A DNA stretch of 64,000 nt from Chloroflexota bacterium (lineage in GTDB: Bacteria > Chloroflexota > Dormibacteria > Dormibacterales > Dormibacteraceae): the NCBI GenBank assembly GCA_005883575.1, contig VBFH01000033.1:1-64000 (forward strand), given 5' to 3'. Below the pieces are notes generated by a model that was not told the DNA's origin, did not search any database, and saw only the letters and a program-made list of their open reading frames with translations. The translations under genes and the position numbers were made by a program. Shown here in pieces: positions 1 through 64,000 of this stretch (its first letter is position 1; each line of letters starts with the position of its first letter).

Positions 1-1
1 C

Positions 2-160
2 GAGATCGGCAAGGCGGCGCTGCGCGGCTTCATATGGGTGCTCGAGGTGGGTTTCACGATCTGCATCATCGGCGCCATCGGTTGGCTCTGGCAGCTGTGG
101 GACCCGCAGCGGCAGGCGATCCACGACAAAGTCGCGGGGACGATCGTCACGATCAACTAG
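2..160 (+). CDS. RDD family membrane protein, C-terminal fragment
   Basis: Reading frame 2 is open from the window edge to a TAG at 158-160. It encodes 52 residues with a hydrophobic helix (FTICIIGAIGWLWQLW) followed by WDPQRQAIHDKVAGTIVTIN. The W-D-x-x-x-Q-x-x-H-D-K-x-A-G-T-x-V ending is the signature C-terminus of RDD-domain membrane proteins. The 5' part lies outside the window. It converges with the mutase gene that ends at 172. RDD proteins are polytopic and mostly of unknown function, so no role is assigned. Confidence 0.8.
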   Translation, partial: EIGKAALRGFIWVLEVGFTICIIGAIGWLWQLWDPQRQAIHDKVAGTIVTIN

Positions 161-171
161 CCCCGCGGCGG

Positions 172-2217
172 CTAGCGCGTCTCTTCGGGAAACCGCTTGC
201 GCAGCCAGTCGACGATGTCCTGAAGCGGCGTGCCGGGTGTGAAGATCTCCGCCACCCCGCGCTTTTTCAGCGCGGCGATGTCGTCGTCCGGGATGATGCC
301 GCCGCCGAAAACGATGATGTCGGTCGCGTCGCGCCGCTTCAACTCATCGACGACTGCCGGGAAAAGCGTCATATGGGCGCCGGAGTGGATGGACAGGCCG
401 ATGACCTGCGCGTCTTCTTGAAGGGCGGCGTCGACCACCATCTCGGGTGTCTGGCGAAGTCCGGTGTAGATCACCTCGTAGCCTGCGTCACGCAGCGCTC
501 GGGCGACGACCTTGACACCCCGGTCGTGGCCGTCGAGGCCGACCTTGGCGACGACGATGCGCACCGGCTTGGTGGCGACTTTTGCCATCGCTATATACGT
601 GCCGAAGACCTCGATCATCGCCTGCATGATCTCGCCTTCCGTCGCGTAAGCGCGAACGGCATCCAGGAGGTACGGCATCAGGTTGTCGGTGCCTGCCGCG
701 GCCCTGCGCAGCTGGTTGAGCGCGTTCGTGCATTGGGCCTGGTCACGCTTGCGGCGGACCTCCCGCACGCGTTTTGATTGCTGGCTCTCCAGGCGAGGAT
801 CGATCCGCAGGATCTCGATCTCTTCCTCCTCATCGACCGTGAAGTCGTTGACCCCAACCATGATCCGCCGCTTCTGCTCGAGCTCAAGCTGGTAGCGGAA
901 CGCCGCGTCGGCAATCTCCTTCTGGAAGAAGCCCACCTCGATCGCCGGGATGACGCCGCCGATCTCCTCAATTCGCTTGAAGTAGGCCTCCGCCTGGCGC
1001 TCCATCTCGTCGGTCAGGGCCTCGAGGAAGTAGCTCCCGCCAAGAGGGTCGATCGTGTTGGCGACTCCGGTCTCGTAAGCGAGGAGCTGCTGGGTGCGAA
1101 GCGCGATGCGCGCCGCCCTGTCGGTGGGCAAAGCCAGGACCTCGTCCATGGCGTTGGTGTGCAGCGACTGCGTCCCCCCAAGGACCGCGGCCAGTGCCTC
1201 GATCGCCGTTCTCGCGATGTTGAGCTCGGGCTGCTGGGCGGTGAGGGAGACGCCAGCAGTCTGGGTGTGGAAGCGCAGCTTCCACGATCGTTGCTGCTGC
1301 GCCCCGTAGCGCTCGCGCATCCACCGCGCCCAGATTCGGCGTGCCGCGCGAAACTTGGCGATTTCCTCGAAGAAATCGATGTGGGCGTCAAAGAAGAAGG
1401 ACAGCCGCGAGGCGAAGTCGTCGATGTGCATTCCCCGCTCGAGGCACGCGTCGACGTAGGCCATCCCGTCGGCCAGCGTGAAGGCGAGCTCCTGGACGGC
1501 TGTCGATCCCGCCTCTCGGATGTGGTAGCCGGAGATCGAGATCGTGTTCCACTTCGGCACCTCTCTGGCGCAGTACTCGATCGAGTCGACGACCAGCCGC
1601 ATCGACGGCGCGGGGGGAAAGATGAACTCCTTCTGGGCGATGAACTCCTTGAGGATGTCGTTCTGCAGCGTGCCGCCGAGCTTCGAGGCAGGGACGCCCT
1701 GCTTCTCGGCCACCGCGATGTACATGCACAGGAGGATCGCCGCGGGCGAGTTGATGGTCATCGAGGTCGTGATCTCGCCAAGTGGGATGCCCTCGAACAG
1801 CGTTTCCATGTCCGCCAGCGAATCGATCGCCACACCGCAGTGTCCGACCTCGCCGCGGCTCGTCGGCGCGTCGGAGTCCTGGCCCATGAGGGTGGGCATG
1901 TCGAAGGCGACCGACAGGCCGTTCTGCCCGTTGGCAAGCAGGTATTTGTAGCGGCGATTGGTCTCCTCGGCGGTGGCAAAGCCGGAGAACTGGCGCATCG
2001 TCCACAGCCGTCCGCGGTATCCGCTCGGGTGGATGCCGCGGGTGTAAGGAAACTGCCCGGGATACTCCTGCTCGCGGCGCGCCAGATCGTCTTGCGTGTA
2101 CAGCGGCTGCAGCGGGATGCCCGAAATGCTCGAGGTTTCCAGGCCGTCATCCCGCGCGGGACTCGACTCGAATTCCTCCTTCCAGGCCTCTTTGGCGTCT
2201 CGAGCGCGAACTTTCAT
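172..2217 (-). CDS. B12-dependent acyl-CoA mutase, isobutyryl-CoA mutase-like (fused catalytic and cobalamin domains)
   Basis: 681 aa. The N-terminal TIM-barrel mutase domain (about residues 40-500) carries [32 protein letters not shown] and [15 protein letters not shown]. The C-terminal cobalamin domain has the DxHxxG signature D-G-H-D-R-G at about 562-567 (His564 as lower axial ligand), SIHSGAH and a GGG loop. It would carry out a radical 1,2-carbon-skeleton rearrangement of an acyl-CoA. The two residues that read out a substrate carboxylate in methylmalonyl-CoA mutase (Tyr89 and Arg207 of the Propionibacterium enzyme) align to Phe77 and Gln195 here. Phe/Gln is the isobutyryl-CoA mutase pattern, and the 118-residue spacing is identical. 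Domain order (mutase then B12 domain on one chain) differs from IcmF. It lies 9 bp downstream of meaB. An automatic label would probably be methylmalonyl-CoA mutase. Confidence 0.9.
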
Positions 2218-2226
2218 CGACCTTGA

Positions 2227-3291
<1,065 letters not shown>

Positions 3292-4664
3292 AGAAGCTCT
3301 GCAGCCATTTGGTGGTCAGCGGGAACTTGCCGCCCGAATAGTCGAGGATCACGGTCTGCGCCGACGCGCCGTGCGCGACAGGGTCTGAAAGCTGGAGACC
3401 GGTCGGGTCGAGCATCGTGGTTACGCGAGTGTCGAGCCCCGCCAAATTGATGGCGCCGTTGACGAACTGGACCGGGGCCTTCTCGCCGAGCGTCTTCGGG
3501 TCGATGAAGATCGACGCGATGTACTTGTGAATCATCCTGTACGTCTGGTCGTCCGCGCACAGCTGTGACACGCCCGCGCCCATGCCGCAGTTGTAAGAGT
3601 CCAGGAGGTTGCCGTCGGCCGCACTTGACGGCGCAGTCAACGCGACGCGGATGATCGAGCTGTCAGGCAGGTTCTTGCCCCAGTCATAAATCGCCTTCAT
3701 GTCCGAGAGGCTCATGTCGGTGTTGATGTTCTTCTGCAGCGCCGTGAGCAGCTGGGGCGCCTTGGCGAAGCCGTTGACCGTCGTCGCTTTCTGCTTGATC
3801 GCCTGCATGATGTCCTGCTGTCGCTTCGCCCGCCCAAAGTCCGAGGCCTGCTGAGGTTCGACCGCCTTGCGTGACCGCGCGACCTCCAGCGCCTGCTCGC
3901 CGTTGAGGTGCTGACAGCCTGCCTTGAAGTGGATCGGCTTGTAGCCGTTGGTGTAGTTCGGATATTCGTAGTCGTTGAGACTCGTGCCCAAGCAGACATC
4001 GACCCCGCCCAGCGCATTGACCATGTCGCGAAATGCCTTGAAGTCGACGGCGATGTAGCGGTCGAAGGTAAGCCCGGTCACCTTCCCGACTTCATGCTCG
4101 GCGGCGTAACCGCCACCGTTCGGCCCGCTGTACTGCGTGGCGACGCAGCAGATGATGCTCGTATAGGGGACTTCGTAGGCGGCGTTGATCTTGTTCGTCC
4201 AGATGCTGCCCGAATTGGTCTGCAGGTTCATGTGCACGACCAGGTCACGAGGGATGGACAGCATCATCACGCGATTTGTCGTCGGGTCGATGCTGACGGC
4301 CATGATCGAGTCGGTCAGGTACGGCGCGTCGTTCTCGTAGCCGCCCCGGCCGAGCAGCAAGATGTTCACGCGCTGTCCGTGCTTCAGCTTGTAGGCGATC
4401 GTCCCCGGCGAAGGATCCACCGCCTGCACCACCTCGCCGACGGGGTTGATGTGATGCCCGGTGGTCGCGGAGATGAAATCATCGAATCGCTTGTAGGTCA
4501 GGGTCGCCGTGACCACGACGACCAGCAGCAATGCGGCGATGATCGCCGCGGGGACCGACCTGGTCAGGCGATAGGAGACGCTGTAGCGGGATCGCCTGGC
4601 CCGTTTTGGCCTGGCCCGAGACATGAGCACCGGGATTCTATCAACGAGGCAGGAGACTCAGGAG

Positions 4665-5192
4665 TTACGGACTGGAGGTCGCGGCCGAGTTGCCGAGCGA
4701 TCCTGCGTAGATGTAAAAGAAGAACGCGCCAACTCCGGCGAGGAAGCCGACGATGCCGAGGATCAAGCCCACGATGGCGAGCGTTCCACCGCCCAGCGCG
4801 CCTCCGCTTGTCGCGATGCGCTGGCGCGAGATGAAGCCCATGATCGCGGCCGTCGGGCCAAGGATGATGCCGAGACACCCGACGGAGCACACGATCGAGC
4901 AGATTCCGATGATCAGGGACGCGATGGCGAGCCCATCGGTGCGCTGCGCCACGTAGCCTGCGCCCGGCATGTAGCCGCCGGGCGGAGGTTGCATGTAGCC
5001 TCCGCCGTAACCACCGCCGGGCGGCGGTGGCGGCACGTAGCCTCCGCCGGGCGGTGGGGGTGGTGGGTTCAGACCTCCGCCTGAAGGCGGCGGCGGCGGG
5101 CTCGGGGGCGGTGGAGGGGTTGGATCGTAGCCTCCTCCAGAAGGGGGTGGCGGGGGCTCGCTATCGCCTGGGGGCGGTGGAATGTCCGACAT
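4665..5192 (-). CDS. Proline/glycine-rich DUF4190-type membrane protein
   Basis: 175 aa from an ATG at 5192 preceded by a strong Shine-Dalgarno (AGGAGGGACTCA then ATG). The N-terminal half is a proline/glycine repeat (PPPPP, SGGGYDPTPPP, PPPGGGY). The C-terminal half has two hydrophobic helices with the DUF4190 pattern (GLAIASLIIGICSIVC, then GGGTLAIVGLILGIVGFLAG). The function of this family is unknown. The start overlaps the end of the upstream DUF4013 gene by 32 bp, and the gene is the last of a three-gene membrane set. The proline-rich part comes from GC-rich short repeats that are prone to slippage. Confidence 0.75.
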   Translation of the reverse strand: MSDIPPPPGDSEPPPPPSGGGYDPTPPPPPSPPPPPSGGGLNPPPPPPGGGYVPPPPPGGGYGGGYMQPPPGGYMPGAGYVAQRTDGLAIASLIIGICSIVCSVGCLGIILGPTAAIMGFISRQRIATSGGALGGGTLAIVGLILGIVGFLAGVGAFFFYIYAGSLGNSAATSSP

Positions 5193-5859
5193 TGAGTCCC
5201 TCCTGTGGCGCCGGTGCCGTGGCACCGAGCTCGTAACTCCGGATGATCCAGGCCTCCATCGCGAGCGAGAACGGAATCGTGAAGATGATGCCGACGAAAC
5301 ACGCGTAGGCTCCCAATCCGCCAATGAAGCCCGCGGCGATCAGCATAAGTCCCGCGATCAATGTGTTGATCGGCGACTCGCGCACCCGACGCAACACTCG
5401 GTCGAGCGCAAGCCCGCCTCCGATCCCTCCGGCGAGGGTGGCCAGCACGACCGCCGGCCGGACGAAGTACATGCCCAGGTAACCGATGACCGTGACCGCG
5501 AAGGCCACCATCGTCAGGGCGACGCCGACGAGCGCCAGGGCGGTGTTACCCGAGGCGCTGCCCTGGGTGATCAGCAAGATCAGAGCCGGTACGAAGAACA
5601 CCGCGGCGACGATCAAGACACCCAGGCCATACACCAGGAAGACCACGAAGAGCTCGAAGCCACGCCCGAGGTAGCTGAAATTGGCAGGTGGCAGCCGCTC
5701 CTCGCCGGCCCGGAGACGGTCAATGGTGGCGAGCATCCAGCCGATCGCATTGATCGCACCGACGATCGGGATCAGCAGGATCAGGCCGATGATGGCCAGC
5801 TTTTCCAACCACTGCGGGTCGCGAAAGGGCCAGACGAACGCGTCGCCGACGCGGTCCAT
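5161..5859 (-). CDS. DUF4013-like polytopic membrane protein
   Basis: 232 aa from the ATG at 5859. The N-terminus MDRVGDAFVWPFRDPQWLEK is typical of DUF4013 proteins. It is followed by hydrophobic segments (IIGLILLIPIVGAINAIGW, LFVVFLVYGLGVLIVAAVFF, TMVAFAVTVIGYLGMYF, INTLIAGLMLIAAGFIGGLG, VGIIFTIPFSLAMEAWI), about five to six helices. The family function is unknown. It starts 5 bp after the stop of the upstream proline-rich gene and overlaps the downstream gene, so the three are probably co-transcribed. Confidence 0.75.
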   Translation of the reverse strand: MDRVGDAFVWPFRDPQWLEKLAIIGLILLIPIVGAINAIGWMLATIDRLRAGEERLPPANFSYLGRGFELFVVFLVYGLGVLIVAAVFFVPALILLITQGSASGNTALALVGVALTMVAFAVTVIGYLGMYFVRPAVVLATLAGGIGGGLALDRVLRRVRESPINTLIAGLMLIAAGFIGGLGAYACFVGIIFTIPFSLAMEAWIIRSYELGATAPAPQEGLNVGHSTAPRR

Positions 5860-5864
5860 TCCGG

Positions 5865-6284
5865 CTAGGTCGGAGGGGTGCCGAACGTCGCGACCAGGAT
5901 GAGGATCAACCACACGAGTGAGACGACCGCCCCGATGGCGGTGGCCGCCACCCCGATGACCCACCCCGCGACCGCGGTGCTGCGGCCTCCGATCTGTCCC
6001 TTGGACTCGTCGATCCGACCCAGCGCGGATTTGCCCAGGAAGTAGGCGAGCGGGCCCAGCACCAGCCCGGGCAAACCCAGAAAGATGCCCAAAAGGAGGC
6101 CGAAGATCCCGGCCAGGAGCGAAGCCAGCGCCCTGCCGTCGCCGCGCGCCGGACGCGGCACCGGCCGCGGATAGGCCGCTTGCCCGTAGTACTGGGGTAT
6201 GGCGTGCGGCGGAACCGGCGGAGGTGGAGGCGGCGGTGGTGGTGGAGGGGGTGGCGGGACCGGCCTCTGCGGCTCGGCACTCAA
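5865..6284 (-). CDS. Proline-rich DUF4190-type small membrane protein
   Basis: 139 aa with a TTG start whose codon overlaps the stop of the upstream acyl-CoA dehydrogenase (TTGA). A near-uninterrupted run of about 15 prolines (about residues 10-26) precedes two hydrophobic segments (LASLLAGIFGLLLGIFLGLPG and STAVAGWVIGVAATAIGAVV) with the DUF4190 spacing. The function is unknown. Translational coupling to a fatty-acid gene is notable but may only reflect compact packing. The polyproline tract is encoded by a GGT/GGC/GGA-type run on the plus strand around 6217-6255. Confidence 0.7.
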   Translation of the reverse strand: MSAEPQRPVPPPPPPPPPPPPPPVPPHAIPQYYGQAAYPRPVPRPARGDGRALASLLAGIFGLLLGIFLGLPGLVLGPLAYFLGKSALGRIDESKGQIGGRSTAVAGWVIGVAATAIGAVVSLVWLILILVATFGTPPT

Positions 6285-7420
6285 CGCAGGAGAGCCCTGG
6301 CGATCACCACTCGCTGAATCTGATTGGTGCCTTCATAAATCTGCGTGATCTTGGCGTCTCGCATCATCCGCTCGACAGGGTAGTCCGATATATACCCGTA
6401 GCCGCCGAGCAGCTGGACACAGTCGGTGGTCGCACGCATGGCCATGTCCGAGGCGAACAGCTTCGCCATGGCCGCGGTCTTGGTGAGGTCGGGCGCTTTG
6501 CTGTCCGCTTTGGTGGCGGAGAGGTAGACGAGGTGGCGCGCCGCCTCGATCTGGGTCGCGATGTCGGCGAGCATGAACTGGATTCCCTGGAAGCTCGAGA
6601 TCGGCTGCCCAAACTGCTGCCTGTCCTTGACGTAGTTGAGCGCGTAGTCGAACGCGCCTTCCGCGATGCCAAGCGCTTGCGCACCGATGCCCGGACGCGA
6701 GCGGTCGAGCACCGCCAGCGCGAGCTTGAAACCGGCTCCCTCCTCGCCCAGCCGGTTTGACGCCGGCACCTTGACCTCCTCGAGGACGATCTGCGCGGTC
6801 GGTGAACCGCGGATGCCGAGCTTATGCTCGATCTTGGAGACGATCCACGGACTCGTCTCGCGTTCGAGCACGAAGGCCGAGATTCCGCGATGGTCGGTGC
6901 CGGGTTCGGTTTCCGCGAAGACGACAAGGGTCCCAGCCACGCTGCCGTGCGTGATGAACTGCTTCGTGCCGCTGAGGACGTACTCGTTGCCATACCTCTT
7001 GGCGCGCGTTTTCATGGCCGCGGCGTCGGAGCCGCTTCCGGGCTCGGACAGCGCGTACGCGGCCACCTTCTCTCCCGAAGCCAGCGGCGGGCACAATCGC
7101 TTCTTCTGCTCCTCCGATCCGGCGACGAGGATGGGGTAAGAGCCCAGGGCCTGGACAGCGAGGATCAGCGACGAGCTCGCGCAAGCTTTGGCGATCTCTT
7201 CGATGCCCATGCAGATCGTGACGCTGGAGCCAGAGATGCCACCGTATTCCTCCGGAAACGGAATGCCGAGGATGCCGTTCTCGGCGAAAAGCGTCTCGAT
7301 GTCCTTCGGGTACTCGGACTTCGCGTCGATCTCCGCCGCGCGTGGTGCGACCCGGTCCTGCACCAGTTCGCGAATCGTGTCCCGGATCGCGACCTGCTCG
7401 GCAGTGAACTCGAAATCCAT
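6281..7420 (-). CDS. Acyl-CoA dehydrogenase (first copy)
   Basis: 379 aa, the normal length for the family. It shows the FAD-binding signature YALSEPGSGSDAAAMKT, the substrate/FAD loop KQFITHGSVAGTLVVFAETE, and the C-terminal IYEGTNQIQRVVIARALL with the catalytic base Glu at about residue 363. It would catalyse FAD-dependent alpha,beta-dehydrogenation of an acyl-CoA and pass electrons to ETF. Position of the catalytic Glu near the C-terminus is the short-chain/butyryl type. It follows a second acyl-CoA dehydrogenase by 23 bp and sits near the B12 mutase, which fits branched- or short-chain acyl-CoA catabolism. Substrate cannot be read from the sequence. Confidence 0.92.
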   Translation of the reverse strand: MDFEFTAEQVAIRDTIRELVQDRVAPRAAEIDAKSEYPKDIETLFAENGILGIPFPEEYGGISGSSVTICMGIEEIAKACASSSLILAVQALGSYPILVAGSEEQKKRLCPPLASGEKVAAYALSEPGSGSDAAAMKTRAKRYGNEYVLSGTKQFITHGSVAGTLVVFAETEPGTDHRGISAFVLERETSPWIVSKIEHKLGIRGSPTAQIVLEEVKVPASNRLGEEGAGFKLALAVLDRSRPGIGAQALGIAEGAFDYALNYVKDRQQFGQPISSFQGIQFMLADIATQIEAARHLVYLSATKADSKAPDLTKTAAMAKLFASDMAMRATTDCVQLLGGYGYISDYPVERMMRDAKITQIYEGTNQIQRVVIARALLR

Positions 7421-7430
7421 TTCGAGTTTG

Positions 7431-7436
7431 ATTATC
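7431..7436 (-). promoter_or_regulatory. Putative -10 box of the first acyl-CoA dehydrogenase
   Basis: GATAAT on the minus strand ends 10 nt before the ATG at 7420. The surrounding GGATAATCAA matches the box upstream of the mutase gene (GGGATAATCAAG). It suggests a separate, very short-leader promoter inside the otherwise tandem pair. Confidence 0.35.
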
Positions 7437-7443
7437 CGGCGTT

Positions 7444-8565
7444 TTACCCCAGGAGTAATTCGCGCGCTATCACAACCCGCTGCACCTGGTTCGAACCCTC
7501 GTAGATCTGCAGCGCCTTGGCGTCGCGCACGTGCCGCTCGAAAGGGCTCCCGGCGGCTGCGCCGTCATCGCCTGCGATCTGCAGCGTATCGAGCGCGACT
7601 TGCATCGCGGTGTCGGTGGCATGCAGCTTCGACATCGACGCTTCGCATGTGAAACGTCGACCGCGGCCGCACAGCCACGCGGCGTGATACGCGAGCAGCC
7701 GCGCCGACTCCACCCTTGCGGCCATATCCGCGAGGGAGAAGTCGTCGCCTTGCCCGTGACCTCGTTCGCGCATCAGCGCGCGCGCCTCGTCGACCGCCGC
7801 CTGCGCGATGCCGAGAGCCTGGCCGGAGATCCCGATCCGGCCCGAGTCCAGAGCCCGCATGGCGATGGTGAATCCCTCGCCTTCGCCTCCAAGCCGGTTG
7901 GCGGCCGGCACACGCGCGTCCTCGAGCACGAGCTCGCCGGTGGGTGACCCGTGCAGGCCCATCTTGTGGAAGATCTGCCCCACGCGGAGTCCTGGTGTAT
8001 CCGCCGGGACGAGAAAGGCGCTCACGCCCGCGGCCCTTTCATCCGGGCCCGTGCGCGCGAATACGACGTAGAGGCCCGCGTGGCCGATGTTGGTGATGAA
8101 GACCTTTGTGCCGTTGAGCACGTAGCCATCACCGCCGCGTCGAGCGGTGGTCTTCAAGGATGCGGCGTCCGATCCCGACGCAGGTTCAGACAGGGCGAAG
8201 GCGCCGAGGAGCCGGCCTGAGGCAAGCAATGGCAGCCATCGCCGCTTCTGCTCCTCGTCGCCGAAAAGCAGGATCGGCTCGGTGCCGACGCTCGTGTGCA
8301 CGTCGACGATCACAGCTGTCGACGCGCAGGCCTGGGCGAGCTCCTCGATGCAGATCGCGAACGCCAGGGCGTCCAGCCCGGCCCCGCCGTACTCGCGGGG
8401 GATGAGCACCCCCATGAGCCCCGATTCGGTCGCTGCCTCGATCGCCTCTTGCGGGAAACGGTGGTCCCGGTCGATCTCGGCGGCAAGGGGCTGAACCATC
8501 CCTCGAGCAAGCTCCCGAACGGTGGCGCGAAACCTCGTGTGCTCGGGCGCAAGTTCGAGATCCAA
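7444..8565 (-). CDS. Acyl-CoA dehydrogenase (second copy)
   Basis: 373 aa from a TTG start. It has FALSEPASGSDAASLKT (FAD loop), NGTKVFITNIGHAGLYVVFA, and the C-terminal IYEGSNQVQRVVIARELLLG with catalytic Glu at about residue 356. The family and reaction are as for the neighbouring copy, but the two proteins are clearly divergent, so they probably have different acyl-CoA preferences. It is divergent from the gene beginning at 8598, and only about 30 bp separate the two start codons. Confidence 0.92.
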   Translation of the reverse strand: MDLELAPEHTRFRATVRELARGMVQPLAAEIDRDHRFPQEAIEAATESGLMGVLIPREYGGAGLDALAFAICIEELAQACASTAVIVDVHTSVGTEPILLFGDEEQKRRWLPLLASGRLLGAFALSEPASGSDAASLKTTARRGGDGYVLNGTKVFITNIGHAGLYVVFARTGPDERAAGVSAFLVPADTPGLRVGQIFHKMGLHGSPTGELVLEDARVPAANRLGGEGEGFTIAMRALDSGRIGISGQALGIAQAAVDEARALMRERGHGQGDDFSLADMAARVESARLLAYHAAWLCGRGRRFTCEASMSKLHATDTAMQVALDTLQIAGDDGAAAGSPFERHVRDAKALQIYEGSNQVQRVVIARELLLG

Positions 8566-8578
8566 CTCAGGCGTTACT

Positions 8579-8585
8579 TAGAATA
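8579..8585. promoter_or_regulatory. Overlapping back-to-back -10 elements between divergent genes
   Basis: TAGAAT at 8579-8584 (plus) ends 7 nt before an in-frame TTG (8592) and 13 nt before the ATG at 8598. On the minus strand the same bases read TATTCT (8585-8580), 14 nt upstream of the TTG start of the acyl-CoA dehydrogenase. A single AT-rich heptamer may therefore serve both directions. Confidence 0.35.
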
Positions 8586-8597
8586 GTGGGCTTGACA

Positions 8598-9020
8598 ATG
8601 GACGCAGGGCCGAGATACCTCGAGGGCACGACCGTGGGAAGTGGTCGCGACATCATCGGCGTTCGGCGAGATCGGATCGCGGACATCATCGGCACCGGAC
8701 GCGAGATCATCGCCCGGGCGAAAGCGGAAAAGATCCTCCCTGACACCATCACCGGAGCCACGGCGGCGCTCCTGGTGACGATCGCCGGCTACGGCGAGCC
8801 ACTTTCCGAAGGTCAGTGGCGCGAGCTCGCCGGCGTGGTTGGAGGGATCATGCGCGACAGCACCTACGCGGACCTGGCGCGCCTCCGCACCCTGATCACC
8901 CAGGAGCAATTCCTGAACGTCGCTCGCAACCAGGGCTACGCCCGATTCATCCGCCGCCTCGACGACGGGAGATGGGTTTGCGAGCTGACACCCAAGCTTG
9001 AAGATCTTCCGGACGAGTAA
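8598..9020 (+). CDS. Hypothetical soluble protein
   Basis: 140 aa from the ATG at 8598; an in-frame TTG (8592) or GTG (8586) would add 2-4 residues. No family was recognised. The protein is soluble and mixed in composition, with likely helices (RDIIGVRRDRIADIIGTGRE, GQWRELAGVVGGIM, ADLARLRTLITQEQFLNVAR) and a C-terminal RLDDGRWVCELTPKLEDLPDE. Its 3' end overlaps the TTG start of the beta-propeller gene by 23 bp, so the two are probably co-expressed. Confidence 0.6.
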   Translation: MDAGPRYLEGTTVGSGRDIIGVRRDRIADIIGTGREIIARAKAEKILPDTITGATAALLVTIAGYGEPLSEGQWRELAGVVGGIMRDSTYADLARLRTLITQEQFLNVARNQGYARFIRRLDDGRWVCELTPKLEDLPDE

Positions 9021-10233
9021 GGAGCGCCTCGGACCGCCGGCTGGGGCTCTGCGCAGCCGGGCTTTCCGAATTTTCTTCGCCCTGGTCTTCGTCTTCGCGA
9101 TCATCAGCCCCGCCGCCGTAGTGACCGGGGTGGTGTGGACGGCCCCACCGATCAGCACGGGGAGCGCAGCGACGCAGGACCAGCAGCTCGCCCGGCTGCT
9201 GCCCGCGCCCGACGTGCAGCCGACGAGCCTGCCCGACGCAGCATTCAACGTGTACGCGAACACGCTGTCGGGCACAGTGCCTTGCCCGCTGTGCGATTTG
9301 AAGCCGCGCGTGTACGTGCCCAACAGTGTGGCCGGCACCGTGGACGTCATCGATCCAACCACCTACAAGGTCATAGACCACTACCGCGTCGGTCTCATCC
9401 CCCATCACATCGCACCCGCGTGGGACATGAGCGCGCTGTATGTGGACAACGAGGGATCGAGCAGCCTCACCGTGCTCGACATCCACACCGGTCGCCCAAC
9501 TGGGACGGTGAACATCCCATTTCCTTACAACCTCTATTTCACCCCCGACGGCACCAAAGCCATCGACGTCGTCGAGCGTCTGCAGCGCGTTGAGTTCCGT
9601 GACTGGCGACATGGCTGGAAGCTGTTGAAGTCCGTCGGCATCCCATGGCCCGGCGCCGACCATATGGACTTCAGCGCGGACGGCAGCTACTTCATGATCT
9701 CGACCGAGTACTCCGGCGTCGTCGCGAAGGTCGACGTCAACAGGATGGAGCTCGCCGGCTACGTGCAGGTCGGCGGTTTGCCCATCGACGTGAAGGTGTC
9801 ACCCGACGGTTCTCTCTTTTACGTCACCAACCAGGGCCGCATGGGCGTCTCGGTGATCGATCCGGTGGCCATGAAAGAGGTCCAGTTCATTCCCACTGGC
9901 CGCGGCGCGCACGGCCTGCAGGTCTCCCGCGACACGAAGTCGCTCTATGTGTCGAACCGCCTCGAGGGCTCGATCTCGGTCATCGATTTCGCCACCCACA
10001 CGGTGACGGCGAAATGGGTCATGCCAGGCGGCGGCAGTCCCGACATGCTGCAGCTGAATCCCGACGGTTCCCGCCTGTGGGCGTCGGGCCGCTACAACGC
10101 AACGGTGTACGTGTTCGACACGACGACTGGAAAGCTCATCGCGAAGATTCCGGTCGGCGCCGAAGACCACGGCCTCACTTATTTTCCGAACGTCGGACTG
10201 CACAGCCTGGGACACAACGGGGTGTACCGCTAG
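8998..10233 (+). CDS. Secreted or membrane-anchored YVTN-type beta-propeller protein
   Basis: 411 aa from a TTG start. An N-terminal signal anchor (FRIFFALVFVFAIISPAAVV, about residues 24-43) is followed by a CPLC motif and repeated propeller blades such as RVYVPNSVAGTVDVIDPTT, SLYVSNRLEGSISVIDFAT and LWASGRYNATVYVFDTTTGK. Blades of the YVTN/YncE type form seven-bladed propellers used for binding or as enzyme scaffolds. Function is unassigned. The gene stops just before the IS110 element, which therefore inserted in an intergenic position. Confidence 0.75.
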   Translation: MKIFRTSKERLGPPAGALRSRAFRIFFALVFVFAIISPAAVVTGVVWTAPPISTGSAATQDQQLARLLPAPDVQPTSLPDAAFNVYANTLSGTVPCPLCDLKPRVYVPNSVAGTVDVIDPTTYKVIDHYRVGLIPHHIAPAWDMSALYVDNEGSSSLTVLDIHTGRPTGTVNIPFPYNLYFTPDGTKAIDVVERLQRVEFRDWRHGWKLLKSVGIPWPGADHMDFSADGSYFMISTEYSGVVAKVDVNRMELAGYVQVGGLPIDVKVSPDGSLFYVTNQGRMGVSVIDPVAMKEVQFIPTGRGAHGLQVSRDTKSLYVSNRLEGSISVIDFATHTVTAKWVMPGGGSPDMLQLNPDGSRLWASGRYNATVYVFDTTTGKLIAKIPVGAEDHGLTYFPNVGLHSLGHNGVYR

Positions 10234-10261
10234 CCGAGTTCCCCTGAAAATTAGAGGCCGC

Positions 10262-11485
10262 TCAGGCAGTCATAGGCTCGACCGTCACTTTGTAACCGAG
10301 CCCCTCGAGGCGTCGCAGGGAGCGTTGGACGATGGCGTCTCGGTTGCGCTGCTCGAAGTGGGCTGGGCCGAGGTCCTGGAAGACGACCCCGTCTTTGAGG
10401 ATGTGATAGATGGCGATCAGGAGCGAGTGCGCAATCGCGACTGCCGCCCGCTTCTTGCCTCGACGTGCCGCGAGGCGCCGGTAGCGGGCGGTGAAGAAGC
10501 TTGGCTTGCGGGAGTGGCTGACCGTCCAAGCCGCCTCCAGCAAGCTGGTGCGCAGCCAACGATTACCGCCACCAATGGACATGTTTCGGCGCTTCCCAGC
10601 CGACTCGTTGTTGCCAGGACAGACGCGAGCCCAGGATGCGAAGTGGGCTACGGTCGGGAACCGAGACATGTCGAGGCCGGTCTCGACCAGGACCTGTTGG
10701 GCAGCTCGAAGGCCCAGACCGGGAATCTCATCCAGGCGTTCCAGTGCCACCTGGAAAGGGCGCATGCGCTGGGCAACCTCCTCGTCGAGTGCAGCTATCT
10801 CCGTCTCCAGCGATTCCAGCAAGCGGAACTGGCTGCGCAGGAGAAAGCGCTGGTGTTGGCGGACCGAACCTGTCAAGGCGCGCTCCAGGTCAGGAAGCTT
10901 GCGGCGGAGAGCGTTCTTGGCCAGGCCGGCGACCGCGGCTGGGTCGTCGACGCCTTTGGCCAGAGCTTGGAGCATGGCCCGGCCGGAGACGCCCATCACA
11001 TCGCTGGCGACGTCGCCCAGCTTGATGTTCGCCCCCTCCAGCAGCTTCTGCATGCGCTGAATGAGGTGTGCGCGTTGCTCGACCAGGGAGCGCCGGTAGC
11101 GGACCAGTTCCCGCCGCTCACGACTCTCACGGTCGGGAATGAAGCTGGCTTTGAGCAGCCCGTGCTGGAGCAGCTCAGCCAGCCACTCGGCATCCTTGAC
11201 GTCGGTCTTCCGTCCCGGAACGGCTTTGACATGCCGGGCATTGACCACCAACAACTCCATGCCCTGGTCTTCAAGCAGGTTGTAGACCGGCTTCCAGTAG
11301 ACCCCGCTGGATTCCATGGCGACGTGGGTGACGCCGGCTGCGAGCAGCCACTCTCGCAAGCGGACAAGCTCATCGGTCATGGTCCCGAAAGTTCTCGTCT
11401 GGGTGTCCTCAGGCGTGATTCGGCATGCCACCACCGTCTTCTTGTGGACGTCCAGCCCACAACACCGTTCGTAGATCGGCCTCAT
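10262..11485 (-). CDS. IS110-family transposase (DEDD recombinase)
   Basis: 407 aa. The N-terminal RuvC-like DEDD domain shows Asp12 (GLDVHKK), Glu58 (AMESSGVYWKP), Asp95 and Asp98 (RKTDVKDAEWLAELLQHG). The C-terminal transposase_20 domain has IPGLGLRAAQQVLVETG and SWARVCPGNNESAGKRR with the likely nucleophile Ser295, then RRGKKRAAVAIAHSLL. The length is normal and no frameshift is seen, so it looks functional. The ATG at 11485 has a perfect GGAGG 6 nt upstream. Established work on IS621 shows that such recombinases are guided by a bridge RNA from the non-coding end. Confidence 0.95.
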   Translation of the reverse strand: MRPIYERCCGLDVHKKTVVACRITPEDTQTRTFGTMTDELVRLREWLLAAGVTHVAMESSGVYWKPVYNLLEDQGMELLVVNARHVKAVPGRKTDVKDAEWLAELLQHGLLKASFIPDRESRERRELVRYRRSLVEQRAHLIQRMQKLLEGANIKLGDVASDVMGVSGRAMLQALAKGVDDPAAVAGLAKNALRRKLPDLERALTGSVRQHQRFLLRSQFRLLESLETEIAALDEEVAQRMRPFQVALERLDEIPGLGLRAAQQVLVETGLDMSRFPTVAHFASWARVCPGNNESAGKRRNMSIGGGNRWLRTSLLEAAWTVSHSRKPSFFTARYRRLAARRGKKRAAVAIAHSLLIAIYHILKDGVVFQDLGPAHFEQRNRDAIVQRSLRRLEGLGYKVTVEPMTA

Positions 11486-11675
11486 TGCCTACCTCCATCG
11501 AGTCGGCTATCGAGTGGAGGGCGACCTGGACCAGTGAAGAGTTTCCCCTGCGTGCTCTCGCCGAAGCGAGGCGACATTCGTTGGTACCCAAAGGTCGCAG
11601 CTCACGTTAGTCACCGGGCTCCCACGCACCAAACGCAAACGAGCATCTCGACCACTCGACGCAAGCCAATTTTCA
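11486..11675 (-). ncRNA. Candidate bridge RNA region of the IS110 element
   Basis: This non-coding segment upstream of the recombinase has the size and place expected for an IS110 bridge RNA. In transcript sense it contains CTCGC-UUCG-GCGAG (11570-11557), a 5-bp stem closed by a C(UUCG)G tetraloop, and CCTCCA/TGGAGG arms (11520-11492) that would pair with the Shine-Dalgarno of the recombinase. Just outside the proposed end lies CTCGG-CACCA-CCGAG (11692-11678). Target- and donor-binding loops were not worked out. Confidence 0.35.
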
Positions 11676-11715
11676 TACTCGGTGGTGCCGAGGAGGCATG
11701 GGTCGTTAGTCCGGA

Positions 11716-12141
11716 CTATCCGTTGATCGGGATGTCGGCGTCGCCCGCCTCGTGATAGACGCGCGTGGCCTCGATCCGGAAGATCGCCCTTCGCTCTCCT
11801 GGAAACGACCACGGATAGCGATTGACCTTCAGGTACCGGCGGCTGAGTGCGTCCATGTGCTCTCGCCATCCGTTCTCTGACCAGGAGACGACCTTCCCTG
11901 TTACGGCCAGGAAGCGGTGGGGATTGCGCGTGTCGACAACCGACAAGGCAACCGCTGGTCGCGAGCGCATGTTGGCCGCTTTCACCCGGTCGACGCGTGC
12001 GTTGACGAGCAGCGTGTCACCGTCATGATCGATCCACACTGGCGTCACGTGGGGCGTGCCGTCGGCACGCACGGTGGCGAAGTGTGCAAGCGCGTTGCCT
12101 TCCAGAAGGTCGATGAATTCAGGCGGGATGACTGCGGGCAT
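11716..12141 (-). CDS. PPOX-class (pyridoxamine-phosphate-oxidase-fold) flavin/F420-type oxidoreductase
   Basis: 141 aa, a single split beta-barrel domain. The N-terminal ALAHFATVRADGTPHVTPVW is the classic start of PPOX-class F420-dependent proteins, followed by DTLLVNARVDRVKAANMRSR and VSWSENGWREHMDALSRRYL. These small dimers bind F420 or FMN. It is divergent from an LLM-class enzyme (37 bp between starts), a common F420 pairing. Start ATG 12141 lies 7 nt after a TAACCT -10 box (leaderless). Confidence 0.8.
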   Translation of the reverse strand: MPAVIPPEFIDLLEGNALAHFATVRADGTPHVTPVWIDHDGDTLLVNARVDRVKAANMRSRPAVALSVVDTRNPHRFLAVTGKVVSWSENGWREHMDALSRRYLKVNRYPWSFPGERRAIFRIEATRVYHEAGDADIPING

Positions 12142-12148
12142 CGACCGA

Positions 12149-12154
12149 AGGTTA
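12149..12154 (-). promoter_or_regulatory. Putative leaderless -10 box for the PPOX-class gene
   Basis: On the minus strand TAACCT is followed by exactly 7 nt and then the ATG at 12141. No Shine-Dalgarno precedes the start. Confidence 0.45.
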
Positions 12155-12166
12155 ACCGGCCCGTCT

Positions 12167-12172
12167 CATACT
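12167..12172 (+). promoter_or_regulatory. Putative leaderless -10 box for the LLM-class gene
   Basis: CATACT is followed by 6 nt and the GTG at 12179. The first conserved residues come soon after this GTG, which supports it over the upstream ATG at 12056 inside the divergent gene. Confidence 0.4.
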
Positions 12173-12178
12173 CTTGCT

Positions 12179-13171
12179 GTGCCGGGTGCCGAGCCGCGTC
12201 CGCCTGTGCCCGCCGACAAGCTGCGGCTGGGCCTGATCCTTCCGACCTGGACGACGACAGACGTGCGCTGGTCCGAGGTCCTCGAGATTGCCGGCACCGC
12301 CGCCGAGGTAGGCTTCGACGCCCTCTACGTCAGCGACCATCTCCTCCTGCCGAGCAACAACGCGGAGCTGAAGCGGCGCGCGGGAGTGGATTTCCCTGAT
12401 GATGCGGACGTCGAGCTGGAAGGGTATCTCGAGTGCTTCACGGTGCTCGCCGCGCTTGCGGTAGCCATCCCGAGGCTGGCACTAGGCTCATTCGTCGCGA
12501 GTACCGGATATCGAAATCCCGGCCTCATGGCCAAGATGGCCGTGACGATCGACGACATCAGCGACGGTCGCCTTGTCCTCGGCCTGGGCGCGGGCGACTC
12601 CGAGGGGGAGCACCTGACATTTGGGTTTCCTCATGAGCAGAGGGTGGGCCGTTTCGAAGAGGCGCTGCAGATCATCAAGAAGCTGTTCAGCGCCGAGTCC
12701 ACCGACTTCGACGGTGCGCATCACCGCATGCGCGCGGCGCGCCTGCTTCCGGCCGGCCCCAGGCGCGGCGGGCCGCCGATCCTGATCGGGACGCTGAATC
12801 CGCGCCCAAGGATGCGCCGCCTGGTCGCGCAGTATGCCGATGTTTGGAATTGCTGGCTGGGCTACACGGACGCCAGCCCGGAGTCGGCTGCTGGCCAGCT
12901 TCGGATCATCGAGGACGCATGCCGCGAGCACGGCCGCGACCCGAATACGCTCGTCGCGACGACGGCGGTTCGCGGCGCCATGCCGGGCTCGGGCTACCTC
13001 CCCAGGTCAGATGAGCGGCCCCTCGCAGGCACGCCGCGCGAGATGGCCGAGACGCTGCGCGGACATGCAAGGCTGGGTATCGCCGAAGTCCAGGTCGCGC
13101 TGACCGTGGGTGGTTCCGAAGGTGTGCACGCCTTCGGACACGTAATCGAGGAATTGCGTCGGGCGCGCTAG
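12179..13171 (+). CDS. LLM-class (luciferase-like) F420-dependent oxidoreductase
   Basis: 330 aa from the GTG at 12179. TIM-barrel luciferase-like monooxygenase family: LRLGLILPTWTTTDVRWSEV, VGFDALYVSDHLLLP, RLALGSFVASTGYRNPGLMA, DISDGRLVLGLGAGDSEGEH and the C-terminal REMAETLRGHARLGIAEVQV. LLM proteins use F420 or FMN to reduce or oxygenate diverse substrates. The GLGAGD motif together with the PPOX-class neighbour favours F420. Substrate unknown. It converges with the aldehyde dehydrogenase gene. Confidence 0.85.
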   Translation: MPGAEPRPPVPADKLRLGLILPTWTTTDVRWSEVLEIAGTAAEVGFDALYVSDHLLLPSNNAELKRRAGVDFPDDADVELEGYLECFTVLAALAVAIPRLALGSFVASTGYRNPGLMAKMAVTIDDISDGRLVLGLGAGDSEGEHLTFGFPHEQRVGRFEEALQIIKKLFSAESTDFDGAHHRMRAARLLPAGPRRGGPPILIGTLNPRPRMRRLVAQYADVWNCWLGYTDASPESAAGQLRIIEDACREHGRDPNTLVATTAVRGAMPGSGYLPRSDERPLAGTPREMAETLRGHARLGIAEVQVALTVGGSEGVHAFGHVIEELRRAR

Positions 13172-13197
13172 GCACAGCTGCAAGGCTGACCGCCTGC

Positions 13198-14766
13198 TCA
13201 GTCGACGGGGAACGTCACCCCCTGGGCCAGAGGCAGCTCGCTCCCGTAGTTGATGGTGCATGTCTGCCGGCGCATGTAGCCCTTCCAGGCGTCAGAGCCC
13301 GCCTGGCGTCCACCACCGGTTGCCTTTTCGCCGCCGAATGCGCCGCCGATCTCAGCGCCTGACGTGCCGGCGTTGACGTTTGCGATGCCGCAGTCGGACC
13401 CCGCGGACGAGAGCCACCGCTCCGCGGCCGCGAGGTTGGTCGTGAAGAGGCCGCTGCTCAGGCCCTGCGGCACCGAGTTGTTGACCGCGATCGCCTCCGC
13501 CAGGCTGTCCACCTCGAAGACATGCACGATCGGCGCGAAGACCTCTTCCTTGCAGATAGGCATATCGACCGTTGAGCGCATGATCGCCGGCTCGACAAAG
13601 TAACCGCCGCGGTCCGCGAGAACGTTCCCGCCGTAGACCAGCCTGCCGCCCTGGCGCTGCATCTCGGCCAGTCCGTCGCGGTATTCCTCCACCGCCGACT
13701 GCGAGACGAGAGGGCCCATCAACGTGGTGTCGTCCAACGGATCTCCGATGCCGATCGTCTTGTACGCGGCGACCAGGTGCTCCATGAAACGCTTCGCGAT
13801 CGGGCGCTGCAGGATCAGGCGGCGAGTGCTCGTGCACCGCTGTCCCGCAGTCCCCACGGTCCCAAAGACCACCGCCCGGAGCGCCAGCTTGAGGTCCGCG
13901 TCGGCGAGCACGATCACGGCGTTGTTCCCGCCGAGCTCGAGGATCGCGCGTCCTGAGCGCTTCGCCAACGCCACCGACACGCGCTCGCCGAGGGCGCACG
14001 AACCCGTGGCCTGGATCAGTGGGACGCGTTCGTCGGCAAGCAGCGCCTCGCCGATCGAGCTTCCGCCGCCGATGACCAGGCTGAAGATCCGCTCGGCCTC
14101 GGTTCCGGCCGTCACCTCGTGAACGATCTGCTGCGCCGCGATCGAGATCAGAGGGGTGAGGCTCGACGGTTTCCAGACGATTGTGTCCCCGCAGACCAGC
14201 GCGAGCGCCCAGCCCCACCCCGGGACGGCGAGCGGAAAGTTGAACGCAGAGATGATTCCGACCACGCCCAGCGGGTGCCACTGTTCGACCAGCCGGTGGT
14301 CGCGTCTCTCGGACGCAATCTCCCGGCCGAAGAGCTGCCTGGATTGCCCGACCGCGAGGTCACAGATATCGATGACCTCCTGGACCTCGCCGCGAGCCTC
14401 GCTCAGGATCTTGCCGTTCTCGAGGCTGACGAGCCTTGCCAGGTCCTCTTTTCGTGCGCGAAAACCATCGCCGAGCCGGCGCACGATCTCGCCACGATGA
14501 GGGGCCGGCACCAGCCGCCACCGCGAGAACGCCTCGTGCGCCTCTGTCACGGCGCGCCTGCAGTCGTTCGTGCTCGCGGTTCGAACATGCGCCAGGACCT
14601 CGCCCGTGGAAGGGTCGCGCGTCTCGACCGGTGCTCCCGAGGCGTCATCGTGGAACGCGCCTCCGTAGGCGACGCCCGTGACCGTCGCGCTCGCCTTCAT
14701 GCCGAAGGCGCCGAGAATCTCATCGACTCTGATTTTTCGATCGGATGCGATCTTGGTGCTCATCAT
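13198..14766 (-). CDS. ALDH7-type L-aminoadipate-semialdehyde (P6C) dehydrogenase
   Basis: 522 aa aldehyde dehydrogenase. Catalytic Cys311 (GTAGQRCTSTRRL), general base Glu277 (AILELGGNNAVIV) and Asn176 (ISAFNFPLA) are present. The C-terminal GGEKATGGGRQAGSDAWKGY and MRRQTCTINYG are diagnostic of ALDH7 enzymes (antiquitin/AmaB), which oxidise alpha-aminoadipate semialdehyde in equilibrium with piperideine-6-carboxylate, using NAD+. The ATG at 14766 has a Shine-Dalgarno (GAAGGACGG). It is 24 bp downstream of a DAO-type oxidase, an arrangement like the pipecolate route of lysine degradation. Confidence 0.88.
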   Translation of the reverse strand: MMSTKIASDRKIRVDEILGAFGMKASATVTGVAYGGAFHDDASGAPVETRDPSTGEVLAHVRTASTNDCRRAVTEAHEAFSRWRLVPAPHRGEIVRRLGDGFRARKEDLARLVSLENGKILSEARGEVQEVIDICDLAVGQSRQLFGREIASERRDHRLVEQWHPLGVVGIISAFNFPLAVPGWGWALALVCGDTIVWKPSSLTPLISIAAQQIVHEVTAGTEAERIFSLVIGGGSSIGEALLADERVPLIQATGSCALGERVSVALAKRSGRAILELGGNNAVIVLADADLKLALRAVVFGTVGTAGQRCTSTRRLILQRPIAKRFMEHLVAAYKTIGIGDPLDDTTLMGPLVSQSAVEEYRDGLAEMQRQGGRLVYGGNVLADRGGYFVEPAIMRSTVDMPICKEEVFAPIVHVFEVDSLAEAIAVNNSVPQGLSSGLFTTNLAAAERWLSSAGSDCGIANVNAGTSGAEIGGAFGGEKATGGGRQAGSDAWKGYMRRQTCTINYGSELPLAQGVTFPVD

Positions 14767-14790
14767 TGACCGTCCTTCAAAATTCGTGGC

Positions 14791-15939
14791 TCAAACGACG
14801 TTGTTTTCCGGTTCGACGTTACCGGTCGCGAAGCGCCGGTGCGCGAAGATGTCGAGCGGCAGCTGAGGGTCCTCGCCCGAGAACCACTGCGCGAGCAGGT
14901 AGCCGACGGCCGGCGCCTGCTGAAAACCGTGGCCGGAGAACCCGCAGGCGCACCAGAATCCCTCGAGTTGGTCGACCGGACCCAGAATCGGCTGATGGTC
15001 GGGCGTCATCTCGTAAAGACCTGCCCACGCGGTCTGGATCCCGGCCGTGGCGAGGCGGGGGGCCCGGCGCTCGACCACCTCGGCCATTGCTTCCAGCACC
15101 GTCCAATCCACCCCCGTGTCGAAGCTGGGGCGCTCGTCGGCCATGCCCATGCCGAAGAGCAAACCATCGCCTTCAGGATGGAAGTAGAAGGAGGTTGCGA
15201 AATCGATGGTCATCGGATGCCGCCGAGTAACCTCTGGCATCGGGTCCGTGACGAAGATGTTGCGCGGATAGGGAGACACCGGCACGTCGATCCCCGCCAT
15301 GGCACCGATCTGCCCCGCCCAGGCACCGGCGCAGTTGAATACCGCGGATGTCGAAATCTCGCCGGCCGTGGTGCGCACGGCCTCCACGCGTCCGGCCCGG
15401 TGGACGATGCCGTCGACGGCGACACCTTCGAGCAGCGTGACCCCGAGCCGTCTTGCCGCTCCGGAGTACGCCAGCGTCACTGCATGCGGGCTCGCGATCC
15501 CGTCGCTCGGACAGAACGTCCCGCCCAGGATATCGTCGCCCTCGACGAGCGGGGCCAGCTCGCGGACCTCTTTGGGCTCGAGCCAGCGGGCGTCACTGAC
15601 GCCTGCCTGGTGCCACATCGGCAGGAAACGGCGGAAGTCCTCGACCTGCTTGTCGCTCGTGAGCACGAATAGGTAGCCGATGTGCCTGAACTCTGGATCG
15701 ACGCCCGTCTCAGCCTCGAGGCCGGCCAGCAGCCGCACCGACAGCTGCTGCATGACGACGTTGGCGCTGGAGGAGAACTGTCGCCTGACCCCGCCCGCGC
15801 ATCTGCCCGTCGACTGCGACCCGAGCTTGTCTCTCTCGATGACCACCACCGTCGCTCCCCGCCCTGCAAGGTGGTAAGCGATCGAGCACCCGACCACTCC
15901 ACCTCCCACGACCACGGCGTCAGCCGAATCTCGGATCAT
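14791..15939 (-). CDS. DAO-family FAD-dependent amino acid/amine oxidase (possible L-pipecolate oxidase)
   Basis: 382 aa. The N-terminal Rossmann motif ADAVVVGGGVVGCSIAYHLA binds FAD, followed by IERDKLGSQSTGRCAGGVRR, NCAGAWAGQIGAMAG and a C-terminal TPDHQPILGPVDQLEGFWCA, CGFSGHGFQQAP. This is the DadA/sarcosine oxidase beta/GlpD-like fold that oxidises C-N bonds of amino acids. Next to an ALDH7 enzyme the attractive substrate is L-pipecolate (giving piperideine-6-carboxylate), as for AmaA, but D-amino acids or N-methyl compounds are also possible. It is divergent from the ureohydrolase gene. Confidence 0.8.
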   Translation of the reverse strand: MIRDSADAVVVGGGVVGCSIAYHLAGRGATVVVIERDKLGSQSTGRCAGGVRRQFSSSANVVMQQLSVRLLAGLEAETGVDPEFRHIGYLFVLTSDKQVEDFRRFLPMWHQAGVSDARWLEPKEVRELAPLVEGDDILGGTFCPSDGIASPHAVTLAYSGAARRLGVTLLEGVAVDGIVHRAGRVEAVRTTAGEISTSAVFNCAGAWAGQIGAMAGIDVPVSPYPRNIFVTDPMPEVTRRHPMTIDFATSFYFHPEGDGLLFGMGMADERPSFDTGVDWTVLEAMAEVVERRAPRLATAGIQTAWAGLYEMTPDHQPILGPVDQLEGFWCACGFSGHGFQQAPAVGYLLAQWFSGEDPQLPLDIFAHRRFATGNVEPENNVV

Positions 15940-15964
15940 GACCGGAACTACACTCTGCTCGGGG

Positions 15965-16936
15965 ATGGAGTCGGGAGGCGACGCCGGCCGTGAGCGACGA
16001 CTTTATGGACCATCTGATTCAAAGGTTTCGCCGCGATTCTCCGGCATCCGGACATACGCGCGCCTTCCGCACGTAACCGAGCATCTCGACGGCGTCGACG
16101 TCGCCATCGTGGGCATCCCTTTCGACACCGGGGGAACGTATCGCGTCGGCGCCCGGTTCGGCCCGGAGCACATACGCAGCGCCTCGGCGTTGATGCGCCC
16201 ATTTCACAGTGGAAGCGGTGTCGCGATCTTCGACCGTCTGTCGGTTGTCGACTACGGCGACCTCCCGGTCGTTCCGGGCTATATCGAGGAGTCTCAGCGC
16301 CGGATCGCCGCGGGCCTGGTCGAGGTCTTGCGGTTCGGCGTCATCCCGATCGATCTTGGAGGGGACCACTCGATCGCGCTGCCGGAGCTGCGGGCCCTCG
16401 CGGAGGTCCATGGCAAGGTCGGCCTCATTCAGCTCGACTCCCACAGCGACACGTCGGAGGCTTATTTCGATCAGCCCTACACGCATGGCACGCCCTTCTA
16501 CCACGCGGTGAAGGAAGGACTGGTCGAGCCATCGCGATCGATCCAGGTCGGATTACGAGGACCCGTCTACTCCGACCGAGACTACGCGATCCCGCGCGAG
16601 ATGGGGATGGAAGTGATCACCGGTGTCGAGGCGCATGAGCTGGGCATGGCCGCCGTCGCTGAGAGAATCAAGAAACGGGTCGGTGACAGCAAGGTGTTCT
16701 TCTCGTTCGACATCGACTTCATCGACCCGGCGTACGCACCGGCGACGGGGACTCCGGAGATCGGAGGGTTCACGACCTGGGAAGCCCAGTCCCTGGTGAG
16801 GCGCCTGGCTGGATTGAACTACGTCGCGTTCGACGTCGTCGAGGTCATCCCGGCGTACGACGTCGCCGACAACACGTCCTTTGTGGCCGCGAACATCGTC
16901 TATGAGTTTCTCGCGCTGCTCGCCCGAGCCCGGTGA
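15965..16936 (+). CDS. Ureohydrolase (agmatinase/guanidino-acid hydrolase family)
   Basis: 323 aa from the ATG at 15965; an in-frame upstream ATG at 15938 would overlap the divergent gene. All binuclear metal ligands are present: His135 (GGDHSIALP), Asp158/His160/Asp162 (QLDSHSD) and the two Asp of SFDIDFIDPAYAPATGTPE. The family hydrolyses agmatine, guanidinobutyrate, guanidinopropionate, arginine or guanidine, releasing urea. The motif here is D-S-H-S-D rather than the usual D-A-H-x-D, so the exact guanidino substrate is uncertain. It heads a four-gene operon whose next gene overlaps by 4 bp. Confidence 0.88.
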   Translation: MESGGDAGRERRLYGPSDSKVSPRFSGIRTYARLPHVTEHLDGVDVAIVGIPFDTGGTYRVGARFGPEHIRSASALMRPFHSGSGVAIFDRLSVVDYGDLPVVPGYIEESQRRIAAGLVEVLRFGVIPIDLGGDHSIALPELRALAEVHGKVGLIQLDSHSDTSEAYFDQPYTHGTPFYHAVKEGLVEPSRSIQVGLRGPVYSDRDYAIPREMGMEVITGVEAHELGMAAVAERIKKRVGDSKVFFSFDIDFIDPAYAPATGTPEIGGFTTWEAQSLVRRLAGLNYVAFDVVEVIPAYDVADNTSFVAANIVYEFLALLARAR

Positions 16937-17691
16937 GCGGCCGGCTCGCGGGCAAGATCGCCATCGTCACCGGCGGAACAAGCGGCATTGGAGAAGCCAC
17001 GGTCCGACTGTTTGTCGCCGAAGGAGCCCGGGTCGTGATCGTCGCCCGGCGCAGCGGACCCGGGGAGAAGCTCGTGGCCGACCTCGGTTCCGACCGGGCG
17101 AAATTTCTGGCGGGTGACGTGGCCGTCGAAGCGACCAGCACGAACGCCATCGAGCTGGCCGAGCGATGGGGCGGATTGGACATCCTGGTGAACAACGCCG
17201 CTATGGACTGGACGAGCCCGATCCTGGAAACATCGGAAGCGGACGTGAGGCGTGTCCTGGACACAAATTTCATCGGCTCGTTTCTGATGTTGCGAGAGGC
17301 CGGCCGCGAGATGCTTGAGCGCCGTCGCGGATCGATCATCAACGTGACCTCGCGCAACGCTTCTGTCGGGGTTCCGACCATGGGCCTCTACGCCGCAGCC
17401 AAGGGAGCGTTGCTCGCTCTGACACGGGCGGCGGCGGTGGAGTGGGCCCCCGACGGGGTGAGGGTCAACGCGGTCGCTCCTGGACTGACGCAAACGCCGC
17501 TCATACGGAGCTGGATCGCAGAACAGAAAGACCCTGCGGGATTCGAGAAGGAGGTTGCGGCCACGATCCCTCAGGGACGGATGGCCGAGCCGATCGATAT
17601 CGCCGGCGCAATACTGTTTCTTGCAAGCGATGAGTCTCTGCACATTACGGGCGTCTCCCTTGCGGTCGATGGCGGCTACACGGCGGCGTAA
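16933..17691 (+). CDS. Short-chain dehydrogenase/reductase (SDR)
   Basis: 252 aa. GTG start overlaps the ureohydrolase stop (GTGA). Classical SDR features: cofactor motif TGGTSGIGEAT, DILVNNAAMDW, NVTSRNAS (catalytic Ser), YAAAKGALLALTRAAAVEWA (Tyr-x-x-x-Lys) and GVSLAVDGGYTAA. R46/R47 near the end of beta-2 (VVIVARRSG) leans to NADP(H). It probably oxidises or reduces an intermediate of the amine/guanidino pathway encoded by its neighbours; substrate unknown. Confidence 0.88.
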   Translation: MSGRLAGKIAIVTGGTSGIGEATVRLFVAEGARVVIVARRSGPGEKLVADLGSDRAKFLAGDVAVEATSTNAIELAERWGGLDILVNNAAMDWTSPILETSEADVRRVLDTNFIGSFLMLREAGREMLERRRGSIINVTSRNASVGVPTMGLYAAAKGALLALTRAAAVEWAPDGVRVNAVAPGLTQTPLIRSWIAEQKDPAGFEKEVAATIPQGRMAEPIDIAGAILFLASDESLHITGVSLAVDGGYTAA

Positions 17692-17694
17692 GCC

Positions 17695-19086
17695 ATGACC
17701 CTGGATAAAGCCGTCGCCGGATTCTCAGCCGAGGAAGCGAGCCGGCTTTCCGAGCTCGACCAGACGCACTGGCTGCATCCGCAGGGCGACCTTGGCGCAC
17801 CACAGGGAACGATCCCTCAGCTGATTCTGGTCAGCGGAAACGGTGCGACGCTGACCGACATCGACGGACGCGAGTACGTCGACGGCATGGCCTCGCTCTG
17901 GAACGTGAATGTGGGCTACGGCCGGGACGTCCTTGCCGCCGTGGCCGCCGAGCAGATGAGGACTCTCGCCTTCAGCTCGGCCTATGGCGGCTTTGGAACG
18001 GCGCCGGCGATCAAGCTCGCCGCCAAGCTGGCCGAGCTGGCGCCAGGCGACCTCGATGTGACTTATTTCGCGTCGGGCGGCGGCGAGGCGAACGACACCG
18101 CCTACAAGATCGCCCGGCTCTACTGGAAGCTGCGCGGCGAACCCGAACGGGTGAACATCATCTCCCGGATTCGCGACTACCACGGCCTCACCTACGCCGC
18201 GACGAGCGCCACGGGCCTGGCCAACTTCTGGAAGGGCTTCGAACCGCTTGCCCCTGGATTCCTGCACGCTCCCGCGCCCGACCCATACCGCTATACAGAC
18301 GAGGGCTCCGCCGGTGCGGCCTACGTTCAGGCCCTGGAGAAGGTCGTGCTGGATGCCGGTCCCCAAACGGTGGCCGCGGTCGTCGCGGAGCCGGTGCAAG
18401 GCGCCGGTGGTGTGATCGTTCCGCCGGCCGACTACTTTCCGCTACTGCGCCAGGTCTGCGACAAGCACGGGTTGCTGCTGATAGCGGACGAGGTGATCAC
18501 CGGATTCGGGCGCACCGGACGGTGGTTTGCGCTGGAGCACTGGAACGTCCAGGCTGACCTGATGATCTTCGCCAAGGGTGTGACCAGCGGCTACCTGCCG
18601 CTGTCGGGCGTGATGCTCACAAATGCTGTCCACGACGTGCTGCGGTCGGTGAAAGGGATGTTTGCGCATGGGTTTACGTACAGCGGCCATCCGACTGCGT
18701 GCGCCGTCGGGCTGCGTAACCTCCAGATCCTGGAAGAGGAGGGGCTGGTCGAGCAAGCCGGCGAAAGAGGGGCCTACCTGCACAGGAAGCTGCAGGGGTT
18801 GCGCGAGCATGAGATCGTTGGCGACGTGCGCGGCCTCGGTTTGCTCGCTGGCGTTGAGCTTGTGAGCGACAAGGCCACGAAGCAGTCCTTCGACGTGTCG
18901 AAGGGCGCCGCCAGGCGGGTATGGCTCGAAGCCCTCGAACGCGGCGTGATCGTGCGTCCACTCTCCGGCGACGTCCTAGCGATTTCGCCACCATTCGTGA
19001 TCAGCGAGCAGCAGATCGATCGCCTCGTCGACGTGCTGCACAGTGCGATCGAGCGCGTCGGGAGTCAGCTGCGCCGGCCGGATTGA
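17695..19086 (+). CDS. Class III (omega) PLP-dependent aminotransferase
   Basis: 463 aa. Fold-type I class III motifs: WNVNVGYGRDVLAAVAAEQM, YFASGGGEANDTAYKIARLY, ADEVITGFGRTGRWFA, and the PLP lysine in IFAKGVTSGYLPLSG. Such enzymes transfer terminal amino groups (beta-alanine, GABA, 4-aminobutyrate, diamines, lysine epsilon-amine) to pyruvate or 2-oxoglutarate. After a ureohydrolase and an SDR, and near an ALDH7 enzyme, an omega-amino acid or diamine donor is likely. It begins 3 bp after the SDR stop. Confidence 0.9.
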   Translation: MTLDKAVAGFSAEEASRLSELDQTHWLHPQGDLGAPQGTIPQLILVSGNGATLTDIDGREYVDGMASLWNVNVGYGRDVLAAVAAEQMRTLAFSSAYGGFGTAPAIKLAAKLAELAPGDLDVTYFASGGGEANDTAYKIARLYWKLRGEPERVNIISRIRDYHGLTYAATSATGLANFWKGFEPLAPGFLHAPAPDPYRYTDEGSAGAAYVQALEKVVLDAGPQTVAAVVAEPVQGAGGVIVPPADYFPLLRQVCDKHGLLLIADEVITGFGRTGRWFALEHWNVQADLMIFAKGVTSGYLPLSGVMLTNAVHDVLRSVKGMFAHGFTYSGHPTACAVGLRNLQILEEEGLVEQAGERGAYLHRKLQGLREHEIVGDVRGLGLLAGVELVSDKATKQSFDVSKGAARRVWLEALERGVIVRPLSGDVLAISPPFVISEQQIDRLVDVLHSAIERVGSQLRRPD

Positions 19087-19670
19087 GCCGATCAACGATA
19101 TCCGAGAACCTGCGGCTGTTCGAGCGGCGCCACTCGCCGCGTTCGCTGACGCCGGCAGCAGTGGCGATCGTGCTGATGCTGAACGACGGAATTACGAGCG
19201 TGCCGATCTTCCAGCGCCCGTTGAACATGTCGAGACACGCGGGACAGATGGCCCTGCCGGGAGGAAAGGTGCACGCGGGCGAGACCGTTGACGAGTGCGC
19301 GATACGCGAGGTCTACGAAGAACTGGGCGTGGCGCTCGACGAGAGGGACGTGCTAGGCAGGCTCGATGACTTCGACACAGAGTCCGGGTTCAGGATCACG
19401 CCGGTGGTCATCTGGAGCCAGGCCGACATCACCGACCTGAAGCCTTCTAGCTCGGAGGTGGCGAAACTCTTTGTCATCAGCACGCCCGAGCTCCGGGAAA
19501 CAGTCGCTGCCGCGTCGCGCCGCGCGCCGCATGACTTTTCATTGAAGTTTCGCCGTGTCGAGGTGTTTTCTCCGACGGCTGCGATCCTCTACCAGTTCAG
19601 CGAGGTCGCGCTCGACGGGCGTTCCTGCCGCGTCGCCGATTTCTACCAACCGCCATTTACGCACCGTTGA
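19083..19670 (+). CDS. NUDIX hydrolase, CoA-pyrophosphatase-like
   Basis: 195 aa. The TTG start overlaps the aminotransferase stop (TTGA). The full Nudix box is present: GGKVHAGETVDECAIREVYE then ELGV (G-x5-E-x7-R-E-x-x-E-E-x-G). The preceding SRHAGQMALPGG matches the CoA pyrophosphatase (NudL-type) pattern rather than MutT. It would hydrolyse CoA or a similar nucleoside diphosphate derivative. Coupling to a catabolic operon is probably for convenience. Confidence 0.82.
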   Translation: MSRSTISENLRLFERRHSPRSLTPAAVAIVLMLNDGITSVPIFQRPLNMSRHAGQMALPGGKVHAGETVDECAIREVYEELGVALDERDVLGRLDDFDTESGFRITPVVIWSQADITDLKPSSSEVAKLFVISTPELRETVAAASRRAPHDFSLKFRRVEVFSPTAAILYQFSEVALDGRSCRVADFYQPPFTHR

Positions 19671-19673
19671 ACC

Positions 19674-19719
19674 CTGCCATCCCGGCTGCGGTTGATTGAC
19701 TACCGCGGGAGCCTGGCAG
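19674..19719. terminator. Imperfect long hairpin after the NUDIX gene
   Basis: Three stacked arms CTGCC/GGCAG, TCCC/GGGA and GCGGT/ACCGC, separated by small bulges and with a 9-nt loop, begin 4 bp after the stop codon. There is no T-run. It is a possible transcription end for the ureohydrolase operon. Confidence 0.35.
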
Positions 19720-19755
19720 CTCCGAGCGGTGTAATAGCACCAGTAAGGCACTGGA

Positions 19756-20343
19756 GTGAAGGGAGCTTCTCGACGCAGCGGAAGACCAATGGCGGTGATC
19801 GCGGCCTCGGCTGCGGTGATTCTTTCCGCCGGCCTCGTTTACTTGCGCACGGGACCAGCAGTTCCAACGCGAATCACGGGCGCGACCCCACCGCCCGCCA
19901 GTCAGTCAGCGAGAACATCTGCGTCGCCGTGGAACGGTCCTTGCCCACCAACGGAGCTGAGCCTTACCGGAGCCATCCGGGAATGTGCATCTATTGACCA
20001 TGGCATGAGCTGTCCAACTGGTTCGTTCAATCAAGCCCGTGTCGTGCGCCTGCACGGGACAAAAAGCGACTTCATCCTTTATGTGGAGGTGAACGGCGCC
20101 TATCACGGCCCCGACACCTACGCTCTGGCCCCGTGGCCCGGTGCCTCTTTAGGCGTGGCTGATGGAATTGCCAAGGTGGCCATTCGTGAGTGGGCGTCGG
20201 GAATCCTGTGGGAGTCAACAGCGGGCTCGCTCACAATCGACAAGTCCGAAGAGTCTGGATGGGTATATGCCGGGCTCGGTGCAAGTGATTACTCGCCAGT
20301 TGACGTCCAGCTCAACATCGCGGGTTGGTGGAGCTGTTCGTAG
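19756..20343 (+). CDS. Hypothetical secreted or membrane-anchored protein
   Basis: 195 aa from a GTG at 19756, or 184 aa from the ATG at 19789. A hydrophobic N-terminal helix (MAVIAASAAVILSAGLVYLR) precedes a Ser/Thr/Pro linker and a beta-rich extracellular domain with three cysteines (CPPTE, ECAS, MSCPTG) and a final Cys two residues from the end (WWSCS). No family was recognised. The downstream glycosidase-like gene is in the same orientation about 135 bp away. Confidence 0.6.
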   Translation: MKGASRRSGRPMAVIAASAAVILSAGLVYLRTGPAVPTRITGATPPPASQSARTSASPWNGPCPPTELSLTGAIRECASIDHGMSCPTGSFNQARVVRLHGTKSDFILYVEVNGAYHGPDTYALAPWPGASLGVADGIAKVAIREWASGILWESTAGSLTIDKSEESGWVYAGLGASDYSPVDVQLNIAGWWSCS

Positions 20344-20478
20344 TTCAAGGCCATTTTGGTCCGAAAGCTGACCGGTTAGCCTCGGGGCACTGTGTCAAGG
20401 CTCGTCATTGGAGTGGAATTGGGCCTATGACAAACCGCCAAAGCTGGCAGTCGAAATACTGCGAAGGTCACCTGAGAA

Positions 20479-21654
20479 TTGCGACGCCTCCATCTCGCGC
20501 GACTCGGTAAGGCCGCAGCTGTCGCCGCTGGCCTGGTTGCTGTTCCGCTGATGCTGGAGGCACGGCTGACGCGGCATGAGCAACCGATCCGCGACTCCTG
20601 GCAGCGATCACCGATCGCTCGACGCGGCCGGACGCTGCTCGGGTTCAGCTTTCGTCCGCGCCAGATCGAAGCCTTCGGCCTCGGGGGGCCACCGACACTC
20701 CAGGCGCTACTAGCCTATCCATTCGACCTGGTTCGGCTTGCGGCCTACTGGAACCACATCGAAGTGCGAACGGGCGTCTTCGACACGAGTGAGCTTGATT
20801 GGCAACTCGAAGCCGCCGAAAGAGCCGGCAAGAGGGTCATCTTTTCTGTCGGAGCCATCAAGAATTTCGGTTATCCCGAGTTCTTCGTGCCCAACCATAG
20901 GCTCGAACGGCCGTTACCTGAGGGTTCCCTGATCACGACGTTCACGCATGCGGATCTGCTGGCCGGAGCAATCGGGTTCATCGGGCACATCGTCAATAGG
21001 TACCGCGATCGCACCTCCATCGTCGCATGGCAGTTGGAGCACGAAGCAGTCGATCCACTCGGAGTAGAGCATTCGTGGCGCCTCGGCGTTGACTTCGTCC
21101 AACGCGAGTTGGAGGCGCTCAGGAGTGCCGATACGTCCCGACCAGTGATGATGAACGGCTTTCTGCCCACCTCGTCGGTGGTCAGGATCTCGCAGTGGTG
21201 GCGCACGCGCGATCAGGGTGATTCACTTGCGGTCGCCTCGCGACTGGCCGATATCGTCGGCATCGATTACTACCCTCGTCACGCTTTGCTTGCGCTGGGC
21301 TCAAGGACGCTCTACTTGAACGGCGCCGCCCTCCCTTGGCAGAAGGCGCTGACCGAAACAACCCTCAAAGGCGTATGGGGGCACGGCAAACGAGTGATGG
21401 TGGCAGAGGGTCAGGCAGAGCCGTGGGAGGCGATGACCTTGCCCCCCAACCCAGCACTCCGGCAGATGTTCAGCTGCCGCCCAGAGGACCTCATCGGGAA
21501 CTACAACATCACGATGAAATGGGCGTCTCTGAACCGACCGATCTTTGCGTATCTGTTTTGGGGAGCTGAGTACTGGATCCTTCGAGACCGGTCGGGCGAC
21601 CCAACCTACCTGCGAGCAATGGCGCGAATACTGGACGAGGCGGAGGCTCAATGA
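20479..21654 (+). CDS. Glycoside-hydrolase-like TIM-barrel protein with N-terminal signal anchor
   Basis: 391 aa from a TTG start. It has an N-terminal hydrophobic stretch (LGKAAAVAAGLVAVPLMLEA). The barrel shows FDLVRLAAYWNHIEVRTGVF, a strand typical of GH5/GH42-like enzymes, WQLEHEAVDPLG (Glu candidate acid/base), DIVGIDYYPRH, and VMVAEGQAEPW (Glu candidate nucleophile). The overall pattern fits clan A glycosidases, but the exact family was not identified and the substrate is unknown. It ends with an ATGA overlap into the acetamidase gene. Confidence 0.65.
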   Translation: MRRLHLARLGKAAAVAAGLVAVPLMLEARLTRHEQPIRDSWQRSPIARRGRTLLGFSFRPRQIEAFGLGGPPTLQALLAYPFDLVRLAAYWNHIEVRTGVFDTSELDWQLEAAERAGKRVIFSVGAIKNFGYPEFFVPNHRLERPLPEGSLITTFTHADLLAGAIGFIGHIVNRYRDRTSIVAWQLEHEAVDPLGVEHSWRLGVDFVQRELEALRSADTSRPVMMNGFLPTSSVVRISQWWRTRDQGDSLAVASRLADIVGIDYYPRHALLALGSRTLYLNGAALPWQKALTETTLKGVWGHGKRVMVAEGQAEPWEAMTLPPNPALRQMFSCRPEDLIGNYNITMKWASLNRPIFAYLFWGAEYWILRDRSGDPTYLRAMARILDEAEAQ

Positions 21655-22586
21655 CCACGCACTACATGTCACCGACACGAGCCACACTTCATGGCCACTT
21701 CTCGGCCGCGCTGGCACCGGCGCTCGAGGTCGATCCCGGCGATACGATCCGCGCCCGAACTCTGAGCGCCTACTGGGACGATGCCGGCTTCGAGCGCCAA
21801 CACCCTTTGGATGAAGGCCATGCCCTGCTCGGGCCCGTATTTGTCCGCGGGGCCAAGGCAGGCGATGCGCTTGCAATCGACATCGTGAAGGTGCGGCCCG
21901 CGCGTTCGGGCAGAACAGCGGCGGGCGACTTCCCAAGCCTCGTCAACGACCGCCTCGGGCTGACCGGTCGCGGCCATCAACGAATCGACTGGGAGATCGA
22001 CCCAGAGACCATGGTCGCCCGGGCGCTGGGCTTCGAGGTCCCGGTGCAACCGTTTCTGGGTGTGATCGGCATGCCACCCGCTGACACTGGTATTCACTCG
22101 ACAAATCCGCCCCGGCCAACCGGCGGAAACATTGACTGCCGCGAGCTGGTGGCCGGCAGCACGCTCGTGCTCCCGGTCGCGGTCACGGGCGGCTTGCTGA
22201 GCTTCGGCGACGGCCACGCCGCCCAGGGCGACGGCGAGGTGGGCGGCACCGCCATCGAGTGCGCCACGGATGAAGCGGAGCTCCGCGTTGGCCTCATCGA
22301 GGCCGCAAACCTGAAGACACCCGAAGCTCACACGCCGCTCGGATTCATGACCTTCGGCTTCTCGCCGGATCTGAACGAGGCGTTGATGATCGCGCTAGAG
22401 GCGATGGTTGAACGTTTGCAGTTTGATTTGGAGCTGGATCGGGTCAAGGCCACCGCGCTCGCCAGCGTGAGCATCGATCTGCGCGTGACCCAGGTTGCGA
22501 ACGAAACACTCGGTGTTCACGCACTGCTGCCGGCTGGGCGGCTCAGGCGCGGAGGTCAGGTTGTGTCCATCAGGAAGCGTTTGTGA
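21651..22586 (+). CDS. Acetamidase/formamidase family protein (first copy)
   Basis: 311 aa; its ATG overlaps the upstream stop (ATGA). Family motifs include LEVDPGDTIRARTL, HALLGPVFVRGAKAGDALAI, LGVIGMPPADTGIHSTNPPR, TGGNIDCRELVAGSTLVLPV and SFGDGHAAQGDGEVGGTAIE, with conserved Asp/His residues in the last segment. These Zn-dependent enzymes release ammonia from formamide, acetamide or other short amides. It converges on the DUF2877 gene with a 17-bp overlap, so it borders the ureide/carbamoyl gene cluster. Confidence 0.85.
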   Translation: MTTHYMSPTRATLHGHFSAALAPALEVDPGDTIRARTLSAYWDDAGFERQHPLDEGHALLGPVFVRGAKAGDALAIDIVKVRPARSGRTAAGDFPSLVNDRLGLTGRGHQRIDWEIDPETMVARALGFEVPVQPFLGVIGMPPADTGIHSTNPPRPTGGNIDCRELVAGSTLVLPVAVTGGLLSFGDGHAAQGDGEVGGTAIECATDEAELRVGLIEAANLKTPEAHTPLGFMTFGFSPDLNEALMIALEAMVERLQFDLELDRVKATALASVSIDLRVTQVANETLGVHALLPAGRLRRGGQVVSIRKRL

Positions 22587-23268
22587 TCGAGCCGATTAGC
22601 CAGAATTCAGGCTCGGTAGGGCGCCACGTCGAGCAGCTCTCGGCGTCGGTTGGGCATCCTTCCGGCTCTGACGCTGCCAGCTGAAGGCCCAGCCTCAAGC
22701 ATCGCCCGGAGCTGTGGCCGAACCGATCCAGCGCATCCGCATCTCCGCGCTCGAGGTAGGCGTGAGCGGGCTCCGCCAGCTCGCCGCGCGCGGCGTGTTC
22801 GAGCAGCGTCGCCGAAAGCCGTGTAGTGAGAGGTCCCGCAACACCGGCGATCGCCATCGCCTCGTCTCGCAAACCGTGGAAGAGCGTCAGCCCTGCGGCG
22901 TAGCCGGCCAGGATGTCGTCCCCCGCCGGCGTCAGACCCGGGCCGCGTCCGGCCAGCGATTCGGGTTTGAGGCGCGGGTGGGGGTGACCTCTCGGCACAT
23001 GCCGGACCCTCGGCACGGGATTCCATTCCGGACCTGCTTCAATCACCGAGTCATCGATCCGCAGCGTGCCCGTGCCCAGCGATGCCCGGCAGCCTCGCGG
23101 AGCGCGGACGGAGGTCTCGACACCGTTCGGCATGCGCGGCGCCCTCGGCACGGTGACGGCGAGGACGAAGCGGCCGAAGTCGATGTAACCCTGCCCGACT
23201 CCGACGCCAACCACAGCCTGGCCGAAGAACCACGGAAGGATCGAAGCGCTGACCGAGACCGCCCTCAC
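22570..23268 (-). CDS. DUF2877 protein, AllH/YlbF-like subunit
   Basis: 232 aa from a GTG overlapping the upstream stop (GTGA). The signature GPGLTPAGDDILAGYAAGL (about residues 109-127) defines DUF2877, the family of E. coli YlbF (AllH), needed together with FdrA and YlbE for oxamate carbamoyltransferase activity. The segment RFGHSSG (about 187-193) matches the usual later motif. The C-terminal 40 residues (from about LQLAASEPEGCPTDAES) look atypical and the protein seems somewhat short for the family, so a 3' frameshift or truncation is possible. It is the last gene of the seven-gene cluster. Confidence 0.75.
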   Translation of the reverse strand: MRAVSVSASILPWFFGQAVVGVGVGQGYIDFGRFVLAVTVPRAPRMPNGVETSVRAPRGCRASLGTGTLRIDDSVIEAGPEWNPVPRVRHVPRGHPHPRLKPESLAGRGPGLTPAGDDILAGYAAGLTLFHGLRDEAMAIAGVAGPLTTRLSATLLEHAARGELAEPAHAYLERGDADALDRFGHSSGRCLRLGLQLAASEPEGCPTDAESCSTWRPTEPEFWLIGSITNAS

Positions 23269-23657
23269 GCCTGGGCCGCGTGCAACGAATCCATGTACGT
23301 GCGCCAATCCCCGAACTCCGAGATGTCGCGATGCCGGGCCTCGGCCAGCTCGCGCGGGTAGAGGATCCCATCGACGACGCGTCCGTCCTCGAGCGAGACC
23401 GGTCCGCGGTACAGGCGCGGCGGTTCGCCGGCCTCCACCCGAGCCCAAACCCCCGGCGGCATCCGATAGAGCTCCCCCGCCACCGTCACGCCGCCCGACT
23501 CGACCTCGAACATGCCCGGGTGCACGTCCGCGATCGAATACAGCCGATAACGGGGCGCGGTGCGGAACTCCCCGAGGAATTCCGCACCGTCCAGGTTCGC
23601 GTGCAGCTTCTGCCCGCGCATCAGCGTCCCGTTCACGAACAGGACGATCGATTCCAC
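23265..23657 (-). CDS. Stand-alone allophanate-hydrolase C-terminal-like domain (GGCT-like fold)
   Basis: 130 aa from a GTG at 23657 with a GAGG sequence just upstream, 8 bp after the permease stop. IVLFVNGTLMRGQKLHANL, FLGEFRTAPRYRLYSIADVH, PGMFEVESGGVTVAGELYRM and LYRGPVSLEDGRVVDGILYP match the C-terminal domain of allophanate hydrolase (AtzF), a gamma-glutamylcyclotransferase-like barrel. In the Kluyveromyces enzyme this domain decarboxylates N-carboxycarbamate. The amidase half is not encoded nearby, so here it is a separate protein. Confidence 0.78.
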   Translation of the reverse strand: MESIVLFVNGTLMRGQKLHANLDGAEFLGEFRTAPRYRLYSIADVHPGMFEVESGGVTVAGELYRMPPGVWARVEAGEPPRLYRGPVSLEDGRVVDGILYPRELAEARHRDISEFGDWRTYMDSLHAAQA

Positions 23658-23665
23658 GAAACGCC

Positions 23666-25396
23666 TCAGCTCAGCGCCGGCGCCGGCTCCGGCTCTGGCT
23701 TGGCGACCATCTTCGGCGCCTCGATCACGGCCGCCGGCTCCTCCAGCTGGTGCGGCGCGGGCTTGACCTTCCACACGTAAACGAAGGCCAGACAGATCGC
23801 GCCGCTGATGATGTACGCGAGGGCGACGTCCCACGTCTGCGAGAAGTCCCACGTGGTGCCGTTGTAGGCGAGCGACGGCGCGTTGATGAAGCCGAACAAT
23901 GCGATCACGGCCCCGGCAAAGGAGTAGATGGCGGCCTTCATGAACTCGCGGTCGATGATGAAGACCGCGATCGCGCCCAGGATCAGGCCGGCCAGCACGG
24001 CGCCGCCGCCGACCCGTACGAGGCCGTCGTAGATGACGCCGTTTCCGACCAGGGCGCTCAAGGCTACGTGCGACGTGTCGCCCGCCGCGACCGTCTTCTG
24101 GACGCCGAAGACGCCGACCGTGGCCAGCGTGTTATCGATCAAGCCCTGCGCCCAGTTGGCGATGTTGGGGACAAGGGCCAGCACCACGCCCGCCGCGTGC
24201 GCACGCGGGGTGGCCTGAAACGCCTGGGCGCCGATGACCAGGCCGATGAAGAGGAGGATGGGGACCAGCGCCTGGATCGGGAAGATCGCCAGCAGCAATC
24301 CCACCAGGCCGCCAAAGCAGATCAAGGCGACGAACGCGCCCGTTGCCAGCGAGTAGCCGATGCGACCGCCGGCCGCTTTCCAGCCAGGGTGGCCGATGTA
24401 GACGGCGGGTGGGAACGGCGAGCCGAGCGCCGAGCCGACGACGGCGCCGATGCCGTCCGCAGCCAGAATGTAACGCAGGTTGTACGAGTCGCCCGCGGCC
24501 GCTGCGCTCTCCACGTTGTTCATACCCTCGGTGAAGTTGTAGACGCCGAGCGGGATGGCAGTGACCAGCAGCGGGCCGATGTCGCTCAGCCCGTTGAAGA
24601 GATGGCCGAGGTTGCCGAAGTTGGGCGCGTGCAGGCCGATGGGCCCAGAGGCGTCACTGAACGAGCCCATCCAGAGCTGCGTCTGCGTCGTCCAGCCCGC
24701 GGCCAGCGCGAGCCAGCCGACCACCGTCGCCAGCACCACCGCGGCGAGCCCGGCGGGCACGTTGCCCGGCAGGCGGACGTTGGCGGTCCAGCCGACGAGG
24801 ATGATCACGAAAGCGGCGAAGGCCACGTACGGAACCTCGAACATCTGCGCCGCGGGGCGCATGGAGATGAAGGTGATCGAGATCCCGGCCAGCGTGCCCA
24901 GCATCGCCGCCCGCGGCGTGTACTTGCGGATCGATGGTCCGATGAAGGCACCGAGGAGGACGATGACGCCGATGATGAACGCCCACGCCAGGCCGCTCTC
25001 CCACGCCAGGACGGCGGCCGCGCCAGCGCCGCCGGCCTCGTCCTTGTGCTTCAAGAAGGTCGGCAGCATGATCACGAAGGTCACCAGGAACATGTGCGGC
25101 ACGCTCGGTCCGTACGGCATGGCCGCGACCGAGGTGCGGTTCTCCTTCCTGGACAGCCGATACGCGAGGTAGGCGTACCAGAAGTTGCCGATGATGAGCG
25201 CGATGCCCAGGGCGGGCAGGATGCTGCCGTAGACGTTGTCGGGCGCGATCTTGACCACGCCCAGACACAAGCCGCTCAAGACGATGACGTTCAGCATCAC
25301 GTTGGTGCCGAGCCCGAAGAACGCGTTCAAGTCGCCGCGGACCCACAGCGGGATCTTCAGCGGCGAGATCTGGCGGCCCTCGACTGCAGTGCTCAT
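23666..25396 (-). CDS. NCS2-like (xanthine/uracil permease family) membrane transporter
   Basis: 576 aa from the ATG at 25396, set by a strong Shine-Dalgarno (GGAGGAAGGGT then ATG). About 12-14 hydrophobic segments are visible, for example VMLNVIVLSGLCLGVVKI, LAWAFIIGVIVLLGAFIG, FVALICFGGLVGLLLAIF and ALVPILLFIGLVIGAQAF. Conserved transporter motifs include AAMPYGPSVPHMF and TEGMNNVESAAAAGDSYN. The C-terminal tail is Pro/Glu-rich. Together with its neighbours it probably imports the cluster's nitrogen compound (ureide, biuret or a cyclic precursor). The substrate is inference. Confidence 0.8.
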   Translation of the reverse strand: MSTAVEGRQISPLKIPLWVRGDLNAFFGLGTNVMLNVIVLSGLCLGVVKIAPDNVYGSILPALGIALIIGNFWYAYLAYRLSRKENRTSVAAMPYGPSVPHMFLVTFVIMLPTFLKHKDEAGGAGAAAVLAWESGLAWAFIIGVIVLLGAFIGPSIRKYTPRAAMLGTLAGISITFISMRPAAQMFEVPYVAFAAFVIILVGWTANVRLPGNVPAGLAAVVLATVVGWLALAAGWTTQTQLWMGSFSDASGPIGLHAPNFGNLGHLFNGLSDIGPLLVTAIPLGVYNFTEGMNNVESAAAAGDSYNLRYILAADGIGAVVGSALGSPFPPAVYIGHPGWKAAGGRIGYSLATGAFVALICFGGLVGLLLAIFPIQALVPILLFIGLVIGAQAFQATPRAHAAGVVLALVPNIANWAQGLIDNTLATVGVFGVQKTVAAGDTSHVALSALVGNGVIYDGLVRVGGGAVLAGLILGAIAVFIIDREFMKAAIYSFAGAVIALFGFINAPSLAYNGTTWDFSQTWDVALAYIISGAICLAFVYVWKVKPAPHQLEEPAAVIEAPKMVAKPEPEPAPALS

Positions 25397-26094
25397 ACCC
25401 TTCCTCCTACAGACTGGCCCGCCTCGAGCGCGACGAGCAGCTTTTCCGAGCTGGACACCCAGCCGAAGATGCCTCCCTGCGCCTTGATCATGCGAAGCGC
25501 GTACTCCTGGAACTCCGGGAAGTAAGATCCGACGCAGTCTTCGAGCACCAGGCACTCGTAGCCGCGGTCGTTGGCCTCCCGCACCGTGGTGTTGACGCAA
25601 ACCTCGGTTGTGACTCCGGTTACGACCAGGCTCTCGATGCCGCGGTTGTGGAGCATGAAGTCGAGGTCGGTGGCGAAGAACGCGCCCTTGCCCGGCTTGT
25701 CGACCACCGTCTCATCGCCGATGGGCTTCAGCTCGTCGATGATGTCGTGCCCGTGGGAGCCGCGCACCAGGATGCGGCCCATGGGACCGACGTCACCGAT
25801 GCCACAGCTCAATCGCCCGCGCGCGATCTTCGAAGGCGGGCAGTCGGACAGGTCCGGGCGGTGTCCTTCTCGCGTATGGATGACGGTGTAGCCGCCCTCG
25901 CGCATCACGCCGAGCACGCGCTGGAGCGGCGCGATGACGCGCCGCAGGTTGCTGACGTCGTTGCCCAGCTGCTCGCCGAAGCCGCCAGGTTCGACGAAGT
26001 CGCGCTGCATGTCGATCAACAGCAGCGCGGTGCGCTTGGGGTCGAGCTCGAACTCGTACGGCTCGGCTTCCACCGTCAGCTTGTGTTCCGTCAT
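25393..26094 (-). CDS. Biuret-hydrolase-like cysteine hydrolase (isochorismatase superfamily)
   Basis: 233 aa. The catalytic triad is Asp28 (LLLIDMQRDF), Lys133 (VVDKPGKGAFFATDLD) and Cys166 (GVTTEVCVNTTVREANDRGY). The triad spacing (105, 33) closely matches biuret hydrolase BiuH (Asp36, Lys142, Cys175). Longer segments also resemble BiuH: VIHTREGHRPDLSD, GIGDVGPMGRILVRG, YECLVLEDCVGS and QGGIFGWVSS. BiuH converts biuret to allophanate plus ammonia; ureidoacrylate or N-carbamoyl hydrolases are alternatives. It overlaps the carbamate kinase stop region by 4 bp and is followed by the permease. Confidence 0.8.
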   Translation of the reverse strand: MTEHKLTVEAEPYEFELDPKRTALLLIDMQRDFVEPGGFGEQLGNDVSNLRRVIAPLQRVLGVMREGGYTVIHTREGHRPDLSDCPPSKIARGRLSCGIGDVGPMGRILVRGSHGHDIIDELKPIGDETVVDKPGKGAFFATDLDFMLHNRGIESLVVTGVTTEVCVNTTVREANDRGYECLVLEDCVGSYFPEFQEYALRMIKAQGGIFGWVSSSEKLLVALEAGQSVGGRV

Positions 26095-27077
26095 TGCCTT
26101 CTTTCTCCTTTCGCCGCCTGGACGGTCCCGACCAGCCGGGTCCCGGTCTCGCCTCGCAAGGCTGCCGCCAGCCGATCTGTCGACGTGATGAGCACCTCAC
26201 CGCCTCCCGCCCGCAGGTAGTCGAGCGCCGCCCGGATCTTCGGTCCCATGCTGCCGGGCGGGAACTGACCCTCGGCCAGGTGGCGCTCCGCCTCCTCGAG
26301 CGTGATCCGGTCCAGGAATCGCTGATCCGGCTTGCCGAAGTTCACCGCCACCTGCGGCACCCCGGTCGTGATCACGAAAAGGTCGGCCCCGATTCCTGCG
26401 GCCAGCAGCGACGAGGCGAAATCCTTGTCGATCACTGCCTCGATGCCGTGGAAGCCGCCTCCCGGCTCCTCCACGACCGGGATCCCGCCGCCGCCTGCGG
26501 CGATGACGATGAACCCGCCTCGGACCAGCGCGGCCACGGCGTCCAGCTCGAGGACTCGTATCGGTCGTGGAGAGGCGACCACCCGCCGCCAGCCGCGGCC
26601 CGAGTCCTCCACCATCGCCCAGCCCTCGCGTGCTCGCAGCTCCATAGCCTCGGCAGCTGGGAACCACGAGCCGATGGGCTTGGTCGGATTCGACAACGCA
26701 GGGTCCGTCTCGCTAACCACGGTATGGGTGATGACTGCGACCACCGTTCGATCGACCCCGGTCGCCCGGAGCTCGTTGGTCAGCGCGCCGCTGACGATGT
26801 AGCCGATGCCACCCTGCGAGTCCGCCACCGCGACGTCGAGTCCGATGCGCGGGATGTTGGTGTCGATGCGGGCGACGATGTCGGAGCGGCGAAGGATGAA
26901 GCCGGCCTGGGGCCCGTTGCCGTGCGTCACCACGACTGTCCATCCGTCGGCCACCATGGCGGCGATCTCGTGCGAGATCCGGGACGCGGCTATGAACTGA
27001 TCGGCGATGCTGCCGTGCTGGTTGTCCGGCACCAGGGCGTTGCCACCGATCGCGACCACGGCGGTGCGGTTGCTCAC
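26091..27077 (-). CDS. arcC: Carbamate kinase
   Basis: 328 aa from a GTG overlapping the upstream stop (GTGA). Amino-acid-kinase family motifs: VVAIGGNALVPDNQHGS, VVTHGNGPQAGFIL, NPTKPIGSWF, IVIAAGGGGIPVVEEP, GIEAVIDKDFASSLLA and GSMGPKIRAALDYL. It makes ATP from carbamoyl phosphate and ADP, giving ammonia and CO2. In this cluster it would drain the product of the FdrA/DUF1116/DUF2877 carbamoyltransferase, as YbcF (AllK) does in E. coli allantoin fermentation. The arc symbol is used for the enzyme, not to imply arginine deiminase. Confidence 0.92.
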   Translation of the reverse strand: MSNRTAVVAIGGNALVPDNQHGSIADQFIAASRISHEIAAMVADGWTVVVTHGNGPQAGFILRRSDIVARIDTNIPRIGLDVAVADSQGGIGYIVSGALTNELRATGVDRTVVAVITHTVVSETDPALSNPTKPIGSWFPAAEAMELRAREGWAMVEDSGRGWRRVVASPRPIRVLELDAVAALVRGGFIVIAAGGGGIPVVEEPGGGFHGIEAVIDKDFASSLLAAGIGADLFVITTGVPQVAVNFGKPDQRFLDRITLEEAERHLAEGQFPPGSMGPKIRAALDYLRAGGGEVLITSTDRLAAALRGETGTRLVGTVQAAKGERRQ

Positions 27078-28480
27078 AGCCCGGCTTCGACGGCGGCCAG
27101 CGCCTCGACGAAGCACGCGATCGGCGCGCGAGCGATGCCGGCGCCGATCTGACCGACACCTGGACGGCGGTGCGCGATCCCCGTGTCGATAACCGGCGCC
27201 GAGCCTGTGTCCAGCACCTTGCGCAGGTCGATCCCGGTCGGGCTTCCGAGGAATCTCAACGGCGGCAGCTGGAAGTCGCGGCTGCGGGCGAGCGTTATGT
27301 CCGCCATCTCGACCGTGTAAGCCATCGCGTCCGCCGGCGTGCCGCCGACGAATCCGACGACCGCCGGCGCCGCCGCCATCGCGAAGCCGCCGATGCCGGC
27401 CGTCTCGGTGATCGCGCTGTCGCCGAGGTCAGGGTTAGCGTCCTCTGGACCGTAGCCCGGGAAGTACAGGCCGTCCGGAACCGGCGCCGGCGTGACGAAC
27501 CAGCGCTCTCCGCAGCCGCTCACGCGAATGCCGAAGTCGACCCCGTTGCGCGCCATCGTGGTCACGAGCGTGGAGTGGGGGACGCCCTCGCCCGCCGCCG
27601 TCATCAGCTTGCAGGCCGCCATGTTGGCGTTGAGCGCGAAATGGTTGTTGTCGCGCATGAACTCCAGGACGCGTACGCCCGCCTCGCCCTGCCGCGCCAG
27701 GGCGGGCGCCAGCTGCCTGCTCCACAGCGAGGTCGAGCCGACGTTGCGGTTGTGGCACTCGTCGCCCATTTGCAGCGCCTGCGCGATGTTCGACTTCATG
27801 TTGATCGGCTCCTTCAGCGAGCGGAGGGCGGCCCCCAGCGTGGGCCCGACCTCCGCGACCATCCACCGCAGCTTGGTCAGCACCTCATCGTCGTTGGCGC
27901 CGAAGCGCAGCGCCTTGCCGATTCCCTCGTTGAGGTTTGAGTACGCGCGCCTTCCCGTCGAAGGGTCCTCGAGCACGTAGACCGGCATCGAGGGCGAGAT
28001 GAGCCCCGCCATCGGGCCGACCGCGTCGTGGTGATGGCACGGCGCGAACTTCACGTCACCCGACGCCGCGATCTCCTCCGCGCGTACCAGGTCCGGCGCC
28101 CAGCCCTCGAGCACGATCGCGCCCGCGACCGCGCCGCGCATCGGGCCACACATATGCTCCCACTCGATCGGGGGCCCGGCATGGAGCAGCAGCCGGCCTT
28201 CGGCCAGGGCGGGTATCGCCTCGCGCGCGGCGACGACGTCGAGCAGCACGGCCTGCGCCGCCAGCACCAGCTCGATCGCGGTCGCGTTGGCCTTCTCGAT
28301 CCGCTCGTCGTTCATGAGCCGCGCGAGCCGCATCGCCGCGTCCGCGTCGCCCAGCGCGGGCGGACGCCAGTCGAGCGTGATCACCGAAACCCCGGCGGCG
28401 GCGATCGGCTCCGCGAAGCTGGCGAGCCCGACGTTGACCGCCTTCAGCTCACCGGCCATCAGCTCGTCGAGCCCGCTCAC
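27074..28480 (-). CDS. DUF1116 protein, YlbE/AllG-like carbamoyltransferase subunit
   Basis: 468 aa from a GTG overlapping the FdrA stop (GTGA). DUF1116 signatures: VSVITLDWRPPALGDADAAM, GPPIEWEHMCGPMRGAVAGA, FAPCHHHDAVGPMAGLISPS, GDECHNRNVGST and GGTPADAMAYTVEMADITLA. In E. coli the DUF1116 protein YlbE (AllG) is a subunit of oxamate carbamoyltransferase, which phosphorolyses oxalurate to oxamate and carbamoyl phosphate. The gene order fdrA, DUF1116, carbamate kinase with 4-bp couplings argues for the same complex here, though on a possibly different substrate. Confidence 0.88.
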   Translation of the reverse strand: MSGLDELMAGELKAVNVGLASFAEPIAAAGVSVITLDWRPPALGDADAAMRLARLMNDERIEKANATAIELVLAAQAVLLDVVAAREAIPALAEGRLLLHAGPPIEWEHMCGPMRGAVAGAIVLEGWAPDLVRAEEIAASGDVKFAPCHHHDAVGPMAGLISPSMPVYVLEDPSTGRRAYSNLNEGIGKALRFGANDDEVLTKLRWMVAEVGPTLGAALRSLKEPINMKSNIAQALQMGDECHNRNVGSTSLWSRQLAPALARQGEAGVRVLEFMRDNNHFALNANMAACKLMTAAGEGVPHSTLVTTMARNGVDFGIRVSGCGERWFVTPAPVPDGLYFPGYGPEDANPDLGDSAITETAGIGGFAMAAAPAVVGFVGGTPADAMAYTVEMADITLARSRDFQLPPLRFLGSPTGIDLRKVLDTGSAPVIDTGIAHRRPGVGQIGAGIARAPIACFVEALAAVEAGL

Positions 28481-29958
28481 ACCCGCGCCCCCACCAGGTC
28501 GGCCGCCAGCTGGACCGCCGCCGTGCTGCTCGGCGCCAGGACCGCGCCCGCCTCGGAGAGCTCGCGGTGCTGCGCGGCCAGGCTCTGACGGTCGCCGGGC
28601 GTGCCGCACACGAAAGCGATGACCAGCGGCCCGCCCTCCGCCTCCCTGATCGCGGGCGCCAGCGCCCCGGCCGGGTCGTCGGCCGAGCCCGTGCCCAGCA
28701 CGACGTCGAGAAGGACGACCGCGGTGTCCGGTGCTTGGATCGCCGCGCGCACGAACTCGACCCTCAGGGTCGGGTCGATCATCGGGTGGGGACGGCCGAC
28801 GGTGAACTGGTCCGCGCCGAGGTCGAGCACGAGGTGGCCGGGTGGGAACGCGATCGGATGGCCGCTCACCCAATGGCCGATCGACGTCTTGACGTCGCCC
28901 AGCAGCAGGCTCGCCTCGTAGGCGAAGGTGCCGCCGGAGAAGATCGCCCGGATAGCGGTCCGGCCGCCGGCGACCCTTGTCGCGACCGGCGGTGCGGGCG
29001 CGGCGTGCATGGTGCGACCGAGTGACAGGCCGCATGCGATCCCGGCGGCCTCCGCCAGCGTGGTGGCGGGGTGCACGTTCGGCGCGGTCGCCTCGAGCTT
29101 CGAGCCGATGAAGTTGACAACGACCTGCTTTTCCGAGCGGGCTGCCCGCTCCATCACCTTCTGGGCCACGCTCGGCGCCGGCGGCTTGGACACGAGCACG
29201 ACGACCTTGGTGGCGGGGTCGGCGTCCAGCGCCTCGAACGCGAACAGCATCGAGCGGGCCCCGACCTTCTCCGACAGGTCGTGGCTGCCCACGCCGATCA
29301 GCTGGCTCACGCCTGCGCCCCCGGCGTCGACGAGGCAGGAGATCTCCTGGCTGCCCGTGCCGGACGCCCCGATCAGACCGATGTCGCCGCGCCGGACCGC
29401 GTTCGCGAAGCCGAGCGGGACACCGTTGATGATCGCGGTGCCGCAGTCCGGGCCCATGACAAGCAGCCCGCGGTGCGAGGCCTCCTCTTTGAGCATCACC
29501 TCGTCCTCGACCGGCACGTTGTCGCTGAACAGGAAAACGTGCATGCCGAGCTTCAGCGCCTTCAGCGCCTCGGCCGCGGCGTACGCGCCAGGCGTCGAGA
29601 TCAGGGCCAGGTTGGCGCCCGCCACCTGGGCCAGGGCGCGGGGCCGGCGCGCGCCATGCTCCCCTGCGGACGTGGGCGCCGGCAAGGCGGTCAGCCCGGT
29701 CTCCGCATCCGCCAGCAGGCCGTCGACAAGGTTGTCCTCGGAGCGGACCGCGATCACCAGATCGTTCGGCCCAGCAGAGCTGCCGGCATCGTCCAGGAGC
29801 CCGGCCTCGCGCAGGATGTCCTTGTTGGCCGGCGTGCCCATCATCAGTGAGGCATCGTCGACCTCAGGCCGGGCCGTCAGCCCGGCGGCGATTCGCATCA
29901 GCACAACCGAGTCGAAGTACGCGTTGCGCTTGACCCGCGTTTTCGCGACCAGCGACAT
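28477..29958 (-). CDS. fdrA: FdrA/AllF-like acyl-CoA-synthetase-fold subunit
   Basis: 493 aa from the ATG at 29958 (a TTG at 29967 would add 3). It has the FdrA pattern of a succinyl-CoA-synthetase-like protein: LMMGTPANKDILREAGL, GLLVMGPDCGTAIINGVPLG, DIGLIGASGTGSQEISCLVD and VSQLIGVGSHDLSEKVG. In E. coli FdrA (AllF) works with YlbE and YlbF as oxamate carbamoyltransferase. It is the first gene of the seven-gene minus-strand cluster and faces the PucR regulator gene across about 100 bp. TAGAGT ends 8 nt before the ATG. Confidence 0.9.
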   Translation of the reverse strand: MSLVAKTRVKRNAYFDSVVLMRIAAGLTARPEVDDASLMMGTPANKDILREAGLLDDAGSSAGPNDLVIAVRSEDNLVDGLLADAETGLTALPAPTSAGEHGARRPRALAQVAGANLALISTPGAYAAAEALKALKLGMHVFLFSDNVPVEDEVMLKEEASHRGLLVMGPDCGTAIINGVPLGFANAVRRGDIGLIGASGTGSQEISCLVDAGGAGVSQLIGVGSHDLSEKVGARSMLFAFEALDADPATKVVVLVSKPPAPSVAQKVMERAARSEKQVVVNFIGSKLEATAPNVHPATTLAEAAGIACGLSLGRTMHAAPAPPVATRVAGGRTAIRAIFSGGTFAYEASLLLGDVKTSIGHWVSGHPIAFPPGHLVLDLGADQFTVGRPHPMIDPTLRVEFVRAAIQAPDTAVVLLDVVLGTGSADDPAGALAPAIREAEGGPLVIAFVCGTPGDRQSLAAQHRELSEAGAVLAPSSTAAVQLAADLVGARV

Positions 29959-29966
29959 CAGGCGCA

Positions 29967-29972
29967 ACTCTA
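29967..29972 (-). promoter_or_regulatory. Putative leaderless -10 box of the fdrA operon
   Basis: TAGAGT on the minus strand, followed by 8 nt and the ATG at 29958. It lies in the roughly 100-bp divergent region shared with pucR, the likely place for PucR control. No obvious operator palindrome was found. Confidence 0.4.
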
Positions 29973-30043
29973 GGCCTGGCCGCCTGCTCCGTCACTGGCG
30001 CCTCCCGCCCGAAATTCCGCCCTTGGATTGGCAGGATTCGCCA

Positions 30044-30049
30044 TATAGT
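30044..30049 (+). promoter_or_regulatory. Putative leaderless -10 box of the pucR-type gene
   Basis: TATAGT is followed by exactly 7 nt and the GTG at 30057. A possible -35, TTGGAT, is at 30023-30028 (15-nt spacer, short of the ideal). Confidence 0.5.
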
Positions 30050-30056
30050 TCGGTGC

Positions 30057-31613
30057 GTGAGCGTGGCGCGGGTCGAGCCCGCGACGCACCGCGTCGGGAT
30101 CACCGTCCGGGAGGCGCTCGTCCTGCCGTCCCTGGCGCGCGGCCGTCTGGCCGCCGGCGCCCGCGGCCTGGAGCGCCGGATCACCTCGGTGAACATGATG
30201 GAGGTCCCCGACATCGGGGCCTACCTGCGCGCCGGCGAGCTGCTGGTGACGACGGCCTATCCGCTGCGCGACGACGCCCGCGCTGTCAACGAGCTGGTCC
30301 AGATGCTCGCGTTGAAGGGCCTCGCGGGCCTCGCGCTGAAGCCCGGCCGCTACATCGAGGCCCTGCCGGGGGCCATGGTCGCGGGCGCCGAGCGCCTCGG
30401 CTTCCCGCTCATCGAGCTGCCCGACGACGCGTCGTTCAACGACATCCTGGCCGACGTGCTCGGCTCGATCCTGAACCGGCACGCGCTGCAGCTCGAGCGG
30501 GCCCGGGCCATCCACGACCGGCTGAACGCGGTCGCGCTCGCGGGCGGATCGCTCCACGAGCTGATCGACGCGCTCTCGTCGCTGGTCGGCCAGGCGAGTG
30601 CGGTGTTCGACACCCACGGCGAGGTGGTGGCGTCGGTCGGAGTGCAGCCTGTTTCGCGGTCTCCGCGCACCTCGCGTCCCATCCAGGCCGGCCCGCAGCG
30701 CCACGGCGAGATGGTGCTTTGGACGGACGAAGCGGAGCTCGGGTTGGACGGCGTCATAGCGCTGGAGCACGCAGCGACCATCGCCGCGCTGGAGATGGCG
30801 CAGGCGCGCCTGCTGCTGTCACGCGAGCAGCGCCACCGCGTGCTGCTGCTGGAGGAGCTCGTCTCGGGTCGCCCGCAAAACTCGGGCGAGATCGCGGAGC
30901 GTGTGGCGGCGTATGGATGGAATCTGGCCACGCCGCGGGCGGCGCTCGTCGCAATCGTGCGCAACGACGCCGGCGACTCGCCTGAGGTCGGCGGGCGTCC
31001 GCTGGAGGAGCAGCTCCTCACCCAAATGCGCTCGGTGCTGGGCCGTGAGGCGATCGGTTGGGGGCTGCGCTCAGGGATCGCGGTCCTGGCGGAGGCCGAC
31101 GGATCCGCCGTGACGACCGTGAAGAGCGCCGCCGATCGCCTGGCCGCAGCCATCCGGCGCGAGCATCCGGCGCTGCACGTCGCGGTTGGGATCGGACGCG
31201 TTTGCGCCGGCGCCGAAGATCTTCATCACAGCTACCGCGAGGCGCAGGAGGCCGCGAGCCTCGGTCATGAGCTGAGGGGATCGGACTTCGTCATCAGTCG
31301 CGAGGAGCTGGGTGTCTACCGGCTGCTCCAGTCGCTGGTTGCCGACGAGACCCTGCGTCGCTTCTGCGAAGAGACGCTGAGGCCCCTGCTCGACTACGAC
31401 ACACGGCACCGCGGCTCCCTGGTGCGGACCCTGGAGACCTACCTGAGGCTCGACCGCAACAAGGCGGCGGCCGCGCGCGAGCTGTTCGTGCACTACAACA
31501 CCCTTCGCTACCGGCTGCAGCAGATCTCGACTCTCACCGGCGGGCTCGACCGTCACCCGACGAGCCGGCTTGCTCTGGAGGTCGCGGTCCACGGGCTGAA
31601 GCTTCTGCGCTGA
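30057..31613 (+). CDS. PucR-family transcriptional regulator
   Basis: 518 aa. The N-terminal PucR domain (about 15-145: TVREALVLPSLARGRLAAGA, MEVPDIGAYLRAGELLVTTA) is followed by a linker and a GGDEF-like region. The C-terminal PucR helix-turn-helix has SLVRTLETYLRLDRNKAAAA and LFVHYNTLRYRLQQIS. PucR in Bacillus activates purine/allantoin catabolism, and family members commonly sense ureide pathway compounds. Divergent placement next to fdrA makes it the probable local regulator of the seven-gene cluster. The likely transcript is leaderless. Confidence 0.9.
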   Translation: MSVARVEPATHRVGITVREALVLPSLARGRLAAGARGLERRITSVNMMEVPDIGAYLRAGELLVTTAYPLRDDARAVNELVQMLALKGLAGLALKPGRYIEALPGAMVAGAERLGFPLIELPDDASFNDILADVLGSILNRHALQLERARAIHDRLNAVALAGGSLHELIDALSSLVGQASAVFDTHGEVVASVGVQPVSRSPRTSRPIQAGPQRHGEMVLWTDEAELGLDGVIALEHAATIAALEMAQARLLLSREQRHRVLLLEELVSGRPQNSGEIAERVAAYGWNLATPRAALVAIVRNDAGDSPEVGGRPLEEQLLTQMRSVLGREAIGWGLRSGIAVLAEADGSAVTTVKSAADRLAAAIRREHPALHVAVGIGRVCAGAEDLHHSYREAQEAASLGHELRGSDFVISREELGVYRLLQSLVADETLRRFCEETLRPLLDYDTRHRGSLVRTLETYLRLDRNKAAAARELFVHYNTLRYRLQQISTLTGGLDRHPTSRLALEVAVHGLKLLR

Positions 31614-31614
31614 G

Positions 31615-31631
31615 CGCCCGATGGCTGGGCG
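31615..31631. terminator. Weak GC hairpin after the PucR gene
   Basis: CGCCC and GGGCG form a 5-bp stem with a 7-nt loop, starting 1 bp after the stop codon. It has no T-run and is listed as a weak candidate only. Confidence 0.25.
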
Positions 31632-31681
31632 GCATCGAGTGAGCCGGCGAGTCTTGCGCCTCAGCCGATCCTCGTGCACAG

Positions 31682-31687
31682 TACTTT
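31682..31687 (+). promoter_or_regulatory. Putative leaderless -10 box of the FAD-oxidase operon
   Basis: TACTTT is followed by exactly 7 nt and the ATG at 31695. This supports 31695 as the true start rather than the in-frame GTG at 31674, which lies upstream of the box. Confidence 0.45.
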
Positions 31688-31694
31688 CGGCGAC

Positions 31695-33050
31695 ATGATC
31701 GGCGAGCGTGCTGACTTCCGAAGCCTGGCCGGTGAGATCGCCGGCGAAATCATTCTGCCCGGTGACGCCGGCTACGAGGCGGGACGGCGGGTCTGGAACG
31801 GCATGATCGACAAGCGCCCACTGGGCATAGTCCGATGCTCCGGGTCCGGCGATGTCCTCGCGGCCATCGCCTTCGCGAGAGCCTACGGAATCGTCGTGGC
31901 GGTTCGGGGCGGAAGTCACAACATCGCGGGCAACGCGACGTGTGACGACGGCCTGGTGATCGACCTCTCGCCTATGAAAAGCATTGATGTTGATCAGACC
32001 AGGCGGAGGGTGCGAGTCGATGGCGGGGTCGTATGGGGTGAGCTCGACGCGGCGACGCAGAGGTTCGGACTTGCCACCAATGGCGGGCTGATGCCGTCCA
32101 CCGGCATCGCCGGCTTCACCCTCGGCGGCGGCCTGGGTCACCTGATGCGAAGTTACGGCCTGGCTTGCGACAGCCTGGTCTCGGCTGAGGTGGTGACTGC
32201 CGACGGTCGCAAGCTCATGGCGAGCGCCGAACAGAATGACGATCTCTACTGGGCGATCCGCGGCGGCGGCGGCAACTTTGGCGTGGTGACCTCCTTTGAG
32301 TTCCGCCTCCACGAGGTCGGCCCAATCATGCTTGGAGGACGCCTGGGTTATCCGCTGGCTGACGGACCTGAAGTCTTGCGGTTCTATCGCGAGTTCATCG
32401 CCGGTGCACCCGACCAATTGATTGTCTATGCGGGCTTCTCGACAAGCCCCGAGGGCGAGCCGCGGCTCGGGATGCGCGCGGTTTTCAACGGCCCCATCGC
32501 CGAAGGCGAATCACTGCTCAAGCCGCTCCGCCAGTTCGGCACCCCGGTCCAGGATGACATCAAGCCACGTACGTACGTGGACATTCAGAAGATCGTCGAG
32601 CCGATGTTTCCGCCCGGTCGGCTCAACTACTGGAAGGCCAACTTTGTCGACATCTTGAGTGACGAGCTGATCGACCTTCTGGTCGCGGCTTACGGCCGAG
32701 TTCCCTCGCGGTACTCGAACATTGCAGTGGAACCGATGGGTGGCGTCGTCGCGCGCGTACCTGACACTGACACTGCCTTCCATCACCGCGCACCCGCTTA
32801 CAGCCTGCTGATCCTTGGAGGATGGCTTGGCGCAAACGAGAGCGAGGCCAACATCGCCTGGGTTCGCGAGCTCTGGGATGCGACCCGCCCTCTCTCATCG
32901 AGCGCTGTGTATGTCAACTACCTCGGGGCGGAAGGCGATGCCAGGGTCAAGGACGCTTATGGTCCGAACCACGCGCGGCTCTCCGAGATCAAGCGCAAAT
33001 ACGACCCTGACAACTTCTTTCGACTCAATCAGAACGTCGAGCCGGCATAA
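31695..33050 (+). CDS. FAD-linked oxidase (berberine-bridge-enzyme-like, PCMH fold)
   Basis: 451 aa from the ATG at 31695. PCMH-type FAD domain: AVRGGSHNIAGNATCDDGLV with the likely FAD-linking His, LVIDLSPMKSIDVD, TNGGLMPSTGIAGFTLGGGL and GHLMRSYGLACDSLVSAEVV. The C-terminal BBE element KYDPDNFFRLNQNV is present. The second cysteine linkage found in bicovalent members is absent at the usual site (LMPSTG instead of LCPxxG). Such enzymes oxidise sugars, alkaloids or polyketides. It heads a three-gene operon with a cyclase-family hydrolase and a ThDP enzyme. Confidence 0.85.
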   Translation: MIGERADFRSLAGEIAGEIILPGDAGYEAGRRVWNGMIDKRPLGIVRCSGSGDVLAAIAFARAYGIVVAVRGGSHNIAGNATCDDGLVIDLSPMKSIDVDQTRRRVRVDGGVVWGELDAATQRFGLATNGGLMPSTGIAGFTLGGGLGHLMRSYGLACDSLVSAEVVTADGRKLMASAEQNDDLYWAIRGGGGNFGVVTSFEFRLHEVGPIMLGGRLGYPLADGPEVLRFYREFIAGAPDQLIVYAGFSTSPEGEPRLGMRAVFNGPIAEGESLLKPLRQFGTPVQDDIKPRTYVDIQKIVEPMFPPGRLNYWKANFVDILSDELIDLLVAAYGRVPSRYSNIAVEPMGGVVARVPDTDTAFHHRAPAYSLLILGGWLGANESEANIAWVRELWDATRPLSSSAVYVNYLGAEGDARVKDAYGPNHARLSEIKRKYDPDNFFRLNQNVEPA

Positions 33051-33064
33051 GCCGTGGTCTCAGA

Positions 33065-33841
33065 ATGGATTCAGTGCTAAAGGATCTCATCGCAGCAATC
33101 GCGGACTCGAGGATCGAGGTGATCGATCTGACAGCACCGCTCTCTGAAAAGACGCCGATCATTCAGCTTCCGCCACCGTTCGCAAACACAAGGCGCTTCG
33201 AGCTGACGCAGATCAGTCACTACGACGAACGTGGACCCGCCTGGTACTGGAACGACATCGCCACGGGCGAACATGTGGGCACACACCTCGATGCACCGAT
33301 CCATTGGATCACTGGCCGCGAGCAAAGCGATGTCTCGCAAATTCCAGCTCAGCAGCTGATCGCACCAGCAGTGGTCATCGACAAAAGCCGCGAGTGCGCG
33401 AACAACCCTGACTACCTGCTGGAGGTCTCTGACATTGAGGCGTGGCAGCGCGAGCACGGTCCCCTGCCGGATGGTGGCTGGCTTCTCTACCGGACTGGAT
33501 GGGATGCTCGAGCTGGCGACCAACACAGATTTCTGAACGCAGACGATTCCGGACCCCACACACCGGGCATTTCCGTCGCGTGTGCCCGATGGCTGGCCGA
33601 GGTGGCGCGGGTCATCGGGGTAGGCGTCGAAACCGTTGGCACCGATGCTGGCAAGGCGCACAGCTTCGATCCCGCATTCCCTTGTCACGCATACCTGCTC
33701 GGTGCGGGCAAGTATGGCCTGACCCAGCTAGCCAACCTGGCTCGAGTGCCGCCGACGGGCGCGATCCTCATCGCCGGTCCTCTGCCCATCGTGCACGGTT
33801 CCGGAAGCCCGGCCCGTGTGCTGGCGCTGATCGAGCGGTAA
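33065..33841 (+). CDS. Cyclase-family metal-dependent hydrolase (kynurenine-formamidase-like)
   Basis: 258 aa. The metal motif ATGEHVGTHLDAPIHWITGR (H-x-G-T-H-x-D-x-P-x-H) identifies the cyclase/KynB family, with a supporting VGVETVGTDAGKAHSFDPAF and PCHAYLLGAGKYG. Members hydrolyse formamide bonds, lactones or cyclic amides, or act as isatin hydrolases. It starts 14 bp after the FAD oxidase and ends 7 bp before the ThDP gene, so it probably acts on the same compound. The exact substrate is unknown. Confidence 0.82.
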   Translation: MDSVLKDLIAAIADSRIEVIDLTAPLSEKTPIIQLPPPFANTRRFELTQISHYDERGPAWYWNDIATGEHVGTHLDAPIHWITGREQSDVSQIPAQQLIAPAVVIDKSRECANNPDYLLEVSDIEAWQREHGPLPDGGWLLYRTGWDARAGDQHRFLNADDSGPHTPGISVACARWLAEVARVIGVGVETVGTDAGKAHSFDPAFPCHAYLLGAGKYGLTQLANLARVPPTGAILIAGPLPIVHGSGSPARVLALIER

Positions 33842-33848
33842 GCAGACA

Positions 33849-35492
33849 ATGCGCGTCGCCGAAGCCATCGGCCGCGCAGTCGCCCGGCTGGGGACCCGCG
33901 ATTTCTTCGGACTGGTCGGCAGCGGCAATTTCCACCTGGCCAATGAGATGCAGGCGAGCGGGATGCGTTACGTCGGCGCACGCCATGAGACCGGAGCGGT
34001 CACGATGGCCGACGCTTACGCCCGGGCGTCGGGACGGCTGGGCGTCTGTACGGTTCACCAGGGGCCCGGTGTGACCAACGCCTTGACGGGCCTGACAGAA
34101 GCTGCGAAGACGCGCACACCACTCCTGCTGCTGGCCGCCGAAGCTACTGCCCCGCTCTCCAATTTCTTTATCGATGAAGAAGGAGCGGCCAAGGTGGCGG
34201 GCGCTGTCCACCGACGGCTGAGCTCGCCTGCTGCGGCCGTCAAGGAGATTGCGGACGCTGCCCGGATTGCGGTCGGCGAACGCAGGACAGTCCTCATCTC
34301 GCTGCCGCTCGAGGTGCAAGCAGGCGAGTGCGAACCGCCCGACGGCCTGGAAGAGCCCGCACCGCCTGAGGCCAAGGCAGCGCCGGCTACCGACGTCGAA
34401 ACTCTGGCCCGGTGGCTGGAGACTGCCGAGCGCCCGTTGCTGTTGGCTGGTCGCGGTGCCGTTTTGTCTTCGGCGCGCGAACCGCTCGAGCGCCTGGCCG
34501 ATCAGACCGGCGCGCTGCTCGCGACGACGGCTGTCGCCGATGGGCTCTTCGCCGGAAATCCCTGGTACATAGGGATCAGCGGCGGATTTGCGTCGCCGGT
34601 TGGGGCGGAGCTCATCGCGGCGTCCGACCTGGTCGTCGCCTTCGGCGCTTCGCTCAACATGTGGACCACGCGGCGTGGGCGTCTGATCGGGCCGGGAGCG
34701 AAGGTCGCTCAAGTGGACCTCGAGGCGAATGCCCTTGGCGCGCACCGCGCTGTGGAGCTGGGGCTGGTCGGTGACGTCGCTGCGACGGCGCGGGCGCTGT
34801 GCGCCGCCTTGGGATCGCACCGCTCGGATCCCTCGCATCGGTGGCGAAGCGATGGACTGGCGGAAAGGATCCGCCATGCCGGCTGGCGCGAGCAGGAGTT
34901 CGAGGACCTCTCGGGCGGCGGTCGCATCGATCCAAGGACCTTGACGATCGCGCTGCATGGACTTCTGCCGCAAATGCGCATGCTCGCCGTCGACTCGGGC
35001 CACTTCATGGGCTGGGCGCCCATGTTCATGGATGTTCCGGACGGCCGATCCTTTGTCTTCACGCAGTCTTTCATGTCGATTGGACTTGGGATGGCCACGG
35101 GGATCGGGGCGGCGATAGCTCGACCCGACCGCCTGACCGTGGTCGCGCTGGGGGACGGCGGCGCTTTGATGGGGCTACCGGAGCTCGAGACTCTGGGACG
35201 GCTTGGGCTTGATGCGCTGGTTGTGGTCTACAACGATGCTTCCTATGCAGCCGAAGTTCACCATTTCGCGCATGAGCAGCCGCGCATGGATACGGTGCGA
35301 TTCCCGGAAACCGACTTCGCGTCGCTCGCGAGAGCAGTGGGGATGGAGGCGGCGACTGTTCGGAGCCTGGACGATATGGAGGTCGTTCGCGACTGGTTGA
35401 ATCATGGCCGGCCCAAGCCCTTGCTCCTGGACGCCAAGGTGGTGCCGACGGTTGTTGCAGAGTGGCTGGAGGAGGCGTTCCGGGGCCACTAA
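33849..35492 (+). CDS. Thiamine-diphosphate-dependent enzyme (acetolactate synthase/benzoylformate decarboxylase-like)
   Basis: 547 aa with the three-domain ThDP layout: N-terminal PYR domain with the catalytic Glu in RYVGARHETGAVTMADAYAR, a central domain (about 180-310, LLLAGRGAVLSSAREPLERL), and C-terminal PP domain with the GDG...N motif VVALGDGGALMGLPELETLG to VVVYNDASY. It decarboxylates 2-oxoacids or splits C-C bonds; a small regulatory subunit is not present, so acetolactate synthase is less likely. Operon partner of the oxidase and cyclase-type hydrolase. Confidence 0.85.
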   Translation: MRVAEAIGRAVARLGTRDFFGLVGSGNFHLANEMQASGMRYVGARHETGAVTMADAYARASGRLGVCTVHQGPGVTNALTGLTEAAKTRTPLLLLAAEATAPLSNFFIDEEGAAKVAGAVHRRLSSPAAAVKEIADAARIAVGERRTVLISLPLEVQAGECEPPDGLEEPAPPEAKAAPATDVETLARWLETAERPLLLAGRGAVLSSAREPLERLADQTGALLATTAVADGLFAGNPWYIGISGGFASPVGAELIAASDLVVAFGASLNMWTTRRGRLIGPGAKVAQVDLEANALGAHRAVELGLVGDVAATARALCAALGSHRSDPSHRWRSDGLAERIRHAGWREQEFEDLSGGGRIDPRTLTIALHGLLPQMRMLAVDSGHFMGWAPMFMDVPDGRSFVFTQSFMSIGLGMATGIGAAIARPDRLTVVALGDGGALMGLPELETLGRLGLDALVVVYNDASYAAEVHHFAHEQPRMDTVRFPETDFASLARAVGMEAATVRSLDDMEVVRDWLNHGRPKPLLLDAKVVPTVVAEWLEEAFRGH

Positions 35493-35775
35493 CACGATCC
35501 GTTGCGCGGTTGGGCCTCTCGATACAGCGCTAAGCGGCCCGCTCTCCCCCACCGGGTAGCGGTCCGTCCTCCTGTGCCGCGCCCATCTCTCACTGTGACC
35601 CCACTTTCAGCACGGGTCAAGTGCCGCCTGCCAGGTCGGCGCTGCGCCCGAGAACTTCGTACTGTTTGGGCTGGGTTGGCCGGGCTCGGTGTCCTTCTAG
35701 TTCGGTCGGAGCATGCGCTCGGGAAAGATGCCCGCACCTCCGTCGGGATCGCCTAGATCACCCGTGGATGGCGAA
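35493..35775. other. Intergenic region without recognised gene
   Basis: About 280 bp after the ThDP gene. The open frames here are low in likely coding character and match no family that can be named. No promoter, terminator or repeat stands out. Confidence 0.4.
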
Positions 35776-36810
35776 ATGGAAGGTGATCGTGGGCAGGCCC
35801 GCAGCGAGGTCGGCGTGGCGGATCCATCTCTAGATCTGCGGCGTGCTCGTCACTACCGGCTCTTTTTCGGGCTGGCCGCTGCGGTGAGCGCCGCGTTCGC
35901 GATCTGGGCAGGGCTCTTTCCGTCCAACGTCCTCGACGTCTTCCAGGTAGACCGCCCCGCCTACTCGATTCTCCTCCGCGGCCTGGGCCTCGTCGACGGT
36001 CTGCTCGCCGTCGGCTACGCGTACGCCGCATTCAATTTGCGAAGAGCAAAACCATTCATCGCGATCGGGCTCGCGGTCAGGGTGATCGGTCCGGTCGCCT
36101 GGGTGCTCGCGGTGGCCGGCGGCCAGCTGACGGCGCGCACCTTCACGCTCGTCATCTTCCTCGATCTGGTCTGGTGGATTCCCTTCGCGCTTTTCCTGCT
36201 CGAGGGAACCCGTGGCGGCGAATCCCTTCGCGCGCTCGCGCCGTACGCGTGCGCCGTGCTCAACCTGACGGCCGCGGGGGCTCTCCTGCTTGTCCTTCGG
36301 CCTGGCACCGAGGTCGTGCCCGATCCAGCCAGCCGCATCCAATACATAACCAACAACGAGCTCCTCTGGCGAGCCGGTTGGGTCTGCTGGATCGCGGCCG
36401 CCCTCAGCCTGCTCGCCTTCTACGCGTGGTGGGCTGCTCGCGTGCCGGCCTGGGGTTGGGGAGTTGCAGCCCTCGCGATCGCTTCGGTCGGTCTTCTGTT
36501 CGACCTGACCGCAGAATCTCTGCTGATCGCCTGGCTGCCCAAGGACTACGCCACCGTCGCACCCGCAACAAGCTTGCTGACCGGCGGTCCTGGCAACGGC
36601 CTCTATACGGTGGCGGGCGCTTTGCTTACCCTCGCCACCCCAGGACTAAGGGGTTGGTTTGCGACCTGGACTTGGACCATCTGGGCGGCAGGGTTCGGGC
36701 TCTCAGCGTTCACCCTCGCGGGTAACTTCCTGGGCGTCGCCGTCTGCTCGGGCGTGCTCTTCGCACTGTTTTGCCCCTGGGCGGCGGTGATGGGTCGCAA
36801 GCAGGCTTGA
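35776..36810 (+). CDS. Polytopic membrane protein of unknown function
   Basis: 344 aa from the ATG at 35776; a GTG at 35815 is another good start. About nine or ten hydrophobic segments are visible, for example LFFGLAAAVSAAFAIWAGLF, PFIAIGLAVRVIGPVAWVLA, AGWVCWIAAALSLLAFYAWW and WTWTIWAAGFGLSAFTLAGN. No family was recognised. The last codons overlap the TTG start of the next gene, so the two are probably translated together. Confidence 0.7.
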   Translation: MEGDRGQARSEVGVADPSLDLRRARHYRLFFGLAAAVSAAFAIWAGLFPSNVLDVFQVDRPAYSILLRGLGLVDGLLAVGYAYAAFNLRRAKPFIAIGLAVRVIGPVAWVLAVAGGQLTARTFTLVIFLDLVWWIPFALFLLEGTRGGESLRALAPYACAVLNLTAAGALLLVLRPGTEVVPDPASRIQYITNNELLWRAGWVCWIAAALSLLAFYAWWAARVPAWGWGVAALAIASVGLLFDLTAESLLIAWLPKDYATVAPATSLLTGGPGNGLYTVAGALLTLATPGLRGWFATWTWTIWAAGFGLSAFTLAGNFLGVAVCSGVLFALFCPWAAVMGRKQA

Positions 36811-37811
36811 GGCGGATCGTGCTGCTCGGTGGCAGCGGCTTTTTCGGCTCGGCGATTGCAGAAGCCTTGCGTGCGAGAGGAATCGAAGCGCGCACCCCGT
36901 CGCACGCTCAGGTGGACGTCGAAAAGAGTGACGCCCTGCAGTCGAGCCTCCATCCAGGTGACGTCGTCATCGACGCAGCCGGCCCGTTTCACCAACGCAC
37001 AACGACGCTGCTGGAGGTCGCGATCAAGCGCGGATTCGACGTCATCGACCTCTCCGACAACCTCGACTACGCGCTGATGGTCCACGCCATGGACGAGCGC
37101 CTGAAAGCCGCGGACGTCCGAGTTTTCACCTCCTGCAGCGCAGTTTCGGCCGTGACCGCCGCGGCCGTTCGCACGAGCGATATTCGACAGCCGATTGGAG
37201 TCTCGGTTTGCCTCTTGCCCGCCAGCCGCCACACCGCGAGCTCAGGTACCGCCGCTTCGCTGCTCCGCTCGTTGAGCCGCCCGATTCTTGAACTTCGCGA
37301 CGGCCATCTGACCGCCGCAACTGGTTGGAGCCGGTCACGAGTCTTCCGTCTTGCGCAAGGTGGCCGCGAGGTGCGTGGATACCTGGCTGAAAGCGCCGAC
37401 GCGGTCACATTGCCCCGTGCGTGGCCCAGCTTGCGCGACGTTGAGTTCTTCGTCGATACCCAGGTCTTCGGGTTGAACCGCACTGTGGCGATGGCGCTGC
37501 GACTCCCCGGCTCCGGGAGAATGCTTGAATACCTCGCACTCCTTGGGCTTCCTCTTGCCCGCCTGGCGGGCTCGCGCTTCGGCGGCTACATCATTGAGGT
37601 GGTTGCCGGCGACTCTCGTGTGGCAAAGACAGCGCTGGTGGCGCGGCGTGGCAGCTACCTAACCGCCGTTCTCCCGGCAACGCTCACAGCCAGGTCGTTG
37701 GCCGGTGGCGATTCACCGCCTCCAGGTGTCGTGCCAGCCGACCGCCATTGCGACCCTGACGAGCTCTTCGTCGAGCTCCGCAAGCTCGAGGTCGAGATCC
37801 ACCAGTACTAG
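36807..37811 (+). CDS. Saccharopine-dehydrogenase-like NAD(P)-binding protein
   Basis: 334 aa from a TTG overlapping the membrane-protein stop (TTGA). The N-terminal Rossmann motif is RRIVLLGGSGFFGSAIAEAL, then HPGDVVIDAAGPFHQRTTTL and VIDLSDNLDYALMVHAMDE, the pattern of saccharopine dehydrogenase-like and trans-enoyl reductase-like proteins. A catalytic role is unassigned. Its 3' end abuts an ATPase gene relic on the other strand, and the boundary may mark an old rearrangement. Confidence 0.72.
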   Translation: MRRIVLLGGSGFFGSAIAEALRARGIEARTPSHAQVDVEKSDALQSSLHPGDVVIDAAGPFHQRTTTLLEVAIKRGFDVIDLSDNLDYALMVHAMDERLKAADVRVFTSCSAVSAVTAAAVRTSDIRQPIGVSVCLLPASRHTASSGTAASLLRSLSRPILELRDGHLTAATGWSRSRVFRLAQGGREVRGYLAESADAVTLPRAWPSLRDVEFFVDTQVFGLNRTVAMALRLPGSGRMLEYLALLGLPLARLAGSRFGGYIIEVVAGDSRVAKTALVARRGSYLTAVLPATLTARSLAGGDSPPPGVVPADRHCDPDELFVELRKLEVEIHQY

Positions 37812-37829
37812 GCGCTGCTCTCGACGGAC

Positions 37830-38052
37830 GGCGAATTCGTTTCGCGCGTCTGAACGAGCCGTCGACGATATATACCGAGACGATTTCATCGCGTTCTTGC
37901 AAGCGGCGCGCTGCCTCAAGAGCCAGTCGGGTCTTTCCGATGCCACCCGGGCCGGTCAGGGTGATCAAACGTGAGCGACGTTCGGCGACCAGCACCTCCG
38001 CGATCTCGTTCTCGCGGCCGATGAAGCTCGTGGGCTGATCCGGAAAACTCAT
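37830..38052 (-). pseudogene. Truncated ATPase relic (AfsR/LuxR-type NB-ARC N-terminus)
   Basis: On the minus strand, from an ATG at 38052, MSFPDQPTSFIGRENEIAEV then RLITLTGPGGIGKTRLALEA is the canonical start of a predicted ATPase domain as found in AfsR/SARP and LuxR-type regulators, including the Walker A GPGGIGKT. After about 65 residues the match is lost and the frame runs into low-complexity sequence that overlaps the saccharopine-like gene end. Full-length relatives have several hundred further residues, so this is a remnant, not a gene. Confidence 0.7.
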
Positions 38053-38210
38053 AACCCGCCACCCGGGAGCTGGGCGATTCGGCTGGACGCGCCCCAGCGC
38101 CACTAATCATGCACCACCGGCAGGGGCCGCGCAGTTTCAGCGCTTGAACCGATCGGCGACGCTTCGGCGCAGCCCCACACCTCTATTCCGGCGATACGTT
38201 CAGGCCGATT

Positions 38211-38246
38211 TTTGAGACCGACTTTGAGACCGAACTGAGACTGCGC
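38211..38246. repeat. Short 12-bp direct repeats upstream of a hypothetical gene
   Basis: Two near-identical 12-bp units (TTTGAGACCGAC and TTTGAGACCGAA) and a degenerate third (CTGAGACTGCGC) lie in tandem about 65-100 bp before the ATG at 38309. Period-12 repeats of this sort can be operator sites; nothing links them to a known regulator. Confidence 0.4.
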
Positions 38247-38308
38247 CTGAAACGCACAGCTCCCAGAATCACTCCCATGACAAGCCGACTCTCGCTAACG
38301 GCAGACCG

Positions 38309-38983
38309 ATGAGGCACGTCGCCGGCCCCAACCGCGGCCGTGTCCTTGGGCTGCTGGCCGTGGCTGTCATCGTGGTGTCCGGTCTTGTTGGCGGTGCCGC
38401 CTGGATCGCCTGGCAAGTCATCGACAACATTGATGCTCCAGGTCCGGGAGCGACTGGCAGCGGCCCATGCGGACCTGCCGACTCGGTCAACATCAAACTG
38501 ATATTCGGTGACGGACGTGTGGTCCATGCGTGCACCAGGGATCGTCCTGCGTGTCCAAACCAGACTATTACCGGCACCCTCAACGGACAGAGTCAGACGA
38601 CGAGGTCGCAGTTCCGCCTTAACAATCAGCTTCGAAGTTCCTCTCGGCGCTATATGTTCTTGGTTGGATTTGACATTCCTTTTGGGCCGGAAATGCCCGA
38701 GAGGATTCTTCAGATCAATCCTCAGTCATTCATGCCCGATACCTCCCAATCGGAACCTGGCATCTTGAGCGCTGCGCACGCGGAAATCCAGATGACGCCG
38801 CGCGATCCGATCGGGGATGCCTACACTCCGGGGGCGGGGACGCTCACCGTGTCTTCCGCCCACGGGATAGTTCGCGGACACATCAACGCCACCTTCGATC
38901 AGGGTTCGCGTCCGGATCGGCCCGAGGCTAAGACGCACGTGGGGCCGGCAAGTCTTACAGGCGATTTCACCTGCATCAGGTAG
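38309..38983 (+). CDS. Hypothetical membrane-anchored extracellular protein
   Basis: 224 aa. One N-terminal membrane helix (VLGLLAVAVIVVSGLVGGAA, about residues 12-32) is followed by a predicted extracellular region with cysteines (PCGPADS, HACTRD, PACPNQ and a C-terminal DFTCIR) that could form disulfides. No family was recognised. It is a stand-alone plus-strand gene behind a set of short direct repeats. Confidence 0.6.
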   Translation: MRHVAGPNRGRVLGLLAVAVIVVSGLVGGAAWIAWQVIDNIDAPGPGATGSGPCGPADSVNIKLIFGDGRVVHACTRDRPACPNQTITGTLNGQSQTTRSQFRLNNQLRSSSRRYMFLVGFDIPFGPEMPERILQINPQSFMPDTSQSEPGILSAAHAEIQMTPRDPIGDAYTPGAGTLTVSSAHGIVRGHINATFDQGSRPDRPEAKTHVGPASLTGDFTCIR

Positions 38984-39070
38984 GCACAATGGGAGCTGGT
39001 TCCTTGCGCTTGTGCACAGGCTTGCGGGCCGCTGCGATCTAGCGATAGCCTTCGTCGAGAGAATTCAGCT

Positions 39071-39442
39071 GTGCCTGACGCGATGGCGCCAGACGGTTCA
39101 GAAATCTATTTCCGCGTGCTCGATGCGGAGCGGGCAAGCCTGGTCGAGGTCATCCTGGCGCCCGGGCGCACAAGCCGCCCGGTGCGTCACCGAACGGTTG
39201 AGGAGATCTGGTATTTCCTCGCCGGGTCAGGTGAGGTGTGGTTGCGGTCGCCCGACGGCGCCAACACGACACACCGACTGAGACAGGGGTCGACGGTGAC
39301 GATTCCTACAAATTGGGACTTTCAATTTCGTTCCGACGGTGTGGACCCGCTCAGGTTCCTGTGCTTCACCATACCGCCCTGGCCCGGCAACGATGAAGCG
39401 ATCTTGGTTTCCGAAGGCGGCCTTGGCCCGGCGAACGTTTGA
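39071..39442 (+). CDS. Small cupin-domain protein
   Basis: 123 aa from a GTG. The cupin pattern is PVRHRTVEEIWYFLAGSGEV (with H-x-x-x-E-E metal-ligand-like residues), VWLRSPDGANTTHRLRQGST and TIPTNWDFQFRSDG. It is a single conserved barrel as found in sugar isomerases, dioxygenases and sensors. Function is open. The Shine-Dalgarno is weak (GAGAGAA about 10 nt upstream). Confidence 0.72.
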   Translation: MPDAMAPDGSEIYFRVLDAERASLVEVILAPGRTSRPVRHRTVEEIWYFLAGSGEVWLRSPDGANTTHRLRQGSTVTIPTNWDFQFRSDGVDPLRFLCFTIPPWPGNDEAILVSEGGLGPANV

Positions 39443-39526
39443 TTCGCGGAAATCGACCGATCCCGTGAAATTCGCATGGGAACTGCGTAGGGCGTGGGGC
39501 GTTTCTATTTAGTTGGAGGTGCGCTG

Positions 39527-39952
39527 ATGGATTTGGCGACCCTTGCAGTCGACGTCGTGATCGCCCTGTGGATAACCGCCGTCATCGTGGCGGTGGCGCG
39601 CGCATGGCAGTCCCGCATGCCGCGACTCGCTCCTCTGGCTCCCGAAGCACAAGGCCGTTATCGGCAGGCCTGGGAGAATGTCATGGCGCGATTCATATCC
39701 GCACCGCGAGAATCAGTTCGGCAGGCCGACTCCTTGGTGACTTCCGTGCTGCGTGACAGAGGTCATCCTCTCGACTACGAGCGGCTTCCACGCCAGATGA
39801 TCGAGGCTCGCCGCAAGACGATCGACGGCGAGGAGCGCGGCCAGACGGAGCCACTCCGCCAGGCTCTGCTTGCTTACCGCGCCGTCTTCGAGCAGGCACT
39901 GGGCGGCCGCGGCCGGGAAAAGGCACCGGATCGCCGCCGGGAGATGGCCTGA
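39527..39952 (+). CDS. Small single-pass membrane protein of unknown function
   Basis: 141 aa from the ATG at 39527, chosen because GGAGG lies 9 nt upstream. An N-terminal helix (LAVDVVIALWITAVIVAVAR) is followed by a charged soluble domain (VMARFISAPRESVRQADSLV, RQMIEARRKTIDGEERGQTE). A similar layout occurs in actinobacterial secreted or anchored proteins of unknown role. It converges with the DUF167 gene. Confidence 0.6.
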   Translation: MDLATLAVDVVIALWITAVIVAVARAWQSRMPRLAPLAPEAQGRYRQAWENVMARFISAPRESVRQADSLVTSVLRDRGHPLDYERLPRQMIEARRKTIDGEERGQTEPLRQALLAYRAVFEQALGGRGREKAPDRRREMA

Positions 39953-39968
39953 CCGCCGCTCTGGACGT

Positions 39969-40214
39969 CTAAGCAAAGCGACCCCGCACGCTGATCTCGT
40001 TGTCGACCTCGACGAGCTTCAGGCGGCTGTGCGCGCCCGAGCGCAGCCTGACCCTCGACTCCGGCACATCGAAAAGCTTGGCGACGGCCGCGAGCACTGC
40101 CTCGTTGGCGGCGCCCTCGACCGGCGGTGCGTTGACCCACAGCTCCAGCAGGCCGTCCTTCCATAAGGACCTGGTACGCGAGGCTCGCGGATGGACGCGG
40201 ACGCTGATCACCAC
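39969..40214 (-). CDS. DUF167 (YggU-type) small protein
   Basis: 81 aa. ISVRVHPRASRTRSLWKDGL, ELWVNAPPVEGAANEAVLAA and the segment SRVRLRSGAHSRLKLVEVD match the compact DUF167 fold of E. coli YggU. The role is unknown. It is encoded convergent with the small membrane protein and downstream of the strong hairpin at 40292-40325, suggesting its own promoter. Confidence 0.85.
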   Translation of the reverse strand: MVISVRVHPRASRTRSLWKDGLLELWVNAPPVEGAANEAVLAAVAKLFDVPESRVRLRSGAHSRLKLVEVDNEISVRGRFA

Positions 40215-40291
40215 GCCGCCTCAACGTCATGTGATGCCTCCGCTTCTCGATCTTCGCACCTTCCGAAGGCCTTAGCCATCGACCGCAAGAG

Positions 40292-40325
40292 GGTGAAGGG
40301 AGCGCGTCGGCGCTCCCTCGTCACC
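40292..40325 (-). terminator. Strong hairpin after the Tat-associated gene pair
   Basis: Plus-strand AGGGAGCGC-GTCG-GCGCTCCCT (40297-40318) is a perfect 9-bp stem with a 4-nt loop, extended by GGTGA/TCACC with a 2-nt bulge. It starts at the stop codon of the gene ending at 40325. There is no T-run, but stem strength and position fit a transcription end. Confidence 0.65.
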
Positions 40326-40759
40326 TACTCGTCGAAAAAGACGCCGTTGCGCTCTCGGCCGATAACGGAACGCACGTTTGTGGTGGTGTTCGCGGGGTCT
40401 GAGACGAAAGAAAAGCCAGGAGCTGTTGCTGACCATTCGATCTGCACGGCGCACAGACGGAACCTGCCGGTAAAACGGTGTACCGAGTCGGTCACGTTCA
40501 TGGGCTTCGCGATCGCTTGCCACCGCATTTCGAATGACACGCTGGCGGGGTCGCTCGGACCGTCAATCAATGCGTTGTGGAGGTCGTGGTAGTCCTCCTC
40601 ATCGAGGTCGTCCAGCGCCAGCGAGGCGGTGCCCTCCTCGAGTTTGACTTCTAGAGAGTCGCCTGCGACCGGCTGTGTCCAAAACAGGCCGCTTTCTCGG
40701 ATGCCAGGGTTGAAGTCGTGGACCTGGTTGGAGCCAACGGCTCCATTGAACAGGTCCAT
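40325..40759 (-). CDS. Hypothetical protein, partner of a Tat substrate
   Basis: 144 aa. Its ATG directly follows the stop of the Tat-signal gene (TGAATG), so the two are co-translated. No signal peptide or membrane helix is visible. Segments include DSLEVKLEEGTASLALDDLD and HRFTGRFRLCAVQIEWSATA. No family was recognised. It may form a complex with the upstream exported protein, since Tat can export a partner piggyback. Confidence 0.6.
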   Translation of the reverse strand: MDLFNGAVGSNQVHDFNPGIRESGLFWTQPVAGDSLEVKLEEGTASLALDDLDEEDYHDLHNALIDGPSDPASVSFEMRWQAIAKPMNVTDSVHRFTGRFRLCAVQIEWSATAPGFSFVSDPANTTTNVRSVIGRERNGVFFDE

Positions 40760-41206
40760 TCAAATGAAGGCGAAGGTTCCGTGGTGCTTGCGGCCGTCCT
40801 CGCCAATGTACAGGCCACTCATGAACCCGTTATCCACCTGGTAACTGAGCCGGGTCTGGGTGCCGGTAGCGAGGTCGGTGCCGGTGCCGGCGCCCGTGAC
40901 GCGACATATCCCCACCAGGCCGTTGAAGTCGGTGATCTCGGACGGCTCGTTAATCGGTCCTGGGCCGAAGACCGGAACGGGCGGGAAATGGTGGATTGGA
41001 ATCCCAAATGGCGCTACACCGCCGGGAATGGGACGCGGGAAAACAGTAGCCACTCCGTCGAAGGCCGCCTTGGCAACCTCGGGCAGCCACCAGCCCGCGG
41101 TGACGGCTGCACCACCCGCCAAGGCGGCGGAGCCAAGGAATGTCCGTCGGGTCATGGGCCGGACCCAGAAATGGGAGTGGCCAACGTGGCCGTGGCTCAA
41201 GTTCAT
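40760..41206 (-). CDS. Tat-exported hypothetical protein
   Basis: 148 aa from the ATG at 41206, placed 5 nt after AGGAGG. A twin-arginine signal is clear: MTRRTFLGSAALAGGAAVTA within the first 40 residues, preceded by a His-rich extension (SHGHVGHSHFW). The mature part contains FGPGPINEPSEITDFNGLVG, ICRVTGAGTGTDLATGTQTR and LYIGEDGRKHHGTFAFI, likely a small beta protein. Function unknown. Coupled to the downstream gene at 40759. Confidence 0.7.
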   Translation of the reverse strand: MNLSHGHVGHSHFWVRPMTRRTFLGSAALAGGAAVTAGWWLPEVAKAAFDGVATVFPRPIPGGVAPFGIPIHHFPPVPVFGPGPINEPSEITDFNGLVGICRVTGAGTGTDLATGTQTRLSYQVDNGFMSGLYIGEDGRKHHGTFAFI

Positions 41207-41301
41207 CCGCACCTCCTGCCGAAAATCGGCCTATTGCGCCTGTGAACAGCTGATGAGCCTGGATTCCTGGCGGGTATAGCACTCGCTTGCCTGCGCGTCA
41301 A

Positions 41302-41317
41302 TGGGCGTTCACGCCCA
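41302..41317. other. Perfect 7-bp inverted repeat between glycogen synthase and the Tat gene
   Basis: TGGGCGT and ACGCCCA are separated by 2 bp. It lies about 80 bp downstream of the glycogen-synthase stop and upstream of the Tat gene start, so it could act as a terminator or as an operator. There is no T-run. Confidence 0.3.
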
Positions 41318-41395
41318 CCTAGGAGACAAGCCATTCCGTCACCGCCGTCCGTCGTTTCGTAGCAAACAAAGGAGCCAAAAGGACAAGCCGAATAC

Positions 41396-42574
41396 CTACA
41401 TCAGGCGGTGGTACAGCTCGAGGGTCCGCGACGCGATGCTCGGCCACCCAAACCTCTCCAGCACACGCTGCCGTCCCGCCTTGCCCATCTTCGAGGCCCG
41501 GGCTGGATCACTCAACAACTCCTGGATCCGGGAGGCCAGCGTCGTGGTGAAGTCCTGGGGGTGATCGACGTCGTAATCGACCATGTAACCTGTCTCGCCT
41601 TCGACGACGATTTCCGGAATGCCGCCCACACGGGACGCAATCACCGCGCTCTCACAGGCCATCGCTTCGAGGAGCACCAGACCGAAAGGCTCATAGATCG
41701 ACGGGCACACGAACACCGTTGCACCCGAATGAAGGCGGATCAGATCATCGCGAGGCAGGAACCGGTTGATCCAGACCAAATTCCCTCGCTCGGTGCGAAC
41801 CCGTTCCGCCAGGGCGTCCACCTCGGCTCCGATCTCGGCAGTGTCGGGTGAGCTCGCCGCTATCACCAACTGAAATTGAGGATCGAGATCGAGAGCCGCG
41901 GCCAGAAGCAGCGGCAATCCTTTCTGTCTTGTGATCCGACCGTTGAAGAAAGCGTATGGGCGGCTCGGGTCGATGCCAAAGCGCGCGAGCGTTTCCAGCG
42001 ACGGTTCCGGCTTGTAGATCTCTGGGTCGATGCCGTTGTGGATTACGTGGATACGGTCCGGGTCCACTTTGGGATAGCAGTCGACGACGTCCTGGCGCAC
42101 TGCTCCCGAGACGGCGATAACGCCGTCCGCCGCTTCGATCGCGGTTCGCTCGCAGAACATCGACAACGCATAGCCACCGCCGAGCTGCTCCGCCTTCCAT
42201 GGTCTGAGCGGCTCCAGGCTGTGAACGGTCAGAACATGCGGAATCGACCACGTGAGCTTCGCCAGGTGGCCGCCGAGGTTCGCATACCACGTATGGCTGT
42301 GCACGATGCCGGCGCCTTTGACCCCAGCTGCCATCGCAAGGTTGATCGACATAGCCTGCAGCGCGGCCGCCTCTGGCTTCGGCTCCGATAGAGCCGTCCA
42401 GGGTTGATGGCTGATGACGCCTGGCTCATCTCGCGGTGCGCCCCAGCAGTGGACCGAAACGTCGGTGAGACGGCGCAGCTCACGGACGAGGTATTCGACG
42501 TGCGTGCCAGCACCTCCATAGACCTCAGGCGGATATTCACGCGTGAGCACGGCGACTCGAGGCGCTGCCATCAC
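41396..42574 (-). CDS. glgA: Glycogen synthase / alpha-maltose-1-phosphate synthase (GT4)
   Basis: 392 aa, GT-B fold. RVAVLTREYPPEVYGGAGTH, VEYLVRELRRLTDVSVHCWG and the nucleotide-binding NGRITRQKGLPLLLAAALDL are typical of the actinobacterial GlgA/GlgM type. EPFGLVLLEAMACESAVIAS carries the conserved Glu residues for donor binding, and GGIPEIVVEGETGYMV follows. It would transfer glucose from ADP-glucose to an alpha-glucan or to glucose-1-phosphate (maltose-1-phosphate route). No GlgE or GlgB gene is in the window. It is downstream of the GT2 gene in the same direction. Confidence 0.8.
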   Translation of the reverse strand: MMAAPRVAVLTREYPPEVYGGAGTHVEYLVRELRRLTDVSVHCWGAPRDEPGVISHQPWTALSEPKPEAAALQAMSINLAMAAGVKGAGIVHSHTWYANLGGHLAKLTWSIPHVLTVHSLEPLRPWKAEQLGGGYALSMFCERTAIEAADGVIAVSGAVRQDVVDCYPKVDPDRIHVIHNGIDPEIYKPEPSLETLARFGIDPSRPYAFFNGRITRQKGLPLLLAAALDLDPQFQLVIAASSPDTAEIGAEVDALAERVRTERGNLVWINRFLPRDDLIRLHSGATVFVCPSIYEPFGLVLLEAMACESAVIASRVGGIPEIVVEGETGYMVDYDVDHPQDFTTTLASRIQELLSDPARASKMGKAGRQRVLERFGWPSIASRTLELYHRLM

Positions 42575-42609
42575 CGCCAGTTTGGCATCAGGTCTGGCGC
42601 TCCCTCAGG

Positions 42610-44823
42610 TCATGTCGGTGAGGGTGAGGGCGACGGTGATGTGGAACCCGAGGGCGACCCGGACGGCGAACCCGACGGAGACGCCGAGGGCGATGGCGAC
42701 GGAGATGGGGATGGCTTAGGGGAAGGTGACGCAGCCGAGCCGGCCTGCCCGAGCAGGCCCGGCCCCACAGGCTCCGGAGGAGCCGGCGGAGTGGCGAGGG
42801 AGATGAGAACCAGGATCACCAGGGCGATCGCACCTACCGCCGCCGACATCGCGACCGTTCCCCCACCCGTCGCGGGCCAGGCACCGGTGCTCTGCGCCGA
42901 GCTCCGGTAGGCGCGCCTCATGGGCGTCAGGTGGATCCCTTCGGCAGACGCGCTTGCCCAGATCCCGTTCGCATAAACGCCCGCCTGGAACAGCAGAAGC
43001 ACGGTCAACGCCGCGCTTGCCACCGACGGCACCCGGACCAACATGGCAAGCGCGGCAACCGCACCTGACGCCGCCAGCAGGGTTTCCACCTGGGCGGACC
43101 GCAGCGTCTCGACCACCGATGCCTCACCTTCCTTGGACTTGGGCGTGCGCAGGAACGCGGTGTGGAAGCGCACGAGCCCGCGAAGGCACGCGAGCGCCAC
43201 AACCCAGCTGAGCGCGAACCACACCTGCAGCCCGGCAAACGCATCTCGCCAGGTGCAACGGGTCTTGAGCTTCATCGCCCACACGGCTCGCAGAAGGCCC
43301 GAGGCGAGAAAGGCGATGGGGAGACCAAGCGCCAAGCCCGTCAGCTGGCGGATCGGCAGCTGGTGGTGAAGCGCGGTTGAGATCGCAGTCAGCAGCAGCA
43401 GCAGCGTGAAGCAGAACATCAGCACGTCGCCGAACCACTGCACGTTGCCGAGCAGGTAGTGCACTCGCTGGGCGACAGTCAGCTTCCCGCCTCGGCCTGG
43501 CAGCAGCAGGCGCGACCAATGGAGTCTGAGGATCTGAACGCCTCCGAGCGCCCAGCGAAACCGCTGCTGCTTGAGCCCTTCGAAGCTCAATGGCATCAGG
43601 CCCTGACCGAAGGGCCGCGGCTCATAGACGCCAACCTGGCCACTGGCAAGCATGCGAAGGCTTGCCTCGGCATCTTCCGTCACCACGTCCGTGTTCCAGC
43701 CGCCGATATCCTGGAGCGCGCTGCGCCGGATCACGCCCATCGTGCCCGCGAAGATGATCGCGTTTCGGTGCGCGCGGGCAGGCATGGTGATCTCGAAGAA
43801 GTACTGATAGCTGTAATACAGGCCCCGTAGGTACTGGTCATCTATCCAGTCCCGATAGTTCTGAGGACTCTGGACGAACGCAACCTCCGGATCCGCGAAG
43901 TGGCCGACGACGGAGCGCAGCCAATCAGGCTTGACCACGTAGTCCGAGTCGACGACGCCGATGAGCTCGATGTCGGCGGGCAGCCGGCGGGTGGCTTCAT
44001 TGAGCGCCCCCGCCTTGAAACCGGGCCAGTTCTCCAAGTGCATGAATTGAAAGCGCGGTCCAAGTCGTTCACATTCCGCCTTCAGGGCTGTCCAGTTCTC
44101 ACGGTCGGGCGTGTTGTTATCGACGACCTGGACAATCAGGTTGGGGTAGTCGAGTTTCACAAGCGCCGACAGCGTCTCTCGCATGACCTCGAGCGGTTCG
44201 TTATAGGCCGGGACCTGGACGGCAACCTTCGGCAGGGAGTGTGGTTCCACGTGGTGGACCGGATCCGATACCCGGCTGAGTGTGTCGACGATCTCGAAGA
44301 GGTACGACATGGACAGTGAGAGAGCGGCTACCTCGAGGATCAGCAGCAGCGACGAGGCGACGAGGTAAACAGGGTCGCGCGCCACCACATAAGTGATGTC
44401 CGCCGCGTAGACGAGATAGCTCAGCGAGCCGAGGGTCGCGGCGGCAAACAGCTGCGCACCGAGCCAGCTCCAGCGCCGCATCGCGAGCCGAAACGCAATC
44501 GTGGCGACGAGCGCTGTCAGGGCCAGGTAGTAGTCCAGGGTCCGGTTGCCGCCGACCAGCACGGCAACCGCTGTCGTCAAGCTCAGGACCACGACCCCGA
44601 AGGGAAGCCCGGCCCGGAGTCGGGCGCGGATCATGCCCGGAACGAACGCCGAGATGGTGGTGATCGCGCTGAGGGCGCCAAACCAAAGCGCGGCGTGGAG
44701 CAGCACGAAGAGAAAACGCCGCCAGGGCGCGGTTGCCCCGTTGTCGCGAGTGCGGGCCGAAACGCCGAATTTTTTTAAGGCCGGCTTCCGACGCCCGCGT
44801 TTGGCAGACCGTGGGCCCCACAT
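42610..44823 (-). CDS. Family 2 membrane glycosyltransferase (cellulose-synthase-like)
   Basis: 737 aa. After N-terminal membrane helices there is a processive GT2 domain: VQVPAYNEPLEVMRETLSAL, GVVDSDYVVKPDWLRSVVGH (DxD), VVTEDAEASLRMLASG (TED) and FEGLKQQRFRWALGGVQI (QxxRW). Further membrane helices follow. The last 40 residues are a Ser/Pro/Gly low-complexity tail, built from short repeats at about 42612-42720. It is likely to make or export a beta-glucan or related polymer; product unknown. It starts next to the divergent stress-protein gene. Confidence 0.85.
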   Translation of the reverse strand: MWGPRSAKRGRRKPALKKFGVSARTRDNGATAPWRRFLFVLLHAALWFGALSAITTISAFVPGMIRARLRAGLPFGVVVLSLTTAVAVLVGGNRTLDYYLALTALVATIAFRLAMRRWSWLGAQLFAAATLGSLSYLVYAADITYVVARDPVYLVASSLLLILEVAALSLSMSYLFEIVDTLSRVSDPVHHVEPHSLPKVAVQVPAYNEPLEVMRETLSALVKLDYPNLIVQVVDNNTPDRENWTALKAECERLGPRFQFMHLENWPGFKAGALNEATRRLPADIELIGVVDSDYVVKPDWLRSVVGHFADPEVAFVQSPQNYRDWIDDQYLRGLYYSYQYFFEITMPARAHRNAIIFAGTMGVIRRSALQDIGGWNTDVVTEDAEASLRMLASGQVGVYEPRPFGQGLMPLSFEGLKQQRFRWALGGVQILRLHWSRLLLPGRGGKLTVAQRVHYLLGNVQWFGDVLMFCFTLLLLLTAISTALHHQLPIRQLTGLALGLPIAFLASGLLRAVWAMKLKTRCTWRDAFAGLQVWFALSWVVALACLRGLVRFHTAFLRTPKSKEGEASVVETLRSAQVETLLAASGAVAALAMLVRVPSVASAALTVLLLFQAGVYANGIWASASAEGIHLTPMRRAYRSSAQSTGAWPATGGGTVAMSAAVGAIALVILVLISLATPPAPPEPVGPGLLGQAGSAASPSPKPSPSPSPSPSASPSGSPSGSPSGSTSPSPSPSPT

Positions 44824-44828
44824 ATAGA
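44823..44828 (+). promoter_or_regulatory. Putative leaderless -10 box of the USP region
   Basis: TATAGA is followed by exactly 7 nt and the GTG at 44836, which opens a 15-codon frame ahead of the universal stress protein gene. Confidence 0.4.
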
Positions 44829-44835
44829 GTTACGG

Positions 44836-44883
44836 GTGCGATCCAAGGTCGCCGTGGCGACACGGGTCGACGGCGCGGGGTAG
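44836..44883 (+). CDS. Candidate 15-codon leader peptide before the stress protein
   Basis: A GTG placed 7 nt after TATAGA opens a frame of 15 residues (MRSKVAVATRVDGAG) that ends in TAG at 44881-44883. The stop overlaps the AGGAGGG Shine-Dalgarno (44882-44888) of the downstream gene. Ribosomes finishing the leader would reach the real start by termination-reinitiation. It is too short to judge by homology. Confidence 0.3.
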   Translation: MRSKVAVATRVDGAG

Positions 44884-44897
44884 GAGGGACGGCAAGG

Positions 44898-45809
44898 GTG
44901 ATTCCCAGAAGTCGCGTCTTCGTCTCCCATGTCGGCACGCGTCCGCGGGTTCTCGCTCCGGTCCTGCTCGGCCAGATGGCACGACCGACGATCAGCGTTG
45001 GCGACGCGCTGGCGGCATCACCGGGTGCATCTGGCAATTTGCTCGCGCTGGTGGAGATTCGTGCCGGCCGTGACAACGAGGTCTTCGCTCAAGAACAGCG
45101 ACGGCGTGACATGCTCCACTGGGTGGCAGGTCTGGAGTACGCAGGCGACGTTCGCCGTCGCATGAGCGTCACTCTGCGCATGACCGCCAATGCGGCGAGC
45201 AGCATTCGCGATGCGGTTGCCGAAACTGAAGCTACGAGCCTGGTGCTCGAATGGCCCACCATCGCGAGCCCGCGCCGCCACGGACTGACCGACCTCACTC
45301 GCCAACTGTTGCCTGACCGTGGGACGGATATTGTGTTCGTCCGCTCCAACTCCCCGAACCATGCGATCACGCCGCGGTCGATCATGGCGTCCATCCGCGG
45401 AGGTCCTAGCGCTCGAGTCGTCGCGTCCACAGCAGCGGCGCTTGCAGATGCTTATGGCAGCGCGCTGACCCTGTTGCACATACAAACCGATTCGCAGCAC
45501 CCAGACCGATCAAGAAGGGAGTGGGAGTCTTTCGAGCAGATCGTCGAGGAGATGCACCGTCCTTCGACCATGGTCCGGCTGCATCATCACGACAGTCCGG
45601 CGGCAGGGATCCTGGAGGAGGCTGTGGGTCATGACCTCGTCATCATCGGATCGCGACTCAGTGCATCCAGCCCTAACGTCTTGGTGGGGCGCGAGCTCCT
45701 GCGCATGGTGCGACAGCTGGATTGCCCGGTCGTGATGGTCAGGCCGAAGCACCTCACCCCGGCGGACTCCGCACATGCGAGTGCGATGAATGGGAACGGT
45801 CGGCGGTGA
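44898..45809 (+). CDS. Universal stress protein (USP) family protein
   Basis: 303 aa from the GTG at 44898, 9 nt after a strong AGGAGGG. The C-terminal USP domain shows ARVVASTAAALADAYGSALT, LLHIQTDSQHP and HDLVIIGSRLSASSPNVLVG, then RQLDCPVVMVRPK. The glycine-rich ATP loop is partly altered (GSRLSASSPNVLVG), so nucleotide binding is uncertain. The N-terminal half looks like a second, degenerate USP-like domain. The stop overlaps the GT20 start (GTGA), linking stress response with trehalose-type synthesis. Confidence 0.75.
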   Translation: MIPRSRVFVSHVGTRPRVLAPVLLGQMARPTISVGDALAASPGASGNLLALVEIRAGRDNEVFAQEQRRRDMLHWVAGLEYAGDVRRRMSVTLRMTANAASSIRDAVAETEATSLVLEWPTIASPRRHGLTDLTRQLLPDRGTDIVFVRSNSPNHAITPRSIMASIRGGPSARVVASTAAALADAYGSALTLLHIQTDSQHPDRSRREWESFEQIVEEMHRPSTMVRLHHHDSPAAGILEEAVGHDLVIIGSRLSASSPNVLVGRELLRMVRQLDCPVVMVRPKHLTPADSAHASAMNGNGRR

Positions 45810-47398
45810 GCTCGCCGGAGCAAACGCCGGCGCTGCAGTCGATCGGCCGCGATGCGGCAAGGCTGCTGGGTCAGTTCTCGCCGATCATTCTGAGCAACCG
45901 CGCCCCTGTGGAACCCACATCCACCGGGCAGCTGGTGGCGGGGGCCGGTGGTCTGGTCAAGGCGCTGACCTCGCTCGCGAGCGCGACGAAAGCCTCCTGG
46001 GTGTCGGCTGCCCGAACCGATGCCGAGCGGGAGCTCGCGGGGTCCGACACACCGTTCAACTCCGATGCCGACAGCGACCGAGCGTTCCCGATCTTCTTCG
46101 CTCCCACCGAACCGGATGTATATCAACTCCATTACGCGGTCATCAGCAATCCACTGCTGTGGTTCGCACACCACTACTTGTGGAACATCGCGATCGAGCC
46201 GGTCGTCGACCGGAGCATCTATAGGGCCTGGTTCGAGGGCTATCGCGTCGTCAACGCCGCGATCGCGGAGCGTGCGCTATCCATCAGCCGCCGCCTGCCT
46301 CGACGACCGCTGTTCCTGACCCAGGACTATCAGCTGTACCTCGCCCCGGAGGTCATCAGAGCCGCTCTGCCGGACGCGGCGATGCAGCACTTCATCCATG
46401 TCCCTTGGCCCGAGCCGCGGTACATGAAGGTGCTTCCCGCGGCGATGCGGGAGGGCATATTCAAAGGCCTCCTGGCGAACGACATCATTGGTCTGCAGAC
46501 CAGCCTGGACGTGCACAACTTCTTGCGATGTTGCGTCGAGTTGATGGGACTCCGCGTCGCCGAGACTGAGGGCGCCATTTTCTATGGCGGTCGATTGGTG
46601 TGGGTTCGGGCGTACCCCGTCTCCATCGATGTGGACGCAATGAGGCACCTCAGTGAATCGCCGCCAGTGCGCGAGCTGGAAGCAGAGGTGGCGGCCTGGC
46701 GTTCGGAAAAACTGATCGTCCGGGTGGACAGGACCGACCCGTCAAAGAACCTGATCCGAGGTTTTCTAGCCTATGAGCGGCTGCTGGAAGACCACCCCGA
46801 ACACCACGGTCGGGTAACGCTCTGGGCTTTTCTGCAGCCCTCGCGACAGGACGTCGAGGCGTACCAGCAGTATCTGGATCTCGTTCGGTCCACGGTCGAG
46901 CGCATCAACAAGCGATTCCGAATGGGAGTCTGGGAACCTACCCGCCTCGATCTGGGAGAGGACATTCACCGCGCCCTTGCCGCCTATCGTTCCTATGACG
47001 TCTTGCTGGTAAATCCCATTCTTGATGGAATGAACCTGGTCGCGAAGGAGGGACCAGTCGTCAATCAACGTTCGGGTGTATTGGTGCTTTCGGAGTCAGC
47101 CGGCGCCCATGAGGAGCTCGGGGCCCAGGCGCTGAGCATCAATCCGTTTGACGTCGAGATAACCGCGCGAGCCATCCATCGGGCGCTGCAGATGAGCGTT
47201 GCCGAACGGGACGGGCGATCGAAGGCGATCAGCCAGACCGTCGCCGCCAATGATGTCGCTCGCTGGATCCGGCACCAGCTCGAAGACATTCGTTCCATAA
47301 CGCCGCCACTTCGCGGGCATCCGACAGGGCCGAATGGGCTGCGCGACGGGAGCCAATCGGTGAAGCGAACCACCGATGTGGAGCCGATCGGGCGCTAG
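45806..47398 (+). CDS. otsA: GT20 glycosyltransferase, trehalose-6-phosphate synthase-like
   Basis: 530 aa, GTG start overlapping the stress-protein stop. GT-B fold of family 20: FSPIILSNRAPVEPTSTGQL (N-terminal), HHYLWNIAIEPVVDRSIYRA, QHFIHVPWPEPRYMKVLPAA, RVDRTDPSKNLIRGFLAYE with the Arg/Lys donor-binding pair, and LLVNPILDGMNLVAKEGPVV. It would make trehalose-6-phosphate from UDP/ADP-glucose and glucose-6-phosphate; glucosylglycerol-phosphate synthase is an alternative because HVPWPEP differs from the common HIPFP. No phosphatase (OtsB) gene is nearby. Confidence 0.78.
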   Translation: MSSPEQTPALQSIGRDAARLLGQFSPIILSNRAPVEPTSTGQLVAGAGGLVKALTSLASATKASWVSAARTDAERELAGSDTPFNSDADSDRAFPIFFAPTEPDVYQLHYAVISNPLLWFAHHYLWNIAIEPVVDRSIYRAWFEGYRVVNAAIAERALSISRRLPRRPLFLTQDYQLYLAPEVIRAALPDAAMQHFIHVPWPEPRYMKVLPAAMREGIFKGLLANDIIGLQTSLDVHNFLRCCVELMGLRVAETEGAIFYGGRLVWVRAYPVSIDVDAMRHLSESPPVRELEAEVAAWRSEKLIVRVDRTDPSKNLIRGFLAYERLLEDHPEHHGRVTLWAFLQPSRQDVEAYQQYLDLVRSTVERINKRFRMGVWEPTRLDLGEDIHRALAAYRSYDVLLVNPILDGMNLVAKEGPVVNQRSGVLVLSESAGAHEELGAQALSINPFDVEITARAIHRALQMSVAERDGRSKAISQTVAANDVARWIRHQLEDIRSITPPLRGHPTGPNGLRDGSQSVKRTTDVEPIGR

Positions 47399-48681
47399 CT
47401 CGTCGCGACATCGTCCTGTACGGCCAGCATGTTGAGACGCGCGGCCTGGGCGGTGAGGTGGCGCCGTTCTGGAAGGCTTGTCGTTCGATCAGCCGCCGCT
47501 CGATAGTGCGCGAGTGCGGCCGTCGTATCGCCCGCCATCTCCAGCAGGTGTGCGCGGACCGAGTCGAGGCGGAAGTGCCCGGCCAGCCGTTCGTCGACCG
47601 TGTCGAGCATGGCCAGGCCCGCGGCCGGGCCGTCGACCATGGCAGCCGCGACGGCGCGGTTGAGCGTGACGATCGGATTGCCGGTCATGTGTTCGAGCAA
47701 CCCATATAGAGCGAGGATCTGGTTCCAATCGGTGTCGTCAGCTCGCGGAGCCCGGTCGTGAACGGCCGCGATCGCGGCCTGGAGCTGATACTCACCAACG
47801 ACCCCTCGGCCGATTGCGCGGTTGATCAGGGCAACCCCTTCGGCGATGAGCGCCCGATCCCACTTGGTTCGATCTTGTCCCACGAGCGTAACCAGCTCGC
47901 CTGAGGCGTCGGTTCGTGCCGGGCGTCTGGCATCGATCAAGAGCATGAGGGCAAGCAGGCCGGCAACCTCGGCGTCGTCAGGAAGCATCCGCTGGATCAT
48001 CCTGGACAATCGAATGGCCTCGTCCGATAAATCCGTGCGGTGCAGCTCGCGGCCGGTGCTGCTGGCGTAGCCCTCGTTGAAGATCAGGTACAGGACATGC
48101 AGCACTGAGCGCAATCTGGCCGGCAGCTGTTTCCGTGTCGGCATCCGGAACGGCACACCTGACGCTTTGATGCGCTGCTTCGCCCTCGAGATGCGTTGGG
48201 CCATCGTCGCCTCACCGACCAGAAATGCGTTCGCGATCTGGGCTGTGGTGAGTCCACCGACGGCCCGCAGGGTCAGGGCAATGGCCGAGGCTGGGGTCAG
48301 CGCCGGATGGCAGCACATGAACAACAAGATCAACGTGTCGTCGTGCTCGGGGACCTCTCCCATCGGTGCCTCCTGCAGGAGTGCCAGGCTCTCCCGGTAT
48401 CTCCGGGATTGTTCGCTCCGCCTCTGGTCGATCAGCCGCCGTACAGCGGTCTGAACGAGCCACCCGCGCGGCTTCGCCGGAACACCATCGCGCGGCCAGT
48501 GCAAGGCGGCCGCGAGCAATGCCTCCTGGACTGCGTCCTCAGCAGCGTCGAAGTCACCAGACCTGCGAACGAGCGCGCCCAGGACCTGCGGCGCAAGGTC
48601 GCGCAGCAGGTCCTCGACACTCGAGGCACGTTCAGCGCTCGTCGCCCACCTGTTGCAGGAATGCCTCCATCTCGGCGACAT
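47395..48681 (-). CDS. ECF-type sigma factor of the ECF42 group
   Basis: 428 aa. Sigma region 2 (SGDFDAAEDAVQEALLAAAL, RGWLVQTAVRRLIDQRRSEQ) and region 4 (RAVGGLTTAQIANAFLVGEA, TMAQRISRAKQRIK) are followed by a long C-terminal TPR-like extension. This layout and the adjacent DGPF/YCII protein are the hallmark of ECF42 (no anti-sigma factor; the extension is regulatory). The start at 48681 overlaps the partner gene by 50 bp; no other ATG, GTG or TTG was found nearer to the conserved start. It converges with the GT20 gene, sharing the CTAG that holds both stops. Confidence 0.85.
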   Translation of the reverse strand: MSPRWRHSCNRWATSAERASSVEDLLRDLAPQVLGALVRRSGDFDAAEDAVQEALLAAALHWPRDGVPAKPRGWLVQTAVRRLIDQRRSEQSRRYRESLALLQEAPMGEVPEHDDTLILLFMCCHPALTPASAIALTLRAVGGLTTAQIANAFLVGEATMAQRISRAKQRIKASGVPFRMPTRKQLPARLRSVLHVLYLIFNEGYASSTGRELHRTDLSDEAIRLSRMIQRMLPDDAEVAGLLALMLLIDARRPARTDASGELVTLVGQDRTKWDRALIAEGVALINRAIGRGVVGEYQLQAAIAAVHDRAPRADDTDWNQILALYGLLEHMTGNPIVTLNRAVAAAMVDGPAAGLAMLDTVDERLAGHFRLDSVRAHLLEMAGDTTAALAHYRAAADRTTSLPERRHLTAQAARLNMLAVQDDVATS

Positions 48682-49072
48682 CGGACGGCGCTTTGTCCAT
48701 TACCTGCCGCACCTGGATCGGCTGCTGCGTCGCGGCACCGCCAGGTCCCGGCACGGCGGAGATCTTCGCCGCGATCTCGATGGCGCGCGCCTCCGAGTCC
48801 ACTTCGACGATTTGATAGCCGGCCAGCCACTCCTTGAACTCCTGGAAAGGACCATCGGTGACCACCGGCGCGTTCAGGCCGTCAGACGTCACGATCTTGG
48901 CGAGGTTGGGTCCCGCCAGCACCTGGGAATCGACCAGCTCACCGCTGCTGACCAACTCCTTGTGCAGGGCCTTGTAGTAGTCCAGATGGGCCGTGATCTC
49001 CTCGGGCTTCCACTCCTCCATCGGCGTGTCGACAACGCCTCCCTCGAAATTGACGATCAACGCGTATCTCAT
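48632..49072 (-). CDS. DGPF-motif YCII-family protein (ECF42 partner)
   Basis: 146 aa from the ATG at 49072 with GGGGAG upstream. MRYALIVNFEGGVVDTPMEE, then VVTDGPFQEFKEWLAGYQIV with the D-G-P-F motif, place it in the YCII/DGPF family that is nearly always linked to ECF42 sigma factors. Such proteins are commonly in the target regulon of the sigma factor and may be redox or dioxygen-related enzymes, but function is not settled. Upstream member of the two-gene unit. Confidence 0.85.
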   Translation of the reverse strand: MRYALIVNFEGGVVDTPMEEWKPEEITAHLDYYKALHKELVSSGELVDSQVLAGPNLAKIVTSDGLNAPVVTDGPFQEFKEWLAGYQIVEVDSEARAIEIAAKISAVPGPGGAATQQPIQVRQVMDKAPSDVAEMEAFLQQVGDER

Positions 49073-49198
49073 GATCTGACTCCCCGTCTTTTGGATGTGT
49101 GCCGATCCTGGCACCGTCATGAGAACGGAGCAGGCCGTCCGTTCTCGACATCGCCTCCGCCCCGGCGCCAAACTAGCGGATCACTCCTGACGGCCTGT

Positions 49199-50014
49199 TC
49201 AGGCATCAGTTAGAAATTGGCGCACGGTCGCGTTGAAGGCGTCGGGTTTCTCCATGTTGCTGACATGGCCCGCGCCATGGATCACCCGGAGCTCCGATCC
49301 GGAAATCGCCGCATGAAACTGCTCCGCGACTGTCAAAGGACTGCGTTGATCGCCGTCACCCCAAACGAGCAACGTGGGCGCCTTGATCGTCGGGAGTACA
49401 GCGGTGGTGTCGGTGTGGGCCAGTGACGTGGCCATGAGCCGGAAGCCAACTGGGTGGAAGTCGGCCACCACGGAAGCCATCTCGGCCGTGAGCTCGCGCG
49501 AAGCGTCGAGGAAGAAATCTGCGGGCACCCACTCGGCCACCACCTCGCGTGGGGGACGGAGAGCGTCCCTGTAGCATCTCGCGAGCCGCACCTCGACGAT
49601 CTCCGGCGGGAGAGAGCCTTTCCAGCCCGCGTAGGTGTCCGCCAGGACCAGATGATCGACACGTGTGGGGTAGAGCCGATAGAGCTCCTGCGCGAGCATC
49701 CCGCCCCACGAGAGGCCGAGAAAGTGTGCCCGATCGATGGCGATGGCATCGAGGAACTCCCCCAAAGCAATGGCCCAATCGGTGACCGTGAACGGGGCAG
49801 TCGGGTCAGCTGAGGACCCGGCGCCTGGAGCGTCCCAAGCCACCACCCTGAACCGATCCGACAGGTCCGTGAGCTGAGGCATCCAGCACCGCGAGTCGCA
49901 GAGAAATCCGTGCAGCAGCACGAGTGCAGGGCCGTTGCCCGCCATGCGATACGCGACCTGCATTTCAGCAGCGTCGACGTACGCGAGCCTCAGCCCCGGC
50001 GCAGACATGACCAT
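49199..50014 (-). CDS. Alpha/beta-fold hydrolase (first copy)
   Basis: 271 aa. ALVLLHGFLCDSRCWMPQL contains the oxyanion region, FLGLSWGGMLAQELYRLYP the nucleophile Ser (GLSWGG), a Asp follows around LLVWGDGDQRSPLT, and the catalytic His is in VIHGAGHVSNMEKPDAFN. This is the standard hydrolase pattern of esterases and lactonases. Substrate unknown. It is divergent from the padR gene with about 125 bp between starts. Confidence 0.82.
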   Translation of the reverse strand: MVMSAPGLRLAYVDAAEMQVAYRMAGNGPALVLLHGFLCDSRCWMPQLTDLSDRFRVVAWDAPGAGSSADPTAPFTVTDWAIALGEFLDAIAIDRAHFLGLSWGGMLAQELYRLYPTRVDHLVLADTYAGWKGSLPPEIVEVRLARCYRDALRPPREVVAEWVPADFFLDASRELTAEMASVVADFHPVGFRLMATSLAHTDTTAVLPTIKAPTLLVWGDGDQRSPLTVAEQFHAAISGSELRVIHGAGHVSNMEKPDAFNATVRQFLTDA

Positions 50015-50110
50015 GGCGTGGTTGTGATTTACAGCAGCGTAGACACTGCTGGTGAGCCTGGCGCCGGACCTTCCTCAGCCTGACCCCTTGACATCCGCCC
50101 CTGGCCGATA

Positions 50111-50136
50111 CATACTCGACATACATACTAAGTATG
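50111..50136. promoter_or_regulatory. Candidate PadR operator
   Basis: The 13-bp dyad CATACTAAGTATG (50124-50136) has 6-bp arms around a central A and lies 4 bp before the padR GTG at 50141. A further CATACT half-site sits at 50111-50116. The dyad overlaps the start region, so binding would block transcription or initiation of padR itself. Autoregulation by PadR proteins at such palindromes is known. Confidence 0.5.
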
Positions 50137-50140
50137 CTTA

Positions 50141-50683
50141 GTGGAGAGATTGTCGCTTAAGTACGGGGTGCTGGGCCTCCTGAAAGGAGAGCCGCTCCAT
50201 GGATATGAGGTCAAGAACCGCTTTGAGGCGATGCTGGGTGGGACCTGGGAAGTCAACATCGGCCAGATCTACACGACCCTTCAGCGCCTCGAGCGCGACG
50301 GGCTCGTCCGGCCCGTCGGTCCTCGTGGCGACCGCGGCAAGCTGGTCTACGAGCTTGCCCCCGAAGGGCAGAAAGCGCTCGACCAGTGGCTCGCCCAGCC
50401 TGACTCCGGGCCACAACAGTTGCACGAGGACATCTACGTGAAACTCCTTCTCGCGACCCGCATCGCGAACGGCGACCTGCACACCCTGCTCTCTCGCCAG
50501 AAGCGCGCCTACCTGCAGCGGCTGCGGGACCTCAACCGGCTGGAAGAACGGGCACGCCGTGACGGCCGCGTCGACCTGACGCGGCTCGTGCGCGGCGCAC
50601 TACTGCACACGGAGGCAGACCTCAAATGGATGGACGAACTCTCTTCAGAGCGTTTCGGGACGGAGGGGGCGGCAACGGAATGA
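50141..50683 (+). CDS. PadR-family transcriptional regulator
   Basis: 180 aa from a GTG. The winged-helix PadR pattern LSLKYGVLGLLKGEPLHGYE and VNIGQIYTTLQRLERDGLVR (recognition helix and wing) is followed by the C-terminal dimer region (QKRAYLQRLRDLNRLEERAR). It overlaps the ABC ATPase start (ATGA), forming an operon for a transporter. PadR proteins usually repress an adjacent efflux gene and are released by the drug or stress signal. Confidence 0.9.
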   Translation: MERLSLKYGVLGLLKGEPLHGYEVKNRFEAMLGGTWEVNIGQIYTTLQRLERDGLVRPVGPRGDRGKLVYELAPEGQKALDQWLAQPDSGPQQLHEDIYVKLLLATRIANGDLHTLLSRQKRAYLQRLRDLNRLEERARRDGRVDLTRLVRGALLHTEADLKWMDELSSERFGTEGAATE

Positions 50684-51411
50684 GCGAGCTCGTCCGGCTC
50701 ACCGGCGTCACCAAGGTCTATCAGGGCGGCATCACCGGGGCGCTCAACGGCATGTCGGTCACGGTTGAGCGCGGCGAGTTCACGGCGATCATGGGACCCT
50801 CGGGCAGCGGTAAGTCCACGATGCTGAATCTTGTCGCAGGGCTTGACCGGCCGACCTCCGGGACCATCGCAGTCGGCGGCACCGATCTCGCCAAGTTCAG
50901 TGAGGCGGGGCTGGCCAGGTTTCGGCGCGACCACATCGGCTTCGTCTTCCAGTTCTTCCACCTGCTCCCAAACTTGACCGCGCTCGAGAACGTCCTCATC
51001 CCGGCCCAGCTCAAAGGGAATCCCGCGCCCGAGCGAGCCCGGTCGCTCATCGATCAGCTCGGCATCACCGAGATCGCGGACAGGTATCCGGCGCGACTCA
51101 GCGGTGGCCAGCAGCAGCGCGTCGCGATCGCGCGGGCTCTCATCAACAGCCCAACGCTATTGCTCGCCGACGAGCCCACCGGCGCGCTCGACACGCACAG
51201 CGGCGAACAGGTGATGGAGCTCCTGGGCCAGCTTCACCGCGACGGCCAGACGATCCTTCTCGTCACCCACGACGCCAAGCTCGCGACGCGGCACGCCGCG
51301 CGCGTGATCAGCGTGATGGACGGAAAGATCGTCGACGACGCCAGGCTCGAGAGTCCGGAGCGAGCTCCTTCAGAGGTGATTCGCGTCCGCGGCGAGGAAA
51401 CGTCGCGATGA
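50680..51411 (+). CDS. ABC transporter ATP-binding protein (LolD/MacB-type)
   Basis: 243 aa. The Walker [11 protein letters not shown]-loop [20 protein letters not shown], signature [15 protein letters not shown] and Walker [15 protein letters not shown] are all present. This is the ATPase type that pairs with FtsX/MacB permeases. The start overlaps padR and its stop overlaps the permease ATG (ATGA at 51408), so all three are translationally coupled. Confidence 0.92.
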
Positions 51412-53729
51412 CAGCAATCTTGGTCAAAGCGCTGGCCGACTTGCGCCGGCGACGTCTGCAGGCCGCCGTGATCTTCCTGACCGTTCTCTTCTCCATGGCC
51501 GCGGGGACGATGGCCATGACTTTGATGTCGCAAACGCGTGACCCTTATCAGGCCGCATTCGAGAAACAGGAGGGCGCGCATCTGCAGGTGGCCTACAACG
51601 TGAGCACTGATCTTCAGTTGCTTCGCAAAACGCCCACGATCATCGGCGCCTCGGCATCCGGCGGTCCATACCCCGCGAGCAACATTCAGTTCCGGTTTGG
51701 CGATCGAAAGTTCTACGTGGACGCGGTTGGTCGGGCCAACCCCGGCGGATCCGTTGAGATCCTCAAGGTCACATCAGGGCGCTGGCCGCTCGCCAATGAC
51801 GAGATCGTCCTGACCAGGTCGTTCTCTGAGCTGAACAAGATTTCAGTGGGCAACCGAGTGAAAGTCACCAGCGTCGCGCAGACCCCGACACTGACCGTCG
51901 TCGGCGAGGTAGTCGATATCGATGAGGGCAGCGCCGACCTGAGCAGCCAACGTGCGTGGGTGCTGCCGGCCGCGCTGCCAGCTCTTGCCACCCCTGATTC
52001 GTCCTACTACTTGATGGACTACCGCTTCGGCACCGACCCGACGAGCGGCCAGCTGCAGTCCTCTGTCGACCGCTTGCGTGCGAGCCTCCCGCCGGGAAGC
52101 ATCACCGGGTCCCTGAACTACCTCCTGATCCGAAGCATCTTCAACATCACCAACCAGATCCTCACCGGCGTGCTGGCTGCGTTCAGCATCTTTGCGCTCG
52201 CGGCGACGATCGCGATCGTGGCCACACTCGTGACCGGAATCGTGATCTCGGCCTACCGCGAGATCGGGATCATGAAAGCCATCGGGTTCACCCCATACCA
52301 GGTCGTGGGGGTCTTCGCCCTCCAGATAGTCCTTCCGGCGCTGGCCGCATGCCTGGTGGGCATACCAGTGGGGACGCTCGCGAGCCAGCCGCTGCTGGCC
52401 AACAGCTCACACGCTCTCGGGCTGGCATATGCGCCCACCTTCTCGATCGGGCTGGACCTACTCTTCCTTGTGGGTGGGCTCTTGGTGGTGGCGGTTGCGG
52501 CCACGGTACCCGCTCTCCGGGCCGGGCTCCTCAAGCCGGTCGCTGCGATCGCCAAGGCCTCCGCGCCTCGCGGCGCGGGCGGGCGCCTGCTGCGACAGGC
52601 CGCCGCACGAGCAAGGCTTCCACGGCCCGTGGTCCTTGGCATCGGCGACGCATTCGCCCGGCCCCTTCGAGCGATTCTCACCCTGGTCACGGTCTTGTTG
52701 GGGGTGGCGACCGTGGTCGTCGCGGTCGGGCTGCCGCGAAGCTTCGAGCTGATCAACAACAGCGAGACCGGCGCCGGCAACTACCAGGTGGTGGTCACCC
52801 GCACCAGCGCTTACGCAGATTCGGACGTGATGAGGTTGCTGAACGCGCAGCCCGAGACCGCGCGCGTCGTTGCGGTCGGCGGCGAGAACGTGGCTGTCCC
52901 GCGCCTAGGAGATCCGGTGAATACGCACTTGTTCCGCGGGGACTCGTCGCGACTGGGCTACATGGTCATCGCGGGACGCTGGTTCTCAGCGCCGGGCGAG
53001 GTCCTCGCACCGGCAGGTTTGCTTCACGACGCGCACCTCAAGATCGGCGACAGCTTCACCGGCACCGCCAATGGCCAGCCATTGCAGCTCCGGGTGGTCG
53101 GAGAGGTCTATGACATCAACAACCTGGGCCATTCGCTGTTCATGGACCTGGCGACCATGGCCTCGGTCAAACCGGCAGTTGAACCGTTCTATTACGACGT
53201 CACGCTCGCTCCCGGAGCTGACGCGTCTGCTTATGTGCGGCGGATCGCCACCACGCAGCCCGACCTTCTGGATGTTCGCCAGAGCGACACGTCGCTCATC
53301 GCGCCCGTAAAGATCATTGACCTGGTGCTGCTGATCATCGCGGGGGTACTTGCGCTCATCGGTGTCGGCGGTGTGTTCAACACCCTCTTGCTCAACACTC
53401 GGGAGCGGATCCGGGACACTGCGACTCTGAAGGCACTGGGCATGAGCCCGCGTCAGGTGATCGTGATGGTGGGCGCTTCGGCGGCGCTACTCGCCATGGT
53501 CGGCGGGTTGGTGGCCATGCCCCTGGGCCTGTCGCTGCATCACGTCCTGAACGACGTGATCAGCAGCTCGGCCGGCAACGACACCCCGCCGGCCGCGTAT
53601 GGGGTATTCAACCCGCTGGAGCTGGTGCTGATGCCGCTGCTCGGTGTGGTGGTCGCGATGGCGGCAGCACTGGTCCCGGGCCGCTGGGCGGCGGGCACCA
53701 ACGTGGTCGAGGTGCTGCACGCGGAATGA
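51408..53729 (+). CDS. FtsX-type ABC transporter permease
   Basis: 773 aa. An N-terminal helix is followed by a large extracytoplasmic loop, then helices near the middle (LAAFSIFALAATIAIVATLV, GVFALQIVLPALAACLVGI, LFLVGGLLVVAVAATVPALR), a second loop, and helices near the C-terminus (DLVLLIIAGVLALIGVGGVF, VGASAALLAMVGGLVAMPLG, LVLMPLLGVVVAMAAALVPG). These are two FtsX domains on one chain, as in macrolide/lipid-type exporters. With its ATPase it probably moves a hydrophobic compound or antimicrobial agent. Confidence 0.85.
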   Translation: MTAILVKALADLRRRRLQAAVIFLTVLFSMAAGTMAMTLMSQTRDPYQAAFEKQEGAHLQVAYNVSTDLQLLRKTPTIIGASASGGPYPASNIQFRFGDRKFYVDAVGRANPGGSVEILKVTSGRWPLANDEIVLTRSFSELNKISVGNRVKVTSVAQTPTLTVVGEVVDIDEGSADLSSQRAWVLPAALPALATPDSSYYLMDYRFGTDPTSGQLQSSVDRLRASLPPGSITGSLNYLLIRSIFNITNQILTGVLAAFSIFALAATIAIVATLVTGIVISAYREIGIMKAIGFTPYQVVGVFALQIVLPALAACLVGIPVGTLASQPLLANSSHALGLAYAPTFSIGLDLLFLVGGLLVVAVAATVPALRAGLLKPVAAIAKASAPRGAGGRLLRQAAARARLPRPVVLGIGDAFARPLRAILTLVTVLLGVATVVVAVGLPRSFELINNSETGAGNYQVVVTRTSAYADSDVMRLLNAQPETARVVAVGGENVAVPRLGDPVNTHLFRGDSSRLGYMVIAGRWFSAPGEVLAPAGLLHDAHLKIGDSFTGTANGQPLQLRVVGEVYDINNLGHSLFMDLATMASVKPAVEPFYYDVTLAPGADASAYVRRIATTQPDLLDVRQSDTSLIAPVKIIDLVLLIIAGVLALIGVGGVFNTLLLNTRERIRDTATLKALGMSPRQVIVMVGASAALLAMVGGLVAMPLGLSLHHVLNDVISSSAGNDTPPAAYGVFNPLELVLMPLLGVVVAMAAALVPGRWAAGTNVVEVLHAE

Positions 53730-53845
53730 CGTCCGGCGGCTCGTTTTCGAGTATCGGATCGGGATTGGACGGGTATGCCGCCCTCGATATTTGTGAGCTT
53801 CGTCACTGTTACTGATCCGATGTCAGGCTAACCTTCCAAAAGTCT

Positions 53846-54073
53846 GTGGGAAGTCGTGACTATCGTGTCCTTGCTCTGCGTACCGCGAGAGCCAAAGGAA
53901 GCTCGGTCCTTCACTTGGTTCGCGAGGACGCCGAGGCTTCGCTTTGCGGCATCCCTCGGCCTGCCCTTGACTCGGACCGCCTGGTGGATGAGTTCGTCTG
54001 TGAGGACTGCATCGATTGGCTGCTGAAGCGTCGGGCCGTGTCCGGACAGCAGCGTCTAGCCGACTCGGTCTAG
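53846..54073 (+). CDS. Small CxxC protein, DUF3039-like
   Basis: 75 aa from a GTG. It contains VLHLVREDAEASLCGIPRPA and LVDEFVCEDCIDWL, an isolated Cys and a C-x-x-C pair spaced as in small actinobacterial zinc-ribbon-like proteins (DUF3039 and related). The gene stands alone between the ABC permease and the convergent flavoprotein gene. Function unknown. Confidence 0.55.
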   Translation: MGSRDYRVLALRTARAKGSSVLHLVREDAEASLCGIPRPALDSDRLVDEFVCEDCIDWLLKRRAVSGQQRLADSV

Positions 54074-54078
54074 TGATG

Positions 54079-54120
54079 CTCGCCGACCGCGGCCGGCGGT
54101 GAGTCTACAAACCTTGTAGA
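54079..54120. terminator. Convergent-gene hairpins (two stem-loops)
   Basis: Two dyads fill the gap between the stops at 54073 (plus) and 54105 (minus). The first (54079-54103) pairs CTCGCCG with CGGTGAG and CCG with CGG around a CGGC loop, with one bulged A and one G-U. The second (54104-54120) is TCTACAA-ACC-TTGTAGA, a perfect 7-bp stem that overlaps the minus-strand stop codon. It probably ends transcription in both directions. Confidence 0.5.
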
Positions 54121-55343
54121 TCGACCGTTTCGTCGGCTAGCGCGGCCGGATCCGGCCGCGCCCGCTTGGCGATCAACCGGCTCGCCGCCGCGAGCTCATC
54201 CTGCTCATCCAACTCTGGATCCCCGCCCCGATCGAGGCCGACCGCCGCCCGCAGCCCGCCGTCTGTCAGGTAGAAACCGACGATCTTCCGGTCTTTGGGC
54301 GAACCTCGCACGATGAAGCGATCCCACTTGCGGACGTGGCCGACGTACTCGAGCTTGTGTTCGTACTGGTCCGACCAGAACGTATGGACATATCCATAGG
54401 CGGCGTCTGATCCGAGCATCGACCTGGCGGCCGCGGCCCCTTGCTTCTCAGCGTTGTTGTAATGCTCGACGCGGATACGGCCGAAGAGCGGATGCAGGTG
54501 GTTGGCCACGTCGCCGGCAGCGAATACTCCCGGCACGTTGGTTCGGCACATGGCGTCGACCAGGACGCCGTTGTCGACCTCCACTCCCGTGTCCTGAAGG
54601 ACGTCGATCGTCGGTCGAATGCCGACCGCAACGACGGCGAGATCGCACGTGAGCCGGCGGCCCTTCCTGGTGGTCGCGCGTTCGACCCGTTTCGCGCCCT
54701 CGAAGCGGACGACCTCATCGCCCGTCATCAACTCGACGCCCGCGTCGTGGTGGATGCCGGCCATGAGCTCCCCCATCTCCGGGCCAAGGACGGACTCGAG
54801 GGGTGACGCCCCGGGCAAAACGCCAGTCACCGCGAGGCCCATCTGAGTCAGCGAGGCGGCGACCTCCGAGCCGATGAAACCCATGCCAACCACCAATGCC
54901 CGCGCGCCGCGATGGGCGGCCTTCTTGATCGCATCGCAGTCGGCCACTGTCCTGAGCTGAAAGACGCCACGCAGGTCCGCGCCAGGGATGTCCAGATGCC
55001 TGTTCTCGCCCCCTGTGGCAATCAAGAGCTTGCCGTAGGGAACAGGTCTCCCGGAACTCAGCTCGACGCGATGCCCCTGGATTTCGATGCGAGTGGCCGT
55101 GGCGGTGACGCGATCGACGTGGTTGGAGTCGTACCACCCGTCCTGGTTGACAAGCCAGCCGGACAGCGTTTCTTCGCCGCGGAGATACGTCTTGGACAGA
55201 GGCGGGCGGCCAAAAGGCGGGGTGGGCTCGTGGCCGATCAGTACAAGGCGGCCGTCATACCCTTCCTCGCGCAAGGTCCTGGCTGCGACTCCTCCCGACA
55301 TCCCCGATCCGAGGATGACGATCGCTTCTTGGGCCGCCCGCAC
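54105..55343 (-). CDS. Ferredoxin-reductase-like FAD/NAD(P)-dependent oxidoreductase
   Basis: 412 aa from a GTG at 55343. Two dinucleotide motifs, IVILGSGMSGGVAARTL (FAD) and ALVVGMGFIGSEVAASLTQM (NAD(P)H), and the end signature GVFAAGDVANHLHP are present. The C-terminal part fits the reductase components of aromatic-ring dioxygenases and P450 systems, or rubredoxin reductases. A GTG start lies 6 nt after TATGGT (leaderless type). No partner ferredoxin or oxygenase is in the window. Confidence 0.82.
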   Translation of the reverse strand: MRAAQEAIVILGSGMSGGVAARTLREEGYDGRLVLIGHEPTPPFGRPPLSKTYLRGEETLSGWLVNQDGWYDSNHVDRVTATATRIEIQGHRVELSSGRPVPYGKLLIATGGENRHLDIPGADLRGVFQLRTVADCDAIKKAAHRGARALVVGMGFIGSEVAASLTQMGLAVTGVLPGASPLESVLGPEMGELMAGIHHDAGVELMTGDEVVRFEGAKRVERATTRKGRRLTCDLAVVAVGIRPTIDVLQDTGVEVDNGVLVDAMCRTNVPGVFAAGDVANHLHPLFGRIRVEHYNNAEKQGAAAARSMLGSDAAYGYVHTFWSDQYEHKLEYVGHVRKWDRFIVRGSPKDRKIVGFYLTDGGLRAAVGLDRGGDPELDEQDELAAASRLIAKRARPDPAALADETVDLQGL

Positions 55344-55349
55344 ACCGCA

Positions 55350-55355
55350 ACCATA
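55350..55355 (-). promoter_or_regulatory. Putative leaderless -10 box of the flavoprotein gene
   Basis: TATGGT on the minus strand, followed by 6 nt and the GTG at 55343. It is back to back with the plus-strand box at 55388-55393. Confidence 0.4.
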
Positions 55356-55387
55356 GGGAAGGCCCGAATCACGCGCCACTCGCGACC

Positions 55388-55393
55388 GATAAT
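55388..55393 (+). promoter_or_regulatory. Putative leaderless -10 box of the alpha/beta-hydrolase gene
   Basis: GATAAT is followed by exactly 7 nt and the ATG at 55401. The alternative ATG at 55392 overlaps the box itself and is therefore less likely. Confidence 0.5.
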
Positions 55394-55400
55394 GTCGTTC

Positions 55401-56195
55401 ATGCCGACGGTGCTACGTGACGGGATCCGCCTGCACTACTCCGACATCGGAAGCGGCCCAGCGTTGTTCTTCCACACCGGCGGTGGGGGAGACGGGACGA
55501 TGTGGCAGGCCGCGGGCTATCTGGACGCTCTGCCGGGCCGACGCCATCTACTGTTCGACCACCGCGGCCACGGACTGAGCGATCAGCCGAAGGACCTGCA
55601 GGCACACCGGCTCGACGAGTACATCGCGGACGTCATCTCCGTGCTGGACTTCGCTGGAGTGAAGCGGGCGGCGATGGTCGGCTACTCCGACGGCGCCCGC
55701 CTCATTTACGCACTCGCGTCTCGCCATCCACAGCGTGTTGCTGCGATTGTCGGCATTGGCGGCGTCGCACATCCGAGTGACACCGACGCCTGGCGTCCGG
55801 AGCTGCTTGCGGAGGTGCGTCAGATGGGGTTCCGTGCATGGCTGGAGCAGATGTCGGCTAGCGAAACGGAGCCCGCGCCAGCATGGCTCATGGAAAACCT
55901 TGCGTCGACGCCGGGCGATATGTTCGAGCTCGAGATCGAGGGCTGGGCGGACGCTCCCAGCGAGTGCGATGACTTTCCGCGCATCGAGGCTCCCACCCTC
56001 ATCGTCTGCGGAGAGCTGGAGAACACCGACGGCGCCGCCGAGCTGGCCGCACGCGCGCTGCCGAATGGGACAGCGGTCGTCATGCCGGGATTCGGCCACA
56101 TGCAGGCATTCTGGCGCACAGACGTCACCGCCCCGATCATCAGCGAGTTCCTTGCAGAGCACGTGCCCGTGCCAACGACTGCGCTCAGCTCCTAA
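55401..56195 (+). CDS. Alpha/beta-fold hydrolase (second copy)
   Basis: 264 aa from the ATG at 55401. FDHRGHGLSDQPKDLQAHR precedes the nucleophile motif AAMVGYSDGARLIYALAS (Ser in GYSDG), then an Asp near IVCGELENTDGAAEL and the His in VVMPGFGHMQAFWRTDV. The GYSDG elbow and the short loop after it are common in small esterases. Substrate unknown. It converges with the second formamidase gene, which ends 1 bp after the hydrolase stop. Confidence 0.82.
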   Translation: MPTVLRDGIRLHYSDIGSGPALFFHTGGGGDGTMWQAAGYLDALPGRRHLLFDHRGHGLSDQPKDLQAHRLDEYIADVISVLDFAGVKRAAMVGYSDGARLIYALASRHPQRVAAIVGIGGVAHPSDTDAWRPELLAEVRQMGFRAWLEQMSASETEPAPAWLMENLASTPGDMFELEIEGWADAPSECDDFPRIEAPTLIVCGELENTDGAAELAARALPNGTAVVMPGFGHMQAFWRTDVTAPIISEFLAEHVPVPTTALSS

Positions 56196-57137
56196 CTAAG
56201 AAGATCGGCGGGCGGCGAGATGCTTGTCGATCGATGCGACCAGCGAGTAGGTGGTGTCGACCATGTTGCCGACGTACAGCCCGCCGGCCTGTGTCAGAAG
56301 TTGGTAAGCATCGAGTCGTCGCCATCCATAGTCGGCTTCGAGCCAGGTGACGAGCTCGGCGTACGCGATCCGAGCCGCGTCCTCCATCGGGCGGGCGCTG
56401 CCGACGGCCATCAGGCGGTCGGCTGATTCGATTCTCGGCCAGGAGACTTCCTTGGCTTTGATCACATCGAAGACGACGGTGACCTTGGATGTGATTTCCA
56501 GCGCGACTCCACACAGCTCGCCCTGTCCTTGCCTGGCGTGCGTGTCGCCGGTGTAGAAGAGGGCGCCGTCGTTCCAAACCGGCAGGTAGACCGTATTACC
56601 GGGGCACACGTCGGGGACGTCCATGTTGCCGCCGAATGGTCCCGGCGCGAGGGTCGAAATCGCCTCGAGATCCGGCGCCACCGCGAGGGTGCCCATGAAA
56701 GGTTGCCAGGGCAGCGAAAGTTGCAGCTCGTCATTGCGCAGATGACCGTTTTCGAGCCGCCACAGCCAAACCCTCTCCTCGAGCGGGGCCTGGAGTGTGC
56801 GCGTGATCGGGGTCGAGGTCAGCCCTCCGAAATACGGTATCAAGCAGCTGATGGCGAAGTCTCTGGTCGGTGAGATGTCCTCGATTCGCACGGCAAGCGT
56901 GTCACCGGGTGCGGCGTCTTCGATATAGATCGGACCCGTTTGCGGGTTGAGAAATTTGGCGCCCGCGAGTGCCCGACTCGGAATATCTCGAGCGGACTGA
57001 ATCCTGCTTTCGAACGCATCCTCGCAGTGGATGACAACGCGCTGACCCGGACTCACACGCGCGATTGGGTCGCGGTACGGGCTGAAGACGTAGCTGAACG
57101 TCGTCGGGATCACCTCGACTGAACCCTTGACTTGCAT
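56196..57137 (-). CDS. Acetamidase/formamidase family protein (second copy)
   Basis: 313 aa. Motifs: RVSPGQRVVIHCEDAFESRI, TGPIYIEDAAPGDTLAVRIE, GPFGGNMDVPDVCPGNTVYL and LFYTGDTHARQGQGELCGVA. It is the same family as the protein at 21651 but only distantly alike, with C-P-G-N-T in place of the usual region and GDTHARQGQGE as the conserved metal segment. It would hydrolyse a small amide. It is divergent from the VOC gene. Confidence 0.82.
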   Translation of the reverse strand: MQVKGSVEVIPTTFSYVFSPYRDPIARVSPGQRVVIHCEDAFESRIQSARDIPSRALAGAKFLNPQTGPIYIEDAAPGDTLAVRIEDISPTRDFAISCLIPYFGGLTSTPITRTLQAPLEERVWLWRLENGHLRNDELQLSLPWQPFMGTLAVAPDLEAISTLAPGPFGGNMDVPDVCPGNTVYLPVWNDGALFYTGDTHARQGQGELCGVALEITSKVTVVFDVIKAKEVSWPRIESADRLMAVGSARPMEDAARIAYAELVTWLEADYGWRRLDAYQLLTQAGGLYVGNMVDTTYSLVASIDKHLAARRSS

Positions 57138-57199
57138 GCCCGTTCACATCCCAGAGTACATCCGCAAGGTATGAGATCTGCAACCATTGTCGTGAGCCG

Positions 57200-57685
57200 A
57201 TGACCAGGGCGCGGATCAATCACGTCAGCATCGGGGCGAAGAACCTGAGCGAGTCGGTGCAGTTCTACACGGACATCTTCGGCGCCGAGATCATCGACAC
57301 TCCTAACTTCGGGTTCCCGGTGCAGTGGCTGCGCGTGGGCGACCTGCAGATCCATCTCTTCGAACGCCCTCACGCGGCGCCGGCATACCACCACGTAGCG
57401 CTTGCGGTCGACGACTTCGAAGCTGTTTTCCGCGCCACCCGGGACCGAGGCCTCCACGATGCCGAGACGATGGGCGCCCATCTCAACGAGCTGCCCAGCG
57501 GCCAGGTTCAGCTCTACATTCGCGACCCCGGCGGAAACCTCGTCGAGGTCAACTGGCCGGACGCCGCCATCCTGAGCGCCGAGGTAAGGCGTGAGATGGT
57601 GCGGTTAGAGGACCGCCATCCCCAAAACGAGTCGAACCGTCGAGCCGAGCTCTACCTCGGCGCACGCCAAATTGAACCTCGCTGA
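57200..57685 (+). CDS. Glyoxalase/bleomycin-resistance (VOC) superfamily protein
   Basis: 161 aa. Paired beta-alpha-beta-beta-beta modules: [60 protein letters not shown] and [14 protein letters not shown]. His and Glu residues at module starts and ends fit a metal-binding VOC enzyme (lyase, isomerase or dioxygenase). It heads a plus-strand operon with an SDR and an Ldh-family oxidoreductase; the SDR start lies inside its last codons. Confidence 0.82.
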
Positions 57686-58430
57686 GCGGGTCGCGGTTGT
57701 GACAGGGGGTGGCACCGGGATCGGCCGAGCGGTGGGGCTCGTCCTCGCGAGAGATGGCTACAACGTCGTCCTCGCGGGGCGGCGCAAGGAGCCCCTCCTG
57801 ACGGCGGTGCACGAGGCCGAATCTGCCGGCGCACGCGGCATCGCAGTCCCGACCGACGTCTCCGACCCGACCTCGGTGAAAGCGCTGTTCACCGCAGCAC
57901 GCGAGGCGTTCGGCCGTGTCGACCTCCTTTTCAACAACGCCGGGGTCAGTGCGCCGGCAGTCCCTCTCGAGGAGCTCGGCTACGACCAGTGGCGGCGCGT
58001 CGTCGAGACCAATCTGACTGGTGCTTTCCTCTGCACTCAGGAGGCGATCAGGCAGATGAAGAACCAGGATCCGCGGGGAGGGCGGATCATCAACAACGGC
58101 TCGATCTCGGCACACGCTCCACGTCCCAACTCGGCGCCTTACACGGCCACCAAGCACGCCCTCACCGGCCTCACCAAGTCGACTTCACTCGACGGCCGGA
58201 AGTTCGACATCGCGTGCGGCCAGATCGACATCGGCAACGCAGCGACCGAGCTGACGGAGAAGCTTGCGGCGGGCGCGGAACAGCCAGACGGCGCGATCCT
58301 GCCCGAACCGAGGATCGACGTCGAGCATGTGGCGCGGGCGGTCCTCTATATGGCGGGCCTGCCCCTGGACGCAAATGTCCAGTTCATGACCGTCATGGCG
58401 ACCAAGATGCCATTCATCGGCCGTGGCTGA
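57672..58430 (+). CDS. Short-chain dehydrogenase/reductase (second SDR)
   Basis: 252 aa from a TTG that overlaps the VOC gene by 14 bp. SDR motifs: [51 protein letters not shown] with the catalytic Tyr and Lys (YTATK), and [20 protein letters not shown]. The arginines after the second strand (LAGRRKEP) favour NADP(H). It overlaps the Ldh-family gene by 8 bp, so the three genes are one unit. Confidence 0.88.
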
Positions 58431-59481
58431 CGCTGTGAGTCAGGCCGCGGAGCAGGACATCCGGCTCCAGGCGGCCGAGCTGAAGCGGCTCGGCCAGGCG
58501 ATCCTCGAGGCCGTGGGCACGCCGGTGGACCTCGCCTCGATCGTGGCTGCGTCATTGGTCGATGCCAACCTTGCCGGACACGACTCGCACGGGGTGATAA
58601 GGCTGCCCTCATACGTGGCCAGCGCTCGAACCGGGCGAGTCAAGCCCGCTGCCCGTGCCCAGGTGGAGTCGCTGGGCGACGCGTGCATGCGGGTCGATGG
58701 CGCATGGGGGTGGGGACAGCCGGCGGCGCATCTCGCCACCGACACAGTCGCCGATCTCGCGCGCGCCAACGGGGTCGGTCTCGTCACCATCGGCAGCTGC
58801 AACCACATCGGTCGGCTGGGCGAATACATCGAGAAGTTGACCCTAACGGGTCAGATCGGGCTCATGACGTGCAACTCGCCGCCGGCCGTCGCGCCCCACG
58901 GCGGCTACACGCGCTTGCTCGGCACCAATCCGATAGCGTGGGGCGCCCCACGGGAGCCAGGCAAGCCTCCCATAGTGGTGGACTTCGCGACCGCCACCAT
59001 CGCCGAGGGCAAGCTCAGGATTGCGCACGCGGGCGGATCGATGGCGCCGCTCGGGGCCGTGGTCGACAAGCATGGCCGTCCCAGCGCAGAGACCGCTGCC
59101 TTCTACGACGGCGGTGCGCTCACCACCTTCGGCGGACACAAAGGCTTCGGACTGAGCGTGATGGCCGAGGTCATGGGTGGGATCCTGTCAGGCACCGGCT
59201 CATCCTCCGACCCCGGTTTCAACAACGGCAACGGCACGATGTTGCTAGCCATCGACGTGAGCAGGTTCTCGCGGGGGTTCGCCTTCGGCCAACACGTGGA
59301 TGCGCTGGTGGGCCGCCTCCACGCGGCTCCGAGGGCCCCAGGATTCGACGAGATAGTCGCTCCCGGGGAACCGGAGTGGCGATCGCGTTTGCGGCGCACC
59401 GCGGAAGGGATCCCCGTCCCCGCCGGGACACGTCGCGCCATCAACGACCTCGCCGCGGAGCTTGGCTTGAGCCCGATATGA
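58423..59481 (+). CDS. Ldh-family (malate/ureidoglycolate dehydrogenase-type) oxidoreductase
   Basis: 352 aa from a GTG. Family motifs: [20 protein letters not shown] with the catalytic His, [40 protein letters not shown] and [20 protein letters not shown]. Members include sulfolactate, L-lactate/malate, diketogulonate and ureidoglycolate dehydrogenases (AllD), all NAD(P)-dependent 2-hydroxyacid enzymes. Substrate cannot be told; a role in the ureide pathway at 22.5-31.6 kb is possible but unproven. It converges with the SMP-30 gene. Confidence 0.85.
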
Positions 59482-59483
59482 GA

Positions 59484-59500
59484 TCGCGGGTCAGCCGCGA
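59484..59500. terminator. Hairpin between convergent genes
   Basis: TCGCGG and CCGCGA pair perfectly (6 bp) around the loop GTCAG. It begins 2 bp after the Ldh-family stop and covers the stop codon of the convergent SMP-30 gene (59491-59493). It could terminate in both directions. Confidence 0.4.
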
Positions 59501-60348
59501 AACATATATGGCTGTCGCCCGACGTGACCAGGTCGGCAGCGGAACAGCCCCCCGGCGTGCGGCTCGTTTTCGAGCTGCTCTGGGGACAAGCCCCTCGCGG
59601 CGGTCGTGATGTAGAGGTCCGACATGTCCGGTCCACCGAAAGCGCAGCTGCTCACCTTGCTCACCGGAACTTTGACCTCGAGATCAAACGCTCCGTCCGG
59701 CCGGTAGCGGCGGACCGACCAGCCTCCCCATAGGGCGACCCAAAGACCGCCATCTGAATCCAAGGTCATGCCGTCGGGCGCGCCGTCATTCTTGTCGATC
59801 CGGATCAGGGGTCGTCGGTTTCCGACAGATCCCGCCGACGGTTCGAAGTCGAGCACGTCGATGCGATAGGCCCTGCTGTCGATGTAGTACATGAGGCGAT
59901 CGTCTTCGGCCCAGTCGAGCCCGTTCGAGACTGTGACGCCGGCAATGACACGGTCGACGGTGCAGTCGAGGTTCAACCGGTACAGGGCGCCGGCACCGGG
60001 CGTTTCGGCATGCGCCATGCTCCCGGCCCAGAACCTCCCGCGCCTGTCGCACTTCCCGTCGTTCATGCGGTTGTCCGGCTGGCCAGGCTCCGCGACGGCC
60101 ACGGCATCCGTCCTCCCGGACTTGGGATCGATAAGCTGAAAGCCATTCCCAACTGCCGCGATCAGCTTCCGCGATGTCGTCGGGGCGACCGCGCCGACGT
60201 CGGCACCGACGTCGATTTGCCCGACACCGCTGGTTGCCGGATCGAACCACTGGATGAGGTGGCGCGTGATGTCGACCCAGACCAGCCGCTGCTCCCCCTC
60301 GAGCCACACGGGCCCTTCGCCGATCTCGTTGTGCCGGTCCGCGACCAA
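59491..60348 (-). CDS. SMP-30/gluconolactonase family protein
   Basis: 285 aa from a TTG. Beta-propeller lactonase signatures with metal ligands: HNEIGEGPVWLEGEQRLVWV (Glu), NRMNDGKCDRRGRFWAGSMA (Asn), VSNGLDWAEDDRLMYYIDSR (Asn) and GAPDGMTLDSDGGLWVALWG (Asp). It would hydrolyse a sugar lactone. The start is doubtful: conserved-looking residues (FELKSLAVEL) continue upstream of the TTG to an in-frame stop, with no ATG, GTG or other TTG and a GGAGG just after that stop. A weak or non-standard start, or a lost start codon, is possible. Confidence 0.82.
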   Translation of the reverse strand: MVADRHNEIGEGPVWLEGEQRLVWVDITRHLIQWFDPATSGVGQIDVGADVGAVAPTTSRKLIAAVGNGFQLIDPKSGRTDAVAVAEPGQPDNRMNDGKCDRRGRFWAGSMAHAETPGAGALYRLNLDCTVDRVIAGVTVSNGLDWAEDDRLMYYIDSRAYRIDVLDFEPSAGSVGNRRPLIRIDKNDGAPDGMTLDSDGGLWVALWGGWSVRRYRPDGAFDLEVKVPVSKVSSCAFGGPDMSDLYITTAARGLSPEQLENEPHAGGLFRCRPGHVGRQPYMFRG

Positions 60349-60384
60349 CTCAACCGCCAGGGACTTCAGCTCGAAACCGGCCTC

Positions 60385-60534
60385 CTACCGCCTTGGAATG
60401 AAGGCCCCGTCGACGACTGCGAGGGTCCGGACCGTGATACGGCATTCCTCGTCGCCTCGGAGCATGCACCGGGCCTCGTGGATCGTGATCGCCTCGTCAT
60501 ACATCGTGGCCGAGCCACGAATGATTCCCCTCAT
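60385..60534 (-). CDS. Small hypothetical protein of 49 aa, upstream of SMP-30
   Basis: An ATG at 60534 opens a 49-residue frame ending at 60385. It contains SATMYDEAITIHEARCMLRG, then DEECRITVRTL, with two cysteines and a balanced residue mix. A TAGAAT box is about 50 bp upstream and a purine-rich stretch precedes the ATG. Its stop overlaps the GGAGG ahead of the SMP-30 frame, which suggests coupling. No family was recognised. Confidence 0.45.
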   Translation of the reverse strand: MRGIIRGSATMYDEAITIHEARCMLRGDEECRITVRTLAVVDGAFIPRR

Positions 60535-60598
60535 GGCACGAAACCCCCAGCCCAAACGCGCGATCTATTTGATTCTAGTTCCCGCGTGATTGGCAGAG

Positions 60599-62083
60599 CT
60601 AGCGTCGATACACACTCACTACGACCGTCTGCTCCACCGCTCCGGTCAGCGAAGTGGGTCCTTTCGTGACCTCCTGAAAGAGGAGCGTCGAATCGGAAGG
60701 GGGGGTGTCCTGCGGCGTGAGCACCAGCAGGTCACCCGGCTGCGCCGCCGCGATTTCGCTGGGAGAAGCGATGACTTGCACGCCGACGCTGCCGAGTGGG
60801 TCGCCGGAGGTCGGATCCGGCTTCAGGACCACCAGCGCGTCTTCGGGGCCAAGGTAGCGGGAGACAAGAATGGGGTGGCCTTGCGCAAGTTCATGCGCAC
60901 GCGCGACAGCGTCCAGCCCGCCCGCCTCGAACGCCGGGCCGGCACGGTTGGGATAGGCCTGCGCGTAGTCCAGGTAGTAAGGGACTGAGACCAGCAGGAC
61001 ACAAGCCACGGCAGCTGCTACGCGGGCTCGATGAAGGCGCAGCCAGGGGACAAGCGCTTGCCAGCCAAATGCGAGGAGGACCAGGAGGAAAGGCAGCACG
61101 ACGACGTCCCGCCGCGCGCTGACGCCCACGGCAAAGGCTGGAGCGGCGGGCGCGATGAGCGTGCCCAGCAAAGCGATGGTGGCCAGAGGCTCACCTCGCC
61201 TGCGGAAGGCTGCGACCACTCCGAGAGCCAGAGGGATTGCCGCAGTCACGAAAAGCAATCCTTCGAATCCGGTGGAGTGCCGCCGGTTGCTATCGCCGTG
61301 AATGAACAACAAGCCAGGCCCCTGGTACTGGAGGTAATCCGTCAAGACGTGCCACGCGCCCCCGATGAGCCCGCTGCCCTTGAAGACGCTGACCGCCTCG
61401 AGCCTGGCGGTCGCCGCGCTCCCGGCCGTGACGAGGACGATCAAAGCGAGCACAACTGGCAGCGCCAATGCGGCCAGCGCCGGCCGCCTTAGAGTGCGGC
61501 GAAACGCAAAGACCACGATCAGCAGCAGCGCGGGAGTAAAGAAACGGGCGGGCTGGGCGGTGAAGCACGCGGCACCAAGCGCGATGCCCGCGACGAGCCA
61601 GGAGCGGAGGCGCCGGTCGCCGCCGCCGGCGAGCGCCGCGAGCGCGAGCACGTAGCAGAGCGGCGTGAAGGTGTCCGCCTCGAGCATGGTGCGGCTGAGA
61701 TGGAAAAACCACGGCTCGAATGCAGCCTCCAGCACGAGGATCAACGTGACCGCGTACGACCGCGTCAGCCGCCAGGCGAGCCAGCCCGCGGAAAGAGCGA
61801 GCGCGATGCCGCCGAGTGCGTTGGGCAATCGAATCACCCACGGCGTCAACGGGAGGAACAAAGTGACCAGCGCTTCGAGGTACACGCCGACGGGGCCTTT
61901 GTAGTCCCCCGACGAGCGGAAGAACAGTGGCCAGTGCGCGCCGAACTGGTCGGTCCCAAAGTGTGAGATCGTCCAGCCGTTGTAGGCGAAACCCGCCTCA
62001 TCGCTGAAAAGTCCGGGCGGGGCAGTGCCGAGGCCGATCACGTGGCTTGCGATCACCGCGATTGCAACTACCGCACCGAGCAC
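60599..62083 (-). CDS. GT39/ArnT-like integral membrane glycosyltransferase
   Basis: 494 aa from a GTG. The N-terminal LGTAPPGLFSDEAGFAYNGW contains the Asp-Glu pair of the PMT/ArnT (GT39) superfamily. About ten membrane helices follow (LPLTPWVIRLPNALGGIALA, LAALALPVVLALIVLVTAGS, VLPFLLVLLAFGWQALVPWL), then a soluble C-terminal tail. Such proteins use polyprenyl-phosphate sugars to modify proteins, lipids or wall polymers. The frame stays open upstream to 62107 (LITGTRRYY), so the start may be earlier with a rare codon. Confidence 0.78.
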   Translation of the reverse strand: MLGAVVAIAVIASHVIGLGTAPPGLFSDEAGFAYNGWTISHFGTDQFGAHWPLFFRSSGDYKGPVGVYLEALVTLFLPLTPWVIRLPNALGGIALALSAGWLAWRLTRSYAVTLILVLEAAFEPWFFHLSRTMLEADTFTPLCYVLALAALAGGGDRRLRSWLVAGIALGAACFTAQPARFFTPALLLIVVFAFRRTLRRPALAALALPVVLALIVLVTAGSAATARLEAVSVFKGSGLIGGAWHVLTDYLQYQGPGLLFIHGDSNRRHSTGFEGLLFVTAAIPLALGVVAAFRRRGEPLATIALLGTLIAPAAPAFAVGVSARRDVVVLPFLLVLLAFGWQALVPWLRLHRARVAAAVACVLLVSVPYYLDYAQAYPNRAGPAFEAGGLDAVARAHELAQGHPILVSRYLGPEDALVVLKPDPTSGDPLGSVGVQVIASPSEIAAAQPGDLLVLTPQDTPPSDSTLLFQEVTKGPTSLTGAVEQTVVVSVYRR

Positions 62084-62106
62084 GTAATAGCGCCGGGTTC
62101 CGGTAA

Positions 62107-62859
62107 TCAGACGCTCCTCCGGATCATCTCCTTTGCGCCTTTAGCGATCTGTTCGGAAGCAGCCGCGAGAAGCCTGGTGTCGGATTGCAGGCCCAGCATC
62201 ACGAAGCCGGCCTCGTGCCACTGCGCCGCGACCTCGGGCGATCCGCACATGATTCCTGCCGCCACCCCGTGTGCGCCGGCGGCTCTCCTTATCGCCTCGA
62301 TCAAGCGCCGATGCTCCGGATTACTGCCTTCATAGCTGGACTCGACCCCGGCCGAAACAGCGAGATCGTTCGGGCCGACGAACACCGCATCGATTCCGGG
62401 TACAGCCAGGATTTCATCAGCGCGAGCGACTGCCTGTACGGTTTCGATCATCACCACGCAGATCGGATTGCGCCATTCGGTGTCGACCTCACGCGCCCGG
62501 ATTGGACCCATGCTTCGAATGCCGTCGGGCGGATAGCGGGAGGCGTCAACCGCGGCGCCGGCTTCCTCGACTGAGTTGACCATGGGCACGATCACGCCGC
62601 CAGCTCCGGCATCGAGGGCTTTCATGATCGCGCCCGGCTCATTCCACGGTACCCGTACGAGTGATGGCACTCCGCCCGCCGAAATGGCCTGGAGCATCGG
62701 CAGCATGACGTCGTAGCCGATGAGCCCGTGCTGCGTGTCGATGCACACCCAGTCGTGCCCCGAACGAGCCGCTACTTCAGCCGTCCATGGGCTGGGGATC
62801 GTGCACCATGCGCCAAGCGTGGGCTCGCCTGCCTTCCACCGGTCCCGCAGGGACGTCAA
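62107..62859 (-). CDS. HpcH/HpaI-type class II aldolase
   Basis: 250 aa from a TTG that overlaps the dehydrogenase stop (TTGA). Family motifs: TLGAWCTIPSPWTAEVAARS, HDWVCIDTQHGLIGYD (catalytic His region), ALDAGAGGVIVPMVNSVEEA and VVMIETVQAVARADEILA plus IDAVFVGPNDLAVSAG. Glu and Asp residues bind the divalent metal. It would split or form 2-keto-3-deoxy acids (e.g. 2-keto-3-deoxyrhamnonate, hydroxyketo acids) to pyruvate. Coupled to a D-2-hydroxyacid dehydrogenase. Confidence 0.88.
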   Translation of the reverse strand: MTSLRDRWKAGEPTLGAWCTIPSPWTAEVAARSGHDWVCIDTQHGLIGYDVMLPMLQAISAGGVPSLVRVPWNEPGAIMKALDAGAGGVIVPMVNSVEEAGAAVDASRYPPDGIRSMGPIRAREVDTEWRNPICVVMIETVQAVARADEILAVPGIDAVFVGPNDLAVSAGVESSYEGSNPEHRRLIEAIRRAAGAHGVAAGIMCGSPEVAAQWHEAGFVMLGLQSDTRLLAAASEQIAKGAKEMIRRSV

Positions 62860-63845
62860 GGCACCTTCGCCGGCGTCACGCCGTTGACGACGTTGATCGG
62901 AGGGAGGCCATCCAGAACGCGAAGGAGGTTTTCCCCCACCACGCCAAGCAGCCTGGCCTCTGCCTCCAGCGTCGCGCCTCCCCGATGAGGCGCGAGAACC
63001 ACGTTCTCCATGCTGCGCAGCGGAGAGGCTTTCGGGAGCGGTTCGACCTGGAACACATCGAGTCCCGCGCCGGCCAGATGCCCCGAGCGCAGCGCATCGA
63101 CCAGCGCCGATTCGTCGATGATTGCTCCCCGCGCGGCGTTGATCAGGTACGAGCCCTGTTTCATCTGGGCGACTCTCTCGGAGCCGAGGAGAGAGTTGGT
63201 ATCGACATCCAGCGGCGTGTGAACGCAGACGATATCGCTCTCATGCAGCAGGGTCTCGAGGTCGACCATCGTCGCGCCGGCGAAGGTCCGCGGCACCGAA
63301 TCGGTAAACAGGATTCTGGAGCCGAATGCGGCCACGCGACGCGCCACCGACGAGCCGACGTTGCCCAGGCCGATGATGCCGACTGTCATCGCGCCGAGCT
63401 CGCGGCCCATCGTATCCTCGCCGCGCAGGAGGTCGTCGACACTCCATCGGCCGGCCCGAAGCTGCCGGTCGAGCCAGAACGAGCGCCGTATCAGGGCGAT
63501 CATCGCCATCACCGTCCAGTCCGCCACCGAATCTTTGTTGTAGCCGGCTGCGTTGGCGACTGGAATGCCGCGCTCGGCGGCAAAGCGATGGTCGATGGAG
63601 TCGAATCCCACTGCGGCCTGCTGGATCAGCATGCAGCGATGCATCTCCTCGAGCACGGTCCGGTCGATCTGATGTTTGTGCCGCTTGTCGGCGATAACAA
63701 GGTGGGCCTCAGCGCAGGCGGCCACAACGGCCGGCTGCGCGGGCGGGTCCGGGACGGCTTCGATCTCCACCTCGTGCCGGCCCTTGAACATGGCTCGCAC
63801 CGTTCGCTCATCGAAGGGGCTCAGGCAGGCGACGCGGGCGAGCAT
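62856..63845 (-). CDS. D-2-hydroxyacid dehydrogenase (NAD-dependent)
   Basis: 329 aa. N-terminal ligand domain, then NAD domain with MTVGIIGLGNVGSSVARRVA. Active-site residues: Arg in LINAARGAIIDESALV, Glu in DVFQVEPLPKASP, and His in VVLAPHRGG. It is the phosphoglycerate/hydroxypyruvate/formate-dehydrogenase superfamily; the APHRGG ending differs slightly from the usual PHxGG. With the downstream aldolase it may act on a 2-keto or 2-hydroxy acid from sugar acids. Confidence 0.88.
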   Translation of the reverse strand: MLARVACLSPFDERTVRAMFKGRHEVEIEAVPDPPAQPAVVAACAEAHLVIADKRHKHQIDRTVLEEMHRCMLIQQAAVGFDSIDHRFAAERGIPVANAAGYNKDSVADWTVMAMIALIRRSFWLDRQLRAGRWSVDDLLRGEDTMGRELGAMTVGIIGLGNVGSSVARRVAAFGSRILFTDSVPRTFAGATMVDLETLLHESDIVCVHTPLDVDTNSLLGSERVAQMKQGSYLINAARGAIIDESALVDALRSGHLAGAGLDVFQVEPLPKASPLRSMENVVLAPHRGGATLEAEARLLGVVGENLLRVLDGLPPINVVNGVTPAKVP

Positions 63846-64000
63846 TCGAGTCGAAGGCTAGCAGCGTCTGATTCCGTGGCGTCCGATCGCGCCACCTCGC
63901 GCGCGCGCCTTCTTCTTATATATGTGTCAGGCGAGCGGGTCTATATGTGTCAGGCGAGCGGGTCGCGAGATCTAGCGCCGGCCAGCCGCGGCGAGTAGCT
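63846..64000. other. Non-coding end region
   Basis: About 155 bp after the start of the dehydrogenase gene with no gene seen. It includes a CG-rich stretch (63896-63910) and a 23-bp tandem repeat. Confidence 0.5.
63919..63964. repeat. Two exact tandem copies of a 23-bp unit
   Basis: The unit runs 63919-63941 and repeats at 63942-63964, with the shared core TGTGTCAGGCGAGCGGG preceded by a TATA stretch. It lies about 75-120 bp upstream of the minus-strand dehydrogenase start, so it may hold a duplicated promoter or operator, or be a copy-number-variable repeat. Confidence 0.75.

What the first reader, a model, noticed from the sequence alone, without database searches (positions are those of the whole stretch)
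10234..11716. Intact IS110 element with a candidate bridge RNA and matching inverted octamer ends
The recombinase retains all four DEDD residues and the serine. The 190-nt non-coding end contains a C(UUCG)G hairpin and a stem that would pair with the recombinase Shine-Dalgarno, suggesting RNA-level control. TGAAAATT occurs at both proposed ends in inverted orientation, which is uncommon for IS110 itself but known in the IS1111 subgroup, whose bridge RNA is usually placed downstream instead.
Basis: partly seen in the sequence, partly recalled or inferred. Interest (0 to 1): 0.5.

Follow-up and report, generated by a model that had tools for sequence, protein, structure and literature searches.

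The report
IS110 jumping gene with bridge RNA
This is an intact, RNA-guided jumping gene of a known kind (IS110); its guide RNA matches the repeated host sequence beside which the element sits, and its ends carry a paired motif that its relatives share although published descriptions say this group mostly lacks one.

Summary
The finding is real and largely right. A covariance model built from 44 relatives without the window hits it once in 64 kb (11659-11509, E 3e-15). The target loop shares GACTAAC(G) with the flank that abuts the left end; the donor loop repeats the right end (CAGGGGAA). Another contig of the same genome keeps an element-free junction with the gene order of relatives.

Corrections. 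The octamers are not the ends: they are subterminal, 5 and 29 bp from the inferred AC core. They are not rare in this clade: 41 of 51 elements (window included) have an inverted repeat of 7 bp or more, and its seventh base covaries. The Shine-Dalgarno hairpin is neither unusually stable nor generally conserved. The element is IS110-like, not IS1111-like.

The target is a dispersed, REP-like host repeat (109 exact copies in 17 genus genomes, control 3). The two flanks come from different ancestral loci: a rearrangement or assembly chimera coincides with the element. Ordinary as a system; the conserved covarying repeats are the new detail.

The parts
10240..11706 (-). whole IS110-group element with one copy of the AC core (about 1467 bp)
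   Evidence: homology to ends of multi-copy relatives; divergence of the element-free contig C58 at 10240/10241; end sequences
10262..11485 (-). DEDD recombinase, 407 aa (D12, E58, D95, D98, S295)
11509..11661 (-). bridge RNA (about 150 nt); model hit 11659-11509
   Evidence: covariance model built without the window, 70.4 bits, E 3.2e-15, only hit in 64 kb at E up to 10
11605..11615 (-). target-binding loop, left target guide GGTGACTAACG
   Evidence: GACTAACG identical to the LE flank; own-versus-permuted test over 51 elements
11540..11550 (-). donor-binding loop, left donor guide CAGGGGAAACT
   Evidence: 8-nt match CAGGGGAA to the right end
11528..11536 (-). possible right donor guide CACTGGTCC (discontiguous pairing with GACCCATG of the left end, by eye)
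   Evidence: RDG x RD own-versus-permuted 0 of 500 over 40 elements, contiguous stems only; only 3 bp contiguous in the window itself
11510..11517 (-). terminal helix P0, 3' strand CCACTCGA (pairs with TCGAGTGG 11659-11652)
   Evidence: own-versus-permuted 0 of 300
11521..11527 (-). donor-loop helix P3, 3' strand AGGTCGC (pairs with GCGACCT 11598-11592)
   Evidence: own-versus-permuted 0 of 300; 7 of 7 pairs with changes on both sides among 44 relatives
11557..11570 (-). hairpin P4 CUCGC-UUCG-GCGAG inside the donor half (UUCG loop at 11565-11562)
11668..11675 (-). left subterminal inverted repeat TGAAAATT
   Evidence: conserved in relatives
10245..10252 (+). right subterminal inverted repeat (TGAAAATT on the plus strand)
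11676..11704 (-). left-end extension with the conserved CCCATGCC and a short GCC/GGC hairpin, 29 bp between repeat and core
   Evidence: alignment with relatives
11705..11706 (-). core dinucleotide AC, left junction
   Evidence: inferred
10238..10239 (-). core dinucleotide AC, right junction
   Evidence: inferred
11707..11721 (-). left target flank, arm of a dispersed host repeat (GGATAGTCCGGACTA)
10227..10237 (-). right target flank TCGGCTAGCGG; continuous with GACTA-AC on contig C58

Best explanation
An autonomous IS110-group insertion sequence. SHOWN by sequence: an intact recombinase; a structured RNA of about 150 nt upstream of it with a target loop that repeats the left flank and a donor loop that repeats the element's right end; an element-free junction elsewhere in the same assembled genome. 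INFERRED from IS621 biology (PMC11208160, passages seen): the recombinase excises the element as a circle, the bridge RNA pairs with the RE-LE donor junction and with a target ending in GACTA, and strand exchange at an AC core inserts the circle without a duplication beyond the core. The target is an arm of a dispersed, REP-like repeat of the host genus, so the element has many landing sites (inferred). The inverted TGAAAATT motifs lie beside the donor region and are conserved and covarying in relatives; they most likely serve end recognition or synapsis by the recombinase (inferred; untested).
For: Covariance model from 44 relatives without the window: one hit in 64 kb, E 3.2e-15; in the own genome 2 hits, this element and an IS110 remnant. 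20 of 26 pairs show changes on both sides, reached by 0 of 500 shuffles. Helices, own versus permuted over 48 elements: P0 and P3 0 of 300 each, P1 2, P2 0, P4 6 of 300. Target guide versus own flank: mean shared run 7.82 against 4.74 permuted (maximum of 300 permutations 5.27), 51 elements; window 8 nt. Donor guide matches the right end by 8 nt in the window and by 6 or more in 51 of 56 elements. Junction on contig C58. Recombinase domains and residues.
Against: Right target guide not shown: own 3.35, permuted 3.27, 126 of 500. Only one full copy, so mobility is not seen directly. The flanks belong to two ancestral loci, so the junction is not a simple insertion. The window's guide-flank run of 8 is not unique: its flank also shares 8 nt with one other element's target-loop segment and 7 with two more (mean 5.18), and its loop shares up to 7 with other flanks (mean 4.02). 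The RNA alone does not fold better than shuffles (z -0.85). No Rfam family matches at its threshold.
Confidence: 0.93

Rival explanations
1. An IS1111-type element whose bridge RNA has been moved to the left end.
For: Inverted subterminal motifs at both sides.
Against: Recombinase 407 aa (IS1111: 330-350; subgroup with IS110 395-455, PMC11187229 section 6); RNA upstream; extensions of 29 and 5 bp instead of 7 and 3; plasmid elements annotated as IS110 family or unannotated, from Actinomycetota, Pseudomonadota and Chloroflexota, carry the same RNA (7 of 10 loci).
Confidence: 0.04
2. A relic: the element arrived recently, kept its parts, and no longer moves.
For: Single full copy; no relative in 41 other genomes of the family at E <= 1e-60.
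Against: Open reading frame, catalytic residues, RNA loops that match target and donor.
Confidence: 0.2
3. The TGAAAATT pair is a chance match of AT-rich octamers.
For: Eight bases only; 10 of 51 elements fall below 7 bp.
Against: Inverted repeat of 7 bp or more in 41 of 51 elements; own mean 7.18 versus 6.68 permuted, 0 of 500; seventh base in 46 elements T/A 38, C/G 6, A/T 1, discordant T/T 1.
Confidence: 0.03
4. The join of two ancestral loci across the element (propeller gene side and pyridoxamine-oxidase side) is an assembly chimera of two strains that carry the element at different sites, not a real rearrangement.
For: The genome is a 127-contig assembly, and contig C58 ends inside the shared flank with a different neighbour.
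Against: Only one full copy of the element was assembled; both breakpoints sit at GACTA-AC sites, as recombinase- or copy-mediated exchange would also give.
Confidence: 0.45

Closest known systems
IS621 (IS110 group; bridge RNA, PMC11208160; structures 8wt6-8wt9)
   Same: DEDD plus serine recombinase, bridge RNA in the left end with target and donor loops, core dinucleotide, REP-like target
   Different: Recombinase 407 versus 328 aa and only distantly similar (E 5e-11); RNA structures were not compared here; inverted repeats of 7-9 bp in most of this clade against 2-3 bp reported for the IS110 group
IS110 subgroup with 395-455 aa transposases (PMC11187229)
   Same: Recombinase length, upstream non-coding region
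   Different: That paper describes repeats outside IS1111 as not present or short and imperfect, with exceptions; here they are conserved and covary
IS1111 group (seekRNA, PMC11187229)
   Same: Subterminal inverted repeats
   Different: RNA mostly downstream, 330-350 aa recombinase, extensions 7 and 3 bp; none of these met
IS110 elements of Bacillota (Paenibacillus, Alicyclobacillus, Thermoanaerobacter) and of Chloroflexota MAGs found
   Same: 49-61% identical recombinases, same RNA, same repeats in most
   Different: Mostly other targets and target guides

Membership tests
IS110 family | DEDD RuvC-like domain PF01548 plus PF02371 with conserved serine | tested here: met
   SA rather than SG after the serine
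IS110 group | long non-coding end with bridge RNA upstream of the recombinase | tested here: met
IS110 group | target loop that matches the insertion site | tested here: met
   left guide; the right guide alone is inconclusive
IS110 group | donor loop that matches the element ends | tested here: met
   left donor guide; right donor guide 0 of 500 in the family, weak in the window
IS110 group | no or very short subterminal inverted repeats | tested here: not met
   the papers name exceptions, so this is descriptive rather than exclusive
IS110 group | circular intermediate and scarless insertion at a core dinucleotide | not testable with these tools
   only an element-free junction seen
IS1111 group | recombinase 330-350 aa and non-coding region downstream | tested here: not met
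IS1111 group | inverted repeats with 7 and 3 bp terminal extensions | tested here: not met
   29 and 5 bp from the inferred core
IS1111 group | recombinase clusters with IS1111 in a tree | not tested
   no named IS1111 references were used

The most novel reading that the evidence does not exclude
A broad IS110 clade with left-end bridge RNAs carries true, covarying subterminal inverted repeats of 7-9 bp placed asymmetrically around the RNA-read donor. Repeats and bridge RNA then act together at the ends, and repeats do not separate IS1111 from IS110. In addition, the element here sits at a recombination junction of two target sites, and an element-free allele persists in the same assembled genome, as expected if the recombinase rearranges chromosomes in nature.
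Probability: 0.4. Interest if true: 0.5.

Novelty: new member of a known kind. Interest (0 to 1): 0.33.

Why it matters
Bridge recombinases have been proposed as genome-editing tools (PMC11208160). A compact, well-aligned clade with a covariance model, inferred ends and a conserved motif outside the RNA-read donor says which end sequences a minimal donor may need. It also gives a testable case of target choice into a host repeat and, if the junction is real, of rearrangement between two target sites.

Tried and rejected
Alternative RNA helices GGTCG x CGACC and TTGGTGC x GTACCAA were tested and show no excess over permuted pairs (162 and 229 of 300 permutations at least as high). A third, GGTGCA x TGCACC, is in excess overall (0 of 300), but is short in the window (3.5) and in most of the 13 divergent members printed (L010 6.5 and L011 4.0 are the exceptions), and was not adopted. 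Rfam search: two matches, both below their family's threshold and elsewhere than the RNA. Single-sequence folding of the RNA is uninformative. Shine-Dalgarno control: see observation check; the probabilities printed there for the longer window transcripts (0.20-0.36) are for a stretch one base 3' of GGAGG, by a slip in my script. Right target guide: not shown. Search for a second full copy in the own genome: none. Search for the displaced neighbour of the oxidase gene found a similar small-ORF end and repeat on contig C9, but with another neighbour, so the reciprocal junction was not found. In the family only the own genome holds the recombinase at E <= 1e-60 (1 of 42). A tree with named IS1111 references was planned and dropped.

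Rows dropped: of 80 relatives 76 had 235 nt or more upstream; with the window 77 were aligned and 56 (window and 55 relatives) remained after removing those 90% or more identical. One search used 51 of 56 (flank or loop too short in 5). One search resolved the right end in 51 of 56; in two of these (L044, L012) the chosen right end lacks the motif and may be the wrong place; they were kept in the counts. A1 and A2 used 48 of 56, A3 44 (window, L041, L046, L055 left out; those three relatives were then hit by the model). One search used 40 of 56. In one search the inverted repeat was found by script in 3 of 7 plasmid elements (L150, L151, L159), seen by eye in L153, and unresolved in L152, L155 and L156.

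Full report
OBSERVATION. The window (G000:C44:1-64000, one of 127 contigs of a 3.6 Mb genome) carries one IS110 recombinase gene on the minus strand, 11485-10262, 407 aa, with both family domains. The residues taken as catalytic, D12, E58, D95, D98, and the conserved serine S295 are present (aligned with IS621). TGAAAATT is exact and inverted at 10245-10252 and 11668-11675.

ENDS. The scan of genome contigs matched 526 places that encode relatives; the best 80 were kept, 49-61% identical. Some genomes hold several copies (eight of the 80 loci are from Paenibacillus brasilensis, five from Paenibacillus sp. HW567). Copies within a genome share sequence up to a target-CCCATGCC boundary on the left and, in HW567...ATTTTCAGGGCAGAA on the right. 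Both boundaries lie outside the TGAAAAT motifs. Carried over to the window, the left junction is GGACTA-AC-GACCCATG (11712-11697, minus) and the right one CAGGGGA-AC-TCGGC (10246-10233, minus). The element is about 1467 bp with one AC. The placement of the core is an inference from the pattern of relatives and from contig C58.

BRIDGE RNA. The upstream regions of 56 non-redundant elements (window and 55 relatives) align well (48 of them). A structure with a terminal helix, a target-loop stem with an inner hairpin, and a donor-loop stem with a hairpin was derived from one relative. On 44 relatives without the window 94.3% of cells pair, 20 of 26 pairs have changes on both sides and the covariation score is 0.339 against 0.191 in shuffles, 0 of 500. 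Because the structure was drawn from one row, the stronger test is pairing own strands against strands of other elements (48 elements): 0 of 300 permutations reach the observed value for the terminal and donor-loop helices, 2, 0 and 6 for the other three. In the window the terminal helix is TCGAGTGG/CCACTCGA where most relatives have GGCTGG/CCAGCC, a compensated change. The covariance model, which never saw the window, finds 11659-11509 minus with 70.4 bits, E 3.2e-15, and nothing else in 64 kb at E up to 10. The own genome has one more hit, a truncated IS110 remnant on C104.

GUIDES. In 51 elements (window and 50 relatives) the target loop shares on average 7.82 nt with the element's own left flank, against 4.74 for permuted pairs (largest of 300 permutations 5.27). 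The window shares 8 (GACTAACG, of which the last base belongs to the left end). Its flank also shares 8 with one relative's loop segment and 7 with two more (mean 5.18), so the case for the window rests on position and on the family-wide pattern, not on the count alone. The donor loop matches the right end by 8 nt (CAGGGGAA). The right target guide is not visible (126 of 500), the right donor guide is supported in the family (0 of 500) but short in the window. In the window a discontiguous pairing of CACTGGTCC with GACCCATG looks like the pattern described for IS621 (by eye; passage of PMC11208160 seen).

INVERTED REPEATS. In 51 elements with a resolved right end (window and 50 relatives), 41 have a perfect inverted repeat of 7 bp or more between the two subterminal positions. 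The mean is 7.18 against 6.68 permuted, 0 of 500. In the 46 elements where it could be read, the seventh base agrees at both ends in 45: T/A 38, C/G 6, A/T 1, and one discordant T/T. Counts are of elements, not independent events. Distant plasmid elements keep the inversion with other letters (CGAAAAT in L150, GAAACT in L151, ATGAAACGC in L159; 3 of 7 by script). [quoted passage not shown] PMC11208158 was seen only in search listings. My searches returned no paper whose listing reports long conserved repeats in this clade (listings only, and subscription papers are mostly not held).

TARGET AND FLANKS. TCCGGACTAACC, which holds the target, occurs 8 times exactly in the own genome and 109 times in 17 genus genomes, against 3 for the reversed control; with up to one mismatch 36 against 18 in the own genome. 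Several copies form a two-arm palindromic repeat with arms 42 bp apart, REP-like in form. On the propeller-gene side the element joins sequence that on contig C58 continues without the element as CCCGACTA-AC-TCGGC. Of 16 propeller loci fetched from other genus genomes (two further partial matches were not fetched) 12 show about 1.5 kb downstream, and 11 of these have the C58-type acyl-CoA dehydrogenase there; the twelfth (L094) does not; four are cut by contig ends. On the other side, 4 of 16 other genomes have the oxidase gene; three show 1.1-1.5 kb beyond it and none has the propeller gene there; the fourth ends after 228 bases. So the window unites two ancestral loci at the element. Recombinase-mediated exchange, homologous recombination between two copies, and an assembly chimera all fit; I cannot decide between them.

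SHINE-DALGARNO. Locally the SD can be paired, but 77 of 500 shuffles fold at least as stably, and the median unpaired probability over 54 elements is 0.535; 4 of 53 relatives are as closed as the window. Its upstream strand also overlaps the terminal helix of the bridge RNA, so the two structures compete. A switch is possible but unsupported.

VERDICT. A well-formed new member of a known kind, with one detail (conserved covarying subterminal repeats in a left-end bridge-RNA clade) that qualifies a published distinction.

Noticed in passing
G000:C104:58216-58859 (L003, L091, L149): Truncated second IS110 element, 62% identical over residues 1-157, with its own bridge-RNA hit (E 2e-8); its donor loop GGGTTAAC matches its right end by eye.
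   Followed up: partly
own genome and 14 of 16 other genus genomes, e.g. G000:C9:12147-12206, C81:18386-18445, C86:166431-166490: Dispersed palindromic repeat with two TCCGGACTA-like arms 42 bp apart; on G001:C14 and G000:C9 it overlaps or abuts the end of a small ORF that looks DUF559-like (name recalled, not searched).
   Followed up: partly
G000:C58:68783-68955 against window 10068-10240: Contig C58 overlaps the window by 173 bases and then continues without the element: a second allele or strain in the same assembly.
   Followed up: partly
L159:527-2169 (Variovorax paradoxus plasmid): Two bridge-RNA hits 1.49 kb apart in the same direction, which suggests tandem IS110 copies with an abutting RE-LE junction.
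   Followed up: no
window 10325-11755, plus strand: A 476-aa open frame antisense to the recombinase; most likely a by-product of high G+C coding.
   Followed up: no
G005:C35 and G005:C56 (L102, L108): Two full propeller genes at 81-82% identity to the window's in one genome; may be strain mixture.
   Followed up: no
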